NCBI GenBank assembly: GCA_035570235.1
Contig: DATMML010000039.1
Location: forward strand, 1-42,298
Origin: Vicinamibacteria bacterium
Lineage (GTDB): Bacteria > Acidobacteriota > Vicinamibacteria > Fen-336
Length of the DNA: 42,298 bases
Direction of reading: 5' to 3'
Of this stretch, positions 1 through 42,298 are shown in pieces. A program made the position numbers and the translations under genes. The notes under the pieces were generated by a model. It did not search any database, had not been told where the DNA came from, and worked only from the letters and a program-made list of their open reading frames with translations. Position 1 is the first letter of the stretch. Each line of letters opens with the position of its first letter.

Positions 1-1
1 G

Positions 2-652
2 GGGGGGGGGGGGGTGCGGGTGGACATGAGCGGCGGGTTCGGCGAACAGGACCTGGGGGGCTTCTCGGACTTCTTCCGCACGTTCTTCGGGGGTGCGGGA
101 GGGGGAGGTGGCTTCGAGGATGCGTTTGCGACCCGGCCCGGCGCGGACCTCGAACAGACCGTAGAGCTGAGCCTGCGGGATGTGCTTCGGGGTACCACCC
201 GTACGGTGGAGGTGAGAGGTCAGGGGCACCGCCGCGTGGAGGTCAAAATTCCCCCCGGGGTGAAGGAGGGCTCGCGGGTGAGGGTTGCCGGCGAGGGAGG
301 GGGCGAGGCGGGGGGGCCGCGGGGCGACCTCTACCTTCGCGTGCACATCACGCCCGACCCGAAGTTCGAGCGGAAAGGCGACGACCTCCAGACCACCGTG
401 ACGGTGCCGCTCACCACGGCCGTGCTCGGGGGCGAGGCCGATGTCCCCACCCTCGAGGGACCGGTGGGGATCAAGGTCCCCCCCGGAACCGCCCCCGGAC
501 AGACGTTCCGGCTGCGCGGCCACGGCCTGCCCCGTCTGGAGGCGGGCGGGGGCCGCGGGGATCTGCTCGCCACCCTGGGCGTGGCTGTCCCTAAGAAGCT
601 GAACTCCCGGGCTCGGGAGCTCTTCGAGGAGCTGCGGGGGCTCGGACACTAG
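2..652 (+). CDS. J-domain co-chaperone, CbpA/DnaJ C-terminal part (5' truncated)
   Basis: This is the carboxy-terminal part of a DnaJ-class Hsp70 co-chaperone, which would deliver unfolded clients to DnaK in the cytoplasm. The frame is open from the window edge, so the J domain and true start lie upstream. What remains is a Gly/Phe-rich linker (first ~45 residues), then the two beta-barrel client-binding domains, recognisable by SLRDVLRGTTRTVEV, PPGVKEGSRVRVAGEG, GDLYLRVHITPDPKFERKG and PPGTAPGQTFRLRGHGLP. The CxxCxGxG zinc-finger repeats of DnaJ proper do not occur between linker and barrel, so it is the CbpA (type II) form. The first 14 bases are all G and encode glycines; that homopolymer may also explain the contig edge. 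The stop is TAG at 650-652. Family is certain; whether it is the main DnaJ or a paralogue is not. Confidence 0.88.
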   Translation, partial: GGGGVRVDMSGGFGEQDLGGFSDFFRTFFGGAGGGGGFEDAFATRPGADLEQTVELSLRDVLRGTTRTVEVRGQGHRRVEVKIPPGVKEGSRVRVAGEGGGEAGGPRGDLYLRVHITPDPKFERKGDDLQTTVTVPLTTAVLGGEADVPTLEGPVGIKVPPGTAPGQTFRLRGHGLPRLEAGGGRGDLLATLGVAVPKKLNSRARELFEELRGLGH

Positions 653-675
653 GCGCGCGATAGAGCGGCGGCGCC

Positions 676-705
676 TTGACCAGCCGCGGGGGTCGGAGCT
701 ATTAT
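676..705 (+). promoter_or_regulatory. Sigma-70-type promoter of the CsgG-like gene
   Basis: TTGACC (676-681), an 18-base spacer and TATTAT (700-705) match the -35/-10 consensus at 5 of 6 and 5 of 6 positions. Transcription would begin near 712, leaving a short leader with the Shine-Dalgarno AGGAGGA just before the ATG at 730. The J-protein gene ends 23 bases upstream, so the csgG-like gene is probably its own transcription unit. Confidence 0.7.
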
Positions 706-729
706 CCGTCCATCGGAGGAGGACAATTG

Positions 730-1419
730 ATGAAAGGCAAGCTGGTCGCGGGCCTGACCGCGGCGGTCGCGCTGGTCGGTTTGAGCGGGGCGGCGCAGGC
801 GCAAAGCAAGAAAGCCGACCGTCCCAAAGTGGCGGTCATGGACTTCGACTACGGCACGGTCAACAACTGGTGGGGACAGTACGACATCGGCAAGGGCATG
901 GCCGATCAGGTCGTGGACGCCCTCGTGAACGACGGCTCCTTCCGTGTCATCGAGCGGAAGAAGTTGGACACGGTGCTGGCCGAGCAGGACTTTGCCCGTA
1001 GCGACCGCGCCGACCCCAGTGCGGCCAAGCTCGCCAAGGTCGGGAAGGTGCTGGGCGTGAAGTACATCATCGCTGGCTCCATCACGAAGTTCGGGGGCGA
1101 GGAGAAGACCTACGGCGGGGGCGGTTTTGGAGGGGGCAAGATCGGCGGCCTCGGCCTGAAGAAGGCCAAGACCTACGTGACCCTGACCGCGCGCATGATC
1201 GACGCCACCACGGGTGAGGTGCTGATCTCCGCCAAGGGCGAGGGCCTCTCGACCAAAGGCGGCGGTCTGGCCTTGGGCGGAGCCGGCGGCGGCGGAGGCG
1301 CGGGATTCGCCATGGGCACCAGTAACTACAAGGACAGCGCCATCGGGGACGCGCAAGAGCAGGCCACCCAGAAGCTCGTGGCCCAGCTCGTGGCCCGCAA
1401 GGATCGCCTGGAGGAGTAG
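730..1419 (+). CDS. CsgG/HfaB-family secreted protein
   Basis: A 229-residue exported protein of the CsgG/HfaB family. CsgG forms the outer-membrane pore for curli subunits, and HfaB helps anchor the Caulobacter holdfast. I chose the ATG at 730 because AGGAGGA precedes it at good spacing and a classical signal peptide follows (MKGKLVAGLTAAVALVG, cleavage near AQAQ). The core has the family pattern: KVAVMDFDYG, GKGMADQVVDALVNDGSFRVIERKKLDTVLAEQ, LGVKYIIAGSITKFGG and VTLTARMIDATTGEVLISAKGEG. Two glycine-rich insertions (about residues 117-127 and 178-194) fall where pore-loop or membrane hairpins might lie. No lipobox cysteine is seen, unlike E. coli CsgG. No curli subunit or CsgE/F partner is nearby. 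It sits alone between a promoter and a strong terminator. Pore formation is not established; it could be a soluble periplasmic relative. Confidence 0.82.
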   Translation: MKGKLVAGLTAAVALVGLSGAAQAQSKKADRPKVAVMDFDYGTVNNWWGQYDIGKGMADQVVDALVNDGSFRVIERKKLDTVLAEQDFARSDRADPSAAKLAKVGKVLGVKYIIAGSITKFGGEEKTYGGGGFGGGKIGGLGLKKAKTYVTLTARMIDATTGEVLISAKGEGLSTKGGGLALGGAGGGGGAGFAMGTSNYKDSAIGDAQEQATQKLVAQLVARKDRLEE

Positions 1420-1436
1420 CTCTTTCCAGGTCACGC

Positions 1437-1470
1437 GGGGCCGCCGGTTGCCGGCGGCCCCTCTTTTTTT
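1437..1470 (+). terminator. Rho-independent terminator
   Basis: A perfect 11-bp stem, GGGGCCGCCGG (1437-1447) with CCGGCGGCCCC (1451-1461), closes a TTG loop and is followed by TCTTTTTTT. It ends the csgG-like transcript 17 bases after the stop codon. Confidence 0.92.
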
Positions 1471-1507
1471 CTACACTCTCCCCGTCGGTACACTCTTCTC
1501 CCTGTCC

Positions 1508-2077
1508 ATGTCTGAACCCGTCCTCACGATCGCCAACCAGCTCACCATCCTGCGCATGGCCCTCGCCCCCGTCCTGGTCGTGCTTCTGCACTACCGGGCC
1601 CACACGGGGGCCCTCATCGTTTTCGTGGTGGCGGGGTTGACGGACCTCTTGGACGGACTGATCGCCCGCCTGGGGCACCAGCGGACCACCCTCGGCGCCA
1701 CCCTGGATCCGGTGGCGGACAAGATCCTGCTCGGCTCCTCCTACGTGGCGCTGACCTGGAGCTCGGGGCTCTATTGTGCGATCCCCGTCTGGCTGACCGT
1801 GACCCTCCTCTCCCGGGACGCCATCATCGTGGTGAGCGTGGCCGTGATCAACCTGACCCTGGAGCGCCGCGTCTTCTACCCCTCCCTGCTCGGCAAGTTC
1901 GCCACCGGAAGCCAGCTTCTGACCGCGGGGGTCGTGTTCCTGATGAACGCGGCGGGGGAGTGTCTGCCTTTGGTGGAGCACCTTTGCCGGCTCACTGCCG
2001 CGATCACCGTGGCTTCCGCCCTGCACTACGTTTATCGGGCCTCGGTCCGGCGGGTCCCGCGGCTTCCGGGCGCCTGA
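1508..2077 (+). CDS. CDP-alcohol phosphatidyltransferase (PgsA-like)
   Basis: An integral membrane enzyme of 189 residues that joins a CDP-activated lipid to an alcohol such as glycerol-3-phosphate, in phospholipid head-group synthesis. The full family signature DGx2ARx8Gx3Dx3D is present as DGLIAR-x8-G-ATL-D-PVA-D, including the metal-binding aspartates. Several hydrophobic spans follow, around PVLVVLL, ALIVFVVAGLTD, AIPVWLTVTLL and IIVVSVAVI. The ATG at 1508 is the natural start; the frame stays open back into the terminator stem but has no good earlier initiator. No Shine-Dalgarno is visible. Two TACACTCT copies (1472-1479, 1489-1496) lie just upstream, and the second could serve as a -10. 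The alcohol substrate cannot be read from sequence: phosphatidylglycerophosphate synthase and cardiolipin-synthase-like roles are both possible. It is convergent with the next gene, 19 bases away. Confidence 0.85.
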   Translation: MSEPVLTIANQLTILRMALAPVLVVLLHYRAHTGALIVFVVAGLTDLLDGLIARLGHQRTTLGATLDPVADKILLGSSYVALTWSSGLYCAIPVWLTVTLLSRDAIIVVSVAVINLTLERRVFYPSLLGKFATGSQLLTAGVVFLMNAAGECLPLVEHLCRLTAAITVASALHYVYRASVRRVPRLPGA

Positions 2078-2096
2078 GCGGGTCGCGGAAGGCCGA

Positions 2097-3032
2097 TCAG
2101 ACCCCGAGCTTCTGGCGGAAGTAAGCGAGGGTGTTGGCGAGCCCCTCTTCCAGGGACACCCGTGGCTCCCAGCTGAGCCGCTCGCGGGCCCGGGTGATGT
2201 CGGGCTGACGCACCCGGGGGTCGTCGACGGGGAGGGGCCTCGTCACGATCCGGCTCTGCGAGTCGGTCAGGGTCAGGATCCGCTCCGCGAGCTGGCGGAT
2301 GGTCAGCTCCTGGGGGTTGCCCAGGTTCACGGGTTCGTCGACCTCGGAGGTCATGAGGCGGTAGACCCCGTCCACGAGGTCGGAGATGTAGCAGAGGCTC
2401 CGGGTCTGGCTCCCGTCCCCGAAGACGGTGACGTCTTCCCCCCGCAGGGCCTGGCTGAAGAACGCGGGGATGGCGCGGCCGTCCTCCACCCGCATGCGGG
2501 GTCCGTAGGTGTTGAAGATGCGGGCGATCCGCGTCTCCACCCCATGCACACGGTGGTAGGCCATGACCATGGCCTCCGCGAAGCGCTTGGCCTCGTCGTA
2601 AACCCCGCGGGGGCCCACGGGGTTGACGTTGCCCCAGTAGTCCTCCCGCTGTGGGTGGACCAGGGGATCCCCGTAGACCTCGGAGGTGGAGGCGAGGAGA
2701 AAGCGCGCCTTCTTGGCCTTGGCCAGGCCGAGGCCGTTGTGCGTGCCCAGGCTGCCCACCTTGAGGGTCTGGATGGGCACCCGCAGGTAGTCGATGGGGG
2801 AGGCCGGGCTGGCGAAGTGGAAGATGAAGTCGAGGGGGCCGGGTAGGGAGATGTAGTTCGTAACGTCGTGCTTGACGAAGAGGAAGTCCCGTCCCGTGAG
2901 GTGCGCGATGTTGGTGACATCGCCCGTGAGCAAGTTGTCCATCCCGACCACGCTCAAGCCCTGGTCGAGCAGGTACTCGCAGAGATGGGATCCGATGAAC
3001 CCGGCGGCCCCGGTGACGAGGGCCCTAGGCAA
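2097..3032 (-). CDS. UDP-glucuronate decarboxylase (UDP-xylose synthase)
   Basis: A 311-residue extended short-chain dehydrogenase/reductase that most likely converts UDP-glucuronate to UDP-xylose with a bound NAD. The NAD-binding GAAGFIG is at residues 8-14, the STSEVYGDP segment at 115-123 and the catalytic pair Y145/K149 in [18 protein letters not shown] and [19 protein letters not shown] are characteristic of UXS enzymes and close dTDP-glucose dehydratase relatives. It is the last gene of the minus-strand polysaccharide arm, 59 bases after the sugar-phosphate transferase. UDP-glucose dehydrogenase in the opposite arm supplies its substrate. Length matches bacterial UXS (about 310-320). 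A dTDP-glucose 4,6-dehydratase is the main alternative, but the [12 protein letters not shown] motif and the neighbouring ugd favour UXS. Confidence 0.87.
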
Positions 3033-3091
3033 AGCTCAGCCCGCCGCCCGGGACGGGGGGCGGGGGCGGGAGCGCTCCGCACCGCGTCCCC

Positions 3092-4531
3092 TCAGTAGGC
3101 ATGCTTTTGGCCAAACCCCCGGAAGAGGGTCAGGATCAGGATCTTGATGTCGAGGAGGAGCGACCAGTTCTCGATGTAGTAGAGGTCATACTCGATCCGC
3201 TTCTCGATCGACGTGTTACCGCGCCAGCCGTTCACCTGGGCCCAGCCCGTGATCCCGCTCTTGACCCGGTGGCGCAGCATGTACTGCGGGATCTGCTTCT
3301 TGAACTGGGCCACGAAGGGCGGCCGCTCGGGGCGTGGCCCCACCAGGCTCATGTCCCCCAGGACCACGTTGATGAGCTGGGGGAACTCGTCCAGGTTGAA
3401 GCGCCGGAGCCAGGCCCCGATCGGGGTGCGCCGCGGGTCCTCGGAACTGGCGAAGACGGGGCCGGTGTCCTTCTCCGCCTCGTCCACCATGGTTCGGAAC
3501 TTGAAGATCTGGAACGTCCTCCCGTCCAGGGTCATGCGCTCCTGGCGCAGCAGGATGGGGCCCTTGCCCCCGAAGAGCTTGATGAGGAGCGCGATCAGCG
3601 GGAAGCCCAGGCAGAGCACGAGCAGGAAGGCGGTGCCGATCACCACGTCCATGACCCGCTTGACCATGCTGTTCCAGCCCCGGAGGGGGACCTCGTTGAG
3701 GCTGATGATAGGGATGCCGTCCAGGTCCTCCAGGGCGGCCTTGATGGTGGCGTACTGGACGAGATCGGGCACGACCTTGATGTCGAGGCACTCGTTGCTC
3801 ACGGCCTTGATGAGGCCGACCAGCTTGGCATGGTCCTCGAGGGGCAGGGCCACGTAGATCTGATCGGCGCCCGTCTGCCGGGCCACCTCCGCCGCCTGCT
3901 CCAGCGTGCCCAGGACCGGGAGCCCCCCCAGACCCGAATGGCCAGGGGTGTCGTCCAGGAAGCCTAGGACACGGTAGCCCAGCTCGCGGTGGGCCCCCAG
4001 CGTCTCCGCCACCGCCCGACCCAGGTCGCCCGCGCCCGCCACCAGGACCTTCCTCACGTTGTAGCCCGCTGCCCAGAGCCGCTCCAAGTAGCGGCGTAAG
4101 GCAGAGCGACCCAGATTCAGGAGGACCACGTCGAGGAGGACGAACAGACCCACCACCGCCTGGCTGTATTCCCAGAGCGGGGCCACCTCGGGCTGGAACC
4201 GATAGTAGACGCGGACGTAGAGCGTGGTCCCCAGGGTCAGGGCGGTTGCGATGAGGACGCTGAAGAGAATGCCGAAGAACTCATCAATGCGACTGCGGCC
4301 GCGCTTCACCTGGTAGAGGCCGTGGAAGTAGAGCACCGCCGGCCAGAGCACGGAGAGGAGAGGCAGGAGCAGGAGATAGCGCGAGAGCTCGGGCACGCCC
4401 TTGGTGACCGGGATGACGCGGCCGAGGGCTTCGAAGCGGAGGAGGTAAGCCAGGATCCAGGCCAGGTTCGTGGCCACCACGTCGACGACGACGAACGCGG
4501 CGACCATCACGCGGGTCTGGAACTTCACCAT
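3092..4531 (-). CDS. Polyprenyl-phosphate sugar-1-phosphate transferase (WbaP/WcaJ type)
   Basis: The probable initiating enzyme of the locus. It moves a sugar-1-phosphate from a UDP-sugar onto undecaprenyl phosphate at the inner membrane. The 479-residue chain has the full family layout: four N-terminal membrane spans (about 9-31, 52-72, 85-106, 123-141), a Rossmann-like CoA-binding-type domain (GAGDLG at 166-171), a hydrophobic hairpin at 297-320, and the catalytic C-terminal domain. That domain shows RQERMTLDGRTFQIFKFRTM (329-348), the catalytic Asp-Glu in NLDEFPQL (D381, E382), GDMSLVGPRPE (392-402) and SGITGWAQVNGWRG (425-438). Glucose-1-phosphate is the usual substrate, but galactose cannot be excluded. 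The ATG at 4531 lies 13 bases after the preceding glycosyltransferase, so both are probably cotranscribed. Confidence 0.93.
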   Translation of the reverse strand: MVKFQTRVMVAAFVVVDVVATNLAWILAYLLRFEALGRVIPVTKGVPELSRYLLLLPLLSVLWPAVLYFHGLYQVKRGRSRIDEFFGILFSVLIATALTLGTTLYVRVYYRFQPEVAPLWEYSQAVVGLFVLLDVVLLNLGRSALRRYLERLWAAGYNVRKVLVAGAGDLGRAVAETLGAHRELGYRVLGFLDDTPGHSGLGGLPVLGTLEQAAEVARQTGADQIYVALPLEDHAKLVGLIKAVSNECLDIKVVPDLVQYATIKAALEDLDGIPIISLNEVPLRGWNSMVKRVMDVVIGTAFLLVLCLGFPLIALLIKLFGGKGPILLRQERMTLDGRTFQIFKFRTMVDEAEKDTGPVFASSEDPRRTPIGAWLRRFNLDEFPQLINVVLGDMSLVGPRPERPPFVAQFKKQIPQYMLRHRVKSGITGWAQVNGWRGNTSIEKRIEYDLYYIENWSLLLDIKILILTLFRGFGQKHAY

Positions 4532-4544
4532 GGGGGGTTCGTTC

Positions 4545-5678
4545 TCATGCGGGCCAGGCTCCCCTGGGCGGCTCCTCCGTCCGCCCCTGCTCCTTGAGCG
4601 CCTTCTCCACGAAGGCCCGGAACCGAGATTCGAACACTTGGCGGCTGCAGGCCTCGGCGCGGGTTCGAAGCGTAACCCTATTAAAACTCAGGGTCTCCAG
4701 GGAGTCAACGGCGGCCTTGAGGCCGGCGGGGGAGCCCTCCCCGAAGAGCACCCCCGTCTCACCCGGAGTGACCGATTCCGGGCCCCCGCCCTCGGCGAAG
4801 ACCACGGCCGGGCGGCCGCAGGCCATCGCCTCCAGGGGCACGATGCCGAAATCCTCGATCCCGACCATGAGCACGGCGCGGCACGATCGGTAGAGCTCGC
4901 GCAGGGTGGGGTCGTCCACCCGGCCGATGAACGTCGCCTCGGGGGGGGCGAGGGCCCGGAGCCGGGCCTCCTCCGGGCCGGTGCCCACGATCTTGAGGGG
5001 CCGCCCGGTGCCGCGATAGGCCTCCAGGACGAGGTCCACCCGCTTGTAGGGGGCGAGGGCGGAGACCACGAGGTCGAAGTCGCCCGCGCCGCCCGCGCCG
5101 GGCGTGAAGAAGTCGGTGTCGACGGGGGGCGGGATCACCTCCGCCTCGCGGCCGTAGTAGCGAAGGATGCGGGCGGCCACGTGACGGCTGTTGGCCGCGT
5201 AACGGTCGACGGCACCGGAGGTCGCCACATCCCAGGCGCGGAGGGCCTCCGCGGCCAGGGGAACGACCCGGCGGGCCAGGGGGGAGAGCCGGGGAGGGGC
5301 GAAGTAGTCGAGGTAGCGGTCCCAGACGTACCGCATGGGGGTGTGGCAGTAGCAGAGGTGGAGGGCACCCGACGCGGCCCGCACCCCCTTGGCCACGCAG
5401 TGGGAGCTGGAGATCACGAGATCGTGGCCGGCGAGGTCGATAGAGGCGGCGGCGGCGGGAAAGAGCGGCAGGTAATGACGGTAGTGCCGGGCCGCGCCGG
5501 GGAGGGATTGCACGAACGTGGTGCGGATGTCGCGCGCCTCCAACTCCGGGCAGAGCGAACCCCGCACGTGCAGAAGGGTGAAGATGGGTGCTTCGGGAAA
5601 GAGCCGGGCCAGGGAGAGGAGAACCTTCTCCCCCCCCCGCATGCCGGTGAGCCAGTCGTGGACGAGGGCGACCTTCAG
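4545..5678 (-). CDS. Glycosyltransferase family 4 with probable CTG start
   Basis: A GT-B retaining glycosyltransferase of 377 residues, expected to add a sugar to the growing lipid-linked glycan. The acceptor-domain end reads [19 protein letters not shown], typical of this subgroup. The donor site contains VSALAPYKRVDLVLEAYRGT, KIVGTGPEEARLRALA and the EX7E motif as EDFGIVPLE followed by AMACGRPAVV. The first ATG (5642) would cut off the conserved [11 protein letters not shown] segment. The frame has no ATG, GTG or TTG before that segment, but CTG at 5676-5678 overlaps the previous stop as CTGA and has AGGA 6 bases upstream. I therefore start it there. Donor and acceptor are unknown; mannosyl and glucosyl transfer are common in the family. 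Confidence 0.88.
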   Translation of the reverse strand: MKVALVHDWLTGMRGGEKVLLSLARLFPEAPIFTLLHVRGSLCPELEARDIRTTFVQSLPGAARHYRHYLPLFPAAAASIDLAGHDLVISSSHCVAKGVRAASGALHLCYCHTPMRYVWDRYLDYFAPPRLSPLARRVVPLAAEALRAWDVATSGAVDRYAANSRHVAARILRYYGREAEVIPPPVDTDFFTPGAGGAGDFDLVVSALAPYKRVDLVLEAYRGTGRPLKIVGTGPEEARLRALAPPEATFIGRVDDPTLRELYRSCRAVLMVGIEDFGIVPLEAMACGRPAVVFAEGGGPESVTPGETGVLFGEGSPAGLKAAVDSLETLSFNRVTLRTRAEACSRQVFESRFRAFVEKALKEQGRTEEPPRGAWPA

Positions 5679-6826
5679 CGCATTTCCTGGGCGGCCAGCG
5701 CGGGGAGCGGCCGCCCCAGGGCCCTCAGATAGCCGGAGTGGATGGCCTTGACCGAGCGTTTCCAGCTGAAGTCGCGGACGCGGGACCGGCCCCGCTCCAC
5801 GAGCACCGCGCGCAGGGCGTCGTCGCCCAGAACCCGCTCGATCCCAAGCGCGATCTCGTCCACGCTGTAGGGGTCCACGAGGAGGGCGGCGTCACCGACC
5901 ACCTCGGGCAGGGAGGAGATGCGCGAGGTCACGACGGGGGTGCCGCAGGCCATGGCCTCCAGGGGAGGCAGGCCGAACCCCTCGTAGAGGGAGGGAAAGG
6001 CGAAGACCGAGGCCAGGCGGTAGAGGGCGGCCAGGGTGCGGTCGGGCACGAAGCCGAAGAAACGCACGTCCTGGCGCACCCCCGCGGCCTCCACGCTCCG
6101 GCGCAGGGAGCCGTAGCGGGTCACCTCGTCCCCGATGATGAACAGCTTCAGGTCGTCGTGGCCCGGGCGCTGCTTCACGCGTCCGAAGGCGGCGATCAGG
6201 CGTTCGAGGTTCTTGTGGGGCTTGATGTTCCCCGCGAAGAGCACGAAGCGGCCGCGGATCTGGTAGCGCTCCTTGACACGCTCCATCTCCTCCGGGCCGG
6301 GATCCTCCAGCATGGTGGCGTCGATCGCGTTGGGCACGACGAGAACGCGCTCGGGGTCGGCCCAGGGATAGAAGCGGAGGATGTCGCGGCGCGAGGCCTC
6401 GGAGACCGTGAACACGAGCGCGCTGCGGCGGATCGCGCTCCCCATCATGAAGTGCGCGTAGCGCCAGCCCATGCGGCTGGGCAAGTACTGGGGGAAGAGG
6501 AGGTGGATGCAGTCGTGGATGGTCACGACCGAAGGGATGGTGCAGAGCAACGGACGCACGTAGTGGGGCGAGTGGAGGAGCTCGGCCCCGAGCCGGCGGA
6601 GCTTGATCGGGATCGTGATCTGCTCGCGGAGGCTATAGCCGGCGGAATCATCCACCACGGGCACGAAGTTGTCGGCCAGGTCGCGGAGGGTGGGGGCGTC
6701 GTTGTGGTGGCAGAAGACGAAGTAGGTGCTGTCACCGTCCAGGCCGGCTAGGTGCCGGACCAGGTTGCGGACGTAGGTCCCGATCCCATAGTCCCTCCAC
6801 TTCCGGGCGTCGATCGCGACCCTCAT
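5675..6826 (-). CDS. Glycosyltransferase family 4
   Basis: A 383-residue GT-B glycosyltransferase, probably cytoplasmic and membrane-associated. The N-terminus [21 protein letters not shown] is typical of the mannosyltransferase-like GT4 subgroup. The donor domain has [15 protein letters not shown] (about 197-211) and [18 protein letters not shown] (282-299), with E282 and E290 forming EX7E. AAGGAG lies 11 bases before the ATG, slightly long spacing. It is separated by 159 bases from the GT2 gene upstream and overlaps the next GT4 gene by CTGA, so those two are coupled. The specific sugar cannot be inferred. The related gene at 9045-10160 shares the same architecture, so the four GT4 genes here may derive from duplication followed by divergence. 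Confidence 0.92.
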
Positions 6827-6985
6827 CGGGACTGCCGCTCCTTGATGAGCTCCTCGCCGCCGGTCGGGGCCCCTCGATTCCCAGAGGTCTCATCCAGGAG
6901 GCGCGGGGTCGGGGTCCACGTCGGGTGTCTCTCTCCAAGTGCCACTCCCACCCTAACATGAGCTCCCCGCCGGCCGCAAAGGGAA

Positions 6986-7915
6986 TCAGCCCCTCCGCGC
7001 CGCGCGAAGGAGCCGGCCCGCGTCGCGACGCCGGGCCTGGCGTTCCGGCCCCGGCCCGAGGGCGGCCGCCCATCGGGAAAGGGCGAGCAGGAAGACGCGG
7101 GCGCGGAGGAAGGCGCGGGGCAGCCATCCGTTGTGCTTCCGGTAGTAGAGGATGTGGCTCCGGTGGTACTCCAGGTCCGCCCGGGAGCCCGCCCTCTGCA
7201 TGCTCCGTCCGAGATGGTGGAGAACCTCTGCGGCGGGGGTGAAGAGGATCCGCCACCCCGCCCGACGCACCCGGACACAAAGGTCCACGTCCTCCTCGTA
7301 GAGGAAGAACGCTTCGTCGAATCCGCCCACGGCGAGGAGGGCCTCTCGCCGCGCGAGCAGGCAAGCGGCCGAGACCCAGACCGGCTCGTGTTCATCCGCG
7401 TGGATCCGCTCGGCCCGGGCCAGGGCGGCGGGGACGCGCGCGCGGACGCCGCGCACCAGGCGCCGCTGTCCCCACTCGCTCAGGGGCGTCAAGGCCGGCC
7501 CCGATGAGACCTGGATGGTCCCGTCCGTGCCCCGGGTGCGGGGCGCCACCACCCCGACTTCCGGCCGCGCGTCGAGGAGGGCGACGAGGGTCTCGAGGGC
7601 GCCCGGGCGGACCTCGGCGTCGCTGTTCAGGAAGAGGATGTAAGGGGCTCGTGCCTCGCGTAGCCCGCGGTTGGCGGCCCGGGCGAAGCCGAGGTTCTCC
7701 TCGTTCTCGAGCAGAAGGACGGTGGCAAACTCGCGCCGGACCGTCTCCGGCGAGAGATCCGCGCTGGCGTTGTCCACCACGATCACCTGCAAAGGCAGGG
7801 TCGGGTGGTCAGCCAGGGAACGGAGGCAGCGGCGGAGCTCCTCGCAGGTGTTGAAGGAGACGACGACCACCGCGACGCGGGCGGGATCGGGCCCCCCTTG
7901 GTAGGGCCCCCTCAC
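6986..7915 (-). CDS. Glycosyltransferase family 2 (rhamnosyltransferase-like)
   Basis: A 309-residue inverting GT-A glycosyltransferase. The nucleotide-binding start is VAVVVVSFNTCEELRRCLRSL (14-34, conserved core VVSFN), then VIVVDNASAD (44-53), ENLGFARAANRGL and the metal-binding NSDAEV (97-102). An acceptor segment WVSAACLLARREALLAVGGFDE and FFLYEEDVDLC match WbbL-like rhamnosyltransferases. The frame stays open far upstream, but that part is the antisense-phase shadow of the previous gene. The GTG at 7913-7915 overlaps the previous TGA as GTGA and gives the normal family length. No membrane span is clear. The sugar is unknown, with rhamnose only a family tendency. 159 non-coding bases follow before the next gene. 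Confidence 0.9.
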   Translation of the reverse strand: MRGPYQGGPDPARVAVVVVSFNTCEELRRCLRSLADHPTLPLQVIVVDNASADLSPETVRREFATVLLLENEENLGFARAANRGLREARAPYILFLNSDAEVRPGALETLVALLDARPEVGVVAPRTRGTDGTIQVSSGPALTPLSEWGQRRLVRGVRARVPAALARAERIHADEHEPVWVSAACLLARREALLAVGGFDEAFFLYEEDVDLCVRVRRAGWRILFTPAAEVLHHLGRSMQRAGSRADLEYHRSHILYYRKHNGWLPRAFLRARVFLLALSRWAAALGPGPERQARRRDAGRLLRAARRG

Positions 7916-9048
7916 GGGGTGGCCCCGTGCATCGCGCCCAGGGTTTGACGGGCGGTCTCGGCCCAGGAGTAACGCGCGGCCAGCGCACGCCCCCGGGACA
8001 CGAGCGACTCCCGCAGGGCCTGTTCGCTTAGGAGGCGATCGAGGGCTCCCGCGACGGCGGTCACGTCTCTTGGCTCCACCACCAGGGCGGCCTCGCCGAA
8101 GATCTCGCCCAGGGCCGGCCGCCGGCTGACCAAGAGGGGTACGCCCCGGGCCGCCGCCTCGAGGGCGGGGAGCCCGAAGCCCTCGTACTCGGACAGGAAG
8201 ACCGCGGCGTCCGCGGCCGCGTAGCACTCGGCGAGGGTGGCCTCGTCCGCGAAGCCCGCGAGCCGCACGTGACCGCCGAGGTCGAGCATTTGGACCAGTC
8301 CCTCGAGGTCGAGGCGGGGATGGGTCCGGTTCTCTCCGATCACGTCGAGGCGGAGCCGGGGCCAGGGCCGGCGCAGGAGGGCCACGGCATGCAGCAGCTC
8401 GGGCAGGCAGCGGCGGTTCAGGACCGCGCCCACGGTGAGGAGGTAGGGACCGCGGGCGCCCCGGCGGGCCCGCGCCTCTGCCCGGGGGGGCGGGGGCGGC
8501 AGGTCGTCGTCGGGGCCAAGGGGGACGTGGAGGATCCGGTCGGCGCAGTCCGGGAAGCGGCCCGCAATTTCGCGCCGTGTGAACTCGGAACAGGCGAGGA
8601 CGGTGCGGGAGGCGCGGATGCTCGCCGCCACCAGCACCCGCCGGCGAAGACCGTCGAGGGCACCGAAGTCCTGGGGATGGGAGAAGAACGAGAGGTCGTG
8701 TACGGCGGTCACCCGGGGGACGTGGAGGGCGAGGGGACAGGTGTAAGCCGGCGAGAAAAAGACCTGGATGCCGTCGGTGCGGGCGGCCTCGGGCAGGCTC
8801 CGCTCCTGCCAGAAGAGTCCGCGCCGGGAAGGGAGGCCGCGGCAGAGGATTCGGGGATGGGCGAGGACGGGATCGGCGGGGGGAGGGCCGTTGAAGTAGG
8901 CCACGAAACGGTCGTCGGCGCCCGCGGTCCAGAGCCGGAGCAGGTTGCGGAGATAGCGACCCGTCCCCGTGGGCCGGCCTTGCAGCTCCCGGGCGTCGAC
9001 GCCGATCGTGAGGGCCCCCGTCCCCAAGGGCCCCTGAGCCGGGCTCAC
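7912..9048 (-). CDS. Glycosyltransferase family 4
   Basis: A GT-B glycosyltransferase of 378 residues from the GTG at 9046-9048, which overlaps the upstream stop as GTGA. A 54-base upstream extension is possible but would run into the preceding gene. The N-terminus LTIGVDARELQGRPTGTGRY is followed by the family landmarks TAVHDLSFF, ACSEFTRREIA, TVGAVLNRRCLPELLHAVAL, VRLAGFADEATLAECYAAA and EYEGFGLPALEAAARGVPLL, which contains the EX7E pair. LNRR replaces the usual KN in the donor loop. A proline/arginine-rich stretch (PPPPPRAEARARRGARG) sits between the two Rossmann halves and is probably a linker. It is coupled to both neighbours by 4-base overlaps. Donor and acceptor are not predictable. 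Confidence 0.9.
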   Translation of the reverse strand: MSPAQGPLGTGALTIGVDARELQGRPTGTGRYLRNLLRLWTAGADDRFVAYFNGPPPADPVLAHPRILCRGLPSRRGLFWQERSLPEAARTDGIQVFFSPAYTCPLALHVPRVTAVHDLSFFSHPQDFGALDGLRRRVLVAASIRASRTVLACSEFTRREIAGRFPDCADRILHVPLGPDDDLPPPPPRAEARARRGARGPYLLTVGAVLNRRCLPELLHAVALLRRPWPRLRLDVIGENRTHPRLDLEGLVQMLDLGGHVRLAGFADEATLAECYAAADAAVFLSEYEGFGLPALEAAARGVPLLVSRRPALGEIFGEAALVVEPRDVTAVAGALDRLLSEQALRESLVSRGRALAARYSWAETARQTLGAMHGATP

Positions 9049-10160
9049 CGGCCCAGGATACGGCGGTAGAAGCCCAGGGTCTCCCGCACCGTCGCATCCC
9101 AATCGAAGCGCCGGCTCCGGGCGAGGCCCTTCTGCCGCTGTTCCTCCGCATAGGCGGGGTCATCGAGGACTCGTTCCAGGCCCCCCGCGATCGATCCCGC
9201 ATCGAGGGGATCGACGAGGGTGGCGGCATCGCCGGCAATCTCCTCGAGGGCCGATCCCCGTGAACAGACCACCGGCAAACCCGCGGCCATGGCCTCGGCA
9301 GCGGGGAGTCCGAATCCCTCCTCCAGGGAGGGCAGGACTAGGAGGGCGCAGGCGGCCATGAGGGCCCTGAGTTCGCGGGTGGCGAGGTAGCCGGTGGACC
9401 GGATCTGGGGGGCGATCTGGGAGCCACCCTGGGCCCATCCGGGGCCGGGTCCAACCAGGACGAGGGGGGGGGTGCGGGGCCGCCGGCGGGCGAGCCCCAT
9501 GTAGGCCATGGCCAGGTTCACCACGTTTTTGCGCCCCTCGTCGCTGCCCACGTAGAGGATGGCGCCCCGGGGCAGCCCGCGGCGGGCGAGCACGGCCTCG
9601 ACCTCGGGGGCGGGAACGGGGGCTCGGTAGATGGGGTCGACGCCGTAGGGCGTGACCGCCAGTTTCTCCTCGGGGACGTCCAGGAGGCGCCGGATGTCGG
9701 AGGCGGTGAACTCGGACCCGCAAAGGACGCCGTCCGCGCGACGGACGTGGGCCCGCACGAGGGGCACGTAGTCCCGCTGCACCTCCGCCCGCGTCATCTC
9801 CGGATGCTTCAGGAAGAACAGGTCGTGGATGGTGAGCACATGGCGGGCCCTCCGGCCGGGGACGATCAAGGGGTGGGGCGAGTGGATGAGGTCCAGGGGA
9901 GCCCCCACCAGGCGGTCCAGGGCCGGCGCCCCCAGCCGGTTCCAGGCGAAGTTGAGGGCGCGGACGGGGATGCGGCGGTCCACGAAGGTGACGTTGGGGG
10001 CCCAGGCGCGGGGGGGGTAGCGATCGCGGAGAGAGGCGGAGAAGAAGAAGAAGCGGTCCTCCGGCGCTGCCACCGGCAGCCTCTCCGCGAGGGCGAGGAT
10101 GTAAGCCCCCGCCCCCGTGGGCCGCAGGAGGGAAGGCCGGAGGTCGAGGCCCACATTCAT
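9045..10160 (-). CDS. Glycosyltransferase family 4, first gene of the minus-strand arm
   Basis: A 371-residue GT-B glycosyltransferase. I placed the start at ATG 10158-10160, giving MNVGLDLRPSLLRPTGAGAY, the usual start of this GT4 group. The longer open frame reaches into the divergent ugd gene and its extra residues are not family-like. Landmarks are LTIHDLFFLKHPEM, CGSEFTASDIRRLL, YVGSDEGRKNVVNLAMAY, TGYLATRELRALMAAC and EEGFGLPAAEAMAAGLPVV with EX7E. It opens the arm that runs down to the UDP-xylose synthase, and is divergent from ugd across 124 bases. Only a weak GGAA precedes the ATG. Its stop overlaps the next GTG. The sugar is unknown. Confidence 0.91.
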   Translation of the reverse strand: MNVGLDLRPSLLRPTGAGAYILALAERLPVAAPEDRFFFFSASLRDRYPPRAWAPNVTFVDRRIPVRALNFAWNRLGAPALDRLVGAPLDLIHSPHPLIVPGRRARHVLTIHDLFFLKHPEMTRAEVQRDYVPLVRAHVRRADGVLCGSEFTASDIRRLLDVPEEKLAVTPYGVDPIYRAPVPAPEVEAVLARRGLPRGAILYVGSDEGRKNVVNLAMAYMGLARRRPRTPPLVLVGPGPGWAQGGSQIAPQIRSTGYLATRELRALMAACALLVLPSLEEGFGLPAAEAMAAGLPVVCSRGSALEEIAGDAATLVDPLDAGSIAGGLERVLDDPAYAEEQRQKGLARSRRFDWDATVRETLGFYRRILGR

Positions 10161-10284
10161 GGTCGGTTCCGGAAGCGATGATACCAAGCCGGGCCCAGGG
10201 GCACGAGGGGCTCCGGAGAGGGTCGTTGTGCTAAAGTCACCGCTCGCTCCCGTGGCCGCCACGGTGGGCCGGAGATACTCGATC

Positions 10285-11583
10285 GTGAACATAGGAGTGG
10301 TGGGCAGCGGATATGTCGGCCTCGTGGTCGGTGCGTGCTTGGCGGAGAACGGCAACTCCGTGGTCTGTGTCGACTCCGACGCAGAAAAGGTCGCGGCCCT
10401 CTCCGGGGGCGTGATCCCCATCTACGAGCCGGGGCTCGCGGAGATGGTGCCGCGCAACGTTGCCGAGGAGCGCCTGCGCTTCACCACCGATCTCGCGGGC
10501 GCGGTGCGGGGAAGCGAGGTGCTGTTCATCGCGGTGGGGACGCCCCAGGGCGAGGACGGCTCCGCGGATGTGAAGTACGTGCTCGGGGTGGCGGAGGGCA
10601 TCGCCCGCGCCATCAACGGGTTCAAGATCGTGGTCAACAAGTCCACGGTTCCCGTGGGCACCGCCAAACGCGTGCGGGAAGTCATGGCCGCCATTACCAC
10701 CCATCCCTTCGCGGTCGTCTCCAACCCCGAGTTCCTGAAGGAAGGGGTGGCGGTGGACGACTTCCTGAAGCCGGACCGGATCGTCATCGGCACCGATGAC
10801 CCGAAGGTGGAAGCGGTGATGCGGCAGCTCTACGAGCCCTTCGTGCGCACCGGCAACCCCATCCTGGTCATGGACCACGCCTCCGCCGAGCTCACCAAGT
10901 ATGCGGCCAACGCCATGCTCGCCACCCGCATCTCCTTCATGAACGAGATCGCCAACCTCTGCGACAAGGTGGGAGCCGACGTCCGCCAGGTGCGGCTGGG
11001 GTTGGGCCGGGACGGCCGGATCGGGGCCTCTTTCCTGTTTCCGGGCGTGGGCTACGGCGGCTCCTGCTTCCCCAAGGACGTGAGGGCGCTGCTCCGCATC
11101 GGCCACGACCTGGGCTGCGAGATGTCGGTGGTGGCGGCGGTGGATCGAACGAACGAGATGCAGAAGCGTAGCCTCGTCCCCCGCATCGAGGCCTATCTGG
11201 GCGGCCTGGCCGGCCGCGTGGTGGCGGTGTGGGGGCTGGCCTTCAAGCCCCGCACGGACGACGTGAGGGAGGCCCCCGCCCTGGCCATCATCGAGGCCCT
11301 CCTGGCCGGGGGCGCCGCCGTCCGGGCCTATGACCCCAAGGCCAGCGGGACCGCGCGCCGGATCTTGGGCAACCGCGTGGCCCTGTGCTCGCGGAGCTAC
11401 GAGGCGGTGGAAGGGGCGGACGCGCTGGTAGTGGTCACGGAGTGGAACGAGTTCCGGGAGCCCGACTTTCAACGGATGAAGTCCCTGATGCGCCGCCCCG
11501 CGGTCTTTGATGGACGGAACATCTACGAGCCGAAGCAGCTGCGGGAGCTGGGTTTCCATTACGAAGGCATCGGCCGGCGGTGA
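10285..11583 (+). CDS. ugd: UDP-glucose 6-dehydrogenase
   Basis: Oxidises UDP-glucose to UDP-glucuronate with two NAD molecules, the precursor for the UDP-xylose synthase in the opposite arm. The 432-residue chain begins at GTG 10285, ten bases after GGAG, and opens with the NAD-binding NIGVVGSGYVGLVVG. Family motifs are VGTPQGEDGSADVKYV, NKSTVPVGTAKRV (118-130), SNPEFLKEGVAVDDFLKPDR (146-165), the helix segment AELTKYAANAMLATRISFMNE, and GVGYGGSCFPKD with the catalytic Cys261. The C-terminal nucleotide-binding domain has WGLAFKPRTDDVREAP. A longer open frame upstream crosses the divergent promoter region and lacks family sequence. The gene overlaps galE by GTGA. Nothing essential is missing. 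Confidence 0.95.
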   Translation: MNIGVVGSGYVGLVVGACLAENGNSVVCVDSDAEKVAALSGGVIPIYEPGLAEMVPRNVAEERLRFTTDLAGAVRGSEVLFIAVGTPQGEDGSADVKYVLGVAEGIARAINGFKIVVNKSTVPVGTAKRVREVMAAITTHPFAVVSNPEFLKEGVAVDDFLKPDRIVIGTDDPKVEAVMRQLYEPFVRTGNPILVMDHASAELTKYAANAMLATRISFMNEIANLCDKVGADVRQVRLGLGRDGRIGASFLFPGVGYGGSCFPKDVRALLRIGHDLGCEMSVVAAVDRTNEMQKRSLVPRIEAYLGGLAGRVVAVWGLAFKPRTDDVREAPALAIIEALLAGGAAVRAYDPKASGTARRILGNRVALCSRSYEAVEGADALVVVTEWNEFREPDFQRMKSLMRRPAVFDGRNIYEPKQLRELGFHYEGIGRR

Positions 11584-12566
11584 GGGTGCTGGTCACGGGC
11601 GGCGCCGGCTACATCGGCAGCCATGCCGCCCGTGAGCTCAAGGACGCGGGTCACGACGTGGTCGTGCTCGACGACCTCTCGGCCGGGCATCGGGGGGCGG
11701 TCCCGGCCGGGATCCCCCTGGTGGTGGGCGACCTAGGCGATACGGGCGCGCTGCGTCGGGCCCTCTCCGGCGTGGAGGCGGTCCTCCATTTTGCGGGCCT
11801 CCTGAGCGTCGGGCAGTCGGTCGCGGATCCCATGCCCTATTACCTGACCAACCTCACGAAGGGGGTGGCCCTGCTCGGGGCCATGGCGGAGGCGGGCGTG
11901 CGGAAGCTGGTCTTCAGCTCCACCTGCGCGGTCTACGGGATGCCGGTCCGCATTCCCGTGGACGAGGACCATCCCCAGGACCCGATCAGTCCCTACGGGG
12001 CGACCAAGCGGGCCTTCGAGAGGGCCCTTGCCGACCTGGCCACGGCCGGGCGTCTGAGCGCGGTGTCTCTGCGCTACTTCAACGCCTCCGGCTGCCATCC
12101 CGACGGCTCGTTGGGCGAGGATCACCGTCCCGAGGAGCATCTCATCCCCCTCGCCCTGGACGCGGCGCTCGGACGGCGGCCCCCCCTCACCATCTATGGG
12201 ACCGACTACGACACCCCCGACGGGACCTGCATCCGCGACTACATCCACGTGCAGGATCTGGCCCGGGCCCATATCGTTGGTCTGCGCGCGCTCGAGGGCG
12301 GCGAGCCCTTTCAGGCATTCAACCTGGGGAGCGAGAGCGGCTATTCCGTGCGGGAGGTCCTCCAGTCGGTGGAGCGGGTGGCGGGCAAGCCGGTGCCGGC
12401 CCGGGCCGGCGCGCGGCGACCGGGAGACCCCCCCCGGCTCGTGTCGTCCGCGGCCCGAATGCGTGCCCTCGGGTTCCGCCCCACCCATGTGGAGCTGGAC
12501 GGCATCGTGGAGACGGCCCTGCGCTGGAGGTTGGATCACCCACGGGGCTACGGGGCGGCGGCATGA
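11580..12566 (+). CDS. galE: UDP-glucose/UDP-sugar 4-epimerase
   Basis: Interconverts UDP-glucose and UDP-galactose, or related UDP-sugars, with tightly bound NAD. At 328 residues it is a normal GalE. GGAGYIG lies at residues 7-13, SSTCAVYG at 113-120, and the catalytic YxxxK is Y139-K143 in YGATK. ALRYFNASG-type (LRYFNASG), IYGTDYDTPDGTCIRDYIHV and FNLGSESGYSVREVL are classical GalE segments. The GTG start overlaps the ugd stop as GTGA, and its own stop overlaps the next ATG as ATGA, so the three plus-strand genes are coupled. Because UDP-xylose is made here, it might also act as a UDP-xylose/UDP-arabinose epimerase. Sequence alone does not settle that. Confidence 0.93.
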   Translation: MRVLVTGGAGYIGSHAARELKDAGHDVVVLDDLSAGHRGAVPAGIPLVVGDLGDTGALRRALSGVEAVLHFAGLLSVGQSVADPMPYYLTNLTKGVALLGAMAEAGVRKLVFSSTCAVYGMPVRIPVDEDHPQDPISPYGATKRAFERALADLATAGRLSAVSLRYFNASGCHPDGSLGEDHRPEEHLIPLALDAALGRRPPLTIYGTDYDTPDGTCIRDYIHVQDLARAHIVGLRALEGGEPFQAFNLGSESGYSVREVLQSVERVAGKPVPARAGARRPGDPPRLVSSAARMRALGFRPTHVELDGIVETALRWRLDHPRGYGAAA

Positions 12567-13276
12567 GCCGGGGCCGCCCCACCCCCCTCCTCGACCCCCT
12601 CCTGACCGTGGTCATGCCGGTTTACAACGAGGCGGCCACGGTGGAAGAGATGGTAGGGCGGGTGCTGGCAGTTCCCCTCCGTCTCGAGCTCATAGCCGTA
12701 GACGACGGCTCCCGAGACGGCAGCCGAGAGATCCTGCTCCGCTTGGCGGGGGAAATGGGCTTCAAGGTCCTGCTCCAGGAAAGGAACCAGGGGAAGGGGG
12801 CGGCGGTCCGCCGGGGCATCGAGGAGGCGAAGGGAGACGTGATCGTCATCCAGGACGCCGACCTCGAATACAGCCCCGAGGAATACCCGGAACTGATGGA
12901 CCTCATCGTGAAGGGCAAGGCGGATGCGGTGTTCGGCAGCCGCTTCATCGGCCGCCACCGCTGCTTCCTCTTCACCCATTACCTGGCGAACCTGTTCCTG
13001 AACCTCGTCACCAACGTGCTCTACAACACCACTCTCACGGACATGGAGACCTGTTTCAAAGCGGTGCGGGCGGACGTCCTCAAGAGCCTGCGCCTTCGCA
13101 GCAACCGCTTCGGAATCGAGCCGGAGATCACGGCCAAGCTGTTCAAGCACGGGGCCCGGGTATACGAGGTGCCGATCACTTATGAGGGCCGGGACTACTC
13201 GGAGGGGAAGAAGATCACCTGGAAGGACGGCTTCCCCGCACTCTGGACGCTGATCAAGTACCGGTTCATGGACTGA
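12563..13276 (+). CDS. DPM1-like family 2 glycosyltransferase
   Basis: A 237-residue GT-A glycosyltransferase resembling dolichol/polyprenyl-phosphate mannosyl- or glucosyltransferases, which load a sugar onto a lipid phosphate on the cytoplasmic face. Motifs are VVMPVYNEAATVEEMV (16-31), AVDDGSRDGS (45-54), NQGKGAAVRRGIEEAKGD (75-92), IQDADLEYSPEEY (96-108, metal site) and FGSRFIG (124-130). TDMETCFKAVRADVL and GIEPEITAKL are typical of the bacterial members. It lacks the C-terminal membrane spans of the longer GtrB-type enzymes. The ATG overlaps the galE stop. It probably provides a polyprenyl-linked sugar for later decoration of the polysaccharide, but it could serve lipid or protein glycosylation. 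Confidence 0.9.
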   Translation: MSRGRPTPLLDPLLTVVMPVYNEAATVEEMVGRVLAVPLRLELIAVDDGSRDGSREILLRLAGEMGFKVLLQERNQGKGAAVRRGIEEAKGDVIVIQDADLEYSPEEYPELMDLIVKGKADAVFGSRFIGRHRCFLFTHYLANLFLNLVTNVLYNTTLTDMETCFKAVRADVLKSLRLRSNRFGIEPEITAKLFKHGARVYEVPITYEGRDYSEGKKITWKDGFPALWTLIKYRFMD

Positions 13277-13396
13277 GGCGGGGGCGCCCGGGCATGGGTC
13301 ACGCCACTGGGGGACGGACGAAAGGGGCCAGGGGCGAAGTTCAGGGCGAGGTCCACCGTACCTTCCTCCTCGGGCCGCGGAGAGTGAGCGCCGCCC

Positions 13397-13425
13397 TTGC
13401 CCTGCCTCGGTGTTCCCGCTATACT
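13397..13425 (+). promoter_or_regulatory. Sigma-70-type promoter of the msbA-to-udg operon
   Basis: TTGCCC (13397-13402), a 17-base spacer and TATACT (13420-13425) are 4/6 and 5/6 matches to consensus. It lies in the 215-base gap after the polysaccharide genes, 67 bases before the assigned start of the ABC exporter. Nothing else was recognised in that gap. Confidence 0.6.
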
Positions 13426-13491
13426 TACCCGCCCGGGCCCGCTCGCTAAAGCGCGTCGTTCCAAGGAGATGAGGTCATAGCCCTTCCCGCG

Positions 13492-15324
13492 TTGCCGCCG
13501 CTGAACGGAGTCCCGCCCGCGGCCTCCCCTCGGAGGCGCACCGGCTTGGCGCTGCGGGCCGAGACGCTGGTCGTCTGGGCCCGCTCCGAGGTCCGTCAGT
13601 TCATCCGGCTCCTGTCCTACACCCGTCCCTACCGGGGACGACTCCTCCTCTCCTGGGTCGCCACCGCGGGATACGCGGCCTCCGGGGCCGTGCTCGTGTC
13701 GAAGGTCAAGCCGATCTTCGACGAGGTCCTGATCCAGGGCGTGAACGTGGGCAGGGTCTCCGCCGCCATCCTCCTCCTCTATCTCCTGAAAGGCGTCTGC
13801 TCCTACGTCTCCACCACCCTCGTGGCCTCGGTGGGGCAGAGGGCGGTGACCGACCTGCGCAGCGCCGTGTACGAGCACGTGCTGCAACAGTCGTTCACCT
13901 TCCTGGCCCGCCACACCACCGGCGCCCTCATGAGCCACATCACGACCGACGTGGAGAGGATCCAGAACGCGGTCTCGGAGATAGCGGGCGACCTCCTGAA
14001 GGAGGGCCTGACCGTCCTCGGCCTGCTGTTCGTCCTTTTCTACATGGACTGGCGGCTGGCCCTGTTCGCGCTGGTGGGCATGCCCCTGGCCTTTATTCCC
14101 CTCGTCCGCCTGGGCCGGCGTCTGCGCGCCTCCAACGAGACCTCCCTAAGGCGCTGGCGCGACATCTCCGAGATCCTGCAGGAGACGATCTCCGGATTCC
14201 CGGTGGTGAAGGCTTTCGGGATGGAGATGTTCGAGCTCGCGCGCTTCCGCCGCGCCGCCGGCCGGTTGCTCAACGTGAACATGCGGATCACCCGCACCAC
14301 CGCCGTCCTGCCCCCCCTCATGGAGGCGGTGGGGGGGCTGGCGCTGATCGGGGCCCTTTTCTACGGCAGCAACCGCATCCGCACGGGTGACATGACCCCG
14401 GGAGCATTCGCCTCCTTTCTGACCGCGCTCTTCGCCATGTATACCCCCATCAAGCGCCTGTCGCGCGTGAACGCCACCCTGCAGGCGGCCCTGGCCGCCT
14501 CCTCGCGGATCTTTGAGGTCCTGGACACCCACGAGGAGGTTCGGGAGGAGAAGGCCGCGCTACCCCTCCCCCGGATGCGGGAGGGGATCGAGTACCGCGG
14601 CGTGGGCTTCCGCTACGCGGACGGCCACGGGGCCATCTTGCGGGGAGTGAGCTTCGGGGCCTGCATGGGCGAGGTGGTGGCGATCGTGGGGACGAGCGGG
14701 GCCGGCAAGACCACGCTCGTGAACCTCCTCCCGCGCTTCTACGACGTGACGGAGGGGGAGATCACCATCGACGGGGTGGACGTGCGGCGGGGGACGCTGG
14801 CCAGCCTGCGCGACCAGATCGGTCTCGTGACCCAGCAGACCGTGCTCTTCAACGACACCGTTCGCGCGAACATCGCCTACGGCCTGGAGGACGTGGACGC
14901 GGCCCGCGTGGAGTCGGCCGCCCGGGCCGCCTTCGCCCACGACTTCATCCTGGACCTGCCCCGACGCTACGACACCGTCATCGGGGAGCGGGGGAGCCGG
15001 CTCTCGGGGGGGCAGCGGCAGCGCATCGCGATCGCACGGGCCATCCTGAAGGACCCCCCCATCCTCATCCTGGACGAAGCCACCTCCGCCCTGGACGCGA
15101 AATCGGAGCGGCTCGTGCAGGACGCGCTCGCGAACCTCATGAAAGGACGTACGACCCTCGTCATCGCCCACCGTCTGGCCACGGTTCGGGAGGCCGCCCG
15201 GATCGTGGTCCTGGAGGGGGGCGAGGTCCGGGAGGTGGGGACGCACGAGGAGCTTCTGCGCAAAGGGGGGGTCTACAGCCGGCTCCACGACCTGCAGTTC
15301 GCGCCCGAGGACCCCGCCGTATGA
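13492..15324 (+). CDS. msbA: MsbA-like ABC exporter (fused permease and ATPase)
   Basis: A half-transporter of 610 residues in the MsbA/lipid-exporter class, homodimeric in the inner membrane. Six membrane helices start near residue 45 (SYTRPYRGRLLLSWVATAGYA region). The ATPase has Walker A GTSGAGKTT near residue 400, a Q-loop VTQQTVLFNDTVRANIAYG, signature LSGGQRQR near 504, Walker B ILILDEATSALD and the switch histidine in IAHRLAT. The start is uncertain. TTG at 13492 has no Shine-Dalgarno, whereas AAGGAG (13463-13468) lies 8 bases before an in-frame ATA (13477) that would add five residues. Lipid A export is the family role. Its position beside the sugar genes also allows glycolipid export. 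It overlaps yicC by ATGA. Confidence 0.9.
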   Translation: MPPLNGVPPAASPRRRTGLALRAETLVVWARSEVRQFIRLLSYTRPYRGRLLLSWVATAGYAASGAVLVSKVKPIFDEVLIQGVNVGRVSAAILLLYLLKGVCSYVSTTLVASVGQRAVTDLRSAVYEHVLQQSFTFLARHTTGALMSHITTDVERIQNAVSEIAGDLLKEGLTVLGLLFVLFYMDWRLALFALVGMPLAFIPLVRLGRRLRASNETSLRRWRDISEILQETISGFPVVKAFGMEMFELARFRRAAGRLLNVNMRITRTTAVLPPLMEAVGGLALIGALFYGSNRIRTGDMTPGAFASFLTALFAMYTPIKRLSRVNATLQAALAASSRIFEVLDTHEEVREEKAALPLPRMREGIEYRGVGFRYADGHGAILRGVSFGACMGEVVAIVGTSGAGKTTLVNLLPRFYDVTEGEITIDGVDVRRGTLASLRDQIGLVTQQTVLFNDTVRANIAYGLEDVDAARVESAARAAFAHDFILDLPRRYDTVIGERGSRLSGGQRQRIAIARAILKDPPILILDEATSALDAKSERLVQDALANLMKGRTTLVIAHRLATVREAARIVVLEGGEVREVGTHEELLRKGGVYSRLHDLQFAPEDPAV

Positions 15325-16202
15325 TCCGGTCGATGACCGGCTTCGGATCCGCAGCGGCGGAGTCCGAGACGCTGCGGGCGGCGGTCACCGTGCGCAGCCT
15401 GAACCACCGCTATCTGGACCTCACCGTCCACCTCTCCCGACGGCTGGTGCCCCTCGAGCCCGAGATCAAGGAACTGGTGCAATCCCAGATGTACCGGGGC
15501 CGGGTGGAGCTCTCGCTGGAGGCCACGTTTCCCGATGCCTGGGCGGAGGAGGTGGTGGCCTCCCGCCCCCTGGTGTCGCAGCTCGTGCACACCTTGCGCC
15601 AGATGCAGGCCGAATACGGTCTGGAGGGAGGGGTGCAGGTGTCGGACATCCTTCGTTTCCCAGGTGCGCTCCAGACCGCGGAGGCCCCCCCCGTCCTGGA
15701 CCCCGATCGGCGGGGGCGTCTGCTGGCCCTCGTGGGGCAGGCGCTTCAGGGCCTGGCCGCCATGCGGGAGGCGGAGGGGCGGCGGCTCGAAACCGAGCTC
15801 CTCCGGAGCCTGGCCGCCATCTCGAGCGGGGCGGACCGCATCGAGGCCCTCTCCGTGGCGTCCCGGGAGGGGCGCCGCGAGGTCCTGCTGGAGAGGCTGC
15901 GCGGCCTCTCCGTGGAGCTGGGCCTCGACGACGCCCGTCTCTACCCGGAGGTGGTGCGGGCGGTCGAGCGGCACGACGTGAGCGAGGAGGTCCAGCGCCT
16001 CCGTTCGCACGCGGCCATGGCCCGGGAGCTCATCGAGGGGCAGCCGCCCTCGGGGAAGCGCCTGGACTTTCTGGCCCAGGAGCTGATGCGGGAGGCCAAC
16101 ACCATCGGGAGCAAGATCGCGGACGCCGCCCTCGTCCGGGAAGTGGTGGGCCTCAAGAGCGAGGTCGAGAAGTTCCGGGAGCAGGTCCAAAACGTTGAGT
16201 AG
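15321..16202 (+). CDS. yicC: YicC-family endoribonuclease
   Basis: A 293-residue cytoplasmic protein of the YicC family, reported as an endoribonuclease that can act on small RNAs. The N-terminal signature MIRSMTGFGSA, then VRSLNHRYLDLTVHLSRRL and YRGRVELSL, and the C-terminal block ERHDVSEEVQRLRSHAAMARELI, GKRLDFLAQELMREANTIGSKI are diagnostic. The C-terminal DUF1732-type region carries the conserved His, Glu and Arg residues. Length is as in E. coli (287). The ATG overlaps the msbA stop, and the gene overlaps gmk by 8 bases. The yicC-gmk-rpoZ order is widespread in bacteria, supporting orthology. No defect is seen. Confidence 0.95.
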   Translation: MIRSMTGFGSAAAESETLRAAVTVRSLNHRYLDLTVHLSRRLVPLEPEIKELVQSQMYRGRVELSLEATFPDAWAEEVVASRPLVSQLVHTLRQMQAEYGLEGGVQVSDILRFPGALQTAEAPPVLDPDRRGRLLALVGQALQGLAAMREAEGRRLETELLRSLAAISSGADRIEALSVASREGRREVLLERLRGLSVELGLDDARLYPEVVRAVERHDVSEEVQRLRSHAAMARELIEGQPPSGKRLDFLAQELMREANTIGSKIADAALVREVVGLKSEVEKFREQVQNVE

Positions 16203-16827
16203 TCCACGGCCGAGCGTGGTGGTGGTCTCTGCCCCCTCGGGGGCGGGGAAGTCCACCGTGCTGGGAGTTGTGGTCCGGGAGCTCGAGGGGATCCGCTTCT
16301 CCGTCTCCCACACCACTCGCCCGCCCCGGCCGGGCGAGAAGGAAGGGGTCCAGTATCACTTCGTGGACCACGCGGGCTTCGAGAAGATGAGGGAGCAGGG
16401 CCTGCTCCTCGAGTGGGCCCCCGTGCACGGGTACCTATACGGAACCGCGCTTGCCGAGTACGAGCGAGCCCAGCGGGAAGGGGTGGACCTGCTCCTAGAT
16501 CTGGACGTGCAGGGAGCGGCCAAGGTGCGGGCGATCCTCCCCGACGCCGTGACCGTCTTCATCCTGCCCCCATCCTATGAGGACCTTGAGCGGCGGTTGC
16601 GCGGGCGGGGCCAGGACGACGAGGCCGCCATCCGTCGGCGGCTAGAGGTGGCCCGCGAGGAGCTAAGCCGCTGCGTGGAGTATAATTACGCGATCGTGAA
16701 CGACGACCTCGCCACCTGTGTGGAGGCGCTAAAGGCCGTCATCCGGGCTGCGCGCTTTCGCATGAGTCGTATGGAAGGGCCGGCCCGGGCCATCCTGGCT
16801 ACCTTTACTTCGAACAAGGAGACATGA
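16195..16827 (+). CDS. gmk: Guanylate kinase
   Basis: Phosphorylates GMP to GDP with ATP in the cytoplasm. It has 210 residues, the usual size. The P-loop SAPSGAGKST lies at residues 12-21. The GMP-binding segment has SHTTRPPRPGEKEGVQYHFV, with YGT and EWAPVHGYLYGT following; the LDLDVQGAAKVR block and the lid RRLRGRGQDDEAAIRRRL are present. The assigned start is the TTG at 16195 inside the yicC end. A GTG at 16216 would still leave the P-loop intact, but little leader. Its last codons overlap the rpoZ ATG. It belongs with rpoZ in one transcript, matching the common gmk-rpoZ pairing. Confidence 0.95.
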   Translation: MSSPRPSVVVVSAPSGAGKSTVLGVVVRELEGIRFSVSHTTRPPRPGEKEGVQYHFVDHAGFEKMREQGLLLEWAPVHGYLYGTALAEYERAQREGVDLLLDLDVQGAAKVRAILPDAVTVFILPPSYEDLERRLRGRGQDDEAAIRRRLEVAREELSRCVEYNYAIVNDDLATCVEALKAVIRAARFRMSRMEGPARAILATFTSNKET

Positions 16828-17060
16828 AATCAATGCAGCAGCCGAGCCAGCCGCAATTGATCCTGCCCAAGGACGTGGACAGCAAGTTCCGCTTCATCAC
16901 CGTGGCCGCCCAGCGGGCCAAGCAGCTTCAGAACGGGGCCAAGCCTCGGGTAGAAGTGAAGAGCCGCAAGGCCACCCGGGTGGCCATCGACGAGGTCCTG
17001 GCGGGTTTGGTCTCCTGGGAAGTCCGGGATAAGCCGCCCGCGCCCGTGCCCGAAGCCTGA
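16824..17060 (+). CDS. rpoZ: DNA-directed RNA polymerase omega subunit
   Basis: The small assembly subunit of RNA polymerase, which wraps the beta-prime C-terminus. The 78 residues contain the family core SKFRFITVAAQRAKQLQNGA (20-39), then KPRVEVKSRKATRVAIDEVL (40-59). The E. coli-type N-terminus starting with MARVT is replaced by a short glutamine/proline-rich tip. AAGGAGAC precedes the ATG at 16824, which overlaps the gmk stop as ATGA. The family is short and easily missed, but position after gmk and the RAKQL/KATRVAIDE pattern are convincing. The omega residues that help bind ppGpp in Proteobacteria could not be assessed. Confidence 0.92.
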   Translation: MKSMQQPSQPQLILPKDVDSKFRFITVAAQRAKQLQNGAKPRVEVKSRKATRVAIDEVLAGLVSWEVRDKPPAPVPEA

Positions 17061-17069
17061 GGGAGCCCC

Positions 17070-18296
17070 TTGCCGACCGTCGTCCTGGGCGTCACCGGAT
17101 GTATCGGGGCCTACAAGGCCTGCGAGATCCTGCGCGAGCTTCAGAAGCGCGAGGTGGACGTCCACGTGGTCATGACGGAGAGCGCGACCAAGTTCGTGGC
17201 CCCCCTGACCTTCGAGGCCCTCTCCCGCCACCCGGTCTTCCTCGATCAGTGGGCCCTGGGGGAGCAGAGCGACATCCGCCACATCAGCCTGGCCGACGCC
17301 GCCGACCTGCTGCTCGTGGCCCCCGCCACCGCGAACACCCTGGGCCGGTTTGCCCGGGGGATCGCGGACGACGCGCTCAGCACCCTCTACTCCGCCACCA
17401 CCGCGCCCGTAGTGGTGGCTCCGGCCATGAACGTCAACATGTTCAGCCACCCGGCGGTGCTGGAGAACCTGCGCATCCTGCGCGGTCACGGGGTACGCAT
17501 CGTGGAGCCGGGGGCGGGCTATCTGGCCTGCGGCTGGCTGGGCAAGGGCCGGCTGGCCGAGGTGGGGGAGATCGTGGAGGCGGCCCTGGCCGCCCTGGCC
17601 CGGCGACGGGACCTGGCCGGGGAGGCGGTGCTCGTCACCGCGGGGCCCACCGTGGAGGACATCGATCCCGTGCGCTTTGTCTCCAACCGGTCCTCGGGGC
17701 GGATGGGCTACCGGCTGGCGGAGGGAGCGCGCGACCGGGGGGCGCGCGTGACCCTCATCTCCGGCCCCACCTCCCTGCCCGCGCCGCGGGGCGTGGACTT
17801 CGTGTCCGTCCGCTCCGCGGAGGAGATGTCCCGGGCCGTGGAGGAGCGACTGGGGGGAGCGACGGTGGTGGCCATGGCGGCGGCGGTCTCGGACTATCGC
17901 CCGGCCACGGTGTCTCCCACCAAGCTCAAGAAGACGGACGGGCCCTCCCGGCTCGAGCTCGTGCGCACCCCCGACATCCTCAAGTCGCTGGGGGAGGGCA
18001 AGGGAGAGAGGATCCTCATCGGCTTCGCGGCGGAGACCGATCACCTGCGGGAGGCGGCCCGGGAGAAGCTCCGCGCCAAGCGCCTGGATTTCATCGTAGC
18101 CAACGACGTGACGACGCGAGAGGCCGGCTTCGGCGGGGAGATGAACGCGGCCGTCCTCATGGACGCGGACGGGCGGGAGACGGAAATTCCGCTCATGAGC
18201 AAGCGTGAGCTGGCGGAGCGGGTCTGGGACGCGGTGGCCGCCCTCCGCGCCGGGAAGGGCCGGGGCCGCCTCCAAGAGGCGGGAAAGGGCCGGTGA
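17070..18296 (+). CDS. coaBC: Bifunctional CoaBC (phosphopantothenoylcysteine synthetase/decarboxylase)
   Basis: Carries out two steps of coenzyme A synthesis. The N-terminal flavin-dependent CoaC domain (about 1-180) decarboxylates phosphopantothenoylcysteine. The C-terminal CoaB domain (about 185-395) ligates cysteine to phosphopantothenate. CoaC has [11 protein letters not shown], His71 in [20 protein letters not shown] with PAMN at 118-121 and the clamp cysteine C154 in [12 protein letters not shown]. CoaB has [31 protein letters not shown] (205-220), AAAVSDYRP and LKKTDGP. At 408 residues it is full length. The start is TTG at 17070, 9 bases after rpoZ with GAGGGAG upstream. It overlaps the glycosylase gene by GTGA. 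All catalytic landmarks are intact. Confidence 0.95.
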
Positions 18297-18967
18297 GCGA
18301 GCGGGACGAGGTCCTGGGGGAGCTCCGGGAGCGGGCCCGCTTCTACGCCACCCTGACCACTATCGGCGTGCCCGCCCCCCCGCCCGCCGCTCCCCCCGCG
18401 GCGGGTCCGACCGTGGGGGGAGAGGAGCTTAAGGCCGTTCGGGAGTCGCTCGGGGACTGCCAGCGTTGCAAGCTCGCCCACGGCCGCCGGAACATAGTCT
18501 TCGGCCAGGGCAACCCCGAGGCGCGCCTCATGTTCGTGGGCGAGGCGCCTGGGTCCGAGGAAGATGTGCAGGGCCTGGCCTTCGTGGGCAAGGCCGGTCA
18601 GCTCCTCACCCGGATCATCGAGGCCATGGGAATGAGCCGCGACGAGGTCTACATCGCCAACGTGATCAAGTGCCGCCCGCCCGAGAACCGCAACCCGGAG
18701 CCGGACGAGATAATGGCCTGCCAGCCGTTCCTCCAGAAACAGATCGAGACCATCCATCCCCGGGTGATCGTGGGGCTCGGCAAGTTTGCCGGCCAATGGC
18801 TGCTCAAGACCGCGGAGCCGATCTCACGCCTGCGTGGCCGCCTCGGGGAATACGAGGGCATCCGGGTCATGCCCACCTACCACCCCGCCTACCTTCTGCG
18901 GAACCCAGGGGCCAAGAAGGATGTCTGGGAAGACATGAAGGTCGTGCGCGGGCTCCTCGGCGCGTAG
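18293..18967 (+). CDS. Family 4 uracil-DNA glycosylase (iron-sulfur type)
   Basis: Removes uracil from DNA at the first step of base excision repair. The 224-residue protein has the four iron-sulfur cysteines expected: C56 and C59 in CQRCKL, C127 in IKCRPP and C143 in MACQPF. Motif A reads GEAPGSEED (83-91), the uracil pocket lies in [12 protein letters not shown] and the late motif HPAYLLR is at 197-203. An N-terminal helix and a proline/alanine linker (residues 27-40) precede the domain, as in many soil and thermophile relatives. GTG at 18293 overlaps the CoaBC stop. Family 5 is less likely because the short motif spacing fits family 4. It is the last clear member of the operon. Confidence 0.93.
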
Positions 18968-19024
18968 GCCCGCGGTTCCACGGGACCTGGCCCGGCCGTA
19001 CCCCGCGGTAAGTTAACGGCCGCC

Positions 19025-21388
19025 ATGGAAGGCCGCGCCGTCAACGTCGCCCTCCCCCTCCCCCTGCAGGTCGCCTTCTCGTACCGCCTGCCCCCGGGCC
19101 TGCCCACCCCGGAGCGGGGCGTGCGCGTGCTCGTGCCTTTCGGCTCGCGCCGCGTGATCGGGGTGGTCACGGGCTCGGCGGAGGAGGGCTCGGAGCGGGC
19201 CCTGAAGGACATCGCGCAGGTGCTCGACGATGGTCCGCTCGTGGCCTCCCCCCTGCTCGATCTGGCGGCCTGGGTGGCCGATCACTACCTCGCACCCCCC
19301 GGGGAGTGCTACCGGCTGGTGCTCCCGCCGGCGGGGATCAGAGCCAGCCGGGCGGTGGCGCGTCTCGCCCGGCCGGAGGCGGCCCCCGGAGATCCTGTGG
19401 TGGACGCCCTGCGCGGGGGCCCCCTCCGGGTGTCGGTGCTCGCGCATCGGCTGGGCGTCGCGTCCGAGGGTCGCCTGGCTCGGCTGCGCGCGGCGGGTAT
19501 CGTGGAGGTCGACCAGGACCTGCGCGCTCCAGGGTTCCGTCGCGTGCGGGTGGCGGTCCTCACCGGGGCGGGGGCTCACGCCCGCGGCGCCGCCCAGCAG
19601 GAGGTTCTCGACCGGCTCCGGGAGGCCGGGGGCCGAGCCCGCCTCGCCGAGCTCGTGCGCGACCGGAGTTCCCTGCGCGGCGCGCTTAAGCGTCTGGTCC
19701 TGGGGGGCGCGGTCCGGATGGAGGAGGAGAGCGACGTGCGCGCCGCGGAGATGCTGCCCGGGGGAGCGGGGACCGCGCCCACCCCCACCGAGGACCAGGC
19801 CCGCGCTCTGGAGCCAATCCTGGAAGCGGTGTCGGCGCGGCGCTTCGCCCCCTTCCTCCTGCACGGGATCACGGGCAGCGGGAAGACCGAGGTCTACTTT
19901 CGGGCCGCCGAGCGCGCGCTCGACCAGGGCGGCGGCGGCCTCATCCTCGTCCCCGAGATCGCTCTCACCCCCCTTCTCGTGCGCGCGGCCACGGCCCGCT
20001 TCGGGAACACCGTCTGCGTGCTCCACAGCGAGCTCTCGGCGGGGGAAAGACACGATCAGTGGTGGCGGGTTCGGGAGGGAGGGGCCCGCTTGGTGCTGGG
20101 GGCGCGCTCGGCGGTGTTTGCGCCCGTCAAGGACCTGGGCCTGATCGTGGTGGACGAGGAACACGAGGCCGCCTACAAGCAGGATGAGAGCCCCCGCTAT
20201 CACGCACGGGACGTGGCGGTGATGCGGGCCACGATCGAGGGAGTCCCCGTGATCCTGGGCTCGGCCACGCCCTCCGTGGAGTCGCACGCCAACGCGCTCC
20301 GCGCCAAATACACGAGGCTCGTCTTGCCCGCGCGCATTGGGCCCCGGGGACTCCCCAAGGTGCAGATCGTCGACCGCCGCCAGGTCCTGAAGGCGGGGGG
20401 GGACCCCATCTTGAGCCCTCCCCTGCGGGAGGCCCTGGCGGACCGTCTGGCCCGCCGGGAGCAGGCCCTCCTCCTCCTGAACCGCCGCGGCTGGGCCACC
20501 AGCCTCCTCTGCCGCGAATGCGGCCTGGAGGCCGCGTGCCCCAACTGCTCGGTGTCGCTGGTGCTCCACGAGGGGGGAGGCACGGCCCTTTGCCACTACT
20601 GCGGCCACCAGGGCCGGGCCCCCACCGCCTGCGGCTCCTGCCGCGGCGCCTACCTACGCCTCACCGGCTACGGCACCGAGCGCGTGGTGGAGGCCGTCCG
20701 GGCCGCGCTGCCGAACGCGCGCGTGGACCGCCTGGACCGGGACCGCGCGGGTCGCCGGGGCACGGTGGCGCGGGTCCTGGCCGCCTTCGAGGCGGGGGAG
20801 ACTGACATCCTGGTCGGCACCCAGCTAATCGCCAAGGGCCACGACTTCCCCCGGGTCACTCTCGTGGGGGTGGTGGATGCCGATGTCGGCCTGGGCCTGC
20901 CCGATTTCCGGGCCGCGGAGCGGACCTTTCAGCTCCTGACCCAGGTGGCGGGCCGGGCCGGACGGGGGGAGGTGGCAGGCGAGGTCATCCTCCAGAGCCA
21001 CATGCCCGACCACTATGCGCTCGGCTTCGCGTGCGCGCAGGACTACGAGTCGTTCTTCGAACGGGAGATGGAATACCGACGGACCATGGGCTACCCGCCT
21101 GTACAGGCCCTCCTGAACCTGGTCGTGCGCTCTCGGGAGGGGGCGGCGGGGAGGGGGGAGGCGGAGGCGCTGGCCCGCAGTCTGCGCGAGGGGGCGGGGA
21201 CGTACCGGGTGCTGGGCCCGGCCCGGGCTCCCCTGGCCCGCCTGCGGCGGGAGCACCGGTTCCAGATCCTGCTCAAGGGCTCGCGCCGCGCCATGCGCGA
21301 GGCGGTGCAGCGGGCACTGGTCGCGCGCTACGGACCGACCCGCTGGCCGGGGGTGTCGGTGGACGTGGATCCCCTCAGCGTGATGTGA
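19025..21388 (+). CDS. priA: Primosomal protein N' (replication restart helicase)
   Basis: A 787-residue helicase that reloads the replisome at stalled or repaired forks. The N-terminal 3'-DNA-binding part begins VNVALPLPLQVAFSYRLPPG and ends near VGTG-like RRVIGVVTG. A winged-helix region follows, then helicase lobes with Walker A GITGSGKTEV near residue 284 and the DEEH box near 377 (IVVDEEHEAAYKQ). Zinc-binding cysteines lie near 496-545 (CRECGLEAACPNC, CHYCGHQ, CGSC). Helicase motifs V and VI appear as GTQLIAKGHDFPRVTLVGVVDAD (conserved GTQ and KGHDF) and QVAGRAGRG. The ATG at 19025 lies 57 bases after the glycosylase, so it may have its own promoter; none is clear. It is convergent with the M50 protease gene. 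Confidence 0.96.
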   Translation: MEGRAVNVALPLPLQVAFSYRLPPGLPTPERGVRVLVPFGSRRVIGVVTGSAEEGSERALKDIAQVLDDGPLVASPLLDLAAWVADHYLAPPGECYRLVLPPAGIRASRAVARLARPEAAPGDPVVDALRGGPLRVSVLAHRLGVASEGRLARLRAAGIVEVDQDLRAPGFRRVRVAVLTGAGAHARGAAQQEVLDRLREAGGRARLAELVRDRSSLRGALKRLVLGGAVRMEEESDVRAAEMLPGGAGTAPTPTEDQARALEPILEAVSARRFAPFLLHGITGSGKTEVYFRAAERALDQGGGGLILVPEIALTPLLVRAATARFGNTVCVLHSELSAGERHDQWWRVREGGARLVLGARSAVFAPVKDLGLIVVDEEHEAAYKQDESPRYHARDVAVMRATIEGVPVILGSATPSVESHANALRAKYTRLVLPARIGPRGLPKVQIVDRRQVLKAGGDPILSPPLREALADRLARREQALLLLNRRGWATSLLCRECGLEAACPNCSVSLVLHEGGGTALCHYCGHQGRAPTACGSCRGAYLRLTGYGTERVVEAVRAALPNARVDRLDRDRAGRRGTVARVLAAFEAGETDILVGTQLIAKGHDFPRVTLVGVVDADVGLGLPDFRAAERTFQLLTQVAGRAGRGEVAGEVILQSHMPDHYALGFACAQDYESFFEREMEYRRTMGYPPVQALLNLVVRSREGAAGRGEAEALARSLREGAGTYRVLGPARAPLARLRREHRFQILLKGSRRAMREAVQRALVARYGPTRWPGVSVDVDPLSVM

Positions 21389-21395
21389 GTAGGGC

Positions 21396-22394
21396 TCACT
21401 CGCCGAAGAGTGAGCGCCACGTGAACAGGAACGGGCTCGGCGTGAAGGAGACCGCGAAGACAAGAAAGCCGAGAATGCCGACCGCCACCCTCACCCAGCC
21501 GAGGGGGGCGTGGTCGTTGAGGGTCGGCGGGTGGGGACGGCGGCCGAGGAGGAGGAGCAGAAGGCTCCACAAGAGCCAGGAGGGATGGAAGTAGAGCAGC
21601 GCCAGACAGGCCACAATTCCCAGCCGTGAAATGAGGGCCGCCCGTCCACGGACGAGGGCGTAGGTCACGTGGCCGCCGTCGAGCTGGCCGACCGGCATCA
21701 TGTTGAGGGCGGTCACGAGAAGGCCGAACCAGGCGGCCAGACCGAGGGAGCCGATGGCCAGGGTCATGCCCTCCGGGGAGGGCCCCTGGAGCAGGTCGAC
21801 GATCCATTGAAAGAGGAGCGGCGCGCCGAAGCCGAGGTATTCAGTTCCTTCGCCGCCGTTAGGCGGGGGAATCCAGCGCGCCTCCAGGACTCCGAGGACG
21901 AGTACGGGCAGGCAGACGACAAAGCCGGCGAGGGGCCCTGCGATACCGATATCGAATAGGGCCTTCCGGTTCGGGATCGGACTCCTGATCCTGATGACCG
22001 CTCCGAACGTGCCCACAAAGGGCAGAGCCACCCACCCGAGGAGGCCTCCGAGGGGCAGCCACAGTCCGGGGATGAAGAAAGGAAGCGTGGCGTCGACTCT
22101 GTAGTAGCGGCAGGCCAGGTAGTGGCCCATCTCATGGGAGAGAAGGATGGATATCAGGGCCACTGTGAGCTTGAGTCCTTCTCCGACGTCCCCAGACCTC
22201 TGCGCGCCCGCGAGGCAGACGGAGATCGCGGTGAGCGCGAAGAGGACGACGTGGCGGCCCCATCGGTTCCAGCCGGATTGGCGGGGGCGAAGCTCCGGGA
22301 AGCCGCCCGCCCAAGGATCCTCCTCGGGGGTGAGGTGCGCTTCGGACTTCCCGACGGTGGGGTGGGGCCCGGTCGGGGGCAGGGGAAACCTCAC
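21396..22394 (-). CDS. Site-2 protease family (M50) membrane metalloprotease
   Basis: A 332-residue intramembrane metalloprotease candidate. HEMGH at residues 87-91 gives two zinc ligands and the catalytic Glu88; NMMPVGQLDGGH (231-242) supplies the third-ligand Asp239 motif. About seven hydrophobic spans are visible, including VVLFALTAISVC, LWLPLGGLLGWVALPFV, GPLAGFVVCLPVLVLGV and LLWSLLLLLLG. The 47-residue N-terminus is soluble. It resembles EGY-type/short S2P proteins without a PDZ domain. The GTG at 22392-22394 lies 19 bases after the HU stop, so it may be read from the strong HU promoter. The substrate is unknown: anti-sigma factors or lipoprotein signal remnants are family roles. The start could lie a few codons inside. 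Confidence 0.88.
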   Translation of the reverse strand: MRFPLPPTGPHPTVGKSEAHLTPEEDPWAGGFPELRPRQSGWNRWGRHVVLFALTAISVCLAGAQRSGDVGEGLKLTVALISILLSHEMGHYLACRYYRVDATLPFFIPGLWLPLGGLLGWVALPFVGTFGAVIRIRSPIPNRKALFDIGIAGPLAGFVVCLPVLVLGVLEARWIPPPNGGEGTEYLGFGAPLLFQWIVDLLQGPSPEGMTLAIGSLGLAAWFGLLVTALNMMPVGQLDGGHVTYALVRGRAALISRLGIVACLALLYFHPSWLLWSLLLLLLGRRPHPPTLNDHAPLGWVRVAVGILGFLVFAVSFTPSPFLFTWRSLFGE

Positions 22395-22413
22395 GCGGCG
22401 CCGGAGTCGGGCG

Positions 22414-22686
22414 CTACTGACTGAGGTTCTGGAGGTCCTTGCCCGGCTTGAACCGGATGGTTCGGCCTGGCGGGATCTTCACTTCCTTGCCCGTCCGCGG
22501 GTTGCGACCGATTCCGCGCTTTCTGGGCTTGACCTGGAAGACGCCGAACCCCCTGAGCTCGATCCTCTCCCCCTTCATCATGGAGTCCTTCATGGCCTCG
22601 AGGACGGCCTCGACCGCCACCTCGGCCTTGACTTTCGTGATGTCGGCCGCCTTGGAGACCTCGTTGATGATGTCCACCTTGATCAT
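22414..22686 (-). CDS. HU/IHF-family nucleoid DNA-binding protein
   Basis: A 90-residue histone-like protein that bends DNA as a dimer. The dimerisation helices (IKVDIINEVSKAADITKVKA) lead to the beta arm ELRGFGVFQVKPRKRGIGRN, with RNPRTGKEVKIP the conserved arm tip and GRTIRFKPGKDL the C-terminal strand. The ATG at 22684-22686 is preceded 8 bases upstream by GGAGGT. A GTG at 22713 in the same frame would lie inside the promoter leader and is rejected. The gene has an exact consensus promoter (22716-22745) and is followed by the M50 protease gene. Whether it acts as a homodimeric HU or as the beta partner of the IHF-alpha-like protein at 24218 is unresolved. Confidence 0.93.
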   Translation of the reverse strand: MIKVDIINEVSKAADITKVKAEVAVEAVLEAMKDSMMKGERIELRGFGVFQVKPRKRGIGRNPRTGKEVKIPPGRTIRFKPGKDLQNLSQ

Positions 22687-22691
22687 GGGGA

Positions 22692-22720
22692 TGGACCTCC
22701 TTCTAAGTGCCACGTATTAT
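22692..22720 (+). promoter_or_regulatory. Possible plus-strand promoter of der overlapping the HU promoter
   Basis: TGGACC (22692-22697), 17 bases, then TATTAT (22715-22720) form a weaker plus-strand promoter. Its -10 shares bases with the minus-strand TATAAT of HU. Transcription would start near 22727, 26 bases before der. The assignment is inference from hexamer match and spacing. Confidence 0.4.
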
Positions 22721-22745
22721 AGGACTAGCCGGAATTCGGTGTCAA
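22716..22745 (-). promoter_or_regulatory. Exact-consensus sigma-70 promoter of the HU gene
   Basis: On the minus strand, TTGACA (22745-22740), an 18-base spacer and TATAAT (22721-22716) match the consensus in all twelve hexamer positions. The HU ATG follows about 30 bases after the -10, with a strong Shine-Dalgarno. It predicts high expression of a nucleoid protein. Confidence 0.85.
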
Positions 22746-22752
22746 ACGAACA

Positions 22753-24069
22753 GTGCTCCCTATCCCTCGCATCGCGATCGTCGGCCGGCCCAACGTGGGG
22801 AAGTCCACGCTCTTCAACCGCATCTGCGGTCGACGCAAGGCCATCACCGACAGAGGGGCCGGCTCCACGCGGGACCGGAACTACGCGCAGGTCTCGTGGC
22901 AGGGCGCGGCGTTCGAGCTTGTCGACACCGGGGGGCTCCTGCTCGAGACGGACGATCCCCTGCTGGGGCCCGCCGCCGACCAGGCAAAGCGGGCCATAGA
23001 CGAGGCCGACCTCGTCCTTTTCGTGGTGGACGGACGGGCGGGGCTTCTGCCCGACGATGCCTCCATCGGCCGGCAGCTTCGGCGCGGGGGCAAGCGGGTG
23101 GTTGTGGCCGTCAACAAGATCGAGGGCGCCTCCGACGGTGCCCCCGAGTTCGCCCGGCTGGGCTTCCCGACCGTGCTGTCGCTGTCCGCCGAGCATGGGC
23201 AGGGTGTGGGTGATCTGCTTGATGCCGCGCTCATGGCCCTGCCGCGGGTGGCGGTGCCGGAGGAGGCGTCCCCGCCCCTGAGGCTCGCTCTCGTGGGCCG
23301 GCCCAACGTGGGCAAGTCGTCCCTGCTCAACCGGCTGCTGGGGTCGGAGCGAGCCGTGGTGTCCGCCATCCCGGGCACCACGCGGGACACCGTGGACAGC
23401 CTCCTCGAACAGGGGGGCAAGCGCTACCACTTCTTTGACACCGCGGGCATAAGACGGCAGCGCCTCTTGAAGGAGACGGTGGACCAGGTCAGCGTCGTCC
23501 AGGCCCGGCGCTCCATCGAGCGGGCGGATGTGGCGATCTTGCTCCTGGACGCCACGGAGGGAGTCCGCGAGATGGACGCCACCATCGCCGGCTACATCCA
23601 GAAAGCGGGTCGGGGGGTGGTGATCGCGGTCAACAAGTGGGACCTGGCCCGCGAGCACTCCGCGACCATGCGCGGCTTCGAGGCCGAGGTGCTCCGCCAT
23701 CTCAAGTTCCTGAGCTGGGCGCCCCGGGTTTTCGTGTCCGCGCGGAGCGGGAAGGGCGTGGCCGGGCTCTTGAGCACGGCCGAGCGCGTGCAGGCCGCCC
23801 GCCAGACCCGGGTGACCACGGGGGAGCTGAACCGCCTGCTGGCGCGCGCCGCGGAGGCCCATGCCCCCAAGGCGGACAAAGGCAACCGGCAGGTGCGGAT
23901 TCTCTTCGGGACCCAGATCGGGATCGCACCCCCCACTTTCGTGCTTTCCCTCAACCATCCTGTCGACCTGCACTTTTCCTACCAACGCTACCTCGAGAAC
24001 CAGCTTCGGGCGGCCTATGGGTTCGAGGGCACGCCCATCGTGCTCAAGGTGCGGACCCGAAGACACTGA
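22753..24069 (+). CDS. der: Ribosome assembly GTPase Der (EngA)
   Basis: A double GTPase needed for 50S subunit maturation. Two G domains run in tandem: the first P-loop GRPNVGKST is at residues 11-19, with DTGG and NKIE after it; the second, GRPNVGKSS, is near residue 182, with PGTTRDTVDS, DTAG and NKWD. The C-terminal KH-like domain (about 350-438) ends FSYQRYLENQLRAAYGFEGT and PIVLKVRTR. At 438 residues it is full length. The first NKxD reads NKIE in place of NKxD, which may relax nucleotide specificity but occurs in other Der proteins. GTG at 22753 has no clear Shine-Dalgarno, so the message may have a short or weak ribosome site. It is divergent from HU. Confidence 0.96.
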   Translation: MLPIPRIAIVGRPNVGKSTLFNRICGRRKAITDRGAGSTRDRNYAQVSWQGAAFELVDTGGLLLETDDPLLGPAADQAKRAIDEADLVLFVVDGRAGLLPDDASIGRQLRRGGKRVVVAVNKIEGASDGAPEFARLGFPTVLSLSAEHGQGVGDLLDAALMALPRVAVPEEASPPLRLALVGRPNVGKSSLLNRLLGSERAVVSAIPGTTRDTVDSLLEQGGKRYHFFDTAGIRRQRLLKETVDQVSVVQARRSIERADVAILLLDATEGVREMDATIAGYIQKAGRGVVIAVNKWDLAREHSATMRGFEAEVLRHLKFLSWAPRVFVSARSGKGVAGLLSTAERVQAARQTRVTTGELNRLLARAAEAHAPKADKGNRQVRILFGTQIGIAPPTFVLSLNHPVDLHFSYQRYLENQLRAAYGFEGTPIVLKVRTRRH

Positions 24070-24117
24070 AATATCCTTGAGGGACGGCCCTCTTGACACC
24101 TCCAGTACGCTTTCTTC

Positions 24118-24146
24118 TTGACATCGCCAGGGGGGTCTCATATAAT
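24118..24146 (+). promoter_or_regulatory. Exact-consensus sigma-70 promoter of ihfA
   Basis: TTGACA (24118-24123), exactly 17 bases, then TATAAT (24141-24146). All twelve hexamer positions match. A second TTGACA lies 25 bases upstream (24093-24098) without a matching -10. The leader to the ATG at 24218 is about 65 bases and contains no obvious hairpin. Confidence 0.88.
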
Positions 24147-24217
24147 GGTTGAAATCCTTAGCGTAAGCCTTTGTAACTCCTGACTTTTCGCCTTTTCTTG
24201 AGCTGGTTCGGGCTCCC

Positions 24218-24496
24218 ATGACGAAGGCCGACATTGCCAGGATTGTGTACGAAAGGCACGGGGGCATCTCGAACCGCGAAGCTGCGCGGCTGGTCGAAAT
24301 CATCTTTGAGTCCATCAAGCGCCATCTCGGGGAGGGCGAGAAGGTCCAGATCACCGGGTTCGGAACGTTCGTGATCCGCCAGAAACGGGAACGGCGAGGA
24401 CGCAATCCCCAAACTGGAGAGGAGATGTTGATCAAGCCCCGCAGCTCCGTTGTGTTCCGCCCGTCAAAGCTCTTCGCCCCGGCCGCAATCGAGTAG
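24218..24496 (+). CDS. ihfA: Integration host factor alpha-like DNA-binding protein
   Basis: A 92-residue HU/IHF-family protein. The N-terminal helix pair [20 protein letters not shown] leads to [18 protein letters not shown], the beta arm [20 protein letters not shown] with [11 protein letters not shown], and the C-terminal VVFRPSKLF. The GRNPQTG arm tip is where a proline intercalates into DNA. Its place between der and a merR-like gene followed by tRNA-Pro recalls the ihfA-merR arrangement of many bacteria, which is why I use the ihfA name. It is driven by an exact-consensus promoter. The ATG lacks a strong Shine-Dalgarno. A homodimeric HU role cannot be excluded, since a second family member lies 1.6 kb away. 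Confidence 0.9.
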
Positions 24497-24515
24497 CTCT
24501 CTGCGGTCGCCCGCG

Positions 24516-24905
24516 ATGGAAAAGCAGATCCCCAACAAGCTCTTCTTCAAGATCGGGGAGGTCTGCGAGATCACCGACACCCAACCTTACGTGCTGCGTT
24601 ACTGGGAATCGGAGTTCCCGGCCCTGGCCCCGGCCAAAAACAGCTCGGGCCAGCGGATCTACCGGCGCCGGGACATCGAGACCGTGCTGCGGATCAAGCA
24701 GCTCCTCTACGAAGAGGGCTTCACGATCGCGGGGGCGAAGAAGCGGCTGGAGTCCGAGCTCGCGGGCCGCACCCCGACGCCCACCCCCGAGGGCCAGGTC
24801 ACGCCGCCTCCCGACGACCAAGGGCGCGCCGTGCTCCGTGAGGTCCGGCAGCAGCTGCGGGAAATATTGACTCTGCTCCAGCGGGATGATACAAAACGGG
24901 TTTGA
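24516..24905 (+). CDS. MerR-family transcriptional regulator
   Basis: A 129-residue DNA-binding protein. The winged helix-turn-helix occupies about residues 8-78: [20 protein letters not shown] (9-28), [10 protein letters not shown] and [21 protein letters not shown], then [13 protein letters not shown]. The proline/threonine-rich linker (TPTPTPEGQ) and a C-terminal helix ([18 protein letters not shown]) suggest a short dimerisation coiled coil. No cysteine effector site as in metal sensors is visible. The ATG at 24516 lies 19 bases after the ihfA stop with no clear Shine-Dalgarno. The ihfA-merR pairing is widely conserved, but its regulon is unknown to me. The 3' end holds the promoter of the following tRNA. 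Confidence 0.88.
24867..24895 (+). promoter_or_regulatory. tRNA-Pro promoter inside the 3' end of merR
   Basis: TTGACT (24867-24872), 17 bases and TACAAA (24890-24895) match consensus at 5/6 and 4/6. Initiation near 24902 would start 16 bases before the mature tRNA. Readthrough from ihfA could also supply the tRNA. Confidence 0.5.
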
Positions 24906-24917
24906 CCGTCGGCGTCT

Positions 24918-24994
24918 CGGGATGTGGCGCAGCCTGGTAGCGCACCTGCTTGGGGTGCAGGTGGTCGCCGGTTCAAATCCGGCCATCCCGACCA
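24918..24994 (+). tRNA. tRNA-Pro(GGG) with encoded CCA
   Basis: A 77-nt cloverleaf. The acceptor arms CGGGATG (24918-24924) and CATCCCG (24984-24990) pair perfectly, followed by discriminator A and encoded CCA. The anticodon stem is CCTGC/GCAGG with loop TTGGGGT, so the anticodon is GGG, reading CCC and CCU. The T loop is GTTCAAATC with stem CCGG-type pairing. It follows merR as in other bacteria. Confidence 0.96.
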
Positions 24995-25080
24995 TAGCCC
25001 TTCCCGGGGTAGAGTCGCTCCTCCCCGACGGTGGCCGGAGCGAGTGCGACGCGAGCCGACCCCAAGCGAGGAGGTGACCG

Positions 25081-25293
25081 GTGGAAGTCCTTTCGACGCT
25101 CTTCTCCCCGGCCCGACTGGCCTTCGCGGGGTACATTCTGCTCGTGTACCACGGCGTCCTTGGCCCGCGTCGCTGGTGGCTCATCACGCTCCTCTTTTTC
25201 GTGGCGGAGATCCTTCACAACGATTGCCTGAAACCCGCTTTCAATAAGTGGGGCGAACGTCTCGCCGACTGGAACTGGAAGAAAAAGAAGTAG
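25081..25293 (+). CDS. Small conserved-looking membrane protein, function unknown
   Basis: A 70-residue protein with two predicted membrane spans (about 12-26 and 32-47) and a lysine-ended basic tail (WGERLADWNWKKKK). The GTG at 25081 is preceded at ideal spacing by GGAGGTGACC, which makes it a real gene despite its length. I do not recognise the family. The pattern ...LLVYHGVLGPRRWWLITLLFF... with EILHNDCLKP suggests a membrane hairpin with an aromatic-rich cytoplasmic end. It lies between tRNA-Pro and surE. A hairpin (CGCTCC/GGAGCG near 25016-25050) precedes it. It might be a small envelope stress or transporter-associated protein; that is only a guess. Confidence 0.72.
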   Translation: MEVLSTLFSPARLAFAGYILLVYHGVLGPRRWWLITLLFFVAEILHNDCLKPAFNKWGERLADWNWKKKK

Positions 25294-25612
25294 CCGCTCC
25301 GCGCGACTCCCACCCCGCCCGCTCACCACTGCTCCCGTCGTTCCCACGGGCCGTCCTCCTCGTCCCCTGAGGAGCGAGTCCTCTGCTCGGCGGCCGCGGG
25401 GGCCCTCCCCGATTTGTGGTATTCTGCTCGTTCGATTTGCGGGCCGAGGTCCACACCGGGCAGCCACGCGAGGGAACACCGGAGAGCATGTCGCCTCACC
25501 CCTGGGCTTGTTGGTGTGCGGTTGGTCGCGGAACCGAGTCCACCCATCCCGACCGTGACCGGCCGACCGCGCTCCTCGCCCCCGGACGCGGTCTTGGGGT
25601 TTTCCCCCTTCC
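25294..25612 (+). other. Intergenic leader before surE, no gene recognised
   Basis: I see no convincing protein or known RNA here. A TATTCT hexamer (25420-25425) could be a -10 but lacks a good -35. I compared it by eye with 4.5S, 6S, tmRNA and cobalamin motifs and found no match. The region is GC-rich with several self-complementary patches. Confidence 0.4.
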
Positions 25613-26377
25613 ATGAGCCAGCCACTCCTCCTGGTGACGAACGACGACGGTGTCCATGCCCCTGGTATCCGGGCCCTGGCCGCGGCCCTGGCCCACCTGG
25701 GGGAGGTGCACATCGTGGCCCCCGACCGGGAGGTGAGCGCCTGCGCCCAGTCCCTGACCCTGAAGCACCCGCTGCGGGCGGAGACCATCGAACCGCGGGT
25801 CCACGCCGTGGACGGCACGCCCGCGGATTGCGTGAACCTGGCCCTGGTCAAGCTGCTGCCCCGTCGCCCCGACCTCGTCCTCTCGGGGATCAACCGCGGG
25901 GCCAATTTGGGAGAGGACGTCTTCTACTCGGGCACGGTGGGGGGGGCACGGGAAGGGACGTTCTTCGGGCTCCCCTCGGTGGCCATTTCGCTCGCGGCGC
26001 GGGCGGAGATGGACTTCGAACCCGCGGCCGCGTTCGCGGCCAAGCTGGCGGCCCTGGTCCTGGAGAAGGGGCTACCGGAGCGCACGCTGCTCAACGTCAA
26101 CGTCCCCCCCGGGAGCCCGCGGGGCACGGCCATCACCGTGCAGGGGCGGCGGGAGCACGAAGGAACCATCCTCGAGGGCCTCGACCCGCGTCGCCGGACG
26201 TACTACTGGATCGAGGAGGGCCGCGATCGGTGGGTGAGCGACGAGATGTCGGACATCCACGCGATCCGGCAGGGATTGATCTCGATCACGCCCCTGCAGA
26301 CCGACACCACCCACCACGCCGTGCTCGCCGCCTTCCGGGGCTGGGAGCCGGGGCTCAACGGCAAGGGGCGGAAGTAG
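25613..26377 (+). CDS. surE: 5'/3'-nucleotidase SurE
   Basis: A metal-dependent phosphatase that removes phosphate from nucleoside monophosphates and some polyphosphates, linked to stationary-phase survival. The 254-residue chain has the diagnostic NDDG at residues 10-13, the serine loop near 42 in REVSACAQSLTLK, and SGINRGANLGEDVFYSGTVG carrying the conserved Asn and Gly metal/phosphate residues. TDTTHHAVLAAF closes the fold. ATG at 25613 is the first good start. SurE often lies beside protein-repair pcm genes, but no pcm is seen here. It is followed by a cluster of hairpins (26409-26466). Confidence 0.94.
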   Translation: MSQPLLLVTNDDGVHAPGIRALAAALAHLGEVHIVAPDREVSACAQSLTLKHPLRAETIEPRVHAVDGTPADCVNLALVKLLPRRPDLVLSGINRGANLGEDVFYSGTVGGAREGTFFGLPSVAISLAARAEMDFEPAAAFAAKLAALVLEKGLPERTLLNVNVPPGSPRGTAITVQGRREHEGTILEGLDPRRRTYYWIEEGRDRWVSDEMSDIHAIRQGLISITPLQTDTTHHAVLAAFRGWEPGLNGKGRK

Positions 26378-26408
26378 CCCCGTTTCCGGGCGTGCTCCCG
26401 GGGGCCGA

Positions 26409-26466
26409 GAGGGCTCTGCCCTCAGCCGCCGGCTCCAGCCGGACGGCAAGCTCGAGGGCCGAGCTT
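26409..26466 (+). other. Three consecutive RNA hairpins after surE
   Basis: Three short perfect inverted repeats follow one another: GAGGGC-TCT-GCCCTC (26409-26423), CCGGCT/AGCCGG (26429-26442) and AAGCTCG-AGGGC-CGAGCTT (26448-26466). No T-run follows. They may end or protect the surE transcript. Confidence 0.5.
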
Positions 26467-26570
26467 CTTGGGCGGCCCGGCGTCCTTCTCCCACGGCCGG
26501 GCTGAGTCGGACCAGGGAGGCGGGTGGATATGGTCGGCCTAGTCTGGAACAATCGCGGGAGGGAGGGGCC

Positions 26571-28586
26571 GTGAGCCTGGAAGTCGCCCGGGTCGTTCCC
26601 AGCAGTTGTCCCCTGGACTGCCCAGACGCCTGCAGCCTGGAGGTGACCCTGCAGGGGGAGCGCCTCGCCAAGATCGAGGGAAGCCGCGCGAACCCGGTGA
26701 CGCGAGGGTTCATCTGCGACAAGGTCCGACACTACGCGGACCATGTCTACGGTCCCGGGCGGCTCCTCGAGCCCGGGGTCCGGCGGGGAGCCAAGGGGGA
26801 AGGCCTCTTCGCCTCCGCCTCCTGGGACGAGGCGCTGGACCGGGTGGCGGAGAAGATGGATGCGGTCCGGCGGGAATGGGGGGGCGAGGCGATCCTCCCC
26901 TTCTCCTACGGCGGCTCCAACGGCTACCTCTCCCAGGACACGACCGATGCCCGCCTGTTCCGGCGGCTGGGCGCCTCCCGCCTGGCGAGGACCGTCTGCG
27001 CCGCCCCCACCGGGCGGGCGGCCCAGGGGCTCTACGGCAAGATGCCGGGGGTGGCGCTGCAGGACTACGTCCACGCGCGCTTGATCGTCATGTGGGGCGC
27101 CAATCCGTCGGTCTCCGGCATCCACCTCCTGCCCTTCGTCCAGCAGGCCCAGAGGGCGGCCGCCCGCCTCGTAGTGGTGGACCCCCGCCGCACCCCCCTC
27201 GCCCGCCGGGCCGACCTCCACCTGGCGCTGCGGCCGGGGACGGACCTGCCCCTGGCCCTGGCCGTGCTCCGCTGGCTGTTTGAGACCGGGGCGGCCGACG
27301 GCGCCTTCCTAGCCGCACACGCCACGGGGGCGGAGGAGCTGCGGCGGCGGGCCGAGCCCTGGACGATCGCCCGGGCGGCGTCGCTGGCGGGAGTGGCGGC
27401 GGCCGACCTAGAGGCCTTCGCCCGCCTCTACGCGGCGTCCCGGCCGGCCGTCGTGCGCTGCGGCTGGGGGCTGGAGCGCAACCGCAACGGAGGCTCGGCG
27501 GTGGCTGCGGTGCTGGCCCTCCCGGCGGTGGCGGGGAAGTTCGGGGTGCGGGGAGGGGGCTACACCCTCAGCAACTCCGGGGCCTGGACGCTGGACACGG
27601 AGGGAGCCGCCGCCGAGCCCGAGGTGCCGACCCGCCTCGTCAACATGAACTTGCTGGGCCACACCCTCATGGGGGGGGTGGATCCGCCGATAAAGCTTCT
27701 CTTCGTCTACAACTGCAACCCCCTCGCCACCATGCCCGCTCAGGAGCGGGTGCGGGAAGGGCTCTCGCGGGAGGACCTCTTCACCGTGGTCTTCGACCAG
27801 GTGCGGACGGACACCGCGCGCTACGCGGACGTGGTCCTCCCCGCCACCACCTTCCTGGAGCGGAGGGAGCTATCTCGGGGCTATGGAGCCCTCGTGCTCC
27901 AGGACGCCCAGCCGGTCATCGCGCCCTGCGGCGAGTCCCGCTCGAACCATGAGGTCTTCACCGAGCTCTGCCGCCGCCTGGGCCTGGCCCGGGCGGGCGA
28001 GCCCGAGACGGCGGAGGAGCTCACCGCGGCCATCCTGAGCAGCGATCCCCGGGAGGGCGAGCTCCGGCGGTCCATGCGGGAGGAAGGGGTGGCCTTCCCG
28101 GTGGGCGGTCCGGCGCCCGTGCAGTTCGTGGACGTCCTTCCCCGTACCTCCGACGGGAAGGTCCATCTGCTGCCCGAGGAGCTGGACCGCGAGGCGCCCC
28201 GGGGCCTCTACGCCTATCAGCCCGACCCCGCCACGGAGCGCTTCCCGCTCGTGCTCATCTCTCCCGCCACCCACCGCACGATCAGCTCCAGCTTGGGCGA
28301 GCTGTACTCCCGTCCCGTCCCCGTAGAGCTCCACCCCGACGACGCCGCCGCCCGCTCGATCGCGGAGGGCGACCCCGTGCGGATCTTCAATGCCTTGGGA
28401 GAGGTTCGCTGCCGCGCCCGCATCAACCCCGACCTTCGGGGGGGAGTGGCCTTGCTGCCCAAGGGCCTCTGGAGCCACAACACCGCGAGTGGCACCACCG
28501 CCAACGCCCTCGTTCCCGACACCCTCACCGACCTCGGGGGCGGGGCCTGCTTCAACGACGCGCGCGTGCAGGTGGAGCGGCTCTAG
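26571..28586 (+). CDS. Molybdopterin oxidoreductase, iron-sulfur containing
   Basis: A 671-residue catalytic subunit of the DMSO-reductase superfamily. The N-terminal [4Fe-4S] ligands are C13, C17 and C21 in CPLDCPDAC and C49 in GFICDKV. The likely molybdenum-ligand cysteine is C143 in TVCAAPTG, aligning with the Cys of Nap-type enzymes. Downstream are WGANPSVSG, VVVDPRRTPLARRADLHLAL (conserved DPRRT), RCGWGLERNRNGG, FVYNCNPLATMPAQE and the C-terminal cofactor-binding cap (LISPATHRTISSS, GDPVRIFNALGE). There is no signal peptide, so it should act in the cytoplasm. The substrate is unknown, and no electron-transfer partner gene is adjacent. The GTG start has GGGAGGGG upstream. Its stop shares a CTAG with the convergent gene. 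Confidence 0.88.
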   Translation: MSLEVARVVPSSCPLDCPDACSLEVTLQGERLAKIEGSRANPVTRGFICDKVRHYADHVYGPGRLLEPGVRRGAKGEGLFASASWDEALDRVAEKMDAVRREWGGEAILPFSYGGSNGYLSQDTTDARLFRRLGASRLARTVCAAPTGRAAQGLYGKMPGVALQDYVHARLIVMWGANPSVSGIHLLPFVQQAQRAAARLVVVDPRRTPLARRADLHLALRPGTDLPLALAVLRWLFETGAADGAFLAAHATGAEELRRRAEPWTIARAASLAGVAAADLEAFARLYAASRPAVVRCGWGLERNRNGGSAVAAVLALPAVAGKFGVRGGGYTLSNSGAWTLDTEGAAAEPEVPTRLVNMNLLGHTLMGGVDPPIKLLFVYNCNPLATMPAQERVREGLSREDLFTVVFDQVRTDTARYADVVLPATTFLERRELSRGYGALVLQDAQPVIAPCGESRSNHEVFTELCRRLGLARAGEPETAEELTAAILSSDPREGELRRSMREEGVAFPVGGPAPVQFVDVLPRTSDGKVHLLPEELDREAPRGLYAYQPDPATERFPLVLISPATHRTISSSLGELYSRPVPVELHPDDAAARSIAEGDPVRIFNALGEVRCRARINPDLRGGVALLPKGLWSHNTASGTTANALVPDTLTDLGGGACFNDARVQVERL

Positions 28587-29272
28587 CCTTTCCCGGGCGG
28601 CTTCAAGCCGAAGACCAGGAAGTACTGGTAGGGCAAGAAGGTGTGCTCGCGCAGGAGCTGAAAGCCCGCCGCTTCCATCTGCCGGATCAGGTCTTCGCGG
28701 GCGATCTTGATGGACAGGGGTGGACCCAGGGGCAGCTCCCTCTTGTGGAAGTCGATCATGACCACCTGGCCGCCCGGGCGCAGCATCCTCTTCATGCGGG
28801 CCAGGTAGGCCTCCTGGTCAGCGATGTGATGCCACGTATCGCAGATGAAGAAGCGATCCACGGAGGCGTCCCGCAGCAGGGGATCGTCGGGCGCGGCCAG
28901 GATGGTCTGCAGGTTGCGGATGCCGGCGTCGCGGATGCGGCGGTTCATGTACACCGTCATGTCCGGGCTGATGTCGACGGCATAGACCCAGCCCGTGGGT
29001 CCCACCGAGGAGGCGAGGCGGAGGGCGAAGTAGCCGGACCCCGCCCCGACATCCGCCACCACCTCGCCGGCCTTGAGGCCCAGAGCGGCCACGACCTCGT
29101 TCGGCTTCTGGTAGGCATCCCGCGCCGGGTCCTCCAGCATCGCGATGTAGGCCTGGGCATCGCCGTGAAGCTGGCGCATCTCGTGGGGCGTGCGCGGCGA
29201 GGAGTCCTGGGCGGGGGCGAGGGACATGGGACCGGCCAGGAGCACGGCGAACGCGGCTCTTCGGATTGGCAC
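28583..29272 (-). CDS. Exported methyltransferase-like protein (class I SAM fold)
   Basis: A 229-residue protein with a signal peptide (PIRRAAFAVLLAGPMSLAPAQ, cleavage near AQDS) followed by a class-I methyltransferase fold. The SAM-binding motif is VADVGAGSGYFALRLA (about 72-87), then VYAVDISPDM, FFICDTWHHIADQ and MLRPGGQVVMIDFH (conserved RPGG). GTG at 29272 is chosen because GGAGG precedes it; TTG at 29287 (overlapping the upstream stop) is an alternative. Such secreted SAM-fold proteins are known in several environmental phyla, but SAM is not normally available outside the cytoplasm. The catalytic role is therefore unclear: it may be a binder, or the signal could be uncleaved. It ends in a CTAG shared with the oxidoreductase. 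Confidence 0.8.
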   Translation of the reverse strand: MPIRRAAFAVLLAGPMSLAPAQDSSPRTPHEMRQLHGDAQAYIAMLEDPARDAYQKPNEVVAALGLKAGEVVADVGAGSGYFALRLASSVGPTGWVYAVDISPDMTVYMNRRIRDAGIRNLQTILAAPDDPLLRDASVDRFFICDTWHHIADQEAYLARMKRMLRPGGQVVMIDFHKRELPLGPPLSIKIAREDLIRQMEAAGFQLLREHTFLPYQYFLVFGLKPPGKG

Positions 29273-29283
29273 GGAGCCTCCGA

Positions 29284-30534
29284 TCAAGTTCGGGCCACGG
29301 AATGCACGGCCTCGACCAGGCGGTCGACTTCTTCCCGCGTGGTGTAGCAGGCGCAGCCGGCGCGGACGAGGCCGTCCTCCCCGTGGGCCAGGCGGCGGAC
29401 CGCGGTGGTCGCGTAGAAGTCGCCGTGGGAGACGAACACCGCGTGGCGGGCGAGAGCAGAGGCGACCTGTCCGGAGGGGTGGCCGGCCAGGGTGAAGGCC
29501 ACGGTGGGTGTGCGGGGGGCCAAGGGGGAGGGCCCGTAGAGCGTTAGGCCGGGGATCTCGCCCAGGCCCGCCCAGAGACGCTCCACGTGGGCTTGGCTGC
29601 GCTCATGGAGGGCCCCAAAGACCTCGAGCAGGGAGGCTCGGCGATCGCCACCTCCGGCCAAGGAGGCCAGGAAGTCCACCGCCGCCGCTGCGCCCACCAG
29701 GCCCTCATGGTTCTGGGTCCCCGTTTCCAGGCACTCCGGTGCGCGGTCGGGGGCGGGGGCGAGCTTGGGAGGGTCCAGGGCCTCGATCCGCTCCCGCCGG
29801 CCATAGAGAACGCCCACGTGGGGGCCGTAGAACTTGTAGGCGGAGCAGGCCAGAAAGTCGCAGTCGAAGCTGCGCACGTCGGGAAGCACGTGGGGTGTGT
29901 AGTGAACGGCGTCCACGAAGACGAGGGCCCCCGCCGCGTGGGCCTTCTGCACGGCTCCGTGCACGTCGTTGATCGTCCCCAGGGCGTTGGAGGCGGCTCC
30001 GATGGCGAGGAGCCGCGTGCGGGGGGTGAGGGCCTGGGCTAGGTCGTCCTCGTCGAGCTGGCCCGTCTCCGGCCGGAGGGCGACCACGCGGACGGTGAGC
30101 CCTCGCTCACGGGCCACGGCGCGCCAGGGGTCGACGTTCGCGTGGTGGTCCAGTTCCGTGACCACGACCTCGTCCCCCGGGCCCCATCCCCGCCCCAGGG
30201 CCCGGGCCAGGTGGAAAGTGAGGGTGGTCATGTTGGCCCCGAAGACGATCTCGCCCGGCGAGGCACCCAGCAGGTCCGCGAGGGTGGCCCGGGCCCGGGC
30301 GAGGGCGGCGTCGGTCTCGAGGCTCGTGGGGAAGTGCCAGTGCGTGTTCGCGTTGTGGTGGAGCAAGTAGTCGTCCATGGCCTCCACCACCACCCGCGGG
30401 ACTTGGGTTCCTCCCGGCCCGTCGAAGTGAGCGACGCTCCGTCCCTCATGACGGCGCTCGAGAGCGGGGAAGTGGCGGCGGATCGCCTCCACGTCGGCCA
30501 CCCTCCCGGTGGTGCGGTCAGTCGCGACTCTCAT
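29284..30534 (-). CDS. Class-V aminotransferase, cysteine desulfurase-like
   Basis: A 416-residue PLP enzyme, fold type I. The N-terminal pattern VAHFDGPGGTQVPRVVVEAM (35-53, core FDGPGGTQVP), NANTHWHFPTSLETDA and FGANMTTLTFHLARAL is typical of the cysteine-desulfurase-like VC1184 subfamily. D208 with H211 (VDAVHYTPH) and the Schiff-base lysine K234 in CSAYKFYGPH complete the active site. IscS-type enzymes carry a catalytic loop cysteine that I cannot place with confidence; CAC near the C-terminus is a candidate. The ATG at 30534 has two GGAGG copies upstream; an earlier in-frame start is not family-like. It overlaps the YhhN gene by 17 bases. The substrate could be an amino acid other than cysteine. 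Confidence 0.87.
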   Translation of the reverse strand: MRVATDRTTGRVADVEAIRRHFPALERRHEGRSVAHFDGPGGTQVPRVVVEAMDDYLLHHNANTHWHFPTSLETDAALARARATLADLLGASPGEIVFGANMTTLTFHLARALGRGWGPGDEVVVTELDHHANVDPWRAVARERGLTVRVVALRPETGQLDEDDLAQALTPRTRLLAIGAASNALGTINDVHGAVQKAHAAGALVFVDAVHYTPHVLPDVRSFDCDFLACSAYKFYGPHVGVLYGRRERIEALDPPKLAPAPDRAPECLETGTQNHEGLVGAAAAVDFLASLAGGGDRRASLLEVFGALHERSQAHVERLWAGLGEIPGLTLYGPSPLAPRTPTVAFTLAGHPSGQVASALARHAVFVSHGDFYATTAVRRLAHGEDGLVRAGCACYTTREEVDRLVEAVHSVART

Positions 30535-31207
30535 GGGCCTCCGTTCCTCCGCGCGCCCCGCGGAGCATACCCCAGCTCGTGGCCCCGGCCGCCCCCGCAA
30601 AGCCGCACTGCCCGGCCCAGTAGAGGAGGATGATCGGGATGGGAGCGGCGGGGAGGGGGGCGTGGAAGCGATCGAGGGCGATCAGGCTGTCGCTGGCCGC
30701 GAAGGCCAGGGCTCCCAGGAGGCCGATCCACTCGTCCGCGCGCGGAGAACCGCGGGCGCCGATGCGTACCGCCGCCCTCCACATCACGACGCAGATGGCC
30801 AGGACGTAGAGGAGGACGGGAACGGCCAAGGCGCCGAGGTTGGGCAAGAGGAGGGCGTAGATCGAGGCGCCCCACCCCGCAAACGGCAGGGCGCGGAGAA
30901 TCGCGAGCCGCGGGGTGTCGAGAAAGAACCCGGTCGCGTAGGCCACGTGCGCGCCCAAGAAGGCCAGGAGGCCAGGCAGGAAGAGGCCGCCCTCGAGGAG
31001 GGCGTCTCCGACCGCGGAGAGACAGAGGCCTACGGTCACGGCGCGGGCGAGAGGATCGCGCCTTTGCGCCGCCACTGCCGCGGCCAGACACAGCACGGGG
31101 AGGGGCTTGGTCAGGAAGCGCAGAGCGGGAAGGTCGAGCCCCAGTCCGACCAGGAAAGCGGCCGCGGCCAGGAAGCCAAGGCCGGCGAGCGTCACACGCC
31201 ACCGCAT
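30518..31207 (-). CDS. YhhN/TMEM86-family membrane protein (putative lysoplasmalogenase)
   Basis: A 229-residue integral membrane protein with about eight hydrophobic spans. Family motifs are FLTKPLPVLCLAAAV, GLCLSAVGDALLEGG (conserved SAxGD), FLGAHVAYATGFF, AFAASDSLIALDRF (conserved SDxxxA) and LYWAGQ. The mammalian relative cleaves the vinyl-ether bond of lysoplasmalogens; bacterial function is less established. The aspartates in GDALLE and SDSL are the likely catalytic residues. It is the first gene of a minus-strand set of three, overlapping the aminotransferase gene by 17 bases. ATG at 31205-31207 is clean. The AI-2E-family gene diverges 71 bases away. Confidence 0.88.
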   Translation of the reverse strand: MRWRVTLAGLGFLAAAAFLVGLGLDLPALRFLTKPLPVLCLAAAVAAQRRDPLARAVTVGLCLSAVGDALLEGGLFLPGLLAFLGAHVAYATGFFLDTPRLAILRALPFAGWGASIYALLLPNLGALAVPVLLYVLAICVVMWRAAVRIGARGSPRADEWIGLLGALAFAASDSLIALDRFHAPLPAAPIPIILLYWAGQCGFAGAAGATSWGMLRGARGGTEAHESRD

Positions 31208-31278
31208 GGCGCGGTGATTCTAACGGACTTCACGGTCCTCCCGCCGCCCGCTCCATCTTTGGTGTAGGCTCGGGCCGC

Positions 31279-32319
31279 ATGGACGCCTTCCGCAGCCTCT
31301 TCCGGCCCCTCAACGGGCCGCGGGCGATCGTGCTCGCCCTCTTCATCGGCCTCCTCGTGCTGTTCCGCCACGTACTCGTGCTCCTGGTGTTCATGGTGGC
31401 GTTCGCCCGCCCGCTGCGTCTGGCCTCGCACTGGCTGGCAAGCCATACCCGCCTGCGCCGCTCGGTCGCCCTCCTGCTCCTGCTCGCGTCGGCCGCCGGG
31501 CTCCTGACGGTGGCGGTGGACCTGGGGATGGTGCGGGCGTTTGAGGCCTTCCTGGCCGCGCGGGAGGCGCTACCGGAGCGGATCGCCGCCTTCCGGCAGA
31601 CGCCGCTCTTCCTTGAGGTTCAGGAGTACCTGGGGGGAGCGGATCTCATCGTAGACGCCGCCAAACGCTATGCGGCGGGGATCCTCGGCTATTTGGCGGT
31701 GGTGGGCCACCTGGTCCTGCACGCCTTCATCGGCTTCATCCTGGCCGTGGTGTACGTGCTGGAGCAGGAGGAGATCGACGGCTTCCGGGACCGGCTGGAC
31801 CCGCGCTCGCTGGGGGGGACGCTCCTGCGATGGCTGGGCTACTTGGCGGACGCGATTTCCGTCACCCTGCAGTTCCAGATGGTGGTGGCCGCGTGCAACG
31901 CCGTCCTTACGTTGCCCGTGCTTCTCTTGGTCGGCATCCCCCACGCGGCGCCCCTTCTCTTCATGATCTTCTTGTCCGGGATGGTCCCCGTGGTGGGGAA
32001 CTTTGTGGCGGGGGCGGTCTTGACCCTGCTTGCCTACCAGGCCAGCGGCTGGCCGGGGGTGGCGACCTTCGTGGGCCTGACTTTCCTGCTGCACAAGGTG
32101 GAGTCGTACTACCTCAACCCCCGCCTGGCCTCAAGGCACGTCCGGCTCCCCGGCTTCGTGCTCATCATCAGCCTGATCCTCTGGGAGGACCTGCTGGGCT
32201 TCGTGGGCCTCTTTGTCTCCTTCCCCTTCCTCTATGTGGCCAGCCGGATCGGAGCGGAGTTTAGGGAGGAGGAGGGAGGCGCCGTCGCGCGGGCTCCGCA
32301 AGCCGCGAGCGCCGGCTGA
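31279..32319 (+). CDS. AI-2E-family transporter (PerM/TqsA type)
   Basis: A 346-residue polytopic membrane protein of the AI-2E family, whose members export signalling molecules or act as sodium/proton antiporters. About seven to eight hydrophobic segments are seen, including ALFIGLLVLFRHVLVLLVFM near the start, VVGHLVLHAFIGFILAVVYVL, and VATFVGLTFLLHKVESYYLNP, where the conserved HKVE..YLNPR motif occurs. The ending LILWEDLLGFVGLFVSFPFL matches the family. A soluble region of about residues 82-125 (FEAFLAAREALPERIAAF) interrupts the spans, as in other members. The substrate is unknown. The ATG at 31279 lies between two divergent genes. A shared hairpin terminator follows its stop. Confidence 0.9.
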   Translation: MDAFRSLFRPLNGPRAIVLALFIGLLVLFRHVLVLLVFMVAFARPLRLASHWLASHTRLRRSVALLLLLASAAGLLTVAVDLGMVRAFEAFLAAREALPERIAAFRQTPLFLEVQEYLGGADLIVDAAKRYAAGILGYLAVVGHLVLHAFIGFILAVVYVLEQEEIDGFRDRLDPRSLGGTLLRWLGYLADAISVTLQFQMVVAACNAVLTLPVLLLVGIPHAAPLLFMIFLSGMVPVVGNFVAGAVLTLLAYQASGWPGVATFVGLTFLLHKVESYYLNPRLASRHVRLPGFVLIISLILWEDLLGFVGLFVSFPFLYVASRIGAEFREEEGGAVARAPQAASAG

Positions 32320-32327
32320 GAAAGACG

Positions 32328-32359
32328 AAGGGGAGCTGCCCGGTAAGGCAGCTCCCCTT
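32328..32359. terminator. Bidirectional hairpin terminator
   Basis: A perfect 13-bp stem, AAGGGGAGCTGCC (32328-32340) with GGCAGCTCCCCTT (32347-32359), around a six-base loop. It lies between the ends of the convergent AI-2E-family and lysine-rich genes. The minus-strand side is followed by CGTCTTTCT, so termination is likelier for that gene. Confidence 0.75.
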
Positions 32360-32380
32360 GTCCAAACGAAAGAGGAAGAA

Positions 32381-32617
32381 CTACTTCTTGGGCTCGTCCT
32401 TCTTGGGCTCGTCCTTCTTGGTGTCGTCCTTCTTCTCTTCCTTCTTCGCCGTGGCCTTGGTGCTCTTCTTGTGGGTGGTCTTCTTCTCGTCCTTCTTGTC
32501 CGCCTTCTTGGTCTCGTCCTTCTTGGTGGGCTCGGCGGGAGTGGTAGTGGCCGTGGTCTGCGCGAAAGCAACGCCGGAAGCGAACAGGAACGCGATGAGC
32601 AGCGCGAACTTCTTCAT
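32381..32617 (-). CDS. Lysine-rich low-complexity secreted peptide
   Basis: A 78-residue protein with a clear signal peptide (MKKFALLIAFLFASG to AFAQ) and a mature part made almost only of K, E, D, T and P, ending in repeated KKDEP units. It has no recognisable fold and should be disordered and highly basic/acidic mixed. I start it at ATG 32615-32617, since a signal peptide follows and AGGAG lies 10 bases upstream; earlier codons (MFCSQPL...) are not needed. Similar lysine-rich exported peptides are frequent in Acidobacteriota-like genomes, without known function. Binding of anionic polymers such as polysaccharide or DNA is plausible but unproven. The DNA has a 15-bp repeat at the 3' end. Confidence 0.8.
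   Translation of the reverse strand: MKKFALLIAFLFASGVAFAQTTATTTPAEPTKKDETKKADKKDEKKTTHKKSTKATAKKEEKKDDTKKDEPKKDEPKK
32384..32428 (-). repeat. 15-bp tandem repeat coding KKDEP
   Basis: Three adjacent 15-base units, CTTCTTGGGCTCGTC at 32384-32398 and 32399-32413, then one with a change at 32414-32428. In the gene's sense they encode KKDEP, KKDEP and KKDDT-like units. Copy number may vary between strains. Confidence 0.85.
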
Positions 32618-32923
32618 TAGATTCAATCTCCTAAAGAGGGGTTGAGAGCAAAACAACCATCAACACCCTCTAGTCCAGCAAGAGGGATGCCATAGGATGG
32701 GTGTAGCTCTGGTCGGCGTAAGGCTCTATTGCTGATGACGTTATGGACTGCGACGGGGAAAGGAGGCCGAGGCAGCGGGTTTGCGTGCACGCTTCCGAAC
32801 AGCAATGTGCACGATTTGGTGCACCCCAATCCGGAGCGCCGCGAGCGCTTCCGCTGCGCCTCTCCGTGACCGCATAGCCCCCGCTCCTGGATCGTGCCAT
32901 GCTCTGCGTCGCCGGAGGATCCC
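32618..32923 (+). other. Intergenic region with three GTGCAC palindromes
   Basis: No gene is supported. The palindrome GTGCAC occurs at 32785-32790, 32807-32812 and 32819-32824, spaced 22 and 12 bases, about two and one helical turns. A short hairpin (CCCTCT/AGAGGG near 32667-32687) also lies here. Together they could be operator sites for the carbamate kinase gene. Confidence 0.4.
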
Positions 32924-33880
32924 ATGAGCAGCCCCAGCCAGCCCATCGTGCTCGTGGCCATGGGGGGCCACGCCTTCATGCAGCCGGGCGAAGCGGGGAC
33001 CATCGACGAGCACGAGCGCAACGCCGACGGCATTGCCTCCCTCCTCATGACCCTGGTCGAGCGCGACTACCACCTTCTGATCACCCACGGCAACGGGCCC
33101 CAGGTCGGCAACCTCCTCATCCAGCAGGAGGGTGGGAAGGAGGTGCCCGCCCTGCCCCTGGACGTGCTCGTGGCCATGACGGAGGGGAGCCTCGGCTACA
33201 TTCTCCAGCAGAGCTTGCTCAACCACCTGCGGAAGAGGCAGATGCGCCGCTACGTGGTGACGGTGGTGACGCAGGTCGTGGTGGACGAGAACGACCCCGC
33301 TTTCAAAGAGGCGCACAAGCCCATCGGGCCCTTCCTCACCCGGGAGGAGGCCGAGCACCGGCGCGATCAAATGGGCTGGAAGGTCAAAGAGGATGCCGGG
33401 CGGGGCTGGCGCCGCCTGGTGCCGTCGCCCCGGCCCCTGAAGGTGGTGCAGCGCCACATGATCCGCGACGCGGTCCGAGCCGGCCACATCGTGGTGGCCT
33501 GCGGCGGGGGGGGCATCCCGATCAAGCAGCGGGCGGACGGCAGCTACGCGGGTGTCGAGGCCGTGATCGACAAGGACCTGACCTCGAGCGTGCTCGCCAC
33601 CGACGTCAACGCCGCCCTGCTCATCATTCTCACCGCAGTGCCCCAGGTCTACATCAACTTCGGCAAGCCCGACCAGCAGGCGCTGGGCGCGGTCACGCTC
33701 GAAGAGCTGGAGCGGCTGCAAGGGGAGGGCCACTTCCCGGCCGGGAGCATGGGGCCCAAGATCGAGGCCGTGATCCGCTTCCTGCGCAGCGGTGGCCGCC
33801 GCGCCCTCATCACGAATCCCGAAAGCCTCCCCCAGGCCATCGACGGGCGGGCGGGCACCCACTTCATCGGGGGGATCTGA
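32924..33880 (+). CDS. Carbamate kinase-like amino acid kinase
   Basis: A 318-residue carbamate/amino-acid kinase-family enzyme, which would make ATP from carbamoyl phosphate and ADP. Start is ATG 32924 with GGAGG and spacing 5-6. Family segments are LVAMGGHAFMQ, HGNGPQVGNLLIQ (conserved), VVTQVVVDENDPAF, AHKPIGPF, VACGGGGIPI, VEAVIDKDLTSSVLA (conserved DKDLTS) and GSMGPKIEAVIRFL. The common GGNAL start is GGHAF here, replacing Asn by His. No arginine deiminase or ornithine carbamoyltransferase is adjacent, so the pathway is not the usual one; purine or cyanate degradation are family alternatives. It converges with the PilZ gene. Confidence 0.86.
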   Translation: MSSPSQPIVLVAMGGHAFMQPGEAGTIDEHERNADGIASLLMTLVERDYHLLITHGNGPQVGNLLIQQEGGKEVPALPLDVLVAMTEGSLGYILQQSLLNHLRKRQMRRYVVTVVTQVVVDENDPAFKEAHKPIGPFLTREEAEHRRDQMGWKVKEDAGRGWRRLVPSPRPLKVVQRHMIRDAVRAGHIVVACGGGGIPIKQRADGSYAGVEAVIDKDLTSSVLATDVNAALLIILTAVPQVYINFGKPDQQALGAVTLEELERLQGEGHFPAGSMGPKIEAVIRFLRSGGRRALITNPESLPQAIDGRAGTHFIGGI

Positions 33881-33892
33881 GGGAAGGCCGCT

Positions 33893-34225
33893 TCAGCTCG
33901 AGACGCGGATCAAACCCCTCAATCGGGCGTGCTGGGGGCCGCTCGGGTGGGCCCACTGGAGGCCGTAGCAGAGGGCGCCCGCACCGTTGCGACCGGTCTC
34001 GCCCCAGACGACGCGCCCGGCCGCCTGGAAGGGCTGGGGCTCGAGGGCGAAGCTCAGGCGAAGGACGAGGTTCTCTCCCACATCGAAGGCGCCGGTCGTC
34101 CACACGCAGGCCCCGGCATCCGAGATGTTGGCGACCACGCCGAAGGCGCGGGGCAAGCCTTGGTTCTCGATGACGACCGTGACCGCGCTCCTCGGGATCA
34201 CGCGGAGCGCATTCCGCTTGCGCAT
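33893..34225 (-). CDS. PilZ-domain protein (c-di-GMP binding)
   Basis: A 110-residue single PilZ domain. The c-di-GMP-binding RxxxR is R4-x3-R8 in MRKRNALR, and the second motif NISDAGA fits D/NxSxxG. Strands follow as ACVWTTGAFDVGENLVLRL, FQAAGRVVWGET and ALCYGLQW. The ATG at 34225 is chosen because it places RxxxR at the start and GGGAGG lies just upstream; a longer frame upstream is low in family content. It may modulate cell-surface or motility functions. It lies 154 bases after the metzincin gene, and its stop faces the carbamate kinase gene (12 bases). Confidence 0.84.
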   Translation of the reverse strand: MRKRNALRVIPRSAVTVVIENQGLPRAFGVVANISDAGACVWTTGAFDVGENLVLRLSFALEPQPFQAAGRVVWGETGRNGAGALCYGLQWAHPSGPQHARLRGLIRVSS

Positions 34226-34379
34226 AGCCTCCCGGCTCCCCTTTACCGACCGACCCGCCCCCGGGTCGCCGGGGTCGCGGTCCGCTGAAACGGCCCCGCC
34301 GCCGGCGAGCAAGTCGAGACTACGCTCGGAGATGGGTCGGGTCAAGCAGGGCCCAGCCGCCGATGCGGAGCCACGGGGC

Positions 34380-35372
34380 TCAGGGGCGACCACACGCCAG
34401 CACCTGGGCTTTAGCGCGGTTGGTGCTGAGCAGAAGCTCGTCGTCGCTATCCGGAAAGCGATTGCCGGGCGAACGCTGGAGCATCAGGTCTACGGCGAGC
34501 CGCTCACGCGGGGAGAAGTCGGATAAGTCATAGATTTCCGGGCCGTTAAACATCACATCCCCGACTCGTGGAGAGTGCCCGAGACCGAAGGTATGGCCCA
34601 GCTCATGGAGCACCAGGGGCAGGCGCAGAGCCAACTCCCGGCTGCGCAGGGCGACGGTCGCGCCCGTTATGGCGCCGCGGCTGTCGATCTGGCGGCGGGT
34701 CACGCCTCCCGCTCCGAGTTGCAGGAGCACGGGATCGTTGGGGTCGATCCAGGTGCTCACGGTAAGCGCCCCCGGGGGGGCAGCGTCGGCCACCATGTAC
34801 GTCACCACTCCCTCGGTGGCCGTGGTCAGCAGCGCGGCCGCCTGCTTGTGGATCTCCAGGGCCGCGGGGTCGGACCGGATCTCCGCGGAGGGCACGACGA
34901 AGACGGGACCCCGGAGGACCCGAGCCAGGGGCTGCCCGGCGGAGGGGCACGTGGCTTCCGTGCAGTTGTAGACGAGCCGGGCCGAGTACTCCTCGTCCAG
35001 TCCGGTCGGGCTGACTTTCGGCCAGAGGCTCAACGGGCTTGACCGAAAGAGTGTCCGGCGCTCCAGGAAGCCCGAGGCGCTCGCATCCACGTCCGTGGCG
35101 CCGGTGGAAACAGCCAGGAGCACGATCTTCCCCTCCGAGTCCGTCGTGTAGGCCCGGCCGTCCACAAGGACGCGGACTCCCGCCACCGGCTGCTGGGTCT
35201 CGCCGGAGATGAAGCTCAGGGCGTGGAGGGCGTGGAGGGATTGAACGGCGGGAGCGCCGGCACCGCCGAAAACGGGGGGAACCGCGGCCGCCGGCGTGGG
35301 ACCGGTGGGGCTGCCCCCGTGGCACGCGACGAGGCCGGACGCGAGCGCTAGCAACGCGACAGACTGCCTCAT
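34380..35372 (-). CDS. Lipoprotein metzincin-type zinc metalloprotease
   Basis: A 330-residue outer-layer lipoprotein with a protease signature. The lipobox LVAC puts the lipidated Cys at residue 17. A proline-rich stretch follows, then a small Ig/carboxypeptidase-regulatory-like beta domain (about 52-110: VAGVRVLVDGRAYTTDSEGK, core GVRVLVDG). The zinc motif HELGHTFGLGH lies at 256-266 with the Met-turn M274 in GDVMF. The HExxHxxGxxH plus Met pattern defines metzincins, and the spacing resembles matrixin-like/archaemetzincin groups. Two Cys (137, 142) could form a disulfide. The substrate is unknown. I do not recognise a named family. It precedes the PilZ gene on the same strand. Confidence 0.83.
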   Translation of the reverse strand: MRQSVALLALASGLVACHGGSPTGPTPAAAVPPVFGGAGAPAVQSLHALHALSFISGETQQPVAGVRVLVDGRAYTTDSEGKIVLLAVSTGATDVDASASGFLERRTLFRSSPLSLWPKVSPTGLDEEYSARLVYNCTEATCPSAGQPLARVLRGPVFVVPSAEIRSDPAALEIHKQAAALLTTATEGVVTYMVADAAPPGALTVSTWIDPNDPVLLQLGAGGVTRRQIDSRGAITGATVALRSRELALRLPLVLHELGHTFGLGHSPRVGDVMFNGPEIYDLSDFSPRERLAVDLMLQRSPGNRFPDSDDELLLSTNRAKAQVLACGRP

Positions 35373-35819
35373 GGGTTCCCCCGGAGGTGACCGCAGCCCT
35401 CTTCGGACCTGACTTGCCCGCGTCCGGCCTCGGCCTGCACTAGTGAGCTACGGACGGGCCGAGGTTGGGGACGTGATGGAAGTCACCCCCTGGCCTCTTA
35501 CGAGCAAGGCGCGGGCCAGGTTCTTGGAGCCGGTTCTGTCCGGAACAAGCGGAGGCGGGCGCGGCTTCGGCACCACTTCGTGTCGCCTCCCAGCCACATC
35601 GGCGGCGACGGACTCCCGCCGTGCCATAATCGGCCCCGGCCCCGCCTTGGGCAGCGAGGGGGACGGTGCTACATCGGAGTCGGCGCCCTCGACGTGCCGT
35701 TCACGCTTCCCGCGGCGTCCGCCAAAGGTCGGCGGGGGTCTCGACGCTCCGCGTGCTTAACCTCACGCCCTCCTGGCCGTAGCGCCCGGCATGTGGGCGA
35801 GTCAGGAGGCCACGCTACG
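35373..35819 (+). other. Intergenic region, no gene recognised
   Basis: 447 bases between a divergent pair. Short open frames (for example 35443-35760) lack ribosome sites and conserved-looking sequence. A CATAAT-like hexamer (near 35624) has no -35 at proper distance. The modules GGCCGTAGCG and CGCTACG near 35776 and 35813 suggest weak secondary structure only. Confidence 0.4.
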
Positions 35820-35939
35820 ATGAACCGCCGCCGAATCAAGTCGAATAAACAGCCCTGGGCGCAGCGTCTGCTCGCTCGCACCCGGGGGGGCGGGGGTCGC
35901 GTTCCATCAAGCGCTCCGGTGAGGGAGGTGCGGTCATGA
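35820..35939 (+). CDS. Possible 39-residue basic peptide coupled to the Gfo/Idh gene
   Basis: A short frame, MNRRRIKSNKQPWAQRLLAR and on to RS, rich in arginine. It begins 10 bases after AGGAGG (35804-35809) and its TGA overlaps the next ATG as ATGA. Those two signs of translational coupling make it better than chance, but no homology can be claimed. It may be a leader peptide or an unreal frame. Confidence 0.3.
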   Translation: MNRRRIKSNKQPWAQRLLARTRGGGGRVPSSAPVREVRS

Positions 35940-36943
35940 GCCCCCGCGGCCGTCCGGCCGGCCAGGTGTTGGGCTGGGGTCTGCTCGGAACCGCCCGCAT
36001 CAACCGCTCCCTCGTGCCTCCCCTGCGCGCCTCCAGCCGCAACCGTCTCCTGGCCGTGGCCAGCCGCTCGGCGGAGCGGGCGCAAAGCTACGCGCGGGAG
36101 TGGGAGATACCTCGCTCCTACCCGGACTACGAAGCGCTCCTGGCCGATCCCGAGGTGGACGTGGTCTACATCCCCCTCCCCAACGCGCTCCACGCTGAGT
36201 GGACCGTGCGGGCGGCGCAGGCGGGCAAGCACGTGCTCTGCGAGAAGCCTCTGGTGCTCTCCGCGGAGGAGATGGCGCGGGTGGAGGCCGCGGCCAAAGA
36301 GGCCGGGGTGGTGGTGACGGAGGCCTTCATGTACCGGCACCACCCTCAGACGGAGCGGATCCGGGCGCTCGTGAAGGAGGGGGCGGTGGGACAGCTCGGC
36401 CTGGTGCGGGGGTGTTTCACCTTCGACCTCACCCGGTCCCAGGATGTCCGCCTCCTCCCCGAGCTGGGGGGCGGCAGCCTATGGGACGTCGGATGCTACC
36501 CGGTGAGCTTGGCCCGGTTCGCGATCGCCGCGGAGCCGGTGGAGGCCTTCGGCTGGCAGCGGAGCGGTCCCTCGGGGGTGGATGAGGTGTTCACCGGCCA
36601 GATGCGATTCCCGGGGGACGTCCTCGTCCAGTTCGACTGTGGCTTCCGCTCGCCTTTCCGGGCGGAGATGGAGTTTGTGGGGACGGAGGGAGTGCTGCGC
36701 GTACCCTGGCCTTTCCGCCCGGGAGCGGACGCGAGCGTGATGCTGACGCGGCGGAACGGGGAGACGGAGACCATCCCCACGGGGGGAGGGGACCGCTATG
36801 CCCTGGAGGTGGAAGACGTCGCGGATGCGGTTCTTGAAGGCAAGCCCCCGCGGGTTATTCTGGGAGAGAGCCGGGGCAACATGGTCGCCCTCCTCGCCCT
36901 CCTCCGGTCGGCCCGGGAAGGTCGCCCGGTGCGGATCGGCTAG
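35936..36943 (+). CDS. Gfo/Idh/MocA-family oxidoreductase
   Basis: A 335-residue NAD(P)-dependent oxidoreductase, likely acting on a sugar or related polyol. The Rossmann half has GWGLLGTARINRSLV (the usual GxGxxG is relaxed) and VVYIPLPNALHAEWTVRAAQ. The signature ACEKPL-type is LCEKPLVLSAEE with K104, and EAFMYRHHPQ follows. The substrate-side motif GGGSLWDVGCYPV (178-190) includes D184 and Y188 of the GGG.LxDxGcY pattern. It resembles dihydrodiol/D-xylose dehydrogenase groups; the substrate is unproven. GGAGG lies 7 bases before the ATG. It ends in CTAG shared with the convergent aldo/keto reductase gene. Confidence 0.9.
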   Translation: MSPRGRPAGQVLGWGLLGTARINRSLVPPLRASSRNRLLAVASRSAERAQSYAREWEIPRSYPDYEALLADPEVDVVYIPLPNALHAEWTVRAAQAGKHVLCEKPLVLSAEEMARVEAAAKEAGVVVTEAFMYRHHPQTERIRALVKEGAVGQLGLVRGCFTFDLTRSQDVRLLPELGGGSLWDVGCYPVSLARFAIAAEPVEAFGWQRSGPSGVDEVFTGQMRFPGDVLVQFDCGFRSPFRAEMEFVGTEGVLRVPWPFRPGADASVMLTRRNGETETIPTGGGDRYALEVEDVADAVLEGKPPRVILGESRGNMVALLALLRSAREGRPVRIG

Positions 36944-37803
36944 GCGCGGAGGCTGGCGGCGGGGATTCGCACCAGCAGGTCCGCGAGCTCGCCCCGGCTC
37001 TCGGCTCCAATCGTGAAAGCGTCCAGCACGGGCGAGGCGAGGGCGTAGGCGAGGGCCTCGTCCACGCGATGGCGCATTTGGCCCTGGCCGAGAATCTTCA
37101 TCCCGATGACGCCCTTCCCCTTTCGCTTCATCTCCTCGAGAACGGGGAGGACGGTGCCGGGGGGCGCGTCCATGTAAGCCCCGATGGGATTGAACCGGGC
37201 CAGGTCCACGTCCACCCAGTCCGTGGCGGCGGCAGTGCGGAGGGCCTCTAGAGAATGGCAGGAGACCCCGTGGGCCCCGATCACGCCCTTCTCCTTGGCC
37301 TCGCTCAGCACGGCCATCGCCCCCTCCCGCCGCCGGGGCCAATCGCCCTCGGTCAGGCAGTGCAGGAGCAGAATGTCGATGCGGTCGGTCCCGATCTCGC
37401 GGCGGAACCGGTCGAGGTCGGCCCGCATCTCCCCCTCCGTCTGGGCTTCGGTCTTGGTCATGATCACGACCTGGTCTCGGCGGAGCGTCTTAAGGGCTTC
37501 CCGGGCGTGGGCGTGGGTGCCGTAGGTGTCGGCCAGATCCCAGAAGGTGAGCCCCTGGTCGACCCCGGCCCGCAGAAGCCCGGCCAGGCCGGAGAGGCCC
37601 AGCTGGCGCGATTGATTCGAGCTGCCGCCAAACCCATGGGTCCCCGTGCCCTGGGCCAACCGAGAGACCCGTATGCCCGTGCCCCCGAGGGCGACGATGT
37701 CCTGGGCCTGCCGCGGGCGCGAGGCGGCGAGGAGGGGAAGGCGGCCCCAGCCGATGAGGGCGGCGGCCGCGGTGCCCTGGCGGACGAAGTCGCGACGGTT
37801 CAT
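36940..37803 (-). CDS. Tat-exported aldo/keto reductase
   Basis: A 287-residue aldo/keto reductase with a twin-arginine signal (MNRRDFVRQGTAAAALIG) that would export it folded with its cofactor. The catalytic tetrad is present: D89 and Y94 in FWDLADTYG, K117 in IMTKTEA and H148 in LLLHCL. Substrate-pocket segments GVIGAHGVSCHS and FNPIGAYM follow. The C-terminal NADP-binding segment is more diverged (FTIGAESRGEL). The ATG at 37803 is supported by the signal. The substrate is unknown. It is the last gene on the strand after the OPT remnant, and its stop TAG overlaps the Gfo/Idh stop. Confidence 0.9.
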   Translation of the reverse strand: MNRRDFVRQGTAAAALIGWGRLPLLAASRPRQAQDIVALGGTGIRVSRLAQGTGTHGFGGSSNQSRQLGLSGLAGLLRAGVDQGLTFWDLADTYGTHAHAREALKTLRRDQVVIMTKTEAQTEGEMRADLDRFRREIGTDRIDILLLHCLTEGDWPRRREGAMAVLSEAKEKGVIGAHGVSCHSLEALRTAAATDWVDVDLARFNPIGAYMDAPPGTVLPVLEEMKRKGKGVIGMKILGQGQMRHRVDEALAYALASPVLDAFTIGAESRGELADLLVRIPAASLRA

Positions 37804-37825
37804 GTAGCACCCCCTTGCGACGACT

Positions 37826-38029
37826 CTAGCACGGCTGAATGGCGGACTCGCTGCCCTGTTCCAGCTTGAGGGCGATGTAGGTGGCGGCGGCGGAGAATAC
37901 CACGGACCAAACCAGACCCTGGGCCACGGACCGGAGGCTGACCTCCGGAAGCGCCCGGTCCGGCCCCACGACCGGCGGGTAGACCTCGCCCGCCCCCAGC
38001 TCGCGGAAGGCCTTGTCCGGGAGGCTCAC
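37826..38029 (-). pseudogene. N-terminal remnant of an OPT oligopeptide transporter
   Basis: A 67-residue frame whose end, EVSLRSVAQGLVWSVVFSAA and TYIALKLEQGSESAI, resembles the first membrane helix of OPT-family transporters, which are usually about 600-700 residues. It stops at QPC with TAG, where an intact protein would run into further helices. The remaining helices are absent: only 22 bases separate it from the aldo/keto reductase start. GTG at 38029 has only a weak ribosome site. I call it a truncated remnant from visual resemblance. It could also be a small membrane protein with a single span. Confidence 0.5.
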
Positions 38030-38097
38030 CTCGTCGTCGGTCGCTTCCGGGCGGTGGCTTGTCGGCCAATGGCTCCCTCCGAGGCCTGGAAAACCGG

Positions 38098-39879
38098 CTA
38101 GGGCGGGTACTTCTCCATGACCGACTCCACCACCCGGCGCGAGAGGGTGTGGTAGAGGAGGCGGGCGGCGGCGAAGATTTCACGGGCGAGCGCTCGGGTG
38201 CGGGCGTGCATGCCGAGCGCGGTGTAGAGGGGGCGGAGGTATTTCATCCGGCCCACGCGGGTGAGGACCTCGCGGATGCGGTCGAAGGCGGGGGGGTAGT
38301 CGGATCCCGCGGCGATGGTCAGCCACTCCACCAGGATCTCGTAGTTGCCGCGGGCCGAGAGGCCGAAGGCGGAGTCCAGCCATTGGCAGGAGGCTGAGTC
38401 CAGCTGTCGCGGCAGGTGCTGGAGGTAGACGAGGGTCTCGCTCGGGCTCCAGCGACGCATCCGATCCGGAGCCGGCCGCGCGCCCGCGGGCCAGCCCTCG
38501 GCGAGGGCGGTCAGCTCCTCGAGGGCGGGGGAGCGGAAGACGGGTGCGTTCTTTGGGAGGCCCGCCTGATAGAGCCAGGTGTCGACCTCGACGCGCCCCG
38601 CCACCCCCGGCAGTTGCTCCTCAAGGAAGGCGATGAACTCCTCGGAGGTGATGGAGGTGAAGCGGAAGCGATCGATGTAGGCGCGTAGGAAACGGTCGAA
38701 GCGCTCCCGGCCGGCCGTGCGCTCGATCAGGGTCAGGAGGCGCGAGCCCTTTTCGTAGGGGATGGAGGAGAACGCGTCGTCGGGGTCGATGCCCTTGAGG
38801 TCGGTGCGGAGGCGCGTGAGCGGAGACTCCGCCCCGAACCGCTCCACCGACTGCTCGAGAGCCTTCTGGCCAATGGCCCAGCCGAGAACGGCCTCCGCCT
38901 CGCCGTGGAGGGCCTCGAGGATTCGGCGTTCCGCCCAGACCGTGAAACCCTCGTTCAGCCAGAAGTGGTCCATGGTGGCGTTGGTGACGATGTTGCCGGT
39001 CCAGGAATGGGCGAGCTCGTGCGCGACCACGTCGACGAGCGAGCGGTCGCCGGCGAGCAGGGTGGGGGTTAGGAACGTCATCCGAGGATTCTCCATCCCG
39101 CCGTAGGGAAAGGAGGGGGGGAGCACGAGCATGTCGTAACGGTCCCATTCGTAGGGCCCGAACAGCTGCTCGGCCTTGGTGAGCATGGCCTCGATTCCCG
39201 CGAACTCCCAGGCCGCGGCCTCCACCGTCTCCGGCTCCGCCCACACCCGGGAGCGCGGGCTCAAATCACGGGGCTCCAGGTGGCCCACGGCCAGCGCGAG
39301 CAGGTAGGAGGGGATGGCCTGCGGCATCTCGAAACGGAAGGTACGGGCCCCCGGCCGGGGCGCGGGCCGGTGGGCTCCCGGGGCCGCGGACATGACTGCG
39401 GTCAGGGCCTCAGGCAAGGTGACCTCTGCCTCGTAGGTCACCCTCACATAGGGGCTGTCCTGGAGGGGCACCATGGTGCGGGCGTGGATCGGTTGGCACT
39501 GGCTGAACAGAAAGGGGTGGCGCTTGCCTTCGGTCTGCTCGGGCGTGAGCCACTGGAGGCCCACCGCTTCCGGCGACGTCTCATAGCGGATCGCGACCTC
39601 GCGGGTTCCCGGGGGCAGCTGGAGGCGCAGGCGGCGGCCCAGGATCGGGTCGGGGTCCCCGAGGGCGAAGGGAACGCGCACTCCCTCGCCCGCCTCCACG
39701 GATTGGATGCTGAGCCCCTTGGTGTCGAGGTCGAGTTGGCCCGCGTCCGAGCCCGCCAGCTCCAGGACGACCACGCCCTCCAGGGACCGGCGCTCGAAGT
39801 CGACGGCCAGGCGCAGGCGGAGTCGGCGGGTTCTAGGCTGGTCCGAGTCGAAGTAGGAGTGCGGATCCGGGCAGGTCAC
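38098..39879 (-). CDS. M1-family zinc aminopeptidase (LTA4 hydrolase-like)
   Basis: A 593-residue aminopeptidase of the M1 family. The gene has GTG 39877-39879 as start, with GGAG 10 bases upstream. The N-terminal beta domain leads to YGGMENP (GGMEN at 260-264, substrate alpha-amino recognition) and the zinc site HELAH at 287-291 with the third ligand E310 (WLNEGFTVW). The C-terminal helical domain has PYEKGSRLLTLIE and LTA4-hydrolase-like WLYQAGLP. No signal peptide is clear, so it is probably cytoplasmic. It resembles the cold-active aminopeptidase/LTA4H group rather than PepN. The gene ends 68 bases before the OPT remnant. Confidence 0.94.
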   Translation of the reverse strand: MTCPDPHSYFDSDQPRTRRLRLRLAVDFERRSLEGVVVLELAGSDAGQLDLDTKGLSIQSVEAGEGVRVPFALGDPDPILGRRLRLQLPPGTREVAIRYETSPEAVGLQWLTPEQTEGKRHPFLFSQCQPIHARTMVPLQDSPYVRVTYEAEVTLPEALTAVMSAAPGAHRPAPRPGARTFRFEMPQAIPSYLLALAVGHLEPRDLSPRSRVWAEPETVEAAAWEFAGIEAMLTKAEQLFGPYEWDRYDMLVLPPSFPYGGMENPRMTFLTPTLLAGDRSLVDVVAHELAHSWTGNIVTNATMDHFWLNEGFTVWAERRILEALHGEAEAVLGWAIGQKALEQSVERFGAESPLTRLRTDLKGIDPDDAFSSIPYEKGSRLLTLIERTAGRERFDRFLRAYIDRFRFTSITSEEFIAFLEEQLPGVAGRVEVDTWLYQAGLPKNAPVFRSPALEELTALAEGWPAGARPAPDRMRRWSPSETLVYLQHLPRQLDSASCQWLDSAFGLSARGNYEILVEWLTIAAGSDYPPAFDRIREVLTRVGRMKYLRPLYTALGMHARTRALAREIFAAARLLYHTLSRRVVESVMEKYPP

Positions 39880-39935
39880 AAGTGTTTGTCTCCAGAGTTG
39901 TCGCGGGGAGCGCGTCGAGTCTGGGGGCGTGCCGG

Positions 39936-40724
39936 TCAGACCTGCCCGCGCTTGAGCTCCCCGTCGATGGAGGGTCGGACCTCGGGCTTCAGGGGGGCGT
40001 CGGCGATGAAGCCCACCGTGAGCAACCCCCCCTCCACCGGGACGCGCCAGGCGGTCAGGTGCTTGCCGCTTAGGGGTACCGAGACCGAGCGGGTTGGCGC
40101 GTCCTTCAGGGCCTTGTCCATGGCCGGCACCAGCCGAGCCGCGATGGCTTCCACGCCAGGGGGGGGCCAGTCCCCGCTGAAGGCGGCGATCTGACCTTGA
40201 ACGTTGATGAGGAGTGCGCCCCCGGCCCGGGCCAGAAAGAGGCAGTCCTGCAGGATCTCCGTCCAGGTGGGCGGCGCGGGCGGCAGGGGTGGCTCCTCGG
40301 CCATGGCCGACTCCAGGTCCGCAACGAGCTCGAGCTCGGGCTCGGCTTCGTGGGCGGAGGGAGCGGAGAGAGCGGAAGGGGCGGATTCCGCTTCGCCCTG
40401 TATGTCCGGCAGGTCGGGTTCGCGCTCCGTCTCGAGTTCGAAGACCGGGGGTGGCACGTGGGGCTCCGGCCGGGGAGGAGCGACAATCCGCTCCGGCTTG
40501 GGCGGCAGCGGGGGCTCCACCGCAGAGGGCTCCGGCTCGGGGGGGCGCGGGGCGGGCCTTGGGGCTAGCGGGACGTCTGCGGGGGGGGGCGCGGGGGCCC
40601 CGCTGGGCGGAGGGGAGGCGGGCCGGCCGAGGGCATCCCGACTCGCGGTCGGCTGACTCAGGCGGCGGGCGATCGCACGCGCCGTCTCGAGGTCAGAGGA
40701 GCTGCCGGGCGGGCTTAGCTTCAT
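39936..40724 (-). CDS. Proline-rich protein with C-terminal roadblock-like domain
   Basis: A 262-residue protein I do not recognise as a named family. The N-terminus (KLSPPGSSSDLETARAIARR) is followed by a proline-rich segment (about 35-95) and an acidic segment (95-145). A compact C-terminal domain (about 155-262) has strand/helix pattern ALLINVQGQIAAFSGD, VEAIAARLVPAMDKALKD, SVSVPLSGKHLTAWRVPV and GGLLTVGFIADAP. That layout resembles roadblock/LC7 modules, which scaffold small GTPases; this is a visual inference. ATG 40722-40724 overlaps the parA end by 32 bases, so both are likely coupled. No signal peptide or membrane span. It may be the partner of the ParA. Confidence 0.65.
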   Translation of the reverse strand: MKLSPPGSSSDLETARAIARRLSQPTASRDALGRPASPPPSGAPAPPPADVPLAPRPAPRPPEPEPSAVEPPLPPKPERIVAPPRPEPHVPPPVFELETEREPDLPDIQGEAESAPSALSAPSAHEAEPELELVADLESAMAEEPPLPPAPPTWTEILQDCLFLARAGGALLINVQGQIAAFSGDWPPPGVEAIAARLVPAMDKALKDAPTRSVSVPLSGKHLTAWRVPVEGGLLTVGFIADAPLKPEVRPSIDGELKRGQV

Positions 40725-41511
40725 GGGGCTGTTTCTCCATTCCACGGAACCGGTCCATCCGTGCCTCGAGCTCGTCGGCTAGGAGCTCGAAGCGGCGCGC
40801 CTCGGGGATGGGAGACCCGCCTAGAAAGCCGAGGGGGAGGCCGCCCTCGCTCGCCCGGGCGAAGACCTCGGAGCGGGGCACGATCGTTTCGAGAGCGTCG
40901 GGAAAGCCGTTCCAGATCTCGCGCAGCACGGCCTGGACGCTGGGCTTGTCCCTCTCCACCATGGTGGGGAGAATGCCCAGGAGTCGCAGACGGGGATTTT
41001 CATTGGCTTGGACGTGCTCCAGAACGCGCAGGGCTTGGGTCATGGAGCGCAGGGCGAGAGCCTCGGTCTGGAAAGGCAAGAGAACGAAGTCCGAGATGGC
41101 CAGGGCTGCCCGGGTGACCATGCCCATGCCAGAGGGGGTGTCCATCAGGACGATGTCGAAGCCCTGTTCGACGCTGGCGAGCGCGTGCTCCAGAATCCCG
41201 GGGCTGGAAAGCTCGCGTTCATAGGAAGAGACATCGGTAGGGTCCAGCCGGCCGCGCGTCAAGAGGCTCAGGGCGGGGAGATGGGTGGCGGTGACCGCCT
41301 GCCTTGGCTCGGCCTGGCCCATGAGCAACTCGGCCAGCCCTTGAAGCTCGGCGTCGCCCTTGGCCAGGGACAATGCGATCCCCCCCTGCGGGTCGAGGTC
41401 GGCCAGAAGGGTCTTGCGGCCCCGGTCGGCTAGGGTGACCGCCAGGTTCAGGGCGACGGTCGTCTTGCCCACGCCCCCCTTCTGGCTTGAGATCGCCACT
41501 CGACGTGCCAT
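40693..41511 (-). CDS. ParA/MinD-family ATPase (orphan)
   Basis: A 272-residue P-loop ATPase that positions cargo by gradients on DNA or membrane. The deviant Walker A is KGGVGKTT (residues 11-18), A' is DLDPQGG and Walker B is IVLMDTPSG. LLPFQTEALALRSM and ILPTMVERDKPS follow in the usual places. No ParB gene or parS-like site is visible nearby, so it may position another cargo, such as a polarity or motility complex. The ATG at 41511 is preceded by GGGGGTG; a GTG six bases upstream is an alternative. It overlaps the next gene by 32 bases. The MinD-type amphipathic C-terminal helix is not obvious, so nucleoid binding is more likely. Confidence 0.88.
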   Translation of the reverse strand: MARRVAISSQKGGVGKTTVALNLAVTLADRGRKTLLADLDPQGGIALSLAKGDAELQGLAELLMGQAEPRQAVTATHLPALSLLTRGRLDPTDVSSYERELSSPGILEHALASVEQGFDIVLMDTPSGMGMVTRAALAISDFVLLPFQTEALALRSMTQALRVLEHVQANENPRLRLLGILPTMVERDKPSVQAVLREIWNGFPDALETIVPRSEVFARASEGGLPLGFLGGSPIPEARRFELLADELEARMDRFRGMEKQPHEAKPARQLL

Positions 41512-41766
41512 CCACACCCCCTGTGCGCCTGCAGTGTAGCGCCGGGCGGGCGAGTCGTGAAGTGGATGGCCCCGAATTTTGGGGTTTCGTCCGCCCCACC
41601 TCCGAGGCGGGGGCGAGCCCGAGGCGGCCGGTCCGGCTCCGGGAGCCGCACCCAGTCGTCTGGATGACTCGTGTCAGATCAATAACTTGAAGCCAACCAA
41701 TCCCGGGAGTGTGGCGTCTTTTCTCATTTGAGGAGTCGCGAGAGAGATCGACCCTCGGAGGTGAGC

Positions 41767-42189
41767 ATGACCAAGAAGCATGTCGCCGGGCTCGTACCCG
41801 CGGTGACACTTTGCCTCGCCACGCTTGCGGTGGGGGCGTCATCCCGGCAGTCAGTCACGGTGGAGTTACCAGAGGCGACCGCGCTCAACGGCACCCAGCT
41901 GAGCGCGGGCACTTACACGATTTCATGGATGGGCGAAGGACCCGAAGTGGCCGTGACCGTGAAGAAGAGCGGGAAGGTCGTGGCCGAGACCCGTGGCAAG
42001 CTCGTGGACATCGGCCGCAAGGCGGAGGAAGACGCGGTGGTCGTGAGGACGGACGGAGGAGGCAGCAAGACCCTGACCAAGGTCCAGTTCGGAGGCCGAA
42101 AGAGCGCGCTCGTCGGAGCGCTTGACCGAACGCGACGCCCGGCAGCCGGTTGCGACCAGCAGAGGCTGCCCAAGGCTGATATGGAGTGA
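41767..42189 (+). CDS. Small secreted protein of unknown function
   Basis: A 140-residue exported protein. GGAGGTGAGC precedes the ATG at 41767, and MTKKHVAGLVPAVTLCLATL with cleavage near VGAS is a signal peptide. The mature part is mostly beta: VTVELPEATALNGTQLSAGTYT (core ALNGTQLSAGTYT), VAVTVKKSGKVVAE, then AVVVRTDGGGSKTLTKVQFG. Similar 110-150-residue secreted proteins occur in Acidobacteriota-like genomes. The last ~25 residues (after KSALV) are basic and different in flavour, and one frame over a stop (TGA) appears shortly after, so an indel may have lengthened the protein. No function is assigned. Confidence 0.7.
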   Translation: MTKKHVAGLVPAVTLCLATLAVGASSRQSVTVELPEATALNGTQLSAGTYTISWMGEGPEVAVTVKKSGKVVAETRGKLVDIGRKAEEDAVVVRTDGGGSKTLTKVQFGGRKSALVGALDRTRRPAAGCDQQRLPKADME

Positions 42190-42226
42190 CGGCTTGTCAA
42201 GCCCTAGCGTTGGGACTTGCCGTTTT
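42190..42226 (+). terminator. Probable terminator of the small secreted protein gene
   Basis: CGGC-TT-GTC (42190-42198) pairs with GACTTGCCG (42214-42222) apart from two mismatches, and is followed by TTTTGTTCTT. Stem strength is modest, so this is a tentative call. Confidence 0.4.
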
Positions 42227-42244
42227 GTTCTTGGCATTCGTTGT

Positions 42245-42265
42245 GTCCGTTGTCCGTTATCCGTT
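42245..42265 (+). repeat. Three-copy heptamer repeat
   Basis: GTCCGTT (42245-42251), GTCCGTT (42252-42258) and ATCCGTT (42259-42265) form three tandem heptamers after the putative terminator. The role is unknown. Confidence 0.6.
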
Positions 42266-42298
42266 CCTCCTTCGGAAGACGAAGACGACGGATGAGGC

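Follow-up and report, generated by a model that had tools for sequence, protein, structure and literature searches.

ParA ATPases are steered by extremely diverse adaptors, many of which await identification. In the McdA-McdB, ParC-ParP and PpfA-TlpT systems, a ParA/MinD ATPase is encoded with its partner, and a short N-terminal helix, a disordered stretch and a link to cargo recur, a layout mirrored in the locus described here. In excerpts of the respective papers, the N-terminal 20 residues of McdB, a predicted helix, are both required and sufficient for McdA binding (PMC12204374), the N-terminus is given as the general contact point of partners with their ATPase (PMC10241942), and orphan parA genes are reported from many bacterial genomes (PMC9178275). 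A different nucleotide machine is found in MglA-MglB and the actinobacterial conservons, where a roadblock-fold partner lies beside a Ras-like GTPase. Bacterial roadblock proteins are known as partners of small GTPases. ParA-adaptor positioning and the regulation of NTPases by roadblock proteins are each known; a pair of ParA and roadblock protein, or its link to gas sensors, was not found in the open-licence PMC literature (subscription journals lie outside this scope), and among papers on DUF4388 in the same collection none on such a pair was recognised. Within excerpts of PMC12462528 and PMC9178275 the word 'roadblock' denotes only obstacles on DNA, and it does not occur in PMC10241942.

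We analysed a 42,298-nucleotide stretch of Vicinamibacteria DNA (hereafter the window), which is contig C39 of a 5.7-Mb, 138-contig genome. It encodes a ParA-type ATPase whose gene runs into that of a downstream partner (Table 1), and the overlap, together with the ribosome-site-like GGAG inside parA, suggests that translation of the two genes is probably coupled. The contig ends at position 42298, 0.8 kb upstream of parA, and the sole gene visible there is a divergent one. This small gene (41767-42189), which matched no Pfam family, begins like a signal peptide by eye.

Table 1. Features of the parA-partner locus, in positions of the window.
Feature	Position	Strand	Basis
parA-type ATPase gene, 272 aa	40693..41511	minus	AAA_31 E 4.6e-33; 1wcv E 3e-32; tree
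Deviant Walker A motif QKGGVGKTT, ParA residues 10-18	41458..41484	minus	sequence, alignment
Partner gene, 262 aa, adaptor carrying a predicted roadblock domain (ATG at 40724, stop at 39936)	39936..40724	minus	structure prediction and fold comparison
32-base overlap of parA and partner	40693..40724	minus	gene coordinates
Ribosome-site-like GGAG inside parA, 10 bases 5' of partner ATG	40735-40738	minus	read from sequence
Partner N-terminal helix, residues 10-23 (DLETARAIARRL region), putative contact element for ParA	40656..40697	minus	full-length model; conserved box
Proline-rich arm, residues 31-94, 44% Pro	40443..40634	minus	composition; no secondary structure in model
Acidic arm, residues 95-146, 16 D/E vs 1 K/R	40287..40442	minus	composition; no secondary structure in model
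Roadblock/LC7-fold domain (predicted), residues 154-260	39945..40265	minus	AlphaFold2, Foldseek, VIA-align

The ATPase matched Pfam AAA_31 and CbiA, both over cut-off, and its closest solved structure was Thermus (T. thermophilus) Soj (1wcv). In a 24-row alignment (A6), residues K11, G12, G13, K16, T17 and T18 were invariant, the first of these being the retained sandwich-dimer lysine. D40 was invariant in the same alignment and aligns to the hydrolysis-related aspartate of Soj, which we take to be D44, a residue that reads as A in chain 2bek. By computation, then, the protein is an ATPase of the ParA clade that carries every ATPase signature residue. Its gene shares with Soj-Spo0J both the ParA sequence and an overlapping downstream partner gene, but ParB is absent, no DNA-binding domain was recognised, and the protein falls in a separate tree clade.

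For the partner, neither Pfam nor NCBIfam gave a match even at E 10, and the Pfam PF03259 cut-off was missed by its best relatives as well (two proteins, E 0.024 and 0.012). We predicted the structure of its last 118 residues with AlphaFold2 as a single chain with 33 homologues (pLDDT 92.7, pTM 0.84), and the C-terminal domain is confidently predicted to adopt a roadblock/LC7 fold with the secondary-structure order H-E-E-H-E-E-E-H. Myxococcus MglB was the top Foldseek match (E 1.4e-5, probability 1.00) and aligned at Z 12.5 over 112 residues in VIA-align, with LAMTOR, MP1-p14 and archaeal roadblock chains ranking below it. A full-length model showed the N-terminal helix (pLDDT about 79 in block 11-20), no secondary structure over residues 24-153, and the roadblock fold with block pLDDT mostly >90. 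By sequence, a link to roadblock proteins is weak but present: beside the two sub-threshold Pfam hits above, a partner profile compared with nine roadblock proteins of the family loci defined below gave P 0.00056, though at a probability of only 29.8%, vs a control P of 0.45, and an iterated profile reached DUF4388-roadblock proteins at E about 1e-7. The earlier note had read from the letters an overlap of 32 bases, no visible parB, a proline-rich arm with an acidic stretch, and a C-terminal domain of roadblock-like layout for which it called for structure prediction; the coordinates, the roadblock-fold neighbour in place of ParB, the composition of the arm and the predicted fold, which is no different fold and has MglB as its nearest solved counterpart, all agree with it.

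We searched for the pair in relatives. Among 60 relatives, clear ParA orthologues were present in G006 (69%) and G012 (67%) and diverged ones in G042 (42%) and G002 (40%), and all four carried an overlapping downstream partner. A single-protein search with the partner was convincing for G006 and G012 alone in the same 60 relatives, and ParA was therefore taken as bait; the remaining partner matches (E 0.001 or worse) look like proline/alanine-rich chance and were rejected. Within the window's own family the pair is patchy, occurring among 13 relatives in G006 and G012, plus the diverged version in G002. A 396-genome sample of the window's phylum contained a ParA match at E 1e-45 or better in 38 genomes and a score >200 bits in 18, the window's genome included. 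At E 1e-60, ParA matches were present in 11/395 genomes of the Geobacter-record phylum sample (3 of these 11 >235 bits) and in 11/282 genomes of the Myxococcales-record phylum sample. A scan of named genomes yielded 84 candidate stretches and 37 loci from Acidobacteriota, Desulfuromonadales/Geobacteraceae-type and Myxococcota records.

Once 11 loci that duplicated others had been set aside (L098, L099, L100, L105, L107, L112, L125, L173, L174, L183 and L184), 76 ParA genes were compared, with 'family' ParA defined by a cut-off of 235 bits that was fixed post hoc once scores were known. A roadblock-profile partner lay directly downstream in 60/67 family ParA genes, while none of the nine lower-scoring ParA genes had a separate partner (two, L167 and L168, being ParA-roadblock fusions), and the other seven of these nine, the ordinary ParA controls and a small set, had no adjacent roadblock-fold partner. 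The seven family genes outside the 60 comprise three at contig ends (L086, L127, L128), one with a GAF partner (L132), the fusion gene of L083, the second copy of the tandem pair in L130 and, in L180, a ParA that lacks a partner; a partner was also present beside one more ParA just below the cut-off (L189, 232.6 bits). Ordinary ParA was followed by ParB in L097 (by Pfam), which lies on contig C103 of the window's own genome, and by a ParB-like gene in L169 and L170 (by eye). In a quick maximum-likelihood tree with SH-aLRT support only (26/73 inner branches <80), the root branch separated the seven ordinary ParA proteins from all 69 others (SH-aLRT 93), with the ParA-roadblock fusions at two places. 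Adjacency of ParA and partner is more than chance (60/67 vs 0/7), and the pair is ancient and conserved in Acidobacteriota, Desulfuromonadales-type and Myxococcota genomes.

Several loci depart from the two-gene form. L167 (7984-9195) and L168 (7553-8749), from two genomes of the Geobacter-record phylum, encode single ParA-roadblock proteins of 403 and 398 aa with KGGVGKT intact, and in an independent fusion, L083 (= L125), the Walker motif is broken, KGG having become EGE. Overlapping a Polyangiaceae ParA of the clade (L132, 1957-2877) is a partner that retains an N-terminal arginine-containing stretch and has a Pfam GAF domain in place of the roadblock domain. L130 carries two tandem clade ParA genes (6105-6923 and 7568-8389) that flank a single roadblock-fold partner.

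Across the trimmed N-termini of 50 partners, the GAF partner included, a box recurs (e.g., SSDLExARAIARRL, NSYDLKQAQQIL and LSWIDPxxxSxxLxRAG), which was lost in one partner (L112). The net charge of the first 30 residues was +2 in the window, with a mean of +0.96 across partners (range -4 to +6; positive in 30/50), a weak fit to the 'basic N-terminus' customary among ParA adaptors. Overlap of parA and partner ranged from 14 to 35 bases (n = 50), a narrow spread that is partly by choice, since the script picked the partner start nearest a 32-base overlap. The likeness to McdB-type adaptors is one of layout (sequence relation was checked through Pfam, NCBIfam and PADLOC alone), and the window partner differs from them in that its C-terminus has the predicted roadblock fold.

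We counted neighbouring genes within 6 kb using local profiles from mostly Pfam-confirmed seeds, across 68 family loci and the 7 controls, on gene calls from a simple codon-position script of which some are surely wrong. ODP (di-iron sensor type) was found in 15/68 family loci, FIST in 14/68, HNOB (H-NOX) in 4/68 and protoglobin in 3/68 (with a further one in L106 by Pfam), vs 0/7 controls for each. Some haem/di-iron sensor-type gene of these four kinds was present in 34/68 loci, usually accompanied by roadblock and DUF4388/receiver genes; when L106 is counted as positive, a gas-sensor gene was absent within 6 kb in 33/68 loci. Roadblock genes (21/68 vs 0/7), DUF4388-roadblock types (35/68 vs 0/7) and receiver/DUF4388 types (50/68 vs 1/7) were also found near the family. 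McdA-McdB and the other ParA-adaptor systems differ in keeping company with carboxysome or chemotaxis-array genes. In L172, from the Myxococcales-record phylum, genes for roadblock (10724-11089), ODP (9952-10713), receiver-DUF4388 (8928-9950), ParA (8123-8935) and partner (7552-8151) form one tightly packed minus-strand cluster, and its order is shared by L073 and L082 from the window's phylum.

Judged from their sequences, the ODP and FIST proteins of these loci are putatively of sensor type. In excerpts, ODP is described as a sensor of oxygen with an effect on CheA ordering in Treponema (PMC7666581), and NosP FIST domains bind haem and sense NO (PMC12570481). Eleven family-carrying genomes held 8 strong ODP genes (>190 bits), 7 of them at most 2.7 kb from a family-type ParA and the eighth adjoining roadblock and receiver-DUF4388 genes, and the 29 FIST matches of ten genomes included one in each of the ten ParA loci. 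These frequent gas-sensor neighbours point to an undescribed link of gas sensing to ParA machinery. A haem-binding globin is likewise joined with roadblock in HGbRL of Methylacidiphilum, which is described as one fused protein in an excerpt that makes no mention of ParA (PMC4476040); sensor and roadblock are here separate proteins of one locus. No gas sensor was found within 6 kb in the window, where the view stops 0.8 kb upstream, or in L088 and L089, its two closest relatives. L088 and L089 carry a DUF4388-receiver protein upstream of the pair; in the window, the visible 0.8 kb upstream of parA contains no such gene. Relatives of the L089 DUF4388-receiver protein are encoded in the window's genome on contigs C11 and C135 (43% and 41-55%), and ParA or partner was not found in the stretches around them.

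With fold and conservation of the pair firm, we infer a mechanism in which parA and its partner would form the core of a conserved ParA-adaptor system, with the helix on ParA and the roadblock domain on a cytoplasmic signalling complex, a proposal that we regard as evenly poised between right and wrong. The adaptor's N-terminal helix would bind the ATP-bound ParA dimer and stimulate hydrolysis in the manner of the ParB and McdB N-termini, and the flexible arm would give reach to cargo. The roadblock domain may dimerise, or hetero-dimerise with other roadblock and DUF4388 proteins, and such contacts would tie ParA to a cytoplasmic signalling complex sensing oxygen, nitric oxide or phosphorylation. 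By cycling on the nucleoid, ParA would space, gather or segregate this complex, and the sensed signal would alter its assembly. Contact between adaptor and ParA, activation of the ATPase and localisation are all presumed here, a positioning role being suggested by the ParA family itself; the window shows the ParA-adaptor core alone of the proposed system. Arguing for a ParA-adaptor system are the adjacency (60/67 vs 0/7), the one-sided tree grouping, the fusions, the fold, the helix-arm-domain layout and the neighbours, and against it stand the weakly basic N-terminus, the box lost in L112, the exceptions L180 and L132, the 33/68 sensor-free loci, the broken Walker motif of L083 and the patchy occurrence in the window's family. 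A broader proposal, which we put forward tentatively and at somewhat less than even confidence, is that in at least three phyla ParA rather than a Ras-like GTPase pairs with roadblock proteins, and that gas sensors feed roadblock/DUF4388 scaffolds that ParA positions or reads. If true, a group of orphan ParA genes gains a partner and a testable input, and a second class of nucleotide machine falls under the control of roadblock domains, matching an old general prediction. The conserved union of ParA and roadblock includes natural fusions and has putative oxygen/nitric-oxide sensor-type genes adjoining in half of the loci.

The chief rival to positioning is a switch, in which ParA takes the place of MglA, roadblock proteins control its ATP state and an unnamed effector reads ParA-ATP, with nucleoid positioning unneeded. 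Several results favour it: the nearest fold is MglB, the GAP of MglA; the histidine kinase, receiver and roadblock genes nearby recall conservons and MglA systems; and the fusions join a roadblock domain directly to the ATPase. MglA-MglB and conservons likewise have a roadblock-fold partner beside a P-loop nucleotide machine, with kinase/receiver proteins around the pair in relatives. However, the N-terminal helix and long arm of the partner are the layout of ParA positioning adaptors and not of MglB. MglB is close to a bare roadblock domain (chain lengths 119-145 among the Foldseek matches), and the roadblock domain in the window, unlike those of MglA-MglB and the conservons, ends a helix-plus-arm adaptor. 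ParA also retains its sandwich-dimer lysine K11, and it is a ParA-family ATPase where the known systems use a Ras-like GTPase; MglA itself was not encoded beside the partner, an MglA-like protein being seen by eye in L108 alone. Roadblock proteins were predicted to be general NTPase regulators (Koonin and Aravind 2000, as cited in excerpts of PMC4316618 and PMC4476040), and we consider the switch unlikely but worth serious attention.

The earlier note proposed a ParA plus roadblock-domain scaffold that places a surface or motility complex. The pair itself was upheld, ParA and roadblock-domain partner being conserved together in 60/67 clade members, and cell-surface and c-di-GMP-related genes do exist in the window, as a PilZ-domain gene and polysaccharide-type genes at the opposite end (by eye). 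These lie >5 kb off and outside the conserved neighbourhood. Roadblock proteins do partner polarity GTPases in gliding, and PilZ and envelope-type genes occur in the window, which would suit such a cargo, but those neighbours are unconserved, and the conserved ones are sensors and cytoplasmic signalling proteins (gas-sensor-type in 34/68 loci, roadblock and DUF4388/receiver), so a surface or motility cargo is unsupported. Pfam matches of the conserved clusters scanned included no pilus, flagellar or gliding families, and we judge such a cargo improbable. The PilZ-domain gene (33893-34393; E 2.6e-11) is on the same strand as the pair, with several unrelated genes in between.

A DNA partition system in which the partner replaces a cryptic ParB would suit a ParA of chromosomal/plasmid type by sequence (Soj being its best match) and an overlapping partner gene as in parAB; it is very improbable, as the models give the partner a roadblock fold and no other folded domain, and the genome has its own ParA-ParB on C103. 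It was rejected with no ParB beside parA and no DNA-binding fold recognised in the partner. That the ATPase is just an orphan ParA of the ordinary kind, beside which a gene unrelated in role lies by coincidence, is scarcely credible, orphan parA genes being reported across many bacterial genomes (excerpt of PMC9178275) but the adjacency of 60/67 in three phyla and the independent fusions already contradicting it. An anti-phage system was also rejected, PADLOC giving 0 families for the partner and short N-terminal matches alone for ParA.

Further observations concern individual neighbourhoods. In L190 (7039-9215), roadblock, ODP and receiver-DUF4388 genes are consecutive without ParA, and a ParA-partner pair lies elsewhere in the genome. 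A fusion of HD (HD_5, HDOD), PAS and histidine kinase lies between ParA's receiver gene and ODP in L165 (9863-12616), and similar HD-type genes were seen by eye in L166 and L182, which hints at a c-di-GMP branch. In the Desulfuromonadales-type operon of L113, two conserved proteins of 171 and 193 aa (5348-5863 and 5881-6462) with no significant Pfam match are encoded between a DUF4388-roadblock protein and a DUF4388-like protein before ParA, and the 193-aa protein has 62-91% identity over five loci.
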